From Polytrichum commune (taxonomy: Eukaryota; Streptophyta; Polytrichopsida; Polytrichales; Polytrichaceae), in NCBI GenBank assembly GCA_950295325.1, contig OX485805.1, forward strand, positions 31,483,501 through 31,547,500: a stretch of DNA of 64,000 nucleotides. The letters run 5' to 3'. Below, one piece after another: positions 1 to 64,000 of this stretch; positions within the stretch are counted from its first letter, which is position 1; the number at the start of each line of letters is the position of its first letter. Made by a program: the position numbers and the translations under genes. The notes under the pieces were generated by a model, which saw nothing but the letters and a program-made list of their open reading frames with translations, did no database searches and had not been told where the DNA came from.

Positions 1-2148
1 CCAACTCCAATACTAGACTTCCTAATAACATCCTTCAATATCAACCATTCATACTTCTCATCCCCAGTTACTTGCCCCATACAATTCACCCAATTCCACT
101 CACCATTCTCCAGGGATAGAATATTTGGATCCCTGGGAAAAGCGTTTGACCAAAAATGGAAAGGAATTGGTTACGCCCACCCCCATAACGCAACAGACTT
201 ACAACAAGCCATCCATTGGGCCTGCATTGCGGCCAAAAACGATCCAAATACAATCACTATACTTATTTCAAAAAATATGGATTGGTACCATAATTTTAAC
301 CCACATACTGGCCCATTCTCGGACACACACATCATTGCCCACTTTGCAGCAGACACCATTATATACGAAGAACCCACAATTCCCCCCGAACTCAATATCA
401 CGAGGAAATAATTATCAACATTACGAATATTCTGTATCCACCACCAAAACAATCACATTGGTACCTACGAACAAATGAATCAACTCACAAACATAGCAAA
501 TAACCTCCAAATATTACAAATTCACACACAAATTGCACCACCCACCCCCGTGAATACCGCCGTTAACCCTAGCAAAAAATGGGCTAAAACTAACTACCCA
601 AACATACATGTAAATAATAACCCACCTATTCCACAACTCCCAGATTACCAAACTAACTTACCACTCAAATTCCACCCTCAATTCAGCTACTATACAGACG
701 GCTCTTTCATGAAACCCAAAGAAATTAACCCTGGAGTATGGAGAAGAGAAAGAGCTGGCTATGGAATCTATAGCCCCAAGGGCCGTAACATCTCCAAAAG
801 ACTACATAGACACCAAAACATACTACGAGCAGAAATGATAGCAATACATGAAACACTAACAACCATTAATACACTATACCCAAACGAACCCGCATACATA
901 TTTACCGACAGTCTAAACGTATTACACTTACTCAATACACAAATTAAACACCCCACACTTCACAATAGCCACCCTGACCAAATTACCCTCGCCACCATGG
1001 TACAACTACTTCAAAACCGGACACAACCAATCACACTATACAAAGTTAGAGCACACGTCAACATTGACGGCAACGAACAAGCAGACAAATTGGCAAAAGA
1101 AGGGCTAGAACTAGAGCACAAAATTGTCATCCATCCATATGAGCATGCTCATGCCATCCCATACTACTACCAAAAAGACATTTGGGCCTCAATGACGGAC
1201 GTTCCTGATAAAGGCCCCGTTAGATTCCTAGAAAAACAAATTATTAAATACGATAGGGAAAACAACTTGGAAAATATGGCCACACAAACCCCCAACACTT
1301 ACAAATGGACATGAAATGTAGATATAGATAAAGAACTTTCTAACGAATTATGGGAAAACCCGGAAGTCACGGATAAACAAAAATCATGCCTCATCAAATT
1401 CCGAACAAGAACCTATATGGGCAATGCTCGAAAACAATTGTTCTTTGGTAGACAAACATATCCCTCTATTACATGCCCCATTTGCACCTCATACGAACCG
1501 GACACGTGGTTACATGTACTACTTACGTGTAAACAACAACATATACATTCACTCCACGTCAAAAGACACAACAAAGCAGTATGGGAAATTAGGAAACTAC
1601 TAATTTCATCTGAGAAATCTAGATGTTATACTCTCATGAATGCTGGCACTTTCAATAACACACCCCAGGAAAACACCGTTCCCAACTGGCTACTCCCTTG
1701 CACATGCGGTACACAAAGATGCCATTGTAACTCCAGATTTAGACCTGACATCCTTTATGTTAGAGGATTACCATACCAAAATGACCCCCCCACAGACTTG
1801 GACCCCAACCTCACCATACAATTCCTCGAATTTACATACTGTAATGATAGATTCTCTCCAGAAACACTCGAAGCAAAAAATAACAAGTACAAACCATTAA
1901 TTGATAGTATTGCTGCTAGAGGATGGAAAGTTGACCCCCTTATTATAATCACCGCTGGCGCTAGAGCCACTACACACATTCCTTCAATGAAATCACTCGA
2001 AAATAAATTTAAAATACCTATGTCTACCATTAAAAATACCTTTAAAAACATCAATACTATCGCTATAAAATATGCCATGACTATCCTCCTACACAAAAGA
2101 AGAATAGAAAACCATCAACCACTACCCCAAACACTAGACCCCCCTTAG
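1..2148 (+). pseudogene. LINE polyprotein C-terminal part, RNase H plus endonuclease-like domain, two nonsense codons
   Basis: The frame is open from base 1 and broken only by TAA at 409-411 and TGA at 1312-1314. The RNase H segment (about 690-1110) shows the acidic residues in YYTDGSF, RAEMIA, FTDSLNVL and the HVNIDGNEQAD block, so the four catalytic acids appear kept. A C-x2-C ... H-x4-C knuckle starts near 1471 (CPIC). About 1738-1900 encodes RPD, then EFT, then a K-rich KNNKY segment, the pattern of restriction-like LINE endonucleases (inference). The part before 409 has GIGYAHPHN, which faintly resembles the NPPY loop of Dam-type methyltransferases. It is not functional as it stands. Strong A/C bias in codon use sets it apart from the host genes. 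Confidence 0.78.
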
Positions 2149-2240
2149 ATAAAGCCGTAAAACCTTAACAATTAAGCTACTCCATCCCATCCACTAACAA
2201 TGAACTAGAAACATGGCGACCCAAATCATACTAACAACCC
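1..2240 (+). mobile_element. 3' part of a decayed LINE (non-LTR) retrotransposon, cut by the window edge
   Basis: One reading frame (frame 1) is coding-like from base 1 to 2148. In order it carries a segment of unknown or methyltransferase-like type, RNase H, a Cys/His zinc knuckle and a C-terminal PD...E...K endonuclease-like region. This is the order at the 3' end of some LINEs. The reverse transcriptase would lie left of base 1. The 3' end is not sharply defined: after the last stop comes about 100 bp of A/C-rich sequence without a poly(A) tail, then unrelated retropepsin-like sequence from about 2.3 kb. Confidence 0.8.
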
Positions 2241-2338
2241 CCCCCCTAATAACTAACCATTTTGGTTTGTGTTACTAGTGACTGGTGACTATAGTGTCTA
2301 CTCTCGAAAAGGAGGAGTAGATCTTCACCTCCATACCT

Positions 2339-2575
2339 TTGTCCTGTGGGCATTGGATTGGAGGAGGATCGAACAGACACTTCATTCACGTCGGTCTCTT
2401 CGGAGACCGAAGTTTTTCTTCTTCTTCTCAGTTGATGATGAATTTCTCTGGGCAAGTAGCTCATCAGGATGCATCTATATTAATGAATAGTGCAGCATCA
2501 CATTGCTTTGTGAGTTATGTTTTCGCTAACACCTTTGGGTTAAAAATGAAAAAAACAGTAACACATTGGTATTAG
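2339..2575 (+). pseudogene. retropepsin-like fragment of a Gypsy element
   Basis: A short open stretch includes ILMNSAASHCFVS followed by a phenylalanine/leucine-rich segment. This resembles the DSG(A)SH.F(I/V)S active-site surroundings of Ty3/Gypsy aspartic proteases, with Asp replaced by Asn. It runs directly into a tRNA-iMet primer-binding-site-like sequence at 2567. That is not a natural order for one element, so this is probably a separate broken piece. Confidence 0.35.
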
Positions 2576-3238
2576 AGCTCTTGAACCTTGTTCATATTTT
2601 GGTGTTGCTATTATTCCGCTGTGCATTTTGTTATGTTGAGATTTGGGGAAATGGGGAGTAGAATTTGGATAATGGTGTAATTTTATTTTTCTGTATTCTG
2701 AGCCGTGTACGCATACGTGCATACACGCAACGCGACAGGCGACAGCTGCGAGCTCGCAAAAAAATCCCGTTGATCTCCACTCATATTATTGACTGTGTGA
2801 TTTGCACACACGAATGCGCGAGGTACTGATCGCATGTGGTCCGCATCACGAGGAAACGAGAGATCAAACGCTTCAGTCAAACGCGTAGAAACAACTAACG
2901 TCAAGAAACCGGCACTGCCGGTCACCAACATGTGATTACCGGTTCGGCCGGTCATCCGGGGTGAAAAACTTTTGTTGCGCGATTTGAGTACCGGGTCAGC
3001 CGGTCATTAGCTAAAATTTTATTTTCATTCATAGTTGAAGCAATTTCTATAATTTTGAGAAATTTTTCTGGTATTTTATTTCCAGTCTTTTTCAAAATCT
3101 GAACGTTTTATTTGGGTTTTGGATGTTTGTTTGGTCCAATGGCCACTTTCATGGACACATCTAGTCCATCAGATGAGGGTAGCCCTCCTGTAGTTCCTCC
3201 CGTGGTCACATCTCCCACATCCGTAGATACGGATGAAG
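2566..3238 (+). mobile_element. inverted duplicate of a Gypsy 5' internal region (PBS, leader, start of gag)
   Basis: Starting with TGGTATTAGAGC at 2567-2578, a one-mismatch match to the tRNA-iMet primer site, this segment is a diverged reverse complement of about 3656-4266. It keeps the leader and a gag start at 3139 (MATFMDTSSPSDEG...). The frame then runs into the end of the opposite-strand gag at about 3239, where orientation switches. No LTR precedes it. It differs from the other arm by scattered substitutions and small indels, so the duplication is not recent. Confidence 0.75.
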
Positions 3239-3755
3239 CTATGGGTCATCTTTCTTATCTGTTCGGAGCTCCATTGCCAATACGTCCCAATGTTGTGCGA
3301 CATTGGTCTCCAAATATGTAGACGCAATGACCACCCATTCCACACCGGGCACCTGATGTGTTGTCAAATACTTATGCATTTGAGCCAGCCATGCTAGAAT
3401 AATGACCTTAGACTTATCTTTGAATTTCTCTGGTTTAGCAGACACAGTGGTGGACCGGACCTTGTTTGTGTCTTGGTATGCTTGTAAGACAATCAACTTA
3501 CATTCATACGTATCCAAACGCTCGTCATGTTTAGCATACATAGACATTAATTGGTCACACTGTGTCTCTATCCGTTGAAACTGATCATGGTCATCAATGA
3601 GTTTCCCTTCACAATATTCCCAAATCTTTCTGGCTACCAGATGATCCATGGATAGTTTCATCTGTATCTACGGATGTGGGAAATGTGACCACGGGAGGAA
3701 CTACAGGAGGGCTACCCTCAGTTGATGGACCAGATGTGTCCATGTCAGTGGCCAT
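3239..3755 (-). pseudogene. Gypsy gag fragment, frameshifted
   Basis: The ATG at 3755 opens MATDMDTSGPSTEG..., parallel to the plus-strand copy at 3139. After about 32 codons the frame shifts by one base (near 3660) into a 140-codon frame ending at 3239. The latter contains KPEKFKDKSK, then a WLAQMHKYL helix and AQHWDVLAMEL, which fits the Retrotrans_gag core (P..F ... W...M..Y ... A..W). It is truncated by the inverted junction. Confidence 0.65.
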
Positions 3756-4253
3756 TGGACCAAACAAACACCCAAAACCCAAATAAAACGTTCAAATTTT
3801 GAAAAAAACCGGAAATAAAATACTAGAAAAAATTCTCAAAATTATAGAAATTGCTTCAATTACGAATGAAAATAAAATTTTAGTTGATGACCGGCTGACC
3901 CGGTATTCAAGTTGCGCTACAAAAGTTTTTCACCCACGGGTGACCGGTCGTGCCGGTCTACTGACATTAGCCGTTTCTGCGCGTTCGATCTATCGTTTCC
4001 TCGTGATGCGGACCACATGCGATCAGTACCTCGGCATTCGTGTGTGCAAATCATACAATCGATAATCTGAGTGGAGATCAATGGGATTTTTCTGCGAGCT
4101 CGTGGCCATAATACAAAATGTGTACGCGGCTCATAATACAAAAAATAAAAATTACACCATTCCCCAAATTTTGCTCCCCATTTCCCCAAATCTCAACACA
4201 ACAAAATGCACAACGGAATAATAGCAACACCCAAAAATGAACAAGGTTCAAGA

Positions 4254-4265
4254 GCTCTGATACCA
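4254..4265 (-). other. primer-binding site complementary to tRNA-iMet
   Basis: The minus strand reads TGGTATCAGAGC, the classical plant LTR-element primer site matching the 3' end of initiator methionine tRNA. It sits one base inside the LTR end. Confidence 0.85.
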
Positions 4266-4266
4266 A

Positions 4267-4617
4267 TGTAACATATCTCACAATAATGAGATTCAAGAGG
4301 CATGTTCCACCCAACCTTAGAGCTTATATACTAGATACTACTATGAGTTGAGGCTCCCTTCAACTAGTAGTTCCAGATATCTTAACTAGCTCTCCCTCCA
4401 TGCCTTTAAGATAACTCTAAGTACAATTAACTCATGGTCGTTACTTACGAGGTGATAACCTAGGGTAAGATCATAGTTTCAGCTAGTAGTGATTCCCTTT
4501 ACCTTTAAAATTGCTAGAGCACTTAGGGTGGCACCTCTAGTCTTCTAGTAAAGGAGTTTAGTTGAACTAGAGGTTGTAAATAGTAAATAAATAATAAATA
4601 AGTAAATACACGTTACA
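4267..4617 (-). repeat. long terminal repeat, 351 bp
   Basis: The minus-strand sequence starts TGTAACGTGT at 4617 and ends ATGTTACA at 4267, one base before the primer-binding site. The boundary rests on the perfect TGTAAC/GTTACA ends and on that spacing. No partner LTR is visible in the window. Confidence 0.75.
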
Positions 4618-4717
4618 CCACATCTCCATCATATTCCATCTATATTTAGGCAAGTTTGCCCTTATTTTCCCACCAAAATATGATAGGCGAGCAACCCACA
4701 TGGAAACTCACCCTTAA

Positions 4718-5191
4718 AGGGCACTTTATATTAGGGCCCATTTCTAGGGCCCATTTCCAAACCCTAGGCATCAACCAATCAGAGTGCTTAGATTGCCCAA
4801 ATGGGCCCTAATATGGGCCCAAGGGCTTTACATTGAGAGTCGGCCCACTTCTCCTAAAGCTTGCGTGACGGGTGACATGGCGGCGTTTTGGAGGGAAAGA
4901 ACTGGGCCGAAGCCAAAAAATTGGGTTGAGGGTTTATGGAGACCCACTTCGCACCTACGGCCCACTTCACCCAACTTCCGTCGTTCTCTCCTTCGCAGGC
5001 CCTAGTCCCTACGCCCATTTGGAAGGCCCACTTTAAAGTAGAATTTCCAATTTGGGCCCTACAAGTGGGCCTATGGACTTTATATTGCAAGGCCCACTCA
5101 ACGGCCCACTTTGTAAAGTGGGGCTAAAGTTAAGGCCCACTTCAAGTCCAAGTGGGCTCAACTCCAAATGGGCCCTAATATAAAGTGCCCC
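4718..5191. mobile_element. PIF/Harbinger-like MITE, 474 bp, TAA target duplication
   Basis: The ends are inverted copies: GGGCACTTTATATTAGGGCC at the left and its reverse complement at the right (about 25 bp). The element is flanked by TAA at 4715-4717 and 5192-5194, the TWA duplication typical of PIF/Harbinger. The interior is full of GGGCC/GGCCCA motifs in both orientations and has no convincing gene. The GGCCCA boxes resemble plant site II/TCP elements, but here they look like internal repeats. Confidence 0.75.
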
Positions 5192-6179
5192 TAAGCCTCC
5201 ACGCCTCCAAAGTCCCAACCTTCATTGTGGATATACTCTCGTAAGCAACTATATTGAAAGATTTTATGTGTCCAATGTTTGTCTTGATATCCATGTTTTC
5301 AAGGATGGCTCATCCATGGATGTTGACACGATGGGTGTGATAGTAATCCACCTAGGTACATAAGAAGCACCGACATTCTAGGATAACACGTTTTTGGTCA
5401 TTTGATTAGCAAGTTTGCATGATGTACACATAGGACACGAAGGCAATGCCGACCAATAAGACAACCATGCTTCACAAAACTCTCAAATACCCAACCCAAA
5501 GGGAGAATGTCTCAAGAGCTTTGTGGGAGATTGCATGTCTCAATAGGTAAAATTACATTGATTTGGACCCGCTAGGCAAGATTGTCTATGTAGTTCTTGA
5601 CGACCTTGTGATGTGTACCATAGTCCCACATTCTCGTGTAGAATATGGGTCATGTAGGTTATGAGTTGTTTTACTTTTACAAAGTTCCGTGGACATATTA
5701 CTACACTAAATATTGTATTTAGTGTCACCAATTCTATTCGTCTTGCTCAACACTGTAAACCACTTGTGTAGTGTCAACAACACGAAATGTAGACCTTACG
5801 TTGTTTGTCATATCTTCTTAAAAGGATTGAACATTACATATCTACGATGTTACAATTATTGATTTTTAATCCAATTTTTAATCATCCATGACAATATTTC
5901 ATTACATAATTGTTAGGATGCATAATATACCAAACTAAAAGTGGATGAACTAAAAATAAGTTGGGGATGAGAGCACTTCTAAACTTATGCGCACTAGGCC
6001 CACGTTGTCATGTTATGTTGGTTATTGGTTGGTTGGAGATGTTTCAACTTATAGCTAGGAAAGGGAGAGGAGAGGGACCTCCTCTCAAGATATATTAATC
6101 ATCATAAGTTTGACAACCAATACATTTGGAGATATGCGACTACTTACTATGTCACTTTCTTTGAAATGTTATAAAAATT
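5192..6179. other. gene-free interval with a MITE-like copy
   Basis: No credible coding region. About 5701-5915 is a diverged copy of the left part of the element at 21043-21426, starting CTACACTAAATATTG followed by TTAGTGTCACCAATTCTA. The remainder is AT-rich sequence without a recognisable feature. Confidence 0.5.
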
Positions 6180-7460
6180 GCATTTCAAATCTGATTATGA
6201 AACTTGGAATGACAAACCATCGTGATTGGCAATTGCTAACCGGGTGAGACAACTGGCGAGCTGGTCCAACAACCGATATTGTTTGTGGAGTTGGAAGTGC
6301 CCACTATAGTAAGGCCCACGATGCCATACTAACTTTTAGTAACCTATGTTGGTTATTGGTTGATTAGAGAAGTTTCAACCTATAGGAAAGAGAGAGAAGA
6401 GGAGCCTACTCTCAAATTTATTTTTTATTGATCATTATAAGTTCGGCAACGAATAGACAATTGGAGGACTTATTAGGGTGAGTTTCCATATAGGTTGTTT
6501 GCCCATTGGATTCTAGAGAATAGTGGGTTGATGGTATTTGCACGTAGTTAAGCACACACTGCCATCCAACAACATTATGGTGGTCCACTAGAATGTGGAG
6601 GGCCATGGACATAGGTTGCTAGACTTCCATGTGTCCACTAAAGAATCTTTAACCTACCAGTGCAGGTCACCAAAGGATTGAAGCCGGTTTTAGAAGGAGA
6701 AAGAGGTTTTAACCCAGAAGAGGAGGTTAGCGGGTGGTTCTAGATATGAAAAGATGGGATAGCTAGTTGGCACGTAGGAACCCCTACCCCACCACATTCC
6801 GTCTACATTTGAATAGGTTTGTCCTTATTCGCACTAAAATATGATGGCTGAGCGGCCTACATGGAAACTCACCCCTTATGTGACTAAAGTACTTAAAAGA
6901 GAAAGAGAATCTTTTCTTTGACCTCACATAACTTTTGCATCTCAAATGCGATTATGAAACTCGGAATGACAAGTCATCGTGATCCGCAATTGCTAACCGG
7001 ACGAGACAACTCCCAAGCCAATCCAACGGCCAATGTTGTTTGTGGGGTTGGAAGTGCCACAATATATAGTAGGTCCACATACCTTTAGCAACATATGATG
7101 TTGCTTGTTGGTTGGTTGGAGATGTTTTAACTTATAGGGAAGGGAGAGGAGAGGATTCTTCTCTAAAAAGAATCACTAAACATTCTAAATTTGACAATGA
7201 ACGCAATAAATCCTATGTGGCCACTTTAAAAATAAAATAAGAATGTACATCGACCTCTTATAACTTTTGCATCCCAAATCTGATTCTGAAACTTGAAATG
7301 ACAAATCATCGCGATCCGCAATTGCTAACCGGATGAGCCAACTCCTGAGCCGATCCAACGGCCAATATTGTTTGTGGAGTTGGAAGTGCCCAAAATCATT
7401 GGGCCCACATACCTTTAGTAACTTAACCGAGATATATGTTGGTTGTTGGTTGGTAGTGGG
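6180..7460. repeat. degenerate tandem repeat of about 330 bp, three copies, one interrupted
   Basis: A block containing AATTGCTAACCGG and TTGTTTGTGG(A/G)GTTGG recurs at 6232, 6989 and 7321. Each copy is followed about 110-115 bp later by GTTGGTT(A/G)TTGGTTG-type sequence. A fourth partial copy is near 6015. Copies 2 and 3 are 332 bp apart. Copies 1 and 2 are 757 bp apart because other sequence is inserted. Part of that insert (about 6785-6880) matches 4616-4710 beside the LTR, ending in TACATGGAAACTCACC in both. No coding capacity. Confidence 0.7.
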
Positions 7461-7864
7461 GGAGGTTTTAGGAGAGTCGGAGACTGAGGGCGCTTAACGG
7501 TCAGCGGCAGCAGAGCCATGGCCATGGTGATGGCGATGGCCTTCTCTGTGGCTATGGCCTCATCCCTCTTCTCTTCGTTTTCTCTTTCTCCCCTGTCACG
7601 TTTTTGACTTAGTAGCCTCCCCAGCTTCTTATCACTCCTCCCCTTCTTATGATTCCCCACACTTTCGTTGCTAAAGTTCCAAAATTAATTACCGAACATA
7701 CCGCCATCGTCACCTAGGGTTTCAACTTTGAGACGATTTTTTTTCCTGCTCTCTGTTCTGTCGAAGTTAGGAGACGATCCACCGCCCTCGCCGTTGCCGA
7801 TTCTTCATTTTCTTAGTGTGCTCGTGGGCAACTGAGTGCGATTGTGCGTTCGAGTGTTGTGTGT

Positions 7865-9340
7865 CGGTGTTAGGGTTTGGATTGGCGGAGGAGCAAGTGC
7901 GTGGGAGCGTATTGTAGAGTTTCGACAGGAAATGGGAGTAAACATCAAAGAGTGGGAAATTTCATCCCCCTCCCCGAGCTCGGATTGGCAGTACCAGGAG
8001 TGGTGAAAGTTGAGCACGGACACATGGAAAGAAGTTCTTTAATGTAGACTGGTACGTATGCTTTCAAACGCATCATGAATAATATTACACAAGGCTGCTA
8101 ATCGGGATAGGAGAGGTTTTTCTCTCTGACTCAACTGCTTTCCGGTCGAGGGGGTGATTCATCGACCTAGCTGTTTCGGATTATTCACTTTCTCAGCGTG
8201 CTCGCGGAATGAACTGCGACTCCGAGTTGGTATGTTGTGACGGTGTTAGGGTTTGGATTGGCTGAGCAGCTAGTGCGTGGGAGCTTACTGTAGAGTTTGG
8301 ACAGGAAGTGGGATCAAACATCCGAGTGAAATTTCATTCCCCCCCCCCCTTCCCTTTCCTGGCGCTGTTTTGGAAGGAGTAGTACCTCTGTTTTTTTTCC
8401 TCATGTCTGGGATTGGTAATCAACAAGAGCGGTGAAATTTGAACACGCACGGATACCCGGTGTGATGTTTTTTTAATGTAGACTAGTGCGTGTTTTGACT
8501 GAGATTTTGGAGTGATGAAGCCCTTGTGTTATGACGGTGTTAGGGTTCGGATTGGCTGAGAGCAAGTGTGTGGGAGCTTATCCTGTCTTTTGGACAGGAA
8601 ATGGGAGTAAACATCCGAGTAAACATTAATGAGTGGGTTATATGCTGTCTCGGATCGGCAATTAACAAGAGTGGTGAAAGTTGGACACGCACGGACACCT
8701 GGAGTGATGTTTTTTTAAAGTAGACTAGTACGTGTATTGACTGATGTTTTGGAGTGATTGAGCCCCTTGTGTTGTGACGGTGTTAAGCTTTTGGGTTGGC
8801 TAAGCAGCAAGTGCGTAGGAGCATATTATAGAGTTTGGACAGGAAATGGGAGTACTCATCCGATTAAACATGCAAGAGTGGGAAATTTCATACCCCCTCC
8901 CTCCTTCCCTGACGCTGGTTGGGGAGTAGTAGTGGAGTGGCTCCGTTTCCTTCATCGTCTTGGATTGGCAATCAACAAGAGTGTGGAAGTTAAAAGTGCA
9001 CGGAGAGGAAGACTAGTGCGTATTCTGACTAAGGTTTGGAGTAATCGAGCCCCTTGTGTTGTGACGGTGTTAGGACTTGGATTGGCAAGTGTGTGGGAGC
9101 TTATTGTAGATTTGGACAGGAAATGGGAGTAAACATTTGAGTGAACATCCAAGAGCGGGAAATTTCGTCCCCCCCTCCCTCTTTCCCTGACGCTGTTTTG
9201 GGAGGAGCAGTGGCTTCGTTCTTTACATGTCTCGGATTGGCAGATAAAAAGAGGGGTGAAAGTTGGACACGGACATCTTGACAGAAGTTTTTAAATATAG
9301 AGTTGGCTATACGCAATTTGATTAAGGTTTTGCAGTGATG
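7865..9340. repeat. five degenerate tandem units upstream of the SUMO protease gene
   Basis: Units start with GGTGTTAGGGTTTGGATTGG or close variants at about 7869, 8245, 8539, 8782 and 9069 (spacing 243-376 bp). Each contains TTTGGACAGGAAATGGGAGT, a C-rich tract, CGGATTGGCA and GACTAGTGCGT. The array ends about 540 bp before the protease start codon, so it probably forms the promoter or 5' untranslated region. Short open frames inside it are by-products of the repeat. Confidence 0.75.
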
Positions 9341-9881
9341 GAGGTTCTAGGTTTATGTCATCGAGACAAATGATGAGAGGAGTGACATTTTCGTGTGTTA
9401 AGACACGTTTGGCCTTTTTGCAGGCAATCCTGGCGTGGCACCGAGGATCGACAAAGGGGTCCAGTCACAACGTCCTCCTCGTTTAGGAACTCAGGTTTGA
9501 GAGTTGCTGTTTATCGCCTTGCAGAATTATTGTGTAGGATACAAAGAGTGAGCCGTTTTTCAGAGAGATGAATACACTGGAGTAGAAGAAGCAAATTTCG
9601 TAATCAAAGCTTGGCAGTGAAATATTTGGCGTACAATGGAGGCCCCCCTGGTGTTTAGGATCACCGAGGTTCTGCAATTCGAGCATTGTATCTAGCTGGA
9701 GGCACAAGGGTTCAATGCAATCAGGGAAAGGGGAAAAAATTATAGGGGCTTAGAATGGGCACTTTGCATTCTCAGCTGCAATTTTGGAGGATTTAAGTGC
9801 GAATTTGTTGCAAAACGAGAGAGCGATATCTACTAAGCGAAAAAATCAACTTTCATCAGGTGTATTAATGTAGATACTGCG

Positions 9882-12800
9882 ATGGTGACTGAGACAGCCT
9901 CGCGCAAGCGAGTTTTCAGTATGCAGCAGCAATATGAGAAGAGCCCCTTCTTCCCCTTAACTCCCTTTGGACTTGCCAATGGGTCGAAGACTATGGAGCC
10001 TTTTCAGAAAAGAATACGAACCTTGCCCCCCAAGCCTGGAACGACTTTCAAGTGGGAACCTGATCCAGAACTGATTCCGAAGCACCAACCATTTGCTAAG
10101 GATCTGGCAATAAGAACCCCACTTCCTGCAAACTGGCAGAGCCGTCAACTACAAGGATCCTCTACCCATCCAGCAACTCCACCTGCTGTGAAAGCCACAA
10201 GAAACGAATACCAGCGTATGAAGGAACTCGGTATAAAGCGGAACATGTGGCGGTCAAAGCTCGAACTTTCTACAGGTTTAGCAGAAGATGCTCTTGATCG
10301 AGTTGGAAGGCCAGCTTCAGAGCTGAAAGTCACTCTTGGTCCTAGTGAATCCTACCGTGATAAATATTATAAACTGCAACGAGAGTATTATGACCTCCAA
10401 CATGTGATTCAGGTTGTGGACTATTGTGTTCCGCTCTACTCAAGTGGTAGACCCACTCTCCTTCTGACGAAGGATATAAAGCGAGGAGGGAGTAATTTGT
10501 ATGATTTCAGTGGCCGCAAACATGGGTATCAAACCGCAAATTCTCCAACCCTGTCTGATATGAACCAAAGAGGGAGCAATTCGGATGAGTTAGAGGACTT
10601 CAAACGCGCTCTTCAAGCCAAGAACTCTCCGGACTGGGATAATATAAAACGAAGAGGGAGCAATTTGCAACAAGGGCCCAGGAATTTATATAATCTTCAA
10701 GGAGACACAGCTGGGGTGTTACAAAATGGTGGAAACTGGACTCCCCTTAGTAAAGGCTTTCAGAATGGAGATGCATTCACTACACCTGCGTATAGAGAGG
10801 TGCAAACTGACAAGCCCAAGGTTCTTGGAGACTCCCATTTGGATAAACTTGAGGCTACCCCTGGTGCACCCAACAGTGAACAAGCAGTTGCACCAACTAC
10901 AAATGCCAAAGAAGGCAGCGAGACAAAAGAAACTTGGCGGATGTTGTACGATAAAGCTCAAGATCCTAAAGAAAAAGCTCGGAGGGAGGCACGGGATAAA
11001 GATATTGAGGCTTTGAATCAAAATCTCATACAGTTGAGGTTGCGCCGGGAGGAGGATGAAGAACGAAGGGAGAAAGAAAGACTAGCAACCAAACCAGAGG
11101 AAGTGGTATGACAAACTCAGCTTCTCTATAGTATGTATTTTATCATGAGGTTTTAATCTTACGTCCAACTACTGTCCTATTACCTTGTGATCAAATCTTT
11201 AAGCAGGTTCTATCTGTTTGCCAGACAGTCGCTACCTAGCAACAGTCGACTGGAGTGCTTGAATTGCCTGTGTATGAGGTGTAGGTAGAAATGCTTCTGA
11301 GTGGCAGTGTTCCTTGTGATTCCTTGAGTGTACTCCTTGTTATTTGTGCTTATGTCACACTAGCATGAGTATTATATGTGCTGGGCATATTGCTCATGCA
11401 GTTATCAGGCACCTGGAAGAACCTTTTGGCACTCGAGACACCAATTCCTTTCCCAAATAGACTGCCGATTTTGTATGGAACTTTTTGGATAGTCAGCCGT
11501 TGTTCAAAATGTCCAGCAAGTTGTGTAGGAGATTGGTGTCTAAATAATTTTTTTGTTAATATTGTTGCCTGCACAGAGGGTTTTAGAAACTGAAGGATGA
11601 GTTGTATTTGCCACCTCTGACACTAGTATTTGTCTTGAACAGAGTGAAGCTTTCATGCCTCTCTCAAGTGAAGCTGAGGATGCTGTGGATGATGCCTTGC
11701 ATAATGGCAACAGGTATCTCATCCTGGTTTCTGGATATGTGGTTAATATGATGGAACTCTGTCCTAGGCATTTCACTCGTATTTCTGATGTATCTGATAT
11801 GTATTCTCTTTACCTCGCTTCAGTGTCCTTGTACATTAATAGCATATTCACTTGTGGATTGATATTAAACAGGTCTGAGATACTAGTTCTACATGAAGAA
11901 ACAAACATTGAGGTGACGAGAGCTATCATGCAGTGTTTACTGCCAGGAGCATGGCTCAATGATGAGGTAAGCTGATCTGAGCTGAGGTCAGATTTATATG
12001 TTGCATTATGAATCTATTGAAAAGAATCTAATACCCTTGGGCTTGAGTATTCAGCTTACAAGTAATGTGATGAATGTTCAATGAACTAATGAGCTAGTTT
12101 TGTATTTGGAGGTGTAGTACAGTGAAGTTGTTTGTTTTTGTCTAAGCAGCAAGATGATTCTCTTAATTCATCTTGAGTGTGCGCGTGCAGGTTATCAATG
12201 TGTACATGCAGCTTCTGAAAGAAAGAGAAGTCCGTGAGCCTGACAAATTCTTGAAATGCCACTTCTTCAACACATTCTTTTACAATAAGGTATGTGTAAC
12301 TCAATCCCAAGAAAGTTGCACCCTTTGGTCTTGTTTTTTGATGTCCTATTGTGTTTGGTTCATATCTAATGACCTCAATATTGTTGTGATGTTGTACAGC
12401 TCTTTAAGGACAAGAGGAGTTATGATTACAAATCTGTGAGGAGATGGACAACACAGAAGAAAATTGGCTACAGTCTTGCAGATTGTGACAAGGTGAGAGC
12501 ATTGAAATTGCTACAGCATAAAGTAGCAGGTGGTTACCTTGCAATAAGGTTGAATGATGTGCGGCCATTTGGATAGTACTGTGCATTTTATTTAATGCAA
12601 CTGTTATTAGTAGTCCAAAATTGGCACTTCTGCCTCTCACCTGAAGAGATCTATAGGCATGTTGTATAATAGGGAACTTATTTGCACAAATTTTGAAGAC
12701 TATCTGCCACATGCTCCTAGCCATGAGTAGCATGTTTTAAGTATACAGGTAGGATTGTTAAGATGCTGCAATATATATATATATATTTCACGTGTAGCTC

Positions 12801-14019
12801 ATAGTATTTTGACTCTGGTGCAGATTCTGATTCCCATTCATCAAGACATTCATTGGTGCTTGGCGGTGATAAATATACGTGAGAAACGCTTTGAGTATCT
12901 GGATTCCTTGAAGGGTCAAGACAAAAATGTTCTCCAAGTCTTGGTGAGTTCTTATTATATTCTTCTCCCCATGTTCTGTCTAGCAAAGAACACGTTGAAT
13001 TAGCATGTAAAAAGGACAAGTAGAACAAAAACTAAAGACGGTTGAACTGGATGTTACAGCGAAGTTGGGAAAAGTACGTTATGGTGAACTTTCCCACACT
13101 TAAAGTGCATATTAGTAATACTAGTTTAAGAAAGTCATGTACAATGAAGGGCTGTCGATGGATGGAGGGGTTGTCCATTCTGGTTACCTACCTGCCTTCT
13201 AGTGGAGATTTTCATAGTTTGACCAGGATTTATAGCAAGGGGAATTCTCAGTCTTTGTTTGAAGTTCAGCAGAGTAACCTCCTCATATCAGGAAAAAAAG
13301 AAGGCATTATGTCTTGTTGTAGATGTCTCTCCATGAACTCACACTGGCATATCTTCTGGCAGCATTGACATACATGCATTTGTTTGGGTCAGGCAAAGTA
13401 CATAGTGGATGAGGTGAAGGATAAGAGTAATAAAGTTTTGGACGTGAGCAAGTGGGAGTGTGCATTCCCTGATGAAATCCCAGATCAGCTGAATGGGTAG
13501 GTGTGGTTAATGAAGAAGCACTGTTTTTCCTGGAAATGTTTGTACACCGGACAGGTTAAAAGGAGGTGACAATTTGGAAGTTGGGTACTTGCTTTGGGAA
13601 GAATTCTTCATGTTTTGTGCTTAACCTGGGAGTGTGTACTGATTAAGATCTGGTATATTGCTGCAGATGTGATTGTGGCATGTTTATGGTGAAGTATGCT
13701 GATTTCCACAGCCGAGGAGTTCCATTGTCCTTCACGCAGGTCAGTCTGGAATACCTTGTTACTAACATCCTGTGAACATGCTTGCACTGGATTTCTATTT
13801 CATGTAAAATGTTCAGTCCATTTGTGGATTATCCTAGTCTGCTTGGTGGCCTATTCTGTTGCCTGTATCTTTCTGAATTTGTTCATGATGCAACGTGGAG
13901 TATGTTACATGACTTCTATCATCTGACCTGTAAGGGGCTGTGGTTTCTGAGGGCAGGAGCACATGGAATATTTTCGAAGGAGAACAGTTTATGAAATTCT
14001 GCAATTGGAGGCCACCTAA
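9882..14019 (+). CDS. ULP1: ULP1/ESD4-type SUMO-specific cysteine protease
   Basis: Cleaves the SUMO C-terminus, for precursor maturation or deconjugation. Family members of this type usually act in the nucleus or at the nuclear pore. Exons by splice signal and frame: 9882-11105, 11643-11713, 11873-11966, 12191-12289, 12400-12492, 12824-12943, 13393-13496, 13667-13739, 13957-14019. They join to 646 codons without a stop. The first 408 residues are polar with a Lys/Arg/Glu-rich coiled segment at the end. The peptidase C48 core is at about 430-640. Catalytic residues are His537 (DIHWCLAVI), Asp554 (EYLDSL), Gln599 (PDQLNG) and Cys605 (GCDCGMF); WLNDE near 459-463 is the substrate-groove motif. 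The ATG at 9882 is the first in the long exon. The plant homologue could be ESD4 or ELS1. Introns are 110-540 bp, all GT-AG. Confidence 0.93.
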
Positions 14020-16331
14020 GGCTTGATGACACAAGATGCCTTTCTCCTGGAAACTTTTCGGGATCTTTGCCAAACACCAATGACATGGTATGCCCACATA
14101 TGTGTTCACCTTGTGGATCTGCAAGATTTGTGTGATTCATGCCAGTAGCTGACAGGATCCAAACTTGTAGAGGCCAAGAGTTCAAGGGAATTAATTGAAA
14201 GTGTTTTCCAGAATACAGGTCCAAGGATCCCAGACCATTTTGAACCATCTTCTGGTGCCATTTCTACAAGGTGTAGGGAAGGCTACACATGGTCATTCTC
14301 TATCTGAGAAGGTGGTTGTGCGCGGGATGATCTCAACCAAGTTTCCCTGCTCTTCATTCCTAGAGCTTCTGTGGCAGTAAGGAGAGTAGTTGGTTTCACA
14401 GTAGATGTGCCAAAGGTTGTAAACTTGCACCCACAGAATGCCGTATGTCATCGATAAGATTTTTGTCCTCATTAGAATCATATTTAGTCTTAACACACAA
14501 GGTCATCAGTGACCAACTCTGCATTCCCTGTCGTTTGATGAGGTGTGCCTGACTATGCTAATTAGTAAGACTGGGATGAGTCCCGAGATACTTGTATCTT
14601 ACAGTGCAATGTAGAAGATTACGGTGAATTTAATTCTGGGTGCCCCAGTGTACTTTCAAACATGAGTTCCTTTCAAAAGGATGTTCAGGAGAGGTGTGCC
14701 AGTACTCCAGTATTTTTGCAAGCTTCTGCATGTGAGCTCCAAGCTGTCTGCTCAACTTGATGATGTGTCAAAACAAGGGTGATTTTCCAACCCTAATCTC
14801 TCATTGAGATCCTTACTATAAGTACAGCAATACACCACAAGAAAGGCATTGAATGTACCAACCACATGCAACTTACAACACCCCAAATGTCATATTTTGA
14901 TTGTTTTAAGGCCCTAACTATTGGTACTAGACATTATGGGATCAAATCCCTGTCGTTGGAGAGGCACTTGTGGACCTCAAAATCAAAATTCCAAGTGTAG
15001 ATGTTCTATAAGGAATATTATAAACATTTAGGAGCAACTTGGTGCAAAAATTGCAAAATGAGAGGGAGGTATGACCCCCAGCAATTAACACTTTCTGTAA
15101 ACCAATTTGTTGGGTGGGGCAAGTCCATTAGAAATCTCAATTGGTGTGCATTTGAAAAACTCCCTTGGTCTCATATTAAGTGCAATTTGCAAAAAACTTT
15201 CACCTCTTTACTCTAAATTCATACAACTTAATCTCCATATGACAACACTTGAATTAACATGTCAACTATATGATGCATTACTTGTTGATGAAACTTTCTA
15301 TTGTTAATTTACCTCCATACTATGACTATGGCATTTTCCAGGCTTGATTAGTCATGTAATACATGTAATTAATGTGCACAAGTGGTGAGACCCACATATA
15401 TTGTAAGGTTCACCTAACATACTACATCATAAAAAAAAAATATAGATCAAATCTAATATAAAAAAAACCCATGAAAATCACATGCATTTTTGCACATTTG
15501 CACATTCAAGGGTTATAAGACATTCTCTGGTGGTTTTGGGCATCATGTGGTCACCTTGAAGATTTTTCAAGGCTATGCGTGGGGGTGGTGCACATGTCCA
15601 CTAGAATGAATTTTAATCTTGTGAACTATCACTAATTTGTGAATGTGCACTTTTTCATGCTTTTAATGAATGACATTGTCAAAACATACTTTTAATATCA
15701 TAAAAATTGGTTGAATTTGCTAAATTTTGGATGAATGTATAGAAGATTAGATGGAAATTAATATAATTATCCATATGTGGCTTCATCACTCCAATGATTG
15801 TAGCCAATGCTCGTCTCTTGAAAGTTTGAGAATAAAATAACTATAGTAGTCCACCACGGAGGGGATCATTATTGTAATATGGTTTTAAGACACAATTATT
15901 TTATTTTTGTAAAGTTATTTTTCATTGGATATTAAAACTTGTGATTAATACAAGATGATTTGCAACTCCAAATACACTCTAACCTCCCTAATATCATGCT
16001 TACGGCAACCAAGGTGCACATGATATTAAGGAGGTCTACGATGTTAACTTGGATGCATGATACTAGATAATCAATTTAGCATGTGACATTATGGAATAAC
16101 ACAAAGTCAATATTGCAGTAATGACAACATGATATGTGTGTGTGTGGTTTGATTAATTTTGGTGGATTATTTTTGATGTCAAAACCCGTGATCTATGAGA
16201 AGGAAATGTGATCACAATGAAGGAGATTTGAGCTGAGCACATCCTTTTCCTAGGGTTTTAGATTAAAAGAGAGGGAGTGACATTACATAAGGTGACATTA
16301 CAGAGATTAGGATGTAGAAACTGCTCTATAA
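14020..16331. other. intergenic interval, 3' region of the protease gene and AT-rich spacer
   Basis: The first few hundred bases should include the protease 3' untranslated region, but no clear poly(A) signal stands out. No open frame here has family resemblance. From 15.3 kb onward the sequence is very AT-rich. Confidence 0.5.
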
Positions 16332-16585
16332 TTTTGGGAGCTCATGTAAAATATCTTTTACATTACCAAAGTGAGGATTATTCTTTTTCTTAAATATCAT
16401 AAAAGCCTCCCTCCCCCCCCACCCCCAATAAAGTTGCCCACTAACCTAAAATTGTTAACATAACACATTGTCTATTCTCTTCAAATATATATCTAATTGA
16501 TGTCCATTCTTAGATCTACACTAACCTCATACCACTCAATCGTAACTGTCCTATTAACACAAGTAACCGAATTAGGCCCGCTTAG
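16332..16585. repeat. dispersed repeat shared with RPC6 intron 6
   Basis: Blocks here match 18832-19055 in the same order: GGAGCTCATGT, then AAAGTGA(G/A)GAT, then TTCTTAGATC(T/C)ACACT, then AAGTAACC(G/A)AATTAGGCC. One copy lies just upstream of RPC6 and one inside its sixth intron. Ends are not sharp. Confidence 0.6.
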
Positions 16586-16616
16586 CTTCGTAGGCAAAAA
16601 TATTTTTGAGAGGGCT

Positions 16617-16625
16617 AAACCCTAA
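16617..16625 (+). promoter_or_regulatory. telo-box in the RPC6 5' region
   Basis: AAACCCTAA lies 107 bp before the RPC6 start codon. Telo-boxes are common near start sites of plant genes for translation and growth, which suits an RNA polymerase III subunit. The motif is short, so its role here is inferred from position. Confidence 0.4.
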
Positions 16626-16731
16626 ATTCTTGGCAGAGTCAAGATGCCGAGTTCGGGTGTGTGATTTCGTTGCGTTGCGCAAGTCGGAGGTCCGCAAGCC
16701 GGAGGAGTTGGAGGTTCACACAGGAGTCGCA

Positions 16732-19700
16732 ATGGCGTCAATATTGGGCGCCACGATTAATAAAATTTTGGACCTATGTCGGGCCCATCCGCAGGTGTGT
16801 ATCTCACTCGATTCCGTTGTTTGTGAATGAATCATCGGCAAATTAAAGAAGCGGAAGCAGAGGAAGGGTAAGGGTTTAGGGTGTAAGGTACCAGAATTAC
16901 AGAAACACGAGGGATTTTCTGGATGTTTTCGGGCATTTTTTTCATAATATGGAACGCCTATTCGGTCTGTGCAGGGATTGCCCCAGAAGGTATTGGATGA
17001 GGAGGTCGAAGGAACGGATATAGCCGTGGTGGAAGAGGCCCTCAATTTCCTACTTAAAAGGGTAAGGATTTCGATTGCCTGTTCTACGAATTGTCTTATC
17101 TGATGGATTTACAATGTAAGGCTGAAAGATAGATATCACCCTTAAAACTCTGAGGAATACTTAAAGGTCTGTGCATACAGAAAAAGTAGGCGCCAATAAA
17201 ATCAACGTCCTTTCTTTTATTCAACCTGTTGATCGAGAGCATCCTAAATCATGCCACAGAAATGACATCGTTAATCAGCTGCACACCAAAAAACTTCGGT
17301 TTGAACGCTACAAAACTTCTAGGGTTTAGGCCCTCTTGTGATTCCGTAATTGTTGTCTCCAGTTTCTGACAGTTTTGGGCTGTGTCTGCAGCAAAAGTTA
17401 CAATTGTTGACGCAAGGGGAGACAATTGTCTACAAAGAGCAAGATACAGAAGTGGCTGCCAAGTGAGTTACATTAACTTTTTAATGTAATACGTGCACTT
17501 TTTCCTTTTTTGATCTTTTACAGTTAGTGTGAAGAATGAAAAGCGAGTTGTTGATAAGAAACAATGTATTTTTGCTGCAGGAAGGTTTGATGGATGATGA
17601 AGCAGTTGTGTGCAGCTGTTAACTGGAATTTGCACTGATCTTCTATATGTGGTTTATGTGTTTGCAGATTCAAAGGTTTAACATCGGAAGACATGCTTGT
17701 GTATCAAGCTATTCAGCAGGCTGCAAATCAAGGTACATAAGTGAACATCCTTAATGTGGGTGGTAGGGTATATCAATATGGAAATAGTCAATGTGGTATT
17801 GAAACATCTTGCCTGATCTTTATGAACATGCTAGTTGGAGTTGTGATTTTTCATTGGAAATGCTCTATATTTTCGTGTACTTTAACAAGGGAACAATTTC
17901 CTTAAATGCAGAATTAGAGCCAACGTTGTGAAAGGTACTAATGTTCGTGTGGCTTGTAGGTATGTGGACAGCAGATTTGAAGAAGAGAACTAACCTGCAG
18001 CAACCACAAGTGAACAAGGCTCTGAAGAATTTAGAGAGTCGAAGTCTGGTGAAAGCAGTAAAGACTGTGACGGTATAGTTTCCGTCTACCATTTGTTTTA
18101 GCTAATGGTAGACTTTTGGGTTTTATGCCAACATAGCCATGGTTAATTAAATTATTCAATACTCTTTTCTACTTCTCTGTATGGAGGAAGTGTGCTCTGC
18201 AAATTGATAAAAATATCAGTGGATTATTGCTTCTTGTCAGATCGATGGAAAAGCAAGGGTATAACTGTAATGCGTGTTAGGAGTCCACAGGAAAGTGTTC
18301 TTTTTCTCTGGTTGATGCTAGAGGATGTTGTTTACCTCCTAACATTGTAAATGATGTTATGTATGCAATTACGACACTCAGTACTTCTATATTTGTTCTT
18401 GCAGAACAAGAATCGAAAGGTGTACATGTTATTTGAGTTGACTCCATCTCGGGAGGTGACTGGTGGTGCATGGTACACTGAACAAGATTATGATGCAGAA
18501 TTTGTGGATGTTGTCAAGCACCAGTGCCTCCAGTATATCCTCAAACAGGCAAGCCTCAACCCCTCCCCAGAATATTTATTGTTCACCAAAGCCAAAGTCT
18601 AATTTGTTCAAGTGCATTTGCTACCAGAGACTCTGTTTTTTCACTTTTCAGGAAGAAGCGTTATCTTCAATCTACTCACCTTTTTGTTGGTCAGGATCAC
18701 TAACAAACATGGAAGGTAAGTTGGCCTAAAACGTACACTTTTAGCTCCGTATCCACTTCTCCTCCAATGTACAACACATAATTCATATAGAATGATTTGC
18801 AAATCCCAGTAGAGACTAGCCATTTTCCTCATAATTTTTGGAGCTCATGTGAGTATATTATTCAGCAGCAAAGTGAAGATTTTCTTAACTGATCATAGAG
18901 GCCCCCCCTATTTTAATTATTGAAGCTGGAGTAGTTAAAATTGTTTGAGCATGGAATTCAATCTCCTACAAATGTCTTTTTGGTGTCTGTTCTTAGATCC
19001 ACACTCAATTGTAGGTGTCTGATGAAGAGAAGTAACCAAATTAGGCCCGCGCACCTTGACCAGTAGGATAAATGGTTTGGTGTTGAGTCTTTTGTTGCAG
19101 ATAACAGTTTCAGGAAAATTGTCATAATTGTGAATGATGAATTGATTTGTAGTACATGGGTATTGAATTTGAATGACTTCCAGTAAGAGTTGGTGTCTCA
19201 TGAGTTGGATCTGATTGCAGGGTCACGATGTGTGTGCATGTAGGGGCTAGCAACATTGGAGAATATTGCAGAGGCTATTCGCAAGTCTAATATCACAAAG
19301 GTGGAGTTGCGATTAGAGGAGTTCAAGCAGGTTTGTTCACATCTCTATCCTGACCTTCTACTCATTATGCTGGTTCAATATTTAGTATCAAATGTTAATT
19401 ACAAAAGCTGATGGTGTGTAGAATTGCTCCCAAATGTGGATATTCGTGAGGATGGGGAATTCAAAAACATACTCACTACTGGACTGCAGTAGGAATGAAG
19501 AGCATGTAAGGTGCATAAGAGAAATTGGACATCTTTGTGTTAATTTCCTACAATCTAACACGCGATCATGCTTCTTCTTAGATTATGGATACCCTTGTGC
19601 TGGATGGAGATGTTGAAGAGTCAATGGGCGGTGCTGCTTCAGGCACATCATTTTCTCCTGTAATTACCTTGGCCTTCTGTCTTATCAGGAACTTCCTCAA

Positions 19701-20969
19701 CCCTTAAAGGACTGGGGGTGTGGTTACACGGGATGCATGATGATCTGTATGAACCCCCAACAAGTTTAGCAATGATAGTTTTATCTGGTCTATGATATTG
19801 AATCCATATTTACCAATACCTATTAAAAGGGGAAGTGAAAATAAAGTCATATGTGACAATGGTGATGTGCTATACATGGTATGTAATTGAGTGTAGGTCA
19901 TTTATAAAACCTCAAATGGTCTTATATGTGTTTTAATATATCTAAGCTACGATTGAAATAAATCATAGGATTTTTGGGATAAATTTAGATAAGGTCACTT
20001 TTTATGCTTATGCCAATTTTTTTAGGAATAATCTTAGACCTCTACAAATGATATCTTCAGACACCTTGAGGCCCAAAATGGTGCCTCTCAGATCATAAAG
20101 GGTTAAGATTTTTAAAAAACACGTTTTATATAAACCTAACCAAGTTGTGATGGCAATGTAGGATACAATTTGTTACAGGGTTTCTAGGTCACGGATACCT
20201 GAGACGTCGGCTCTTACTAGTGTCCCATGTGGCATTTGTCCTGTGAGTTGCACCCCTGAACCCTTCATTGCCTGAGCATATTTCCGTATGATCAACCGCC
20301 ATATCTTGCACCATCAATTTCACCACTCATGTTTCATAATGTTGTCCCTCTATGATTTTTTATACCAAGCTAAGCATATTATTGACTTTCCCTAACTATT
20401 TCAGATTTTTTAATAGTAAAAGTATATCATATTATTGTAAAACATGAAGCAATAAATAAATCAATAAAAATCATGAAACCAATCCAAAAGTCACAAAATT
20501 ATCACAAACTATGTATCAGATGAATAAGAACCATGGTATCTGAAAATTTGATAGACAAACATGCCATTTAGTGTAGTTGAAATCTTTGACCTGTAGAGCC
20601 TGCAAATGCAACAGGAAAGCACAATTTTGGGAAATTTTCAGATATGTTAAGTGGAATAGAATGTAGACTACAAGAAATTCATTCCATTCATTGAGCTCAT
20701 GAATAGTCAAAATTATCTTCAATGTGGAATTCAAGTTTGACCAACAAAAAAGCCGCGAGGGGTCTCCACTCAGGCAATTAAGGGCTAATGAACACCCCCA
20801 TTATTATTTTATTCTTGCAGCATGGTTCCATTTTTTCCTGGCTGAAATTTCAAGCCTGTATTATGACACTCGTAGTTCTTTTGGGTTGCAGGTTTTGCAC
20901 GAGTGTTCACCAGATGGTCTTATATCACCACAGACGTGTGTGTACTTCAACGACTGGCTCGCATTCTAG
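16732..20969 (+). CDS. RPC6: DNA-directed RNA polymerase III subunit RPC6 (RPC34/RPC39 homologue)
   Basis: Part of the RPC82/34/31 subcomplex that recruits polymerase III to TFIIIB-bound promoters; nuclear. Exons: 16732-16794, 16975-17061, 17392-17462, 17668-17732, 17960-18072, 18405-18548, 19244-19330, 19582-19659, 20162-20242, 20892-20969. They join to 288 aa without a stop, close to the family size (about 300 aa). Winged-helix domains occupy roughly 1-150 (GMWTADLKKRTNL, NKALKNLESRSLVK). The C-terminus keeps the cysteines known to hold a 4Fe-4S cluster in the human protein: C259, C262, C268 and C279 (VPCGICP ... ISPQTCVYF). Intron 6 (18549-19243) starts with GC (CAG|GCAAGC). Splicing it gives a continuous alignment-like join at KQ|GLATL. 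Exon 9 had to be read from the acceptor at 20161 to keep phase. Confidence 0.9.
18651..18714 (+). other. possible cryptic exon inside RPC6 intron 6
   Basis: A TTTTCAG acceptor precedes 18651 and AAG|GTAAGT follows 18714. The 64-bp segment would shift the frame and interrupt the conserved helix, so the main transcript should skip it. It would create a truncated isoform if used. Confidence 0.25.
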
Positions 20970-22224
20970 CAATCACATCGAGGGCTTCTTTGATTGGCTC
21001 TTGCACCATGAATGGTTACATAAAACACATAAAAGAGGTTAGTACACTAACTATGACATTTAGTATCACCAATTCTAATTGTCCTGCTCAATACTAATCG
21101 TAAACTGCGGTACAATGTCACCAACACTAAATATTAACTCAACATTATTTGTCATTCCTTGTAAATTCTTTTGAGATTATAGATTTACAGTGTTGTAATT
21201 ATTGTCACTTATCGAGTGATTTGTCACTCATCCAAATTTCAATCATCCATGACATTATTTCATCACAAGTTGCTGACAAAGAGAAGGTTGGGTTTTGGCC
21301 AATGGATGAACTCATCTATCATCCATGACAATATTTGTAAACTAATTCATTCATAAGAAATGTCATCTGAAAAGTTACCATAGTGACATAAAATACCATA
21401 CGACACTTAATATCATATTTAGTGTAGTTCTTCTCAGAACTGTCAGGATTTTAGTCTCAAGGACCAGAATTGAGTCATGTCTAATTTGAGCCCTGTTTCA
21501 CTGCCAGATGCTATTCAGAGGGGAGATCTCGGAAGAAACAGATCAGCAGTCATGACTCAAATTTGTCACTTAGCAATGCAAACTTACTGAATCATGTTAT
21601 TGGAGGAAAAACCGGAATAAGGGCACACTTCCATATGCCAGCGAAGTCAGCAAAAACCACCAGATGACAAAAATTGGACAAATGGAAACCATCTAGTGGT
21701 TTTCACTAGATGACAGAAGTCAATGTTTGGCACAATTGTAGGGTATGTTGAAGTTTTTGGGGTGAGACTTGAATCTAGAAATTGACTTTCATTTGAGCGG
21801 AAAAACTTGATTTCCATAAACTTGGTGGTGGTGGTGGTGGACAAAAGATTGTTGTAATTTAGACTAATTTTTTTCATTGTGCCATATTCTTATGATACAA
21901 ACCCTGCCCAAATTTTACATAATATTTGGATCCATTGTTATTTTTCTAGCACCTTAAGCTTACAAAGTTTAATCAATCTGGTCATGCAACATTCCAAATG
22001 GGTAATTGCAACCTTGATTCAATGTCCAAGGAGATTTTGGGGCATAATTGGTTACATGTTGTGATCTGTCAGTTTTTCTTCATTGCCTCTATTCACTAGG
22101 TCAGAGTCTAAGCAATGACACCACATCAACAACATATGAAGGTCCAATGTGCTATTTATAACCCTTTTCAAACACATTTTGCAATGGGTACATTAGAAAG
22201 CAAGGGTTTGTTAGATCTCTAACA
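20970..22224. other. gene-free interval after RPC6
   Basis: Apart from the TACACTAA element I see only AT-rich sequence and a short GGT/CCA run near 21823. No frame shows a known protein pattern. Confidence 0.5.
21043..21426. mobile_element. MITE-like element with TACACTAA inverted ends
   Basis: The left end reads TACACTAACTATGACATTTA; the right end is its imperfect reverse complement (TATCATATTTAGTGTA). Total about 384 bp, no coding capacity, no certain target duplication. A diverged partial copy is at about 5701-5915, which supports a dispersed family. The superfamily is uncertain. Confidence 0.6.
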
Positions 22225-23430
22225 TGGACAGGGGGGTGTCAAACCCCCATGTAGTTCTTATAATTCTTATAGTAACATTTACTTTCTAAATATAAAATAT
22301 AAATACATATAATTTTTTATTCTTAGATCCAATAGATTTTATATATAGAGTCGGAGGGTTATGGGGGTGTGAATTTGGTAGACTCATATGCCCATGGGTA
22401 AGTGAAATTTTCCGACCCCTTGTGGCTTAGGGCCAAGTTCCATGTGCCGGTCCGGGTCCGTTTTTTTCAAAATAAATGGGTGGGCCGGTGAAAAGAGGGT
22501 GGTGCCATGTGCCCATCCCTCTCACCCAAGGACCGGTACCCCCCATGGATGGGTGTCCCATGTTTTGTGTTGTGGAAGAACGGGTGCCAAAGGACCGGTG
22601 GTCCTAACAGTAACGTGAAGGACATGTGCCGGTTAGAGAGCTATGGTGACCGGATCGGTCGGTCACCTAGGGTATAAATATAAATATATAAGTATTATTA
22701 TTTATATAAGTATTATTATTTAAAATATTATTTTGGTATCATTTAGGTGTTACAGTTAAATTCCCTTAAAATAAACACATAATTATTTCATTTTATGTAG
22801 TAGTTATATTGATAATTAAATTATCAATTAGGGGTATGGAAATTGATGTGCAAATCAAATATGAAAAGTTCAATGAGGATGACCTCCATTGCCGGTCACC
22901 TTCATAAAGTGTCATGTCTTACGTATCACCAAATTTAGTTAGAAAGTAGGAAATCCCAATAAACCGGCACCCCACATAGAAGTACCCTTCCAAAAAACAG
23001 GTGACATCACCCATTTTTTGGATGATGTCACCCGTTTCTCACCCATCCAAAAGAACGGACCGGACCGGCACATGGAACTTGGCCCTTAATGAGGTATGAA
23101 TGGGGTTGAAAAATTTGGGCATGTAGTTCTTATGGTTCTTATAGTTCTTATAGTAGGTTTTAATTTTTACATATAAAAAAAATAAAAAATAAAATCTGAG
23201 ATCTAGTGGACCTTATCTATAGAGTTGAAGGTTATGGGGACAGAATTTTCAAACCCCTTGTGGCAATGGGTTGTGAATTTATCATATCCTTCATGCTAAT
23301 GGGTTGTGAATTTTGCAACCCATATGCCCATGTGTGTGAATGTTTCAGACCCCTTGTGGCTTAATGCGGTGTGAATGGGATTAAAAAAATTGGGCATTTA
23401 GTTCTTGTAGTTTTTAAAGTCTCTCTCTCT
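22225..23430. repeat. dispersed GTAGTTCTTATA/GACCCCTTGTGGCTTA repeat, two copies, one carrying a MITE insertion
   Basis: Both copies contain a GTAGTTCTTATA-type start, TTCTTAGATCCAATAGA or a variant, GGGTGTGAAT and GACCCCTTGTGGCTTA. One is split by the element at 22440-23085; the next spans about 23120-23430. A further diverged copy is at about 24425-24700. Non-coding. Confidence 0.65.
22440..23085. mobile_element. PIF/Harbinger-like MITE, 646 bp, TTA target duplication
   Basis: The ends are inverted copies starting GGGCCAAGTTCCATGTGCCG, extending about 30 bp. TTA flanks both sides (22437-22439 and 23086-23088). The host repeat has an unfilled paralogous site at about 23350-23360 (GTGGCTTAATG) where TTA is present once. 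No transposase is encoded. Confidence 0.85.
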
Positions 23431-24424
23431 ACTTTGATTATTCCTTGTCCACAAATGAACCTGCCCGGTAACTTTATCTAACCCCAGGGTAAGAATACTT
23501 TAGGGTTAAGCCAGTGTTACCTAACGAATATCAACCATAGATCGTGGGTTTCACATCAATGGACACAAACATTTATCTAATCCTATATTAAGAGTAAGAG
23601 GCCAAGGAGCCTCCTTTCGCAGGTTAAACCGCATATGGCCGTTTACCCTTAGTAACTTACAGGATTAGTGCAAGTTGAGCAAACTAAGTCTTGTGGAGAG
23701 GGTGTGTAATTTACCTCTTTTTTCGACTGCACAAGGTTCAAATGGCTAAGGAACAGGTAGCATACTCTATGACAGTATGTGTATTCAATGATGCAAAATG
23801 TATTTTTATGTTGTACAAAATTGTGTGACATAGATAACAATTGGGTTTCCGTTGCTATTCACCTCGTGTATGTTACTAACCCTTTGGATTTGGTTGGTGG
23901 CATGGGCACAGGTGAGGCGGACCCTTCACAAACTTGACGGCATATTTAGGTTTTGCATTTTATCTTTGATCAAGAATAGTATGTGCATTATGATTATACT
24001 TATGCGTATGTATTCCAATGGTATGAGGAACGCATAACATAATATGATTTATGGTAGAACTTTGAAGTATTTGTTGATCATGTCATTTACCTTTCTGAAC
24101 TTGATATGAAAAAACACGGATGTGTAACGCAATTTCTCTACAAAAGTGAAATGAAAGGTAATACTCTGAGTTGTATAGACTACTTTCAGATTGTAACACC
24201 TTCTTAGATGCAAGCATAGTACAGACAATGACTATAGTAAGAGGATAGCTTTGCAAATAGTTGCGTCATGGTGTCTGCTCCCACCCACCCACCCTCCCGG
24301 GTTTTCAAAAAAGGTACATTGGTATGTTGAAGAATGATTTGGCCTCTGAATAAGAGGATGTTATATGAACGGACTAAGCTTGACAGTAAGCATAGAACGG
24401 CTCAAGAAAAACCCAGCTCTCTCC

Positions 24425-24700
24425 ACACACATTAATTTTTATTCTTAGGTCCAATAGATCTTCTATATAGAGGGTTATGTGTCCTAAATTTCCAGAATCC
24501 TTATGGCAATGGGGTGTGAATATTGTAGGCTCCTTGCGCCATGGGTGGGGGGATTTTTCAAACTCCTTTTGGCTTATTGGGGTGTGAATGAGCTTGAAAA
24601 AATTGGGCATGTGGTTGCTTATAATAGATTTTACTATATAAATAAATAAATAAATGTGGGTGTTTGAAAATTCAAACCTCCATGGGCATAGGGGTTTGAA
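24425..24700. repeat. third diverged copy of the 22.2-23.4 kb repeat
   Basis: Contains TTCTTAGGTCCAATAGATC, GGGTGTGAATATTGTAGGCTC and GGGCATGTGG in the order seen at 22.2 and 23.1 kb. Non-coding. Confidence 0.5.
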
Positions 24701-25070
24701 AAATTCGTTTTGGAATACCAAATTCCCTCGATAGAATACCTATCCAATTTCCATATCCATGACCAATATTTACACTCATATTATAATATTTCCAAAATAT
24801 TTCCAAAAACTTAAATCATAAATTATATATATGTGTGTGTGCGCGTGCGTGCATATGTTACATGACTCATATGTTATAACAACCAAAATTCTATATCCTT
24901 AATCTAGATTAAACATAGAAAATTTGGAGAAAATTCACATGACATATAGTCTAAAACATTCAGACCTCGAATACCAAATACATACCATAAATATTCACCC
25001 GATGTCCACACTCATATTATAATATTACAATATTTTTGAGAAATCTTTGAATACTTACAAGAAGCAAAAA

Positions 25071-25071
25071 T

Positions 25072-25136
<65 letters not shown>
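25071..25136. repeat. compound microsatellite (TA)n(GA)n
   Basis: About twelve TA units run into about twenty-one GA units. Further (TA)n tracts are at 26310-26340 and 27070-27103. Confidence 0.95.
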
Positions 25137-25140
<4 letters not shown>

Positions 25141-26308
25141 CATATATTAAGACATCATAAATTCATAAATCTTGATTTCAAAATTATAAACCCAAATTGA
25201 CCATAGACCCTAAACCATATATGAACTTTAGAATGTATGAAAGATATGTTTCTATTGTTATCGATGTTTGAGACATTTAGAAATTTCGTCAACTTTGGAT
25301 AAGATAAGATATGGAATAAGACATGCTTATGATAATATGGCAATAGGTGTTTGGCACGTTTTATGAAATTTGGTAAGTTTCAGAGTATATAGTTGGCATG
25401 TATTATAGAGGATTTCACTGTATCGGGTATGCATTAGTCCTTGTAACAATGGCTTCTATTGTCACCAAGTCTAGGCCAAGGTTAGTGGTCGTTGTTGATG
25501 ATATTGGTAAGGGTAGCATAGATGAAGTATTTGAAGGATTTTTTTTTGTCTCCATGTGGATATTGGGACTGTACCAAAGATGGTAAAAGCCAACCACACT
25601 TGCATTGTGATATAATTGATAGAGCATGATAGTGATCCACCACTATATGTTTAATAATTCCTCATCTTCATCAACACGAAACAAAAAAATGTTGGATCAT
25701 TTATTTTTTACTGAGAATTTTGGAGTGGTAAGTAAGGTTGACAAAACATTGGAGATAGGTGATATGCCCTTCGTATTGAAGGTGTTGTCTATAACATCTA
25801 TTTATGTCATAAAAGATGGTGAAAATGTTCATACCTGAGTTCTATCACAATGATAGTATAATTGAGTTTCACAAAATACTCACATGGACAATGGGTTGTA
25901 GCAATGATTGTCGTTTGTGTCATTTGAAATTAAAAAGGCAGGTATGGACATTTTGACTAGTTAGTAATAGCTAATGGATGCATTGAATATGACAATGATA
26001 TGTGTGGGACTTGGTCCTTATTTTTATCAAATACTGTTAGATTCTTGAAGCATCTAACCCCGGGTAGATAGGGGGCATCGGCATTAAAATAGCTTAGAGA
26101 ACGGCTTTTGTAAAAATTATATCAAATTATACAAAAATGAAAGAAGCAAAAAGTTTTTTTAAGATCAAAGTAAATAAAGTGAGATGTAAAATCTCCACAA
26201 TGTATGCAAAGAATTGGAACACTCATTTTTTAACCTTGTAGAGCATCTAATTATAAAGGATCCACACCAGTAGTTGCCACCAATTAGCATTAAAAGTCAT
26301 TGGAAATG

Positions 26309-26345
<37 letters not shown>

Positions 26346-27069
26346 AAATTTGGGTAGTTTGGCCTATGGTACATGTATTGAAAAAACCCATATAATTAGG
26401 TTTTTAATGCAACTATATGCTTCAAGGAATATTCAATTCTTATATATAATTACATTTTTGGATTCCTTGTTAGAAGAGCTACAAGAGTTGTTTTAACATC
26501 GGAACAAATTATATCACTTGAGATCATACTAAAGTGCATTATAAGTGACTATAATCAAGGCCATGTAATATGGGGATTGCGTACTCGGGCATCTAGCAAT
26601 AAACAATGTATCATGGTTTTGTTTAAAATATTTGCATAATTCAGCAAGGAGATTGATTTTTACACACTCAAGCAAGTACCATCATATCGATTGTGGTGGA
26701 TAATTTTGTTTGATTGCATTTTACAAAAGTTTACAACAAGCTGTGTTCCAAAATACCAACTTCTACCAGAGAGGTAATTATTTTTATGTATTTCAAAATA
26801 ATGTAGAGTATTTTTATGGATTTAAAAGATAATTTTTTGTGTGTTTTGTAATTATTATTATTATTATATTAATGTAGGTGTATGAAACAATGTCGATTGC
26901 TAGTTTAATAGTTGCTTCTTACAAACATATTTATATAAAATATAACATCTCCAAGCTTATTGTCATTAAAGAAGATTTTGATTGGAACGTGTGTCACAAT
27001 CCTAATCTATCATTCAACATGCATACCTTCGAGCAAAGATTAATTCTGATATATTTATCCATTTTTTTC

Positions 27070-27103
<34 letters not shown>

Positions 27104-27266
27104 TTGTTTTTGCGACCAAAAAACGCATGAGTGTGCATGAGAAAAGGTTGCTCGTTAATCCGTGTAGAATTAATCCGCTCTCTCTGAACGCCACCGATTA
27201 TCCGGTTGAAACCTTTATAGATTTGCCTAACATTTTGACTAGGATAGTGCTTCCCTTTTTTGTTCT

Positions 27267-28183
27267 TCAGGCAGAAAAAACCCTACAAAGCAACTCTGAC
27301 AACTCACGAAGAGGAATTTCCTCCAAAGGAACTGAGGTATCTAATTTCGAAGCCTCCCTCCAAGTATTAAACCGGTTTTTCACCCAGGAGTTGCTCTTGG
27401 TTGTACCGCTCTTTTCGTTACTACACATTTCTTTGTCAAAAGAAGCTTCATCAAACATATCAAAACCTGCTTCGTTAACGATATCAACAGGGGACTCAAT
27501 GCTTCGCTCAACTATCGCAGACTCAATACTAATTGGAACAACAATAGACTCGCCGATCCTCTCCACAAGCGCATCACAGCGCTCATCAAATTCATTCAAA
27601 TGCATTGTCTCATCGCTACGATCATCAACAGGTTCATCAATAATAGAAAGCTCGATCTCATCAAGCCCTCCTGCCATCTCGTCCTCTACAGAGATTTCAG
27701 AAACAAAGATTCCTGAACAAAACAATTATCTCTACGGTCACTCGTAGGTAAGTGAACAACATCCAAAGGTTCTTCAACATCGTAACTTGAACAGCGAACA
27801 ACGGCACAACAATTTTCCTCACAATCACTTGCAGAGCCTGCGAAGAAAGAATCTGAAGGTTCTTGAACACCATAACTTGCACAGTGCACATCGCCGAAAC
27901 AATTTTCCACAGGATCACTCGAAGGTAACAGAAAAGTATTTGTCTCTCGACAAGGAACATCAATCAATGTTGGCTGCAACGATGTATAAATCTCCGAAAA
28001 TGACCTACATCGTACATCACTAACAACACCTACAGGTTCGGCAACCGAAACTCGTTTCCCCGACTTCGCTCGCTTTGAAACATTTGGAGAAACAGAATCC
28101 GACTCTGGAGAAGCTAAATCTATCCCTAAATCAAAAGAGGGCAACAATGGAGTGCTCACAGGTGGAGGTCTTTGTAATCTCAA
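27267..28183 (-). pseudogene. acidic, internally repeated coding remnant of unknown family, possibly Crypton-like at its end
   Basis: Two overlapping minus-strand frames look coding. The upstream one, 28183-27686, has no ATG (a stop lies just before, so an upstream exon is likely) and contains a repeated pattern (NCFGDVHCASYGVQEP, then NCCAVVRCSSYDVEEP). The downstream one, 27725-27267, is acidic (IDEPVDDRSDE) and ends with KNRFNTWREASK and PLEEIPLRELSELLCRVF. That tail resembles the N-terminal helices of Crypton/DUF3504 tyrosine recombinases (weak inference). The frames need a one-base shift near 27.7 kb to join. I cannot name the protein. Confidence 0.35.
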
Positions 28184-31100
28184 GCATCGCTAACGCTTCG
28201 ACCTACGCTCTTGACACAACATCGCAGTCGACAGAAACCCTCAAGAGCAATCACCATGCACTAAACTACAAGCCATAAAACAAAGCAAAACATGCAAGAC
28301 GAGAATGCTTACAGATTACTGCAAAATTTGAAACTCAAACCGCAGATATGTATCTTGAAGGCCAATCACTTCAAACCCTTGTCTCAAATGTCAAAAAAAA
28401 ATTCATAATCTATCAAGAGAACAACAAATGAAGATGCTTAATTCTTTGCAAATCAAAAGAACATTTTGGTTAACTCCTCCGTTATTTTTGGATGAATTTG
28501 AAGAAGACATAGATTGGGACATGAACATGACCCCTACCTGTTGTAATATAGATATTAATGCGAATACATAAGATTCATTTTTGAACGAAATAGAAGCAAA
28601 TTGCAAGTACACCACCTATTTATAGTTATAAAAGAAGACTTGACAATGATAGTATAAAATATTTATTGGGAACCACTTTAACTAGCAAATGTAGAAGAAT
28701 GTGATGTCTTCAATGTCATTCACTTAATTCTTCAAAAATATATGAAGGTCATGCTTCACCTTTTTTTATTGGCTAGTTATGTCCTACCAAAATTTCATCC
28801 AAAGACGTTACATCTGCTGTCTTACATTGCATTCTTTCATTCGCAACCTAACGTCCGTTAAATCTTAATAATTTTACAAGTTACATCCATGCGATAAAGA
28901 CATATTTATTACTTTTTTATTTGACAATCTTGCTAAATAGTCGTAGTCATCCAATTTTGATAATTTTATTGGAAACATTGCTCAATAATTTATTGACAGT
29001 TTGGTTATTCACAATTATTAAGAATATATATAATTTCTTAGATTAAAATAAAACTAAGAAAATTATAATACAACTTACAATGTAATACAATGTATCTGTA
29101 TATTGTTGGGGACTATTTATTTGACTCGATAATATATCTATTAAGGTATGGCAATTTATTCTACCTCACTTAAAATGAATACCATGAATCATATAGTAAG
29201 CTAACTATCTTTGAATACACCAAAAACTTAATAAACGTGTCAATTAAAACTAAATCCGAATTGGTTGTGTGATTTACATCCAAATATTTTAGATGAATAT
29301 TCATACATGGAAAAAATGTCTATTAATGCTACACAAGGTGGACTATGGGGAGTTTTTACAACAATTAAATGGATATCTAATTATTTACAAAAGCCTCTAT
29401 ATGTATGGTCAATTATAAGTGGAACAAATATTGATAAATAAGGTTGTGAATTTCAATTGAAGCTATTACATATAGCATTTGGTTCAAGTCATTTTCAACC
29501 CATTGAAAATTTAAACCATAATATGCCAATAATTTTACCAACAACAAATAGGAATAAAGAAATAATTGATTTGGGGACGTTGTCAAATCAATAAAGCAAT
29601 GATTTAGATCCACAAAAACATCGAATCAATCATATGAATCTCCATGAAAAATGCATGCCAATTACCGTAACACCATAGCAGGTTCGCCACCTGCCGCATG
29701 AATATTTAATTTTTTTGAAAAAATAAGGTTCACGTTCCAAAAATAGAATTTTTTGAAATTTGTCTTCTCATTTATTGGATTAAAAATCATTCGTGTTTAG
29801 GGTGGGAAAGATGTGCAAAAATTTCATCCTAATTGCGTTTTTCATCCATTTATGGCGGCCCAACTTGTTTAAACCTAAGTCATTACCCTAATCCTGATTT
29901 TCTGTCTTTTCGTATTTATCACAGTATAATTTGAGAGTTATTCATTTCTCTTTGCCTGTAATTTTTGTTTTTTTACGTTTTTTTTTGGGAATTATTTATG
30001 AACGAACCTGCTATGGTGTTACGGTATCAATCTACTAATAGTCAATTAGAGAAAAATTATGTAAAAAAATGAAAGCAACTACAAAAGCTATTATGAATGA
30101 TAAGATCAAAAATTATGACCAATCTACAATGTTATCTAGTATAGCTTTAATTCAATTAACCACATCACAAAAACTAAGAATGTCTTCTCGGGGGGATCAC
30201 ACCCCCATTACATTTTGTAACCACGTGCGATAATGGGGTATTTAATGGGGGGATATTTATGCACCTTTCAATATTTTTTCCCTCCTTATTTGTAGATATA
30301 AAGCTACTTTGACTTATTTTTTAGCACCCTCCATTTATTTAGAGAGGTTAATTTTTGGCATCATATTTTTTTTATAAATCGTACAAGTATCAAATAATGA
30401 ACGGAATATTGTAGCATTGCAAAATCAACTATGTGAGTAACAAACGTTCCATATCATTCATCTTGTCATTCAATCGGTTTCAATTAAGTATACCAATGCT
30501 AAACCATTCAATGTATCATTTAAGACACAACCAATATCACTTGGATACTAGTTAAAAGGTTACCAATCAACATGGAGATAACAAAATGTACAAGCTAACA
30601 CAGATAGTTTGTAAATACGGATAGAAAAAATAAAATACAATTAATTGTCACAAGACATGACATTTTGTACAACTATCTACTCCAAAAATAAAAGATTGCA
30701 TTCAAAATGAAAGAAAGCTAAATACAAAAATTGAAAACATTTATATTAATTGTGTTCACAAACACATTCAACCTTGTACCAAATATTTATAATGTGAAGG
30801 GTTACGATATAACTATGCATCCTCCAATACATGTTAAGGTACATGTCAATATCTTCTATAATGTCATGATTAGACTAAAAAAATTCGAGGGGTTTAAATC
30901 CAATGATGAGGAATAATTAAAACTAATTGTTGGCATGGGGCGGGCAACCTTCAAAGTCTCCAACCACTCCACCACGTCTTCCTCCAAGGCAAAGCGCAAT
31001 CCTCTGAGTCTACCACGGTGAGGTTGCCAAATGTTGTAGCACATCATTGATCATCTACAAAAGGTAGTTGTAGCAAAAAGATAATCAATAAAATGTTGGC

Positions 31101-32799
31101 ATATTGGACACTACTAGCAAGACAAATAAACGAACAACAAAAATTGATGAAGAATGAACTACAAGCCAACCTTAATTTTCATAATTTCAGGGCTTGAAAA
31201 TTAGGTTATTAGATTTAGATAATTGAACATGCTTATTCAAAAATCTATACAAGACCAAACAACAAGCAAAGGTACAAATTCAAGGTTTAGGAAAACATAG
31301 TACCTAGCTTCCTTCGAATTTGGATTGAAAATTAACTCATCATCTTCATGCATTTGAAAAATTTAATACATGTTTATCACCTCAACCATCCAATGCTCAT
31401 TAATAAAGGACATCTTTGAATAAAGCAAGAAAACTTCATAGATTAAATAACATTTACTAACTTAGAAAAAAATTTCTACACCAATCATTCATAATTTGTA
31501 CATTAGAAAGATAATTAATCATTTTGTGATATGGATATGGGGTCACAACCAATATTCTACATCGTTATTAATTTCATATAGATTTTTCAACAAACTCATT
31601 CAAAGAGTTCCCATCAACCGGATCAAACTCAAAAGCATTCGTCTTTACATCAAATGACATAGTCATTGTGCAAATTACGCTATCTAGATCAACCCAAATA
31701 GAATCTCAGTGGTCATATTTAAAGTGTCTAAGGATTTTTTTTAAATAATTAAGATAAATCATAAAACCGGATATGACAATACTTGTTTTTTTAATCATTG
31801 TTCACTTTCCGATTAAGAAGGTCAATGGGATGTCTGCAACTTCCCCAACTTGTACTACCTTCCGTCTCATTTTATAAACTCGTTATATACACCACGTGTT
31901 CTAGTCAATTCCATTAAGAACACATGTAGTTTGTAAAATTTTGGAAGGTCTTTTCCTAATCCTCCTAATAATTGATTTAACTGTAAATCATATAGTTGTT
32001 GTATTTCTCTATATAAAATACACTCCACAATCCATCCCAAGATATATCAACATTTATATTGTAGAAAATGAAGCATTGATGTAATCATCAACATCTCATC
32101 TTTCTACACTCACATTCAGGTCTTGTAACTCTTCATCTTTCTATATCTCACATTTAGAAGGGTGTCGGAAATCAATAACATGTCGTTATAATTAAAAAAC
32201 GGTTAGTGGAAGGGGAAAATCAAGGAGTTGGAGTAAAATCAACTCTTACCACACGAGAGTGGAGCAAGCCAAATCTTCGGCTCTCGTGAAACACCCTGTG
32301 TGAATGCTATGAAGCAAAGAAAAAAACTCCAAAAATGTGTCTTACCTACCGCCTTTGTGCCGCTTCACTGTTTCACGCTTTACCAATGCAAGAACTCCTA
32401 CCTAAAGGCTTCACCGCCTTCACACCACTGTGTTTGCCCAAACCCTAAGCAAACCCAAGGGCTATTGAGAAGTCATAACATTCCTTCCCCCAATAAAATC
32501 CACAACATATCCTACCATACTGATGCATTTCATTCAAATTTGGATAGAATTTACACAATATTCATTTAAGTAGTCAAACCCATAATTATTGTATTGATCC
32601 TACTACACACATTTGGGGGGATCCAATATCTATGACCCTAATTTTTTTTCTACTGATTACTAAAATGGAGGAATTATTCACCATCCTATTTTACATATAA
32701 TCATGTAGGGGACATATTTCCAATGCTATGGTAGATCTAACGAATTTATAAAATTTACCCTCAACGAATTAAATTGACCTTATTTTTTTTTATCTCACG
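28184..32799. other. gene-free AT-rich interval
   Basis: Other than the MITE-like element at 29.7-30.0 kb, I see one possible short Stowaway-like hairpin (about 31857-31951, imperfect inverted ends around ACCTTCC) and otherwise AT-rich sequence. No gene supported. Confidence 0.5.
29663..30026. mobile_element. MITE-like element with 24-bp inverted ends
   Basis: The left end TACCGTAACACCATAGCAGG... is repeated in reverse complement at the right end (...CCTGCTATGGTGTTACGGTA). The 364-bp element has an AT-rich interior and no coding capacity. I find no clear target-site duplication, so the superfamily stays open. Confidence 0.7.
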
Positions 32800-33290
32800 T
32801 GGTTTCCAAAATTCCGATAGTCACCTCCCCGTGAATGTCTTGGGATTCATAGTTTAATGACTATTTAATAACCTCCCACGAAGATTGATATCGATCTCGG
32901 GGGGGGGGGGGGGGCAGTGTGTTAAAAAGTTAAGGATATAGGTGCGAACAACCACTATTTTATAGGGGGGTATTACTTTCAATTCTCTTCTTTTTTTCAC
33001 ATGCTATCATTATGTAAATTTCTACTTTGGGTTAATAGGAAAATGGCTTGCATTACTTATAATTCCAAATTACCTATTATTCCATACCCTATAGTACTTT
33101 AAAGATGTCCAGTGCCATTTTTTATACCCTATATTATTCTTAAGTCCATTTATAATTTTTACCCCCCATGTTTTTAAAATACCCTATCATTTGTTCGCAC
33201 GTATATTGCTACTCCAACCAATGACTACCCCCTCCCTCCCCCGAGATATCGATATTTATTAGAATACTACGTGAGTCAAAATATAGGGTC
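32800..33290. repeat. inverted repeat with G/C homopolymer shoulders
   Basis: GATATCGATCTCGGGGG near 32888 faces CCCCCGAGATATCGATATT near 33238. GTGCGAACAA near 32942 faces TTGTTCGCACGTATA near 33191. The arms are about 100 bp and diverged. A long G run at about 32900 marks one arm. Probably an old MITE or foldback element; non-coding. Confidence 0.55.
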
Positions 33291-33639
33291 CATTTAATTC
33301 GAAGGGGAGAAAAATTATATAATTTGCAGGGCTACTATAGGGTCCATGTAATGGTACATAATCTAATGTATATAAAGTAGGTTGTATAAAAACATCGTGT
33401 AGTGTTAACTTTTATTAATAAGTTAGCCTTGACAAATTAAGGCGCATGAATTTTTTTCTTACTAGGTTGAGTTTAGTTGCTAAATGATAATATCTTATGG
33501 TTGGAAAAGTGTGACATCATTGCTATTTTCTAGGATGAAGGGTGGATGACGGGGGTTTTCTCCTCAATCTTGCATTCCCTTTGTTAGATGAAAAACCCAT
33601 TTGAGGATTTTGCATACCTTCATTTCCATGCGGCAAGGG

Positions 33640-34135
33640 TTAGAGATGGCTTTGGTCTGGATGCAAATCTCGTCTGTTTCAACTGTGTGTGGCTAGGGGT
33701 TGGATTGGGCATTGCAATTCCCCTTTGTAGCTTACCGGCGATTTGTGTTAGTTGCGTGGGGGTAGGGTTTGGCTTTGGCCTTCCATTTTTTCTTTGCAAG
33801 TTACCTTGGGTTGGTGATCTGTTGATGTTGCATGCGGCTAGAGTTTGGCTTCGGCAGTGCAATTCTCCTTTGCAACTTACCTTTGCATAGCAAACTGACG
33901 ATTTGTGTTAATTGTGTGGGGGTAGGGTTTGGCTTGGGCCTTCCATTTTTTTCTTTGCAGCTTGCCTTGGGTTCATAATTTGCTGATGTTGCGTGCGGCC
34001 AGGCTTTGGCTTGGGCCTTCCATTTATTTTTTTGTAACTTACCTTGGACCAATGATTTATTATTGCTGCGTGTGGCTAGAGTTTGGCTTGGGCCTTGCAT
34101 TTCTTCTTTGCAACTTATCTTTGCTCTACTTCGGT
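33640..34135. repeat. degenerate tandem repeat around TTTGGCTTGGGCCTTCCATTT
   Basis: Four to six diverged units of roughly 70-130 bp, each with GGCT(A/T)G(A/G)GTTTGGCTT, a T-rich tract with TTTGCAACTTACC, and GATGTTGC. Frames open through it on both strands only reflect the repeat. Confidence 0.6.
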
Positions 34136-34373
34136 AGAGCTTATGTGGTGCTTGTGTGAACACTTGTGGATCTCGTCGGCCATTAATCGACATGTGCATT
34201 TTATGTATTTTGTTTTTATTTCGTGTTGGTTTAGGGTTATGAACAACGCGCAAGTTTCTAGTATGCTAATTGTTCTTGAATGTTGGTGGTTTAGGGTACA
34301 GGGTGCGTTATGTCGTTGAAGGTTAAACTCTTTTTGTTGAAAACATGAATGGAGCGATCCGGAGACAACTGAC

Positions 34374-35190
34374 ATGATTATTGCAAATGGGGGCGAGTCT
34401 TATGCCGACCTCAAACTCAAGTTGGAAGACACTGGCGATGTAGATTGGCCTTTCTTGTTTTGGGATGTGGAAGACAAAGTCACGATTAAAGTGAAGCTTG
34501 AGAAACTTAGCACCATCTTGCCAAAGATGCACATTATTCCCATGGAGTCTGATTATGTTGATGTCGCAAAGTGTCGTTGCGTTGGTGGTGACTCCTATGT
34601 CTTTGAATCGGCTCCCTTTGAGGCCACAAAAGTCAAGGTTGTTGCTTGCGAGGATGTTGGTGTTGAAGGAACCCCTTAAATCCAACAACTTGCTCTAGGG
34701 TTAGTGGGTCGAAATCTAGGTTGTTCCTAAAATCTCTTTTAATGTTCCTAAAGAGGTTATGGAATTGTATTTTTAAAAGGAGGAGAAATTGAGGAATGAA
34801 CTTAAGCGAATACCCCTTGAAGATCACAGTTGGTCCCTCAAGTCTTGGGATCAAGATGGGGCTAGGGTTGTAAAGGTTTATTGTCAGGATTTTGGGGGTG
34901 TGAGCGGTGGTCATACAAAAATCACCGCTTCTAATTTATTTTCAAATTTCCACAAGAGTCATTTAATGTCCAATGGACACATACGTAGTTGGTGTAGAAG
35001 GCTCCACAATCACATGATTGTTTGAGGTACATGTTAGCTCATCCCTAGTGATGTGGAGTTGTTCGAGGCAATCTGCAACAACAAGATCGTCACACAAAAT
35101 TTTTATTGTGTGCTAGCCCATTGTGGTTGTGAAGCCACATGGATAAGCTTTACGCTTGCAGGCTTTACTTCAGCTCATCCCAAGTGACAT
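34374..35190 (+). pseudogene. decayed coding remnant, unknown family
   Basis: 34374-34679 is open for 101 codons with balanced composition (ESYADLKLKLEDTGDVDWPF). After stops, 34789-35025 resumes with DGARVVKVYCQDFGG and NLFSNFHKSHLMSNGHIRSW. A third stretch near 35045-35185 contains CVLAHCGCEATWISFTLAG. The Cys/His spacing in the second part suggests a zinc-binding module like those at transposase N-termini, but I do not recognise the family. At least two stops interrupt the series. Confidence 0.35.
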
Positions 35191-36811
35191 GAAGTGATCT
35201 CTATCAAGTCAATAGTGAGGCTTGGGGGTGAGAGGAAGATCATCAACTACGAACTTATGACTTTCTTCTCTATGGTTGGGTGGAGAGCCTTCTCAAACTT
35301 CTTTGTCTATCTTGATTATCATGTCAATCTCTATTTCTAACATTCTATTGGACTCATATCTATTCTTAGGCATTTTCTAACACATGTAGGGGTCAATATA
35401 CCTTTTTAGTACTTTAAGAATTAAGTTCTCAAATTATTGTAGATCACAATGAGAGCCTGTTGCCACCACGCAGCTTCAATTGGTGTCATGGGATCACTTG
35501 GTGGGTTAGGTGCATGCATTGTGCATGTTATTGCATTGCATTACTCCTTCCATTCAAAAAGCCCATGCACTCCATAATAGTTTGGTGGTCCGTTGAGTTG
35601 GCAATATGCCTCAAGAATGGTCCATGGAATAAGTCCCTTAGATTATCATGGTGATTCTATGTTGAAACTTCCCGATCATCAAGATTGTAGTGCTATCCTC
35701 AGTTAGTGCCATCTTCAAGTTCTTTGAAAATGAATTCTCCTAAATATATTATACAAAAGTCGTATTATAATCTTATATCATAATAATTAGTAGGTTGAAA
35801 TAGAGAGTCCAACCTCTATTGCAGAAAGAGGACCCATGAACATATCACCAAAGTAGCGGAGCTACCTAAGACCGGAATGCAACAATTTTAAATCTAGGGA
35901 GGACCCATGGCGCGGTGCTCACAAGATGTAACAATGTTGTTATACAATAACAAACAATCATTGCCAAATTCTAAGAACATTAGGGGGAATGAAACAACAA
36001 GTTTGATCCTTCTTTTGAACATTCTTCTATGAAGAGCCTTGTGTAGGAGCCTATTTTTGAAAGTTAGGTGAAACTCCATTCTCTTTTGTTCCCAAACACT
36101 TTGAAGAAAAATGAACGATTAAAATATAGGGCATTTCAATTGGACCCGCTACCCTAAATCTTATTTTTTGGCCTGTGCAAAACTAGGTTGTCTTCATGAA
36201 TATGTTTTCCCATTCATTTGCACAACATGCATTTAACATTCTCTAAATGCTTGATGCAATTCATTACAATGTAGGAAGGAGGCCTTCTTAGCGAATTGGG
36301 TGCATCTTATCCCAATCATCAGTGTCGTTCCAGGCACTGAAAAAAGTAATATAGTACGATCTGGCATTTGCACCATTGCCTTTGCTGCACATTGTGTGTT
36401 CTCAAATATTCCATCAAAAACTTCGAACAGCATCAGAAACGTAAAGAATTGTGAGAAGAAAGATGATTTAGATGTGGAGATCTGGTCCACTGTCATCTGC
36501 CTACGTCCGCTAGCGGTCGAAAACTCGTCATTGTAATGAGCACTCCAGGTTGTCGTTCCGGTTTTATTTGCTCTACTCGGGCTCTACTCTTGCTACAACC
36601 TAGAGTGGTCTTGCGATGGTTAGTATTTGATTTGAAACCTTGAAAGTTACCTAGATTAGGTAGAACTCATATATGCAACACGCGATCTGGGATATTGGAC
36701 GGTAAGCACGAAATGGCAAAAGGCTGATAGGTACCTCAAAGATACCTTGGAAAAGAGCCATCGATGGGGACTGCATTCGGAATTCGAGCTGCTGTCTTCG
36801 AGGATTCTCCC
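35191..36811. other. intergenic interval between the remnant and the laccase 3' end
   Basis: No credible gene. It includes the presumed laccase 3' untranslated region next to 36811. Short frames on both strands near 36.2-36.5 kb overlap each other and show no family pattern. Confidence 0.5.
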
Positions 36812-39800
36812 TCACTTACTGCCGACGCATGTTGGGTAGTCTGAAGGTGGAGCCTCAAGTGTTTCATTCGTTCCTGTACCTTCACGAACATAGAAAACTG
36901 TCTCCATTCCCCAAGACGTGTGGATCTCAAAGTGACAGTGAAATAGCCAAACCCCTGGATCCGATTTGTTCAATAGCACCCTCAGTTACTACTGTGGTTC
37001 ATATGTGCCTTGAGTGTTTGTTAGATAAGAATAATAATCTCACCCAGCCAGAACACAATGGTGACTAGTCAGAAAACGTCTCTGGCTAAGGCTATTGAGG
37101 AGGATACTGCGACCTGTTCATCCATGCGGCCTCGGGATTCCTGTTAAAGGCTCACACTGGACCTGAGAAACACGGCATCCTCGTAATGTGCACGTAGCTT
37201 ACTGGCTACAATTGATTTGAGAGGACAAAACTTACCAGGATTATCTGCACGGAAACGAAGAGCAAGCCAGCCACCAGCAGGTACTCCAAAAGTATTGCGC
37301 AGTGGAGGATTGACCAGATTGAAAGTGGCAGGGCTGGTATCTGGATCATAATTGCCATAACCTCTCCCGACAATATAGAAGCTATATCCATGCAGATGAA
37401 ATGGATGCGTCTCAAAGTGAAGAATATTTGTGTCCTGCAGTATGATCTGCACCACAACGCGCATCCCATGATTGCTACATTTCAGTTTCTATACTTTGCT
37501 TGGACAAGACAAAAGCTGGGGAGGAGTTGGTAAAGCTCATTTGCTGTAACCGAGTAGCATCACAATAAGGAATCCAAGAACTAAGAGTTGTCATGTGTAG
37601 TTCATCATGCACTTCTTTTTGGCAGTCGTCTACTTACATAGAATCTTTCTAAATTTGGATCACTCTATGCTTCAAATAGTGAACTCAAGTCTTAGACGAT
37701 CTCCAGGGCTGGCTCTGCTACGTAGCCCTGACGAAATGAATTCTTAAAAAGGTCCCAAGGATAATACCGGCAATTCTAAAACAACACGATAAGGCGTCAG
37801 CTAGCCTTCTTGTTCTCAAACTACCTCAGGTTTTGAGCAAGAGCTTAGAATAAACTTACCTGGACGCTGGCATTGAAATTGAGGACATTCAACTCTGTTG
37901 CGTATTCAGAAAACCACTGAGAGTATGGAATCGAAGTTCCGGTGTAATTGAACGTTTTCCGCGGTTGACTGGGAAATTCCAAATCAAGAGCTGATGCTGA
38001 CACGCTCGTTCCACGATCACGCAAATATGCATATTCCAGCAAAGACCTTCCTGTTGTGTTCGGTGTAACGAAAGAGATATTATTCACGGATCCTATGATT
38101 CGGTATCGGTGGTGATAACCACGTATACATGCCTTGAAAGGGCGGCAGCTGTTGGCGCTGCCCAATCCATAACCGACTGTGAAGAATATGTGCTTGTCCA
38201 CAACTTGTGGAACATCCAGAATTTGATCGGTCGTGTTGATGCTTTTTTGAAGAGAGTCAAAACGATTGCGGAATGCGGAGTCATTATGAGCTGGAAATGT
38301 AGGCATGTGAGTGGTGGTAAGATGTGTGCTCCCGACGTAATCCATACGAGCGGTTGCTGGTGTTTCAGGATAGGGGACCTGCAGTGGTAACAAGTTACAA
38401 AACTAGCATACGAATGTGAACACTTCCCGGGGCCCAACTCTCTTATATTGAGGTTCGTCAGCAAAAGCAAATATAAGGCTATGACAACTTATTATAAGTT
38501 CATAATAAAGCACAAAATCTGTATAATAAGAATACCAAATGTAAAAATAAGATATATTAAGGAAATAAGATACTTGAATTTTTTTACTACATCTTAAGTT
38601 TCATGCATGTTGAATTTTTTCATTCTTCTGTTATTATTAGTGTTAGTGAGAAATGTGGGGGTTAACTATGTCAAATAAGATACGCTAGGATTCATCTTCT
38701 TGAACCCTTTGCAACAAGACCAAATTCATTAAGAGAATGAATTCTTTGAAAGAAAAATAAGCATAAATAAATAAGAACTACTTATTACAAATCGCATGTC
38801 CCCCCCTCCCCCGGAACACTTGACGTCTCATTGTTCTACCAGTTGCACGCAAGAGAGCTAAATTCAAGAAGTACTTTATCACATGTACATCAGTAATTTA
38901 GTAGAGATGTAACAGTCACACAATATACATCGTCTAATTGATCGCTCTTTACCAAATGATCCATGCTACAAACAAGTGTATGAATTTACAGATACATGTG
39001 TAAGCTGCAACTTGCACTACGATACAAGAATCGGGTGTTTAACAATTACAGAAACTTACAATAGCGGGGTCGGGGATCGAATATGGAGTTGCTGCCATGT
39101 AGTATCTCCCAGCCGATTGGTTTGCAGTTAGTAAGGCATCTAAAGTCTGACCCGGAGCAACGAGGACGGTATTCACAGTAAAATGCTGTACATAGGCAGA
39201 GTCTAGTTGCACCACCGTGAGTGAATGGTTGGCAACCGCAAAAAAGAGTCCAAAATTCAGGCACGAATTCACAATCCGAAGAAGGTACGTTTCTCCTTGC
39301 CTGACGCTCACTTTATAAGCATCTGTACACCAGACAACATAATCAAATCAACTGATAACTATGCGGTCAAAACTTCATCTGCTCAATGAATCTGAAGAGC
39401 TAATTCTATTTCTACCTTGCGCTTCTAGAACACGTTCAATTTTTATCACCGGAGCAAATCTCACCTGCTGAAGAGAAATTGTAGAGGAAACCGGGTTGTC
39501 CATTGATGGTGATGGCATCGGAGATGTTATAGCCTCCACCTCTGGCCAAAGCATATTCAAGAATATCTTCAACATTTTTATTCCACCATTCACCTGGACA
39601 AGATAACATGAGTTTCTCATAATACTGCCTGCTGTACGACATTCGTGTCGCAGCTCATGTCGTTTCCCTCATTGATGGATACATGTTGTATTCTTCTATG
39701 GAAGCCAGGACAACGAAACAGCCCCCAAAACAGTCATCACAAGTTCCACATATTTAAGTATCCTCCTTTTCTTTCTAGATATATGGCCAGGATACGAGTC

Positions 39801-42000
39801 TGTCCTTTGTGTTCTGAAAAGTCGATGTGCTCTTACTTAGCATGATAGTTATTTCACGGTAAGGTGGATGAAACGGATATGGTCGAGATCTTCTTGGTTT
39901 GAGCACTATTGCACCATGAACACTCGCACGTAGCCAGGAGATATGTGCATGGTACCACATTGTCCCCGTTTGATTTAGCAGCTGGAACCTGTGCGATATA
40001 ACCTTCAGTCAGCTTTCCGTTCCAGATATGAACGACAAGAGAACTTTCTTCAGATATGCTAATTTCTTAAACTAAGTGTAAGTGCACAGCACTTCTTAGT
40101 TGACCAGGTGCACACACGTTGGGCACACGTTGTTAAGGAGTGTCTGCCAGGTGTAGAGTCAATAGAGATTAACTTTTTGAGCTGAACTTTCTGAACTATC
40201 TAGATCTCACTTCAAAAATGCCGAACTAGGAGAACAAGACTCACCTATGAAGAAAAGATTGATTCTGCTGGAGAGGGCACATCGTTATGTACGGGACACC
40301 ATCTGCCCAGCATGTGCGCACCTGTTTTACGCCATGCCTACATATGAAAACCAAAGTGGAAGCGGTTGGCAACGCTAGAGTCTTACATAGTTCTTGTAGT
40401 TAAAATTGAGTTACAATTTGTTCAGTACGCCATTATAATATACAGTAGTCTATAGTTTTGTCTACATTGACGTAGCATATGTGCAGCACAGTCGCCCTCT
40501 CAGGTCGCTCTCGTGTTAGATGCCATGGTGATCATCAGGGCTTGTCATCCGTTTCCATATGCGCAACATACTTATCGTCAATTCTCTAAACATCAAACAT
40601 TTGTTACGCTAGTGGCCGCGAACGGAAGAACTTAAAATGAAGAATTCTCAGATGTCAAACCGGGTGTTTTGCTACCTCAAGGCACTTTTCAAGGAGCAAC
40701 TTAAGGGACGGGTCGAAAGGTTAATTAAGAGACACGGCGCAAGCATACTGCATTTCCAAGAAATGCGACTATGAATATAATGTTCAGGTGATTCGGTGTT
40801 CTTGACCAATGGATCGTGACGGGGGCTGCGACAAGGTTGGTGACATTGACGACGATTATGTCGCCTTCATGTGCACGAATTTGAGGTCCCGGAAATTGGC
40901 CGTTCACCAGAATCATTGCTTTGGTATGGTTAAGCCTTGTCACGTTCGCATAATCGACCTGCGAACACGAACACGCACGCAGTGAATGCCAGCCAGAGAA
41001 GATACGTCACTTCTAGCGGGTTCATCTAAACTTTTCATGAGGTTTGATATTTTAGGATGTGGAGCAGCAAAATGTTCACATAGACGTTCAGCTCCAGCTC
41101 GGGGTAGCAACTCTTCCCTATAGAAGAGCTATTCTAAATCACTTCTAATGAAGTGATGATTTGTTATTTTACAGTACGAGCAACATTGCTTGGAAAGACG
41201 GCACTGAGAGGCATCCATTCCTACCATTTGTATCTGACTTAGAAACACCTTACACTGTCGAAATTTATGTATACAAAGAATCAGAAGCAATTATTCTAAA
41301 GCAGGCCTGGTGAGTGACCATGATTCCAGACCTGCGGTATTATTTTCACTTCTAAGAAAATTACTAGCCCTACAATAAGTATAAAACGAAAGCAATTCAA
41401 CCAAAATAGTGCCTCTTAAACATATTTTAGCAGCTGAGAACTAGTAGATGCAAAGACACCGACCGCTGCTGGTGCTACAGACAGTTGCCACCCGGGAGTC
41501 CCGAGACAAAGTATCTAAGCAACATCTCAAGCACACCGATCTCTGTAATGCATTGATCTAAACTTTTCAGACGAGGTTTGATAGAGGATGCGGAGCAGCA
41601 AATGTGCAACAAACGTCCAACTCCCCGAAAAAAAAGATCTAAACAATATATCTGAAGCATACGCTGATAGATCTCTGTAAAACGTTTCTAGCTCTCTCTC
41701 TCTCTCTCTCAAGAAACTTGTACGAGATCTCCAGTAAATCAAGTACCAACGCGTGATGTTCTTTTGGGGCCGGGAGTTAGTTTCAAATTAGGATAGTTTA
41801 CGAAAAAAGGTCTGGTGCATTACCGTGAAGTTGTAGTAACGAGTCGTGATCTCTGAGGTGTCACCGCTTTCGAGTGGAAGGCTGCGCGGCTTGGTACGCT
41901 CCGCATAGAAAGCCAGAAGCAGGATGAAACAGATGAGCAGTCCATGGCATGCATTCACGAGACGGCGAACTACTTCCAATTGGCACCTGATCAACTCCAT
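36812..42000 (-). CDS. laccase (plant multicopper oxidase)
   Basis: Oxidises phenolics such as monolignols or flavonoids with oxygen; normally apoplastic. Exons on the minus strand: 42000-41824, 40958-40807, 40337-40245, 39988-39837, 39593-39465, 39322-39060, 38378-37860, 37446-37236, 36954-36812. They join to 612 aa with no stop. An N-terminal hydrophobic stretch ([13 protein letters not shown]) should be a signal peptide or anchor. Copper ligands are complete: HWHG 109-112, WYHAH 152-156, HPFHLHG 509-515, and [12 protein letters not shown] 571-582 with Met582 at the axial T1 position. Length is slightly above the family's usual 560-590. All introns are GT-AG. The ATG at 42000 is the one that provides the hydrophobic start. 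Confidence 0.95.
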
Positions 42001-42087
42001 AGCTGTGCAAATCGAAGACGAAGCAGCTTGTTGTCCTTCGATCGAACCTCAACTCGCAGAACAGAACAGGGGCGAGGAGCGTCCCGA

Positions 42088-42099
42088 TCTCTCTATAAT
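42088..42099 (-). promoter_or_regulatory. possible TATA-like element of the laccase gene
   Basis: The minus strand reads ATTATAGAGAGA about 90 bp before the laccase start codon. Position suits a core promoter with a short leader, but the motif is not a perfect TATAWA box. Confidence 0.3.
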
Positions 42100-42127
42100 G
42101 TTCCGGAGCGCCATCTCAGTCTCGTAA

Positions 42128-43593
42128 TATCGCCGCTCACTAATTAAGGTAGTAGAGATGGGTCAAATGGGCCATAGACTCATCATACAACTGTCGTCTT
42201 TATGGGAACTTCTTCATTACCACTAAGGTTGATGGATTTTAAATGTTCACATTATTTTCCCGCTTTGCCTAGGATATTGAATACATGATTACCTAGTACA
42301 AGACAATTTGCATATCCAAATTGAGTCCGTGGCTATTTTCTTCATAATTTTTGAAGCTCATAAGAATAACCGGTTTACTACAAAAGAGAAGCTTCTCTAT
42401 CCATCCCTTCACCCTAATTATGCGGGATTGTATTTGAATTGATGTCATATGAGTGAGTTCTTCCCAAAAACTAAGCATCATGTACTAAATTTGGACTAGC
42501 CATTACTTAAATCTTAGTTGGACTAATTGGATTTATAATAGTAAAAGAATTTTGGGCACATAGTTCAATTTCTTCTATACACGTAATTTTTTTGATGTGG
42601 ATCACTGAATTCTATACCACAAATATAGGTGTATGGTTAAGATAAGTAAATTAGGTATGTCTATTTTATTACTAGTATTTAGGTAATTATAGACTTTTTG
42701 GCTAGTTCTTGACTAAACTATTGTTGCAAACTTACTTTAATATCTTTAGTATCCTTTCGAATGTCTTCACACATCATGTTCACATAATTCTTAGAATATT
42801 ATACAGTCTCCTAGATAATGGTTACATGACTAGTACAAATAACAAAACTTGCAGCACGAGTATTCACACTGTCAAAAATTGTTGACTTTTTTTTAACACA
42901 TCAAAAGCCCATATTAATCTAAGTACCATAAAGCATGAGAATGTAACCTAGTTTGATCATAGGGAAGCCATGATCAGCTCAAGGATAACGAACTCACATT
43001 CACGTTGGTAACGCAATATTAAACATTTTGGGACTTTTGGGAGTCCCAAAATTGCCAAACAGGTACATATTGGTACCACGGAAACATGGGAGCCTCACTG
43101 GGAACGTCTTAGGGACCGCCATAGGGAACGTGATTGATTACATGGGAACGTGATTGGGAACGTGACTGATTGCATGTGAACGTGGTTTCGGAACGCGTCT
43201 GATTGCCTAGGAACGTCAAGGGGAGCGTGGGAGCGTGTAGGTTTAGGACGGTTTGCGAACAGGAGGACGTTTGTGTGGAGTCCATGAGGATGTAGGGAAC
43301 ATGTATGGGAACACGATATTCAAAACAGGCTTGCCATGCTTGAATGGGTGCATCTTTTGTGGCAAGTACACGTGTTGCGTAATGTGTTGTGGGTAACCAA
43401 ACCCTAAACATGGGAACGCATCAGAAGATTCCTTGCACAAGATCAGTGATGAATATGGGAACAATGAATGGATTGGATAATACTTGATCTATCCATGCAT
43501 GCCTCCATGACTCGCACAATGTGTCCAACATTACACAGCACATATCGGCCCATATGCATGACACATCATTGCAAACCCTTACATTAAGGTTTA
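42128..43593. other. gene-free interval upstream of the laccase
   Basis: AT-rich to about 43.0 kb. Then 43100-43350 is a loose array of GGGAACGTGATTG-like units (GGAACGTGA recurs several times). No gene supported. Confidence 0.5.
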
Positions 43594-43787
43594 GGACACA
43601 CCACACATGATTGTCAGTGAAGGGTTGCAATGGGAACGTTAAGCGCCCCAGTGCTATTTTGAGGCAAAACTACGGAGATTGGGTTTGCTCCGCCCTATCA
43701 CCACCCAAAAAAACACCGAGCACGTTTATGTGTAATCACCGGGAAGGGCGTCCCCTGGACTTACGTCCGCCACTTGTATGTCCATGG
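43594..43787 (+). repeat. left terminal inverted repeat
   Basis: Matches the reverse complement of 48303-48494 with scattered substitutions and two small indels. Shared blocks include GGGTTGCAATGGGAACGTTA, CCTATCACCACCC and CACCGGGAAGGGCGTCCCCT. Confidence 0.85.
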
Positions 43788-46700
43788 ACTGCCTGTTGCG
43801 CACTAGACTCCCGTACGTCCACCCCAGCCATGTTGTGTCCACGCTCTGCTGTTGAACAACGTTGAAGATTATCCTTTGCAAATCCAACTTGATCTGGGGG
43901 AATAGTAACCTTTAAGGGCTCAACATCTTCATGTTCCGGCAGAGGCCAAGCAGCCAAAATGCAATCGATTGGTTGCCAGTCTGGAATGGAGTATTTCAAA
44001 TCACGTTTCCACTTGAATTTGGGGTTCGAATCCTAGCCATTCCATTTCTTTGATAGGTCTCTGGCGGTTGAGGTGGGAGTAAACCATTGTACAAGAATTT
44101 GACGTGGATGCTCTCCCGTGACTGCCAAGTTGGGCCCAGACAAAGCACGGCAAACCCATATGGATCTACCAATATCTTGTTCTTGGGGACGCAATATTAG
44201 CATATGCCCCTCGTGCACATTATCCGCGATGCGGAAAGCAGCTGCAGGACGAAGGTTTGCTGGACCAACATAATGGTCATCCGGTTGGTGCTCTTCCCGG
44301 AGCTCTCCATTGTCGTTGAACGGATGTGCTTCTGCTGCGACTCTGCTCCGTGGCCAGAACCCCTCACATAATGGCTGCCCAGTAGTGTATACGTTTGTGA
44401 GAGGTGTTTCCAATGCCTTTTTCACCCCTATCCAATATTGCAAAATATGCATGTGTGAACCCATATATGTTCCTGTCGTGTCATGGTCACATATTGACTG
44501 CCAATAGTCAATGAACCCTTGCAGTCTCACAAGAACCTCCTCCAGTTTGGCCATACTTCGCGGTGGGGCAGGAAATGGGTCCCCGGATGGAAGACATGGC
44601 TCTCCTTTTATATTGGATTTCCACATCTTTATACCATCCTTGGGCAACCACTCCTCGTGCGTGCTAAGCACTTTGTATTGCATAACAGGCCAACCATCAT
44701 CTCGAACATAGAATTTGAACTGTTGGGCCTTCACGTGCCCAATGACTTTCTCCTTACCACTTGGGATATGCTCACTAACATATGTTCTCCAATCTGGCAG
44801 TTCCTCTATCATATGCGGAATCACAGGAACCTTTTCCATATCCATGTACGATTTCATGAGGAGTGGGATAGTGGGGTAGTCGTGTTGACGCAGGTCCATA
44901 CTCCATCTTCCAAATGATGCATCGATGTCGTCATGGGTGTGGCCAACCAAAAGATATGACACATGCACCTCTGTGAATATACCTTTTGCCGTGAGCATAG
45001 ACCAGAAAGCCTTTACAAACCTACACTTGTTGTCCTTCCAGCAATTATCAAGCTGAACATGCAGAATGGGTGGAAGAGGAACTGCCTGGACAGGCTCCAG
45101 GGGTGGGGGTCGTAGGCCTTGCAAACAAATATCGCTCCCATGAAGAACAGCCCGATAAAGAGGTGACCGCCCATTACCATGAAAAAGTCGACGAGATGAT
45201 GACTTTGGGGGTTCCTCCAAATCACGGAGAAGTCTCGCGAATGAACCTACAGTATGGTTGCAATCTCCAGGGTACATGTCCAATGCATAGTGGGCATATC
45301 TCATGTCCATGAGCCATCATGCCTGTTACAGAAAGTGGTAGCTTGGTGAACATATCGGTATCTTTGTTCTTGGAAGCAAAGCAAGGAGATGCAGTTTTGC
45401 CATGGTCCATTTTGTCGTGAATAATCGTCAACACCTTTCGGGGGTGCTCAATTGAGAGAGCCCTCATGCAACGGTATGCATTGCGAGCAGATTCTTGCTG
45501 CGCTTGGTGCTTCTCCAATTGTTTTGAAAAACCTGTGTGGGCAGCTGAACCTTTCACATGTTGAAGAATAATGGCAGCAAGCGAATCACACTTCCCACAA
45601 CGAGCAAAATTGTCACCAACCCTCTTCTTTATGTAGTGCTTAAAGTAGGAATTCCTGATTTTGCTCAAAGTTGAAAGAGAGATTGGGAGAACACCGCATT
45701 TGTCATTCACCTACACATATACGATAAGCAAAACATTAACAAGACTTCACCTCAACAACAATCCAAGATGTCTATGATTGCCCATTGAAGTATATTGAAC
45801 ACCCAAACACTCATTGAAGTAAGACGTGTGTGACTGGCACATACAAAGCGGCTACCATGTTTACAACGTATGCTTACCTCGTTGATTGTAACCAGAAATT
45901 TCTTCCATTTTGTTCCACGAGGCAACACCATTTCAACAACACGTGTACCATTTGGCAGTGTGCGGGCCTTGTGAGGCATCATATCTGCTTTGTCTTGCAA
46001 TAACGTCGAAAGTGTGGCAGTAGCTTGTTGGGTGGATATTCGATTCCTTTTCATGTTAAGGTTCCCATGATCTCGTGGACGCATACCGCACTTGAATTCT
46101 GACCGGTTTCTATAGAATGTCGTTTTAGAGATAGCAAATATGTGTCTCCATGCTTTCTCACATACATCGCGACCGCTCAACGTCACAACATTCCTAGAGC
46201 CTCCCGGCAGTTTATGTAACTGGCCATGAACCTCTAATTGCTTGGCATGTCTCATCCTTGATGAACAAGTATAAAACTCGGTTCGCAACGCAAGCGCCTC
46301 ATCGCGGGGAAAAAACCTGGTGCACTCACGTTCACAACACAGAAATGTTGATAGTTGAAAGATGCTGGTATTGGTAAGTACTTGCGATTTCTTGGTTGGT
46401 CTCTGATGCGGGGTTGTCCGGGATGAGACATATGCCCTCCTCCCTTCTTTTCTACGTCTCTCCAGTAATTTCATTTACGCACGTAACCTCTGTGTGCTCA
46501 CGAGAAGGTGGTGCGCAAGAGTATACCTCTGGTAGAAAACACAAGTAATTGGCCACATTCTCAATGAGAACATCGATCCCATGTCCATCATTCCCTCGAT
46601 TGGTTCCATGACAAGGACTCCGACGTAATCTAATCCAAGACACTTGTCATCAACACAATCAGATGGGTTGACATTACGGCAAATTCCCTTGGCAACATTC

Positions 46701-46976
46701 AGTCCATCTGCATTCACAAGCATCACTGGGATATTCACCCATTCTTCCCTTGTCAGCCCTCTGCATTCCACATCAATATCCTGAAGGGTGTAATCCGCGT
46801 CTTCATCCGTGAAGATTGCTTCAGATAGGGACAACCCCTGCAATGTATACAGTTCAACAATGTCAAAACATGTCCAAAGTGAGACTGGATATCACTTATT
46901 CTGATGAGCATAAACTCAATGTATGGAAGAACCGAAATACCTCTGAACTCGCTGTATCTCGATCCAATTGCTCCAT
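43736..46976 (-). pseudogene. broken transposase-like gene of the DUF7869 type
   Basis: Start ATG at 46976. Exon 1 46976-46941 joins in phase to 46837 onward (SEAIFTDEDADYTLQDID). A frame disruption falls between about 46600 and 46474. The exon ending at 45878 carries a cysteine-rich start (CCERECTRFFPRDEALALR) and a VCEKAWRHIFAISKTTFYR helix. The exon from 45710 has FARCGKCDSLA, then SIEHPRKVLTIIHDKMDHGK. After a one-base frameshift near 45300 comes the best signature: VQLDNCWKDNK ... VSYLLVGHTHDDIDASFGRW, an acidic D...D pattern of the DUF7869 family. A TAG at 44033-44035 is followed by 99 more in-frame codons to 43736. Not functional as it stands. The role in transposition is inferred from the terminal repeats. 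Confidence 0.7.
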
Positions 46977-47039
46977 TACAGAACCTACACAACATATATA
47001 TATTTAGCAAGCACATACATTATCCTCAAGAGAAACGAG

Positions 47040-47112
47040 AGCCAACTTTAGAGCCAACGAGAGCCTCTAAGGGAGGATCCCCTCGATCGAGTGGAACCTC
47101 CCTTAGAGGGGA
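47040..47112. repeat. isolated palindromic-repeat unit
   Basis: Contains CTCGATCGAG at 47092-47101 within GGATCCCCTCGATCGAGTGG, followed by CTTAGAGGGGATCCCC, the same unit as at 48.07-48.19 kb but about 1 kb away. Confidence 0.8.
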
Positions 47113-48060
47113 TCCCCCCCCAAGTGTCGCGCACCTCTCCATGAGGAGTGCCCGAAACACCATGGGCACAAGGGGACCCCGGAGTGACACCCGGGACTTG
47201 TGGCGCCGTTGGTGAGAGGGCCCAAGTGATCCTAGTGTGGGTGAGGGCCCCGGGCGTTGGGAACGCCTCCCACCCACGAAGACTAGGAGGCACAAGGGTA
47301 AGGCCATGAGCTATGCGTAGCTCATGGCGTGGTGATTCTAGAAAGCTCAAGAACACCTCAATCGGAGGTGTGAGCTAGGAGTTATGGCCATTTGAGTGGG
47401 GCGCTGTCCCGGGACAGCGCCCTGGTACAGCAGTGCCTGGGAGTGATTCCCGGGACTGCCAAGGTTCAAACAGGCATAACTTCCTCAAGACTTGCTCAAA
47501 TGGGGCAAGTGAGGAGTCCATCGGCATCTACGTGAAGCGTAGATGAGGATGGAGTGGTTGGTTGTTATGATCAGACATCATACAAGGAAGTTATGATGGT
47601 CTGAAGCTGCTGGGGGGTTCTAGGCCCAGCAGCTAAAGGAAAATGTCCACTTGGCCCCAACTCTTGGTAGAGAGACAAGAGGTTGGTTGATGGTGAGGTA
47701 GGGGCCCCGCGTGAAGTCCTAGAGGCTTATATGGGTGAGGTGGTGTGGCCTCACCCACCCGAGGCCGAACGGCAAGGCCTCCATGGGCTTTGGCCTATTG
47801 TGAGGCCATAGTTGCCTAGTATGCTTCGGGTTGTTGTAGTGTTGCTCCGGCAACGCGATGATCAACATAGGATTGGGGAAATGGGTTACAGATTGAGGGA
47901 TGAGTCCCGAAAGCAAAGTAGGAGGGTTGGTTCCCTCCTATGAACTATTGGTCCAGGGTAAGAGGAGCTATCCATTAGCATGGCGGAATGCGAAGGGTTA
48001 GCGCTCGTAACCTTTGCTAGAAACGAAAATTGGCAAGATTATTAAGGGACCTAGCAAGGG
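47113..48060. other. non-coding interior of the 4.9-kb element
   Basis: Moderately GC-rich, with short inverted motifs (for example GCGCTGTCCC/GGGACAGCGC near 47400). Open frames on both strands are short and show no family features. Confidence 0.45.
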
Positions 48061-48070
48061 TTGCGACACC

Positions 48071-48302
48071 AAGGGAGGAGGATCCCCTTGATCGAGTGGA
48101 ACCTCCTCCCTTAGAGGGGATCCCCCCAAGTGAGGAGGATCCCCTCGATCGAGTGGAACCTCCTCCCTTAGAGGGGATCCCCCCCAAGTGAGGAGGATCC
48201 CCTCTACGGCGAAGATCCACTCGATCGAGTGGATCTTCGCCTTGAGGGGTTCCACTAGGTCGAGTGGATCCTCGCCTAGAGTGGATCCTCGATCGAGTGG
48301 AT
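48071..48302. repeat. palindrome array A: 57-58 bp units plus a 34-bp perfect palindrome
   Basis: Units starting GAGGAGGATCCCC recur at about 48075, 48132 and 48190, each with (C)TCGATCGAGTGGAACCTCC and CTTAGAGGGGATCCCC. They end at a 34-bp perfect palindrome, 48208-48241, centred on CTCGATCGAG and bounded by GGCGAAGATCC and its complement. A further core is at 48289. Confidence 0.85.
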
Positions 48303-48494
48303 CCATGGACATACGGTTGGCGCACGTAAGTCCAGGGGACGCCCTTCCCGGTGATTACACAAACGTGCTCGGTGTTTTTTTGGGTGGTGATAGGGCGGAG
48401 AAAACCCAATCTCCGTAGTTTTGGTTCAAACTCGCACTGGGGCACTTAACGTTCCCATTGCAACCCTTCACTGACAATCATGTGTGGTGTGTCC
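48303..48494 (-). repeat. right terminal inverted repeat
   Basis: Reverse-complement partner of 43594-43787. Both its edges run into CCATGGATCC-type sequence that belongs to the palindromic array, so the array surrounds this arm. Confidence 0.85.
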
Positions 48495-48740
48495 ATGGAT
48501 CCACTCGATCGAGTGGATCCTCCACTTGAGGGGTTCCACTAGGTCGACTGGATCCTCGCCTAGGTCGTGGATCCCCCTCAGTTAAGGGTTTCCACTCGAT
48601 CGAGTGAACGCAGACTTAAGAGGGGATCCCCAAGTGTGGAGGATCCACTCGATCGAGTGGAACCCCTAAGTGTGGAGGATCCACTCGATCGAGTGGAACC
48701 CCTAAGTGTGGAGGATCCACTCGATCGAGTGGATCCTGCC
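48495..48740. repeat. palindrome array B: three 36-bp direct units and flanking cores
   Basis: AAGTGTGGAGGATCCACTCG units start at 48632, 48668 and 48704, period 36. Cores CTCGATCGAG are at 48504, 48595, 48648, 48684 and 48720. The array directly abuts the outer end of the right terminal repeat. Confidence 0.9.
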
Positions 48741-51161
48741 ATGGCGGGTCCCCGGCTACATGCATATGCCGCACATATCCGTACAGCTGTACGGAGTGGG
48801 GGAGCATACCCAGCGGTTGTTGCTGATCCTGCACTACATGGAACGGCACACCTCTGTGGAGTATGTAGAATATTCTACAATTGGAAACCGCAACATTGGC
48901 AGACTTTTGGCGGAGGGCAGTTCAAGAGTGAGCAAGAGGAACAATGCTTGGAAGTATGGGGCTTTTATAGTGTCTGAATTGGGGGGAGATCCTGAACATG
49001 GTCCGGCACTAAAGTTTTGAAGGTTCCCTCCCTAATGTACAAGGTCCTATCTTGAAGGACAATTTATCATTTGGCAAGGTGGGTTAGAGGCGAATGATCA
49101 CCAGGCAAACTGATGCTTCCTTGATGGTACCCCAAACACCATGGTCTACTAGGGTATGGCTACATATGTAGAAGCTCCATGGTAATCTATATCAAAGTCA
49201 TTTAATGCGCTTTTACGTATGAAGGTATATGAATGTTGTAAACGCTATGCCCATCCTTGTCATCTATTTTATTTAGCTACCAATCGTCTGGCATAATAAT
49301 CCATTGATTTGGTTGTGTTTGGAACATTTTTTTATTATAATATGATTCATGGAGTTGTATTTATTAGTGTTTTAGAATAATTTGTGGTACTCAAGAATTG
49401 AAGCATACAGTATGTTGTACATGTTGGAATGTAATTGGTCAACCAAGCATAATTGTATGGGGGGGGGGGGGAGTGGGGTGCGATGGGTGCTCTGAGTCAA
49501 TGTTTGGCCCTGACTTGGCCATGTGATTTGGTTTAGGAATTAGGGTCTACTAGGGTTTAGGGTTTAGGGTTTACATGCCGATCACATTGCCACTAATCCC
49601 ACTCCAATATCCACTACAAACTGAAGTTGAAGTCCCCCACATGGATAATGAATGTGCTCTAATTATAAATTCGTCGATGTACGTGGTTACAAGCCCCTTT
49701 GCCACCAAGTATGTAGTGATCGGCATCATACCATAGGATTTGTGAGCGATTAGTTCTCAATATATAAAATGGAATAATGTCATGTTTTATGTATCCATTC
49801 ATATGGAAGTTTGATTATACGAGGTCACCTTTAAATGCTCAAGGTTACCTAACTTGGAGAATTGAATGCTCGGCCTTGGCTTTCGGGCATACATGTGTTT
49901 TGAAAGTGGAAATGCCTTATAACGAACAACGTTTTATCACTTATTAATAGGTAATCATACCCCGTAATTAGCTTTAAAAGACCAGATGTCGAGTAACTCA
50001 AGAGTTTGTGTATACTACGTTGGTTTATACTAAGGTATTAGGGCAACCCACGAAACGATATTTATATTCTATGTCTGACTCAGTTATACGTCTATCTATA
50101 CAAAAGCAATTTGAACGCTTTATTTGATAAGATGCACTATAAACTATGGTATCCCCCTTTTTTTTAGGGCTCAACTGGAAGCATCGAGTCCAAATGTGTG
50201 TGCATGGTAAAAGACTCTAATTGGATGAAGGAATCAACCCACATATCCTTGTTATGCATTTGGAAATCGAATAAGCAACGCCATGTCGTATACCTTTAGG
50301 GATACCTCAGTGGCAAATGACAAGTGATTTGCTTGCCTTCCGTATCGCTTGGCCCTCCTTTTTGGACTTGGTGGTATCTCAACAACCAGTGACAACTCCC
50401 TACCATTCGATATGCTTATTCCAGTAATTGACACGTTCACGTCACCCACTCATGCATCCTCACCTAGTTGTATACTTATAAATTCCGTGGAGAGGAACAA
50501 GTGGAATGGACCACACCTACAGATGTGAGAGGAGAATGAATTCCAATTCCATAGTATCACATGCTAACCATATTCTATAGTACCACGCATCCATTTTATT
50601 AAGCAAGAGTTACACTTTCAACCCGCAGGTTTGGTTACCATCCGTTAGCCATTAGGGTAATAATAAACATTATACACTCCCATGGGCTTTCCACAACGGC
50701 TTGCCCACCTATCCTCCTCTTGGTTACTAGTCAATAAAGCAACCTCGCTCTCCCTGGGCCAACACCTTGCCGAACAAGGATTTTAACACTTGGCACAAAT
50801 GAACAACCATGTGGAAGACATCATGGGGTGTAATTCATGTGGAAGCACATGACATACCAACCACATCTACAACGATGTATGATGATATCAAAGAGGATTT
50901 TCTTGTTAAAAAGTGGAACTTCTTTCCATCTCTATGGAAGGAACTAGATTACCTCGATTGCACGATGGACAACTATACCTTAGGCTAACTCTAGAGATAC
51001 TATGCAAATTTTGTTCAAATTTTGTTCATTGGTCACCGATTTCCAATTTTATGCAAATGTCACACGACACAATGTAGAGTACTAACCTAATGCTAGCCTA
51101 TGAATTTTATCAAACATGTAAGTAAATAAAAATTGTTGACATGTGAGTAAGTATACTAGTC
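48741..51161. other. gene-free interval with an interstitial telomere-like patch
   Basis: 49552-49573 reads AGGG(TTTAGGG)n, about three plant telomere units; a G run is at about 49460. No coding region with family resemblance. Confidence 0.5.
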
Positions 51162-51164
51162 TAA

Positions 51165-52233
51165 TGGGGCATTCCCACCTGACTTTAGTTAAGACCCGAA
51201 GTATTTCCTAAAAACCGGGTAAAGCTCCCTCAGTTATAGCGGAGGCATCCGACTATCCCAATGCGCCTACAAGAACTTGCTCCGGAGATTTTCAAGTAGG
51301 TTTTAGTTAAGTAGCTTTCACACATGTTCATGGTTTTATCTACCAAGCAATGAATGTTGGGTAGTTTTTGTCCCATCCCCAAATGCCTTACTACTCACCT
51401 ATCTTACCATCGGTTAGAGTTAATGGGGCTCCTCGTGCCCTCATAGCTAAGACTAAAAAGCAACCAATCACAAGGGTGGGAGGCGACACTTTTAAAGTTC
51501 CTATATTCTTGCCTCATGTTTAGGTACCGATGGGAGGGTCGGTGGTTGAGGCTTAAAACCTCCACTTTTAAGCCATGCCACATCATTTGCCACCTAGGCT
51601 CGGCACTAAAAAGAGCCGTATGTGTGAACCCTAGATAACTAAAACCGCTTTTAGACTACATTTTAGGCCCTTGCCACACAAGAGGCACCGGAAGTTTCAC
51701 AACTTCCTCCAACGTGGCACCTTGCCCAAGAAAAGTCTCCTTTTCCTTGTTTTTCTCCTTATATTGTGGGACTTCCGGGCACTAGTGCCCGGTAGTTGTG
51801 AACTACATTTATTGTGCCATGTCACTCTACTTTATTGCCAAGTAGATACCGAAGCAAGATCCAAAGCAAAATCCGAAGCTAAAAAGTCATTGTTGCCACT
51901 CCCCATACTTCCTCTCATGTGGCAACCACTTGCTCATTTGAACCAATGCTATTCATCCAACTCAATGCCGTTCCTCCCGTGTGGTTTGGGCTTAGTGCCC
52001 GGTAGTTGCGAACTACATTTATTGTGCCATGTCACTCTACTTTATTGCCAAGTAGATCCCGAAGCAAGATCCAAAGCTAAAAAGTCATTGTTGCCACTCC
52101 CCATACTTCCTCTCATGTGGCAACCACTTGCTCATTTGAACCAATGCTATTCATCCATCTCATTGCCGTTCCTCCCGTGTGGTTTGGGCTTTTAGACTAA
52201 AACTACTAACTAATGTCAGGTGGGAATGCCCCA
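51165..52233. mobile_element. PIF/Harbinger-like non-autonomous element, 1069 bp, TAA target duplication
   Basis: Ends: TGGGGCATTCCCACCTGACT... at the left, reverse complement at the right, about 27 bp with one mismatch. TAA flanks at 51162-51164 and 52234-52236. The interior contains a 210-bp tandem duplication. The 174-codon open frame over that duplication has no transposase features. Confidence 0.82.
51784..52196. repeat. tandem duplication, 210-bp period, inside the PIF-like element
   Basis: AGTGCCCGGTAGTTGTGAAC at 51784 recurs (one change) at 51994. Both units run through CTCATGTGGCAACCACTTGC to GTGTGGTTTGGGCTT with few differences, including a small deletion in the second copy. Near-identity implies a recent duplication. 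Confidence 0.9.
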
Positions 52234-52236
52234 TAA

Positions 52237-54830
52237 CCTCGTTAATACGCCACTCTCGATATTGCGACACATTTCTTAGTTCAATAGTCCTTTTATACAA
52301 CTATGGCACTCGATAATGCGGCATTTAGAATCTCCCTCGCGTCATGGAAAAGAGGTAGTTATGCTAGAACGAGTGGAATCTAGGGTTATGTACATCTAAA
52401 ATACAATGTCATCCATTTTCACTTGGGAACAACTTGGGACCTTCACTTGTCATTGGGAACTTAAGGATAATTTAGGTGACTAGTGTAGTCTTCGTTAGGC
52501 ACGTGCGATACTTTAGGAAACAACGTGCGATAAAAAATTAGGGTCCAATATATTCATTGGTCATAAATTTTGTAAACAATGTACATGTAATATAGGGGAT
52601 TTTACAATAGTGAAACATGTAAAATACATCACATATAAAATTTGGCGGATTTTTTGCATGTAAAATGGCATCACTGTGACAATATAATCATTTCTGCAAG
52701 GTAATGACCCCCCCCCCCATAAACACTAGGTCTTGAACGCGTGTGTATGCAAAAATGTAGGCGGGAGTCCACCCCTGACTTGAGATTCAACATATGGAAG
52801 CTGGACCAGGTTGTTAAGTTTGGTTTTTAGTCAATACTCTTATTGCTTCCTTCAATATCAATCTTTGTCGCAAAGGAAAACATTCGATGTTTGAGGGTTT
52901 CCAAATCCATAGTACAGGTATGTTGGTAGTGAATTCTTCCAATTTGAAATCCATAGAGGAATGTTGGTTACCGTAGTGAATTATGACGAACTTCAAGGTA
53001 GTTTGCAACTTTAATAGCTCCAAGAGGGGGAAAATACCCAAATTAAGAAAACATGTCCATCATGTTGTTTGATGACTCTTAAGTTGCTTAAACGGATATA
53101 TGTAACCCACTTTGGGAGGGGATAATCCTCTTAGGGCTAAGCCATCTTTTCATTTAATCATGTGAGGGTCCAACCGAACATCCTTAACAGGCTAGCTATA
53201 ACAAGTAACCACTCATTGACAATTTTTATGCGTGTTGAGTGACGTGATACGAAGACTTGAATTGACCACCAAACGATCCACAAGCTTATTAAAGAGCGTG
53301 GGAGCATGTGTATGCATTGTGAAAGAGTACTTCATATAGGTTGTAATAATTGACACATATCTTTAGGAGCTTCATTGACAATTAAAGGTTGTTTCATGGG
53401 TTAATAGGTGTATCATGAATTTTGCGTAAAACTCACGGTATTACTAATGGGCTTGATTGTCATTGTGCATTTTTTTTTTGATGCAATTTTTGGTCGAAGC
53501 GATAAATTCTATGTCCATTCAAATTGCAATCAACAACTAAATAGTGTGTCTCGCCATGATCATGTTGGTGACTGCCTTTGCCTTACTTGGTATATGTAAA
53601 TCTTAATTTTTTCTGACAAACTACTAGCTATATTGTAAATAGCAGGTAGTATAGGGTTTAGGGTTTAGGGGTTTAGGGTGATAGTTATTATCATAAATTT
53701 TGTAATTTGTCAATGTTGTGCAATATGATGATGTGAGAACAAAACATGTCACCTTATGGTAAATCGGGGAACTCAAAGAATCACTTGAATATAGCCGCTG
53801 TGATTTTGATTCTTCATACATTGTCAATGAACATATTATCTACAAATTATCCACCGAAGGAACGGTGATGTTACCTACATCCTATAAAAAATTTGCAGGA
53901 AAAATGCTTAAACAACGCTCACTACCCTATAAAAAAGTCTAGCTATAAGCATGTGTTCTTTGACTTTGTGTCAACAATTTTATTTCACGAATGTTTTGTC
54001 AACCAAGCTTAGAAACTACCATATTTCTACAAACTTATTTTGATAATACATAGACACCCATGGGGACAATAAGTGTACATTGGGTGAGCTATCTTATATG
54101 TGATACATGAGAAGCCTACTCGCCATGCCTTATATTTCTTTATATATGGTCCTTAGGGTTTCATCCTTGGATCATTATCCCCATGACAATTATACTAATA
54201 TTTCACTTAACAATAATTCTTTTCAAATTGTGTGCAATTCTACAAGCTATTAAATATCACAACATTATTTACTATAGTAGGTTGCAAGCAGCTTAGGCAT
54301 AAACTAATTAATTACAAGTCTGCTTAATGTGAATAGTCTAAAACCTAGCAAGGTAAGGGGGTAGTGAACAAACAATTTTATGGCTGCATTCTCCGGATAA
54401 CTTCTATATTATAGGGTTGAACAAGTGTTATCGAAAGTACTGATTTTATACGCGAATATTGATTGCGGAGCCAACCTCATTAGATTATACCTAATTTTAC
54501 CTAATTTTACCTAAGCTATACAATCTCATTTAATTGTCTCCGCATAATATTTCCCATCCACTCAGATTTCATTTAGTTCTCGCAACTAGATGATCTCCGG
54601 CGTACAAGATGAAATTATAACTTCACACCAAAGGTTGAATGCAAACCTATTGAGGGCAAGATATATTAACCGAGATGACGATAATTGCTAGAGCTCCATT
54701 AATGTACTCTCATGACGAGACCTACATGATGCACTAAATTAATTTTATGCATCAAATAATCCCACCACCCTTCATGAGCATCATGAGGACACCCTCATAT
54801 CTGCCGTCCCCACCATCCCATCGGTAGTGA
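52237..54830. other. gene-free AT-rich interval with a second telomere-like patch
   Basis: 53652-53678 contains three TTTAGGG-type units with one extra G. No gene supported. Confidence 0.5.
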
Positions 54831-55037
54831 GTGGGAAATGACTACTCTAGAGTCGGTACAACCTGTCATAATGGTTTGTACTCTAGTGGATCTCTACCGT
54901 CCATGGAACGACGGCGGCATCCCCACCGTCCATGTGGCGGCCAAGGGACGCATCCCCCAAGGTGGCGTCCCGTGGGAGATCGGAGTGGCCTCCTCACTCC
55001 TCTCGGACACCGTGCCACATCCAACTTCCTCCCTACC

Positions 55038-55165
55038 TCTCCACTCTTGCTCTTGCACACACTTTTGCTCTCTACACTCACGCTCTTGCTCTCCATTCTT
55101 GCTCTTCCACTCACCCTTGCTTTCCACTTGCTCTTCCACTCACCCTTGCTCTCCACAATCTTGTT
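55038..55165. repeat. CT-rich minisatellite (CTCTTGCTCTCCACTC-like)
   Basis: Variants of CTCTTGCTCT(T/C)CACTCA repeat about eight times. The frames it opens (Leu/Ser/Pro-rich) are compositional. Confidence 0.8.
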
Positions 55166-55355
55166 TCTAGTGAGGATTCTTCCAAATCCGCATTCATCTT
55201 CAGTTTTTTTTTGAGAGGGAGGCGGTCTAGCGGATTCGGCCGAGAGGAGGAATCAATTGTGTGGATTTCCAGAGGACGAGGAGAGCCCACTTTCGCAACA
55301 CCGAATCCTCAACCAGAAAGTTCAGGTGTGCCGACCAGATTCCACTTAAATGGCT

Positions 55356-55505
55356 TTGCATTGTGGATTGTTTGCATTGTGCATTGTGGCTTGTTTCCAT
55401 TGTGGATTGTTTGGATTGTGAATTGTTTACATTGTGCATTGTGGATTGTTTACATTGTTTGCATTGTTTACATTGTTTGCATTGTTTGCATTCTGGTTTG
55501 TTTGC
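55356..55505. repeat. GCATTGTGGATTGTTT minisatellite
   Basis: Units built from TTTGCATTGT and GGATTGTTT fill 150 bp. They lie in the likely 5' leader or first intron of the 56.5-kb gene. Confidence 0.85.
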
Positions 55506-55917
55506 ATGAGTCCTGATCCATAACTAGTTGGGTGAATGTTGCATAAATTCATAGTTGCTTTGAATGTGCACAATTGTATCAAAATACTGTAGCAATGTGT
55601 GCACTTAGTTGGCAGATCAGATGCTCAATTAGTCCAGAATTGAATACATAAGTTCAATGGGTGCAACCATTGTCTAATTGCATTGGACTGGCATGAATCT
55701 AATTGCATTGGATCAATTTGGCGATTGTGCAACATATCTGTTTTAACACAATATTTGGTTTTGACAATTGTATCATTCAATCTGTGCACTTGAAGTCCTC
55801 TTGTTGCATTGACCATTATCCATGGATTCTAAGTTTGTAATGTTTGTAATGAGTGTACTTGTACGGACCAAAGTGGTGACGTACAGTACGGCTTTGCTTG
55901 GGCACTGGTCGCAGGCA

Positions 55918-56372
55918 GGGATCCACTCGATTGAGTGGATCCCACCTTAGTCAGCCAGCAGGCCAAGGGCTGCTGGCTGCCTCGCATGGGATCCACTCGA
56001 TCGAGTGGATCCCAGCGTAGCCAGCCAGAAGGCCAAGGGGTGCTGGCTACCTCGCAAGGGATCCACTCGATCGAGTGGATCCCAGCGTAGCCAACCAGCA
56101 GGCCAGCAGGCTGCCTCCCCAGGGATCCACTCGATCGAGTGGATCCCTGGGGAGGCAGCCAGCACCCCTTGGCCTTCTGAGTGGATCCCAGGCGAGGCAG
56201 CCAGCAGCCCTTGGCCTGCTGAGTGGATCCAGAGTGGAGAGCCTCACCACTCTGGCTGCACCCAAGGCTTGGGTTTCTAGCCGCGATCCACTCGTTTGAG
56301 TGGATACTGTGGAGGCCTCCCCACTCCGGCCACGCCCAATCCATGGGTTGCTCCAGGATCCACTCGATCGAG
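55918..56372. repeat. palindrome array C: 70-bp tandem units that invert at a 52-bp perfect palindrome
   Basis: GGGATCCACTCGAT(C/T)GAG units start at 55918, 55988, 56058 and 56122; each is followed by AGCCAGCAGGCCAAGG-like sequence. 56109-56160 is a perfect 52-bp palindrome. After it the units run in the opposite orientation (GGCAGCCAGCACCCCTTGGC, then GAGTGGATCC) to about 56230. Further cores or variants are at 56291 (CTCGTTTGAG) and 56363. Together these make a cruciform-capable block just upstream of the ParB/methyltransferase-like gene. Confidence 0.9.
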
Positions 56373-56494
56373 TGGAACCCAGAGTGGATGTGCCAATTTA
56401 GCAATACACAAATAAATGTAGCAATGACTTTGTGTACTGATGTATCAAAATACTGGATGGAGGCCCTTATCCTTTGAATGTTTGTGCAGGCGAA

Positions 56495-59400
56495 ATGGAC
56501 AAAGATGTGTTGTGGACAGACCTTGTGGGAAACTTGAAGGAAGGACCCAAAGGACCTTATTGGGAATTGAGGGACACGCACCTAAAACATTGGTCCCTAC
56601 AAATAATTAGAAAAGATAGAGCATCACCTTTTCTATTAACGTTTGTCTACCGCGTGGATAAGAGTTGGATCCCAAACCCCGGTAATCCTATTCAATTAGC
56701 GTCCGTGGGTGCCCGCGACACACTTAATGTGGCCGTCCTCGAAGGACTAGAAGAGCGTGTGGTATCCATTGACTGCAAGAAGCACAGATTTCATTTGGAG
56801 CCCTTCTTAGAATCGGTCTCGTCACTCCCTTCCCAGGACAAAGAAGAAATACAGAGGGTCATGGTATCGGGAGTTTCAAAGAAAGCTATAAACTTCATAC
56901 TGGAGACGTTGGGAGAGATTAATGCAAGAGAGGCAACGGAGAGGGAGGAATCGCGGAGACAGATGAAGCAGCAAGCTGAGACTATTTTGAAAACAAGGCA
57001 ACATGGAGGGACTAGCAAGCAGAGGACACCTAGGGCACCAAAAGGTTCACAGAAATCAACCGACATCGATCGCGCGTATGAGGCGAAGAAATCTAAAATG
57101 GTGCCCGCCGAGATTGTGTCCTTGTCAGCTCCCGTTGAACAAATCACAAATCCCCCTAGGAGACAACCAGCTCCAAAAAGGGCACTATCGCCCGAGAAGG
57201 AGATCAAGAAGCAGAAATCGAAGACAACCGAAGCACCAGAAGAAACTCCCTTGGTGCTCACTCAAGCAGAGAAAGGAAGGGTAATCACGCATGGTGAAGA
57301 ACCCAGTCTAGAGGAAGCTGCAGCGGATCGGAAGAAATTTCGTCAGCTGTTTGGACACCTTTACCCATTCGGCGTCGAAGCGGTCTTCCACGTGAACATT
57401 AAGAAAATGAAGAGTGCCAAGTCATATCAGGTAAAGCTTTATGGGCTAAAAAATGAATTTAATGTGGAAGTCGACCAAGATTTAATTCTCAACCGTGCAT
57501 GTGGCATTGTCTTCACAGGTCACTCGTCCGCTTGATGACGCTGGGGTTGCTCTAATGAAGAATTACCTGATTCAAACTCCTCCAGCGTGGCCTCACCACA
57601 ATTTGTGCCTAATGCCGAAGTTGAGGAAGGGTGAGACGTGGAGAGACGGTATGACGTGGGATGACATTAAGGATGGGCAGTTTGTCATCATCAATGGACA
57701 ACACAGTGTGGCGGCCTCGAGGCAGATCATCGGCCACAAAGACATAGAGCCCTCCCTAAGAGAGAAACTGAAGGTCTGGCCATGCACAATCGTCTGGACC
57801 GAAGACCCCAGCATGACTGTTCGATTATCATACACGTTGAACAACTCGAACTCGTTCAACAAATTCACTCCTACTTGGACAACTCAGATTATGTATTGCC
57901 GTAGGGTGTGGGTGAAGTTGGGAAGGCCTCAGAAACAACGAGTTAATGCTGCAGCGTCCGACCCAAATGTGAGACAGGCCTGGAAGGTACATACACATTG
58001 TGCTTCATAATTCTTTGCTTTGTTTGCACTAGCACCAATGCCAGGTTCCACTCGATCGAGTGGAACCTGGAAGATGGTGACCCAGTTTAACATGTCTATC
58101 CAGTTCGTGATGAAGATCAATGATCTGACTCCAATTCTGATTTGTTGCAGAACTTTACAACAAGTATGGAAGCCTCTTTCACAGCCATTGCTAGGGGCAT
58201 TACTCATGCCGATTTGAACGCCGAACTTACCCTCATCATGGCCCCAGATCAAACGTCAAAGCTATGGAAGAAAATATTCATCGCTCACGAGCAGGGCACA
58301 CTGTTGAATCCAGATAATCCTGACAGGACATATTTGGACGATTACTGTGAGGCTCAACAGAAGCTGCGAGCCCGCCACGAGAAGAAGAAATCGCCTTCAG
58401 CGTTTGAGGAGAAGCCTTATGTCTGCAAACCGTTAACTCGGGAGACATTCAAGGGCATGGGCGGCCTTACAAGGGAGGATTTCTTGCTTTGTGCCAAGCG
58501 AATTCTGGAGGTTAGGGATGGCGAAGAGGTCCCTAGGGTGACAATCAGAACCATAAAGAACCCTAAAGTATCCACCCTGAAGTCTTGGTGCAACTTTCGC
58601 AAGTGGAAGAACATACTGCTCCAAGAATTGTCTACGCGTGATCCCAACGAGCTTGGCATATGGGGAAAGGATCCTGAAGGGTTTGATTGCGTTAACCGTG
58701 AAGTCTAGAATACTTTCAAGAAAGACCATGGAATCACGAAGGCGAAGTGGGTGAAGCTGTACCAGGTTGCTGGCGATGCTTGGCTCAACAAAAAACGTTC
58801 GCCAAATAATAAGTTCCTCGAGGCACCCCCTGCGTGTGACCGCTTGCTACGCGAGTGGCTTCAGACTGACATCCAAGAGTGTCATTCCCAAGTGATTACG
58901 CGTTGGGTGAATTACAACTCAATCAAGAAGCAGTTGGTGATCCCTACCCAAGACAGGGTTGACGTGGAGTGGCTATCAAAGAGCAACATATCCGCGGGTT
59001 TCATTGACTTCAGATTCATTCCAGGTTGTGTGGACCAACCAGTGTCTTCCTCAGTCGTTGAATCCTTGGTAAAGTGCATTTCAGACCCCTTATGGTACCC
59101 AGGAGTGAAGACGGTTCCCGCGTGGATGATTGTGAGCGACGTCCGCAATCACTCTGCCGCCCAAGAATTCGTTTGCACTCTAATGCGGAGGCATCCGGAG
59201 ACGTTTTTGAACGTCCCATCTTTTTATTTCCCATGTCCAGCCGAGGATCTTCCCCCTTACAAAGAAGTCAAAAGCAAGAGAACATCCCCGGCACTATATG
59301 TGGACTTTCTGACATGCACAAGAATCTTTCCACGACACAAGGTCTTCCCGTGTCCAATGTTGGCTCCTCAAGCTCGACGCTATGAGGTTAACCCTAAACA

Positions 59401-60983
59401 ATGGTCAGAGTTAACTTACGAAGTGAGCCGTGGGGAGCTGCGTATGGAAACTTACCTAACATTTCTGAGTCACATGGGATGCTCTGGAGGAGTGGTCATA
59501 AATTTCTTTGGAGGCTTGAAGCCTATTGCTGCCTCACTGGTGAGTTATCACCAACACGTTTTTTTTGGGTTCGTTGCTTTGATTTTTATTTTGTCATGTG
59601 TTTACTCACATTTACATGCGTGCAGATGACCGATTTTAATGTCTTCTCCTACATGGATTCGACATTCATGCACATATTGGAGGACAGGATAGCTCACATT
59701 CGTCCACTTCGGGCAGTCGACTTCGCCGAAGATGACTCGAGAGGATTTCCAGTGGAACGTGATCAACAATTTCATCCTAATCAAAAAGCGTCCCCCCTTA
59801 AGTTGATGGTATGTCGTGCGCTATTTCTGGACCCCGCTATTTCTTTTCGTCCGTGTCGTTTGTACCTCAACGGTTCCCACATCCTGTTGGTTGTTGCTAT
59901 GTTGATTCAACCCAGGATGTTCCTCGAGATCCCCCGTCAGTGGGCATCGAAAACATGGATATAGACACCCCGCTCTCGGATGCGGCTGAGGATTATGAGG
60001 AGGCTGCAGATGATGATGATGACGAACAAGAGGCGCCAAGTGAGCAGGACACTGATGAGGCAGAGTTGGATGTGCAATCGGAGGGAGGTGACTCCGGACA
60101 CACTCAGGCCACGCCACGAGATTATGGCGGGTCCCCATTGCGAGCCAAGGCCCTCGACTTCGGCACCGTAAGCGAGGACTCGAGACGCCATGTCACCCCC
60201 CTCGCTGAACAACCGGGCGACGATCGCGACGAGGATGAACACGATGAGGACTCACATGACGAAGAGGATTGAGACGATGATGAGCAGGAGAGGGAGGAGA
60301 GTCCTGAAAACAATCGGACTGAACAAGAGAGGGATGACGAGTTCGATAAAGTTCTAAGTGAGGCGTACCACGAGAGAGATCAAGAAGGCGATGTCCAGGT
60401 CGATGAAGACCCCCAGAAATCCGAGGGAAGCTCCCCATCCGTGCCCTCTGAGGGTAGTGAGGACGATCTTCCACCGCCCATTCCGCCGCGAAGCAAGCGC
60501 TCGGCCAGTAGATCCTCCCCCAAGGAACGCCAGTCGAGACGCCAGAGGACCAAGGTGGATGAGCCAGTCATCACAGAGTCGTTCCTGGAGGACAAGATTG
60601 TGGGCATTTTGAGTAAAACTTTGCCCAACATGCTCACAGGTCTGCTACAGGAAGCAATGGGGCAAGTCAGAATTCAGCCGTCCCTACAAGCACCTGCACT
60701 GGCACCAGCAGTGGACGTCGCCGTTGGGCCTTCACAACCCAACATGACTATCAAGCACGTGGATCCTTCAACGCACGAGGTGGGCGTGCAATCCATGGAT
60801 GTGGACAAGGTGGACGAAGCTACCGACATGGATGCGCTGCCTCTTGCCAACAAATTCAACGTAAGTTTCTATTCCCCTTGTGATTTCATGATTTCTTTGC
60901 CTCTACATGTGACTGAATCTCCACCTGGATGTTTGATCCAGGTCGGAGATGGCGCCAAGTTATTGAAGCCTCGTGTCGACTAG
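56495..60983 (+). pseudogene. ParB-like plus degenerate DNA-methyltransferase-like protein, six exons, two in-frame stops
   Basis: Exons by splice signals and phase: 56495-57430, 57519-57986, 58151-59539, 59626-59808, 59916-60860, 60942-60983; 1320 codons. The acceptor at 56488-56489 shows a 5' untranslated intron. Residues 1-310 are of unknown type with a Lys-rich end. About 303-400 shows RPLDDAG, then FVIINGQHSVAAS (residues 366-378), like the ParB/sulfiredoxin DGQHR motif with Arg replaced by Ser. DPLW (780-783) could be a motif IV (DPPW/Y). FFGGLKPIAASL (920-931) and the following Asp and Arg match the SAM-binding motif of beta-class N4C/N6A methyltransferases, degenerate at G-x-G. The rest is acidic and disordered. 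TAG at 58706-58708 and TGA at 60270-60272 interrupt it. Function is unproven; the fold assignments are inference. Confidence 0.6.
58041..58070. repeat. 30-bp perfect palindrome inside intron 2 of the ParB/methyltransferase-like gene
   Basis: Core CTCGATCGAG at 58051-58060 with arms CCAGGTTCCA and its complement. It belongs to the family of arrays A-C but has GGTTCC/GGAACC instead of GGATCC arms. It stands alone in the intron. Confidence 0.95.
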
Positions 60984-61081
60984 GACGCCCCTACCCGCCA
61001 TGACTAGTTTGTTTAGTGTGTCCGATAATGTAGAAGGCCTTCCCAATTGGAAGGAGAGGCAACATGTGTACAATTTTTATA

Positions 61082-61087
61082 AATAAA
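61082..61087 (+). terminator. possible poly(A) signal after the first module
   Basis: AATAAA lies about 100 bp downstream of the TAG at 60981-60983. It fits an alternative end of the transcript after the short last exon. Confidence 0.4.
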
Positions 61088-61155
61088 GTGAATTATTTTG
61101 GGTTACAGCTATTATTTCTTTGACACCTCTTGAATGATGCAATTGCAAATTACAG

Positions 61156-63367
61156 GCGTCCTTGCCAGTCTCAGCACAGTTGGACCCGCTGCTTGCAGCT
61201 TTATCGCCGCCACGAACTTTTCCTGCCATCGATGAGGGGCCAAACGATTCGTTGACCTTTGGTCATATAGAAACTCGCCCTCCACGATCACCCGTAGACA
61301 CATCCGACCCTGCCCCGTCACTTTGTCCAGCCGTCATAATACTGGACACTCCACCTCCGTCTCCAATTCCATTTGTGACGGCCGATCCTCTTATTGGGAT
61401 TACTCGGGCGGCCACCATGGCGTCAGGGAAGGCAGCTTTAACAAAAGGGAGTCAATCGGATATCCAGGCTTCGACAATTGTTGTCGAGGGCTCCGGTGAA
61501 GGAAGATGCCAGTTGGAGGAGCATCCATCGACGAGTGTCTTCGAGGAGACCACTCAGGGAGAGCCGCAATTGGATGCGTAGCGAACGACAAGTGTCATCG
61601 GGGAATCTGATGGAGGAGAGCGCCAGTTAGACGCGGCCCCATCGACAACTGTCATCGAGGAATCTGAACTGGGAGAGCCGCAGTTGGAGGTGCCTCCATC
61701 GACGACTGTCATCGAGGAATCTGAACTGGGAGAGCCACAGTTGGATTTGCCTCTATCAACGACTATCATCGAGGATACCGAAATGGGAGAGCCTCAGTTG
61801 GAGGCGCAGCCATCGACGAGTGGAGGGGCACTTGTGGTTTATAAAGGGAGTCAGTCTGAACTCTTGGCATCTTCAAGTGTCGTGGATATCATCCCAGCAG
61901 ATTGTACTACTCCAGAGGCCGCCAAAAATGTGCCGGGATCAGTGAAGAGGTATTTGCAACGGTGGCCTCGCGGTACCAACAGGGGGGACCCCCGGTTTGA
62001 CTACACCACTCTCCATGAGTCGAGCGAGTTGACATTGGCCACCCACAACAATGACGAGGATGCCAAACGGCGCGCTGATCTTCTCCAAGCGGTGCCCACG
62101 CATGTGCATGTAAGTCTGACACCACAACCTATTTGTCATTGTGCGCACTAGTCCTGATTTGCCTGCCCATTTCAACGCTTTTACCGTCAATGTCCATTTA
62201 TCAACGCGTAGTTTTGGGTTCAGGGTCCAGAACTATCCATAACGCCACAGGATGCGCCTATACCAAAACACATTGTATATGATAAGCTCTTTGTTTACGA
62301 TGACACCTACCCAAAGATCAATAGGCCTCTCCGAGTATTCACAAGGGAGATGGGAATCGCGTGTGCTAAAAGACTCATGTCTAAGAATCACGAAGATCCG
62401 TCCTTAGGTTACTCTGATCGATGGGAATTCAATCCCGTAATGTACGAGGTATTGGTCTGGTCCCCTATCCCATTTATCGAAATCACCAACATATTCAATA
62501 TAACTAAGCCATGCCTAGGTTTGTAGGGTCAAACTTTGTTTAGTCCATTGTAGGAAGTTTAAGAAGCTCACTATGGATTCATGTCGCCAGGCGCCTGCTG
62601 CTATACCCGATCGAAGGTTCATTGTGGTGTTCGATTTAAACGGCATTTTTTGCCACTGTATCCACCGTGGACGGAATATGGTAGCCGTCCCTACTTGGAT
62701 AATGCAGGATCGACCGCTGGACAAAAAACCTGCGTTCGTAGGCCCCAAGGTTGTCCTCCCTAGAAGCGGATACAAAATGTTTTGGGAGAAGATGTCCACA
62801 ATGTTCTATCTTTGCATATGGTCCTCCATGAAAAAACAGACTGTTGACCTTGTGGTGGAGTATCTTTTTGCTGGGATGCCTAAACCGTTAATAGTGCTTG
62901 CACAAGAGGATTGCACCTCCTTCAAGGACATTTGGGGCAACATCGTGATGAACCCCTTGAAGCCACAATCGCCATTGTTTTTGAAAAGTTTGGTCTCCAA
63001 GTTTTGGTGGCCACCTATATCCCTGGCTAATGGGAGGATTACAGCGACTTCTTCAAACACCATCCTCGTAGATGACTGCCCTTACAAGTCTGCTTGTAAT
63101 CCGGACGAGTGTGGTTTGTTTCCCGAGCCCTTCATGAACAATCGAGTCCATGACGCAGACATGACAAAGGTTCTCCTCCCCTACTTCCAAAGCATGTTCT
63201 ACTCACCAATGACTGACGCACGAGAATTTGTGGTGAGCCGTAGATTTGGGCAACAGCCTATCAGGCATAACGACGCAGTGAAGATGGCAATTCTGAAATC
63301 CAAGGAGTTCAATGGACCAGAATTGAACCCTTCCCAAGTCAAGTTTAGGTCAGTATTAGATGAATAA
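61156..63367 (+). pseudogene. repeat-bearing module with an FCP1/NIF-type HAD phosphatase-like domain
   Basis: Exons: 61156-62109 (acceptor TTACAG, no ATG), 62224-62448, 62558-63367; all phases agree. Its first exon is in phase with the donor at 60860, so it may be spliced onto the preceding module, skipping 60942-60983. Exon 1 is Pro/Ser-rich, has 19-residue repeats and a TAG at 61579-61581. Exon 3 encodes VVFDLNGIF (motif I of FCP1-type HAD enzymes, DxDx(T/V) with the second Asp as Asn), MFYLCIWSS (motif II) and ILVDDCP (motif III), in the right order. The Asn is seen in some plant FCP1-like relatives, from memory, and may weaken catalysis. The ATG at 62573 could also start a separate 264-aa protein with no stop. 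Confidence 0.6.
61525..61827 (+). repeat. 57-bp coding minisatellite (19-residue repeat)
   Basis: Units begin CCATCGACGA or variants at 61525, 61582, 61639, 61696, 61753 and 61810. Three of the encoded copies follow PSTTVIEESELGEPQLE closely. The period is a multiple of three, so frame is kept except for the TAG at 61579. Confidence 0.9.
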
Positions 63368-64000
63368 GTAGGATTGTATGCCCTGTAACATTGTATTCCA
63401 TGGCATCTTCAGTTTCCTCCGGCTGGATACACACCCTCCAGTTCCATGCGCTCGGCTTTCGTGTGCCCTCGACCGGGGCATTCACGCAGCTCATTTGTGG
63501 CGCAAGGAATTCTGCCAACGAGTGGACGCACAGAATGTCACTTACTCCACTCAGAAAGGACTCTAGGATCAACTCTGGTAAATTTATGTTATTTTACATT
63601 AATTGGACACTCGGACAATGCCATGTGTAAATGTTATTGAATAGACCAGTCCCAAACGTCATTTTGCAAGTCCCGTATATTTCCCTCCATATATATGAAT
63701 GCATGCTAGAATCAAGCGTCTTGTGTATAAATATATGTTACTCAAATATCGGGTTCGATTGCCAACATAAATGAATGTCCACCATAAATGAATGGTTGTA
63801 TTGTCAAACTATTTATGAATGTGTACAAGTTCTGGCCACTTGGAGAATATATATGAATGTCGCATTTCATGGCCACTTTTGTTTACTTTCATATGTATGC
63901 ATGGATGTATATGGATAGTCAATGGAATTTAGTAAATTGGACAAATGCTTGTCCATATGTTACAATGCAGGGTGATGACCTGAATATGGTACCCACCGTG
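63368..64000. other. downstream region, no gene seen
   Basis: AT-rich with repeated ATATATGAATG(T/C) fragments and several AATGAATG motifs. Open frames near 63.4-63.6 kb are short, overlap on three frames and show no family pattern. Confidence 0.45.

Follow-up and report, generated by a model that had tools for sequence, protein, structure and literature searches.

The question raised by a 64,000-nucleotide stretch of a Polytrichum commune contig (OX485805.1; the whole stretch is here called the window) is how ParB-like, methyltransferase-like and FCP1-like phosphatase modules come to lie together on one strand of a plant nuclear genome, and what such a combination might do there.

Gene Model and State of the Window Copy

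The gene model for positions 56495-63367 has eight exons and phase-0 introns that are all GT/AG, and the length of each exon is divisible by three. From 5' to 3', the modules are a ParB/sulfiredoxin fold, a beta-class amino-methyltransferase (MTase) fold, an acidic linker, and a NIF/FCP1-like HAD domain. The features are listed below by window position; P numbers refer to proteins compared, and L001 and L002 to two related loci described further on.

55918-56379, no strand: palindrome cluster GGATCCACTCGATCGAGTGGATCC, 116-577 bp 5' of exon 1, with six core sites at two or fewer mismatches
56495-57430, plus strand: exon 1, N-terminal region of 312 aa, which stops short of the most conserved ParB part
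57431-57518, plus strand: intron 1, GT/AG, absent from P0004-P0011, P0018, P0027, L001 and L002
57519-57986, plus strand: exon 2, ParB/sulfiredoxin-fold core containing IINGQHSVAAS, assigned by fold and family matches
57987-58150, plus strand: intron 2, with one palindrome inside; its donor side and acceptor side are each visible, separately, in relatives
58039-58072, no strand: palindrome around CCAGGTTCCACTCGATCGAGTGGAACCTGG, within intron 2
58151-59539, plus strand: exon 3, helical region and then beta-class MTase fold, with DFRF at the motif IV place and FFGGLKP at the motif I place; in-frame stop at 58706
59626-59808, plus strand: exon 4, stretch after motif I (NVFSYMDS...), continuous with exon 3 in 10 of 114 proteins compared
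59916-60860, plus strand: exon 5, acidic linker; in-frame stop at 60270
61156-62109, plus strand: exon 6, 19-aa (57-bp) repeats; in-frame stop at 61579; junction with exon 5 modelled
62224-62448, plus strand: exon 7, modelled
62558-63367, plus strand: exon 8, NIF/FCP1-like HAD domain with FDLNG, IWSS and VDDCP

The ParB and MTase folds thus follow one another on one strand with phase-0 junctions, the joining of exons 2 and 3 being modelled. In the spliced product GQHS falls at residue 372, DPLW at 780, and FFGGLKP at 920, just where an earlier note on this DNA had placed these motifs. Two of the three junctions proposed in that note are supported by uninterrupted reading in relatives: ten of the 114 proteins compared (P0004-P0011, P0018, P0027) are continuous across YQ/VTRPLD at 57430/57519 (the slash marks the junction), and ten of 114 across AA[SA]L/M at 59539/59626. 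The window has intron 1, and so, judged by upstream ends, probably do P0012-P0014, a pattern of presence and absence that amounts to intron gain or loss inside the gene family. The repeats of exon 6 form a 57-bp tandem array of 5.4 copies (61510-61819) encoding 19-aa units of the type EPQLEVPPSTTVIEESELG; use of an alternative acceptor (exon start 60942) instead of 61156 would end the protein at the stop at 60981-60983. The three in-frame stops (58706, 60270, 61579), which the earlier note did not mention, mark the window copy as damaged and not a working gene.

The ParB-Like Module

Fold comparison gives the exon 2 core a ParB/Srx fold, which places it in the ParB/sulfiredoxin superfamily. 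The active-site motif of this superfamily is spelled GxxR. Its conserved arginine is missing among the 35 sequences caught by a motif search, 29 of which have GQHS, with four GQHT, one GQHI, and one GQPT; two phage fusions examined (L020, L021) likewise lack this arginine. The IINGQH columns show no variation in a 25-row alignment of the ParB part. In comparison with ParB/Noc/KorB and sulfiredoxin, the window family has GQHS for the usual Arg motif, and no helix-turn-helix was identified. ParB partition proteins form a CTP clamp and bind a parS palindrome specifically, a role for which the palindromes at the present locus are candidates. A PDB sequence search with the ParB part returned one weak and irrelevant match only (E 0.22). 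Nicking is another possible activity of this module, since Bce_0392, a ParB-methylase of B. cereus, is reported to have non-specific nicking activity in its ParB domain (PMC5512222).

The Methyltransferase-Like Module

Beta-class N6/N4 amino-methyltransferases carry a catalytic [DNS]PP[YFW] motif and a SAM-binding FxGxG motif. The MTase-like part of exon 3 has a beta-class fold with motif IV preceding motif I; the 50 VIA matches listed are of this class, and MTA1 and METTL3 are among the closest folds in that list. The motif I half has low pLDDT in the predicted structure. DPLW, one of the motifs named in the earlier note, is ruled out as motif IV, for which D-F-R-[FN] at a strand end is the candidate instead; DFR is followed by N in L001 and L002. 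From the VIA ranges and a PDB title, we infer that D-F-R is the probable counterpart of MTA1 D209. Motif I reads FGGLKP in 38 of the 114 proteins compared and YAGSK in L001 and L002. An 8-row alignment, with rows of our choosing, shows no variation in D-F-R, in E-L-x-M, or in the G and K residues of motif I. [DNS]PP[YFW] and FxGxG were not found in the module, and both DPPY/W and FxGxG are absent from the aligned relatives.

No match to Pfam PF01555 rose above cut-off, L002 alone being listed (E 0.033, 14.6 bits against 26.7), and no MT-A70 match was listed at E<=10 for P0001-P0006 and seven scanned ORFs of L001 and L002. For the ParB and MTase parts, no Pfam, PHROG, or NCBIfam match above cut-off was listed, the best from PHROGs, which has no cut-off, being at E 0.039; a PDB sequence search with exon 3 gave no match. 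The window family differs from MTA1 and METTL3-METTL14 (MT-A70) in having no listed MT-A70 match at E<=10 and no DPPW, and in its linkage to ParB and NIF modules. Phage ParB-adenine methylase fusions, such as that of Wolbachia phage WO (QHJ75445.1, P0114), likewise have a ParB-fold module N-terminal to a beta-class MTase; hhalign matched IINGQHS to IIxGHxR and ME...FGGLK to the stretch that runs up to FxGSG, although the similarity is not significant. Unlike these fusions, the window family has replaced DPPY and FxGxG and possesses a helical insert, introns, a linker, and NIF.

The NIF/FCP1-Like Module

Pfam NIF (PF03031) matches window positions 62519-63367 (E 7.9e-10, 39.1 bits against a cut-off of 21.8) and also L002 (53.8 bits against 21.8). 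An alignment of the two domains spans 223 columns at 32% identity (E 5e-24), with FDLNGI, IWSSMK, and VDD in common. The nucleophile motif of NIF/FCP1-like HAD phosphatases is DxDx(T/V). Neither the window nor L002 has this motif; both have DLNG, which sets them apart from the phosphatases of PF03031 and TIGR02251 in spite of Pfam scores above cut-off. The TIGR02251 score of the module is far under that model's cut-off, and a PDB sequence search with the NIF part found no match. In L002 the NIF ORF begins 0.8 kb past the linker ORF on the same strand, while the L001 sequence stops ahead of the expected NIF position. NIF is therefore linked to the ParB-MTase modules by order and strand in both loci where it is visible (the window and L002), a single polypeptide being a model. 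The observation that ParB-like, beta-class MTase-like, and FCP1-like modules share one strand was borne out; the earlier interpretation as a whole stands in part.

Relatives and Selection

Relatives were sought among candidates preselected by length and shared words. An initial search found 6 proteins. Further searches, with results beyond chance, returned 53 proteins at E<=10 with a ParB-part profile (52 at E<=2.5e-5, the other at 0.43) and 57 at E<=10 with an exon-3 profile (all at 1.2e-29 or better; three already found before). The names of these relatives carry no information. In some ParB-part relatives identity is 29-38%, and the contigs that carry them reach 0.88 Mb; P0057, 49% identical over a short part, lies on a 0.97 Mb contig, and P0060 matches exon 3 with 97.6% identity over 458 aa, free of stops. 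No relative was found in protein scans of viral_contigs, and phage tblastn with parts of L002 gave a best E of 0.6 and otherwise no match. Matches in BFVD were weak, with a best E of 0.022, and included a Pandoravirus MTase as well as a phage ParB entry.

When bacterial and archaeal genomes were scanned, two loci emerged, L001 and L002, both in one Synechococcales-labelled MAG (AVDCRST_MAG81). Their GT..AG introns, which sit where the window has introns 2 and 3, suggest that they are eukaryotic DNA, probably a contaminant of the MAG bin. The modules of L002 (ORFs 82-1560, 1596-3098, 3166-4389, and 5170-6024) match the window in order and strand, NIF included, so that folds, order, and linkage recur in two divergent loci; its ParB part is 36% identical to that of P0006. 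Between L001 and L002, dN/dS (Nei-Gojobori, own script, with segments of our choosing) is 0.254 in the N-terminal part, 0.040 in the ParB core, 0.117 in the helical part, 0.095 in the MTase-like part up to motif I, and 0.248 in exon 4 plus the linker, with dS of 0.73-1.13. This purifying selection indicates that the protein is functional in the L001/L002 lineage, with the tightest constraint on its ParB core.

Palindromes at the Locus

The exact sequence CACTCGATCGAGTG occurs 11 times in the window, against a mean of 0.00 over 100 shuffles. When up to two mismatches are allowed there are 17 core sites, seven at 55.9-58.1 kb and ten at 47.1-48.7 kb, with none elsewhere in the window. L001 and L002 have a palindrome of their own, TTCAGCTCGA[C/G]TCGAGCTGAA, with 8 sites in L001 and 7 in L002 (<=3 mismatches), none of the 15 in coding sequence and none arising in 200 plain shuffles of each locus. 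Those of L001 lie in the 5' flank (three), intron 2 (one), intron 3 (one), and 3' of the linker (three); those of L002 lie in intron 2 (two), intron 3 (three), and the spacer ahead of NIF (two). A CTCGA/TCGAG core is common to the window and L001/L002 palindromes. Of the three loci, two include 5' flanking sequence (the window and L001), and in both there are palindromes 5' of the start; at least one lies in intron 2 of all three. Their arms vary among copies yet keep symmetry.

The cluster at 47-48.7 kb lies in and beside a 4.9 kb DUF7869 element (43594-48494), inside and just outside its right arm. The inverted arms of this element are ~195 bp long (43594-43788 and 48302-48494) and 93.8% alike, and its DUF7869 domain ORF (44036-45316, minus strand) has an E of 1.5e-35. 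The best 25 stretches common to the gene locus and the element are palindromes, and tblastn of family proteins on the window gave matches at 56-62 kb only. Inverted repeats of >=30 nt at 40-64 kb comprise only the DUF7869 arms and palindrome-related pairs, so no other terminal repeats were seen there. Palindrome scans of viral_contigs gave no match. The DUF7869 ORF, on the opposite strand ~10 kb from the ParB-MTase gene, has palindromes in common with it, an arrangement that was given no weight.

Palindromes were also decoded from intron read-through peptides of relatives, overall no better than from shuffled peptides, so that GSTRSSGF of P0004 and similar peptides are suggestive only. The intron-2 read-through of P0007 contains LPVDRLEV, TSSRPTGS, and NFQSTDWKF, which could encode other TCG..CGA-centred palindromes; here too a codon test did no better than shuffles.

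Elsewhere in the window, a long open frame at 412-1311 has an RNase H domain (PF00075, E 1e-15) and is followed by an open frame at 1315-2145 without a Pfam match; these open frames at the window start are perhaps the tail of a retroelement. An inverted repeat (2563-3242 and 3652-4269) is 82% alike over ~680 columns, and a 77-bp tandem repeat of 2.6 copies lies at 33924-34121.

Interpretation

A ParB plus MTase layout in the nucleus is of a known kind, as the algal transposon proteins described in PMC12477816 show. There, a 1104-aa protein of Sola1-1_Ec32 from the brown alga Ectocarpus combines a ParB-like domain with an N4/N6 DNA MTase as a transposon accessory protein; N4C or N6A methylation is predicted for it, it is suggested to bind and modify its own element, and green and red algal ParB-MTase counterparts are cited (PMC12477816). 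The likeness, one of domain content, is that ParB-like and DNA MTase-like domains would share one eukaryotic protein; the window family differs in its altered MTase motifs and linked NIF, and neither a Sola1 transposase nor element ends came to light. By analogy, the locus may be a divergent, NIF-bearing member of this algal accessory kind, and its ParB module may read the palindromes. The reading that we tentatively prefer, at somewhat under an even chance, takes the window locus for a degenerate copy from an intron-bearing eukaryotic gene family akin to the algal ParB-methyltransferase accessory proteins, with altered motifs, a linker, NIF, and a presumed role as a self-recognising protein of a mobile element.

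The same gene family could be present while the palindromes are short hairpin repeats of independent origin, inserted into non-coding DNA and not read by the protein. That the palindromes also occur at the DUF7869 element, and that their arms vary among copies but stay symmetric, as expected of hairpin-borne repeats, would fit this; yet there are only two palindrome places in 64 kb, one of them the ParB-MTase gene, and the upstream and intron-2 positions recur with a similar core in a distant lineage, so that we hold this account to be unlikely, if still a serious one. We give little chance to an enzymatic role, in which the protein would modify DNA or RNA by means of non-canonical motifs (DFRF, FGGLKP), with its ParB-like module providing delivery as suggested for the algal transposon proteins. 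The conserved D-F-R and G-G-L-K-P, the dN/dS of 0.095, MTA1 and METTL3 among the closest folds listed, and the methylation predicted for the algal protein (PMC12477816) argue for such an enzyme. However, the aligned relatives lack DPPY/W and FxGxG, and L001 and L002 have N after DFR and YAGSK as motif I. METTL14 and MTA9, moreover, are inactive relatives, which also counts against activity.

Similarly improbable is a multicopy nuclear family without any mobile element, in which a host chromatin or transcription regulator keeps losing copies. Strong purifying selection, the lack of terminal repeats at the locus (40-64 kb, repeats >=30 nt), and the lack of relatives in protein scans of viral_contigs are all compatible with a host regulator, but the two diverged loci within one MAG, the decay of the window copy, and the carriage of ParB-MTase proteins by algal transposons (PMC12477816) are not easily reconciled with it.

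If the preferred reading of a self-recognising accessory protein is followed, the ParB-like core would read a dyad, namely the palindromes around its own gene, while the MTase-like fold would serve as a second DNA-reading module or a non-standard modifier, and the DLNG-type HAD domain as a docking or weak phosphatase arm linking to the transcription machinery. Jointly, the modules would tag the element's own copies and either adjust how these are transcribed or protect them against silencing. A bolder form of this proposal, which we consider rather doubtful, is a nuclear ParB/parS counterpart run by a mobile element: a ParB-fold protein would recognise palindromes around its own multicopy genes, and the repurposed MTase fold and FCP1-like domain would act on RNA polymerase II, so that the element is marked and protected without ordinary methylation.

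To the published layout, this locus and its relatives add altered MTase motifs, a linked NIF, measured constraint, and palindromes; no description of NIF linkage or of such palindromes was found in the open-licence papers searched. With a linked NIF, altered motifs under strong selection, and candidate palindromic targets, the suggestion of self-binding and self-modification made in the algal work (PMC12477816) becomes directly testable.
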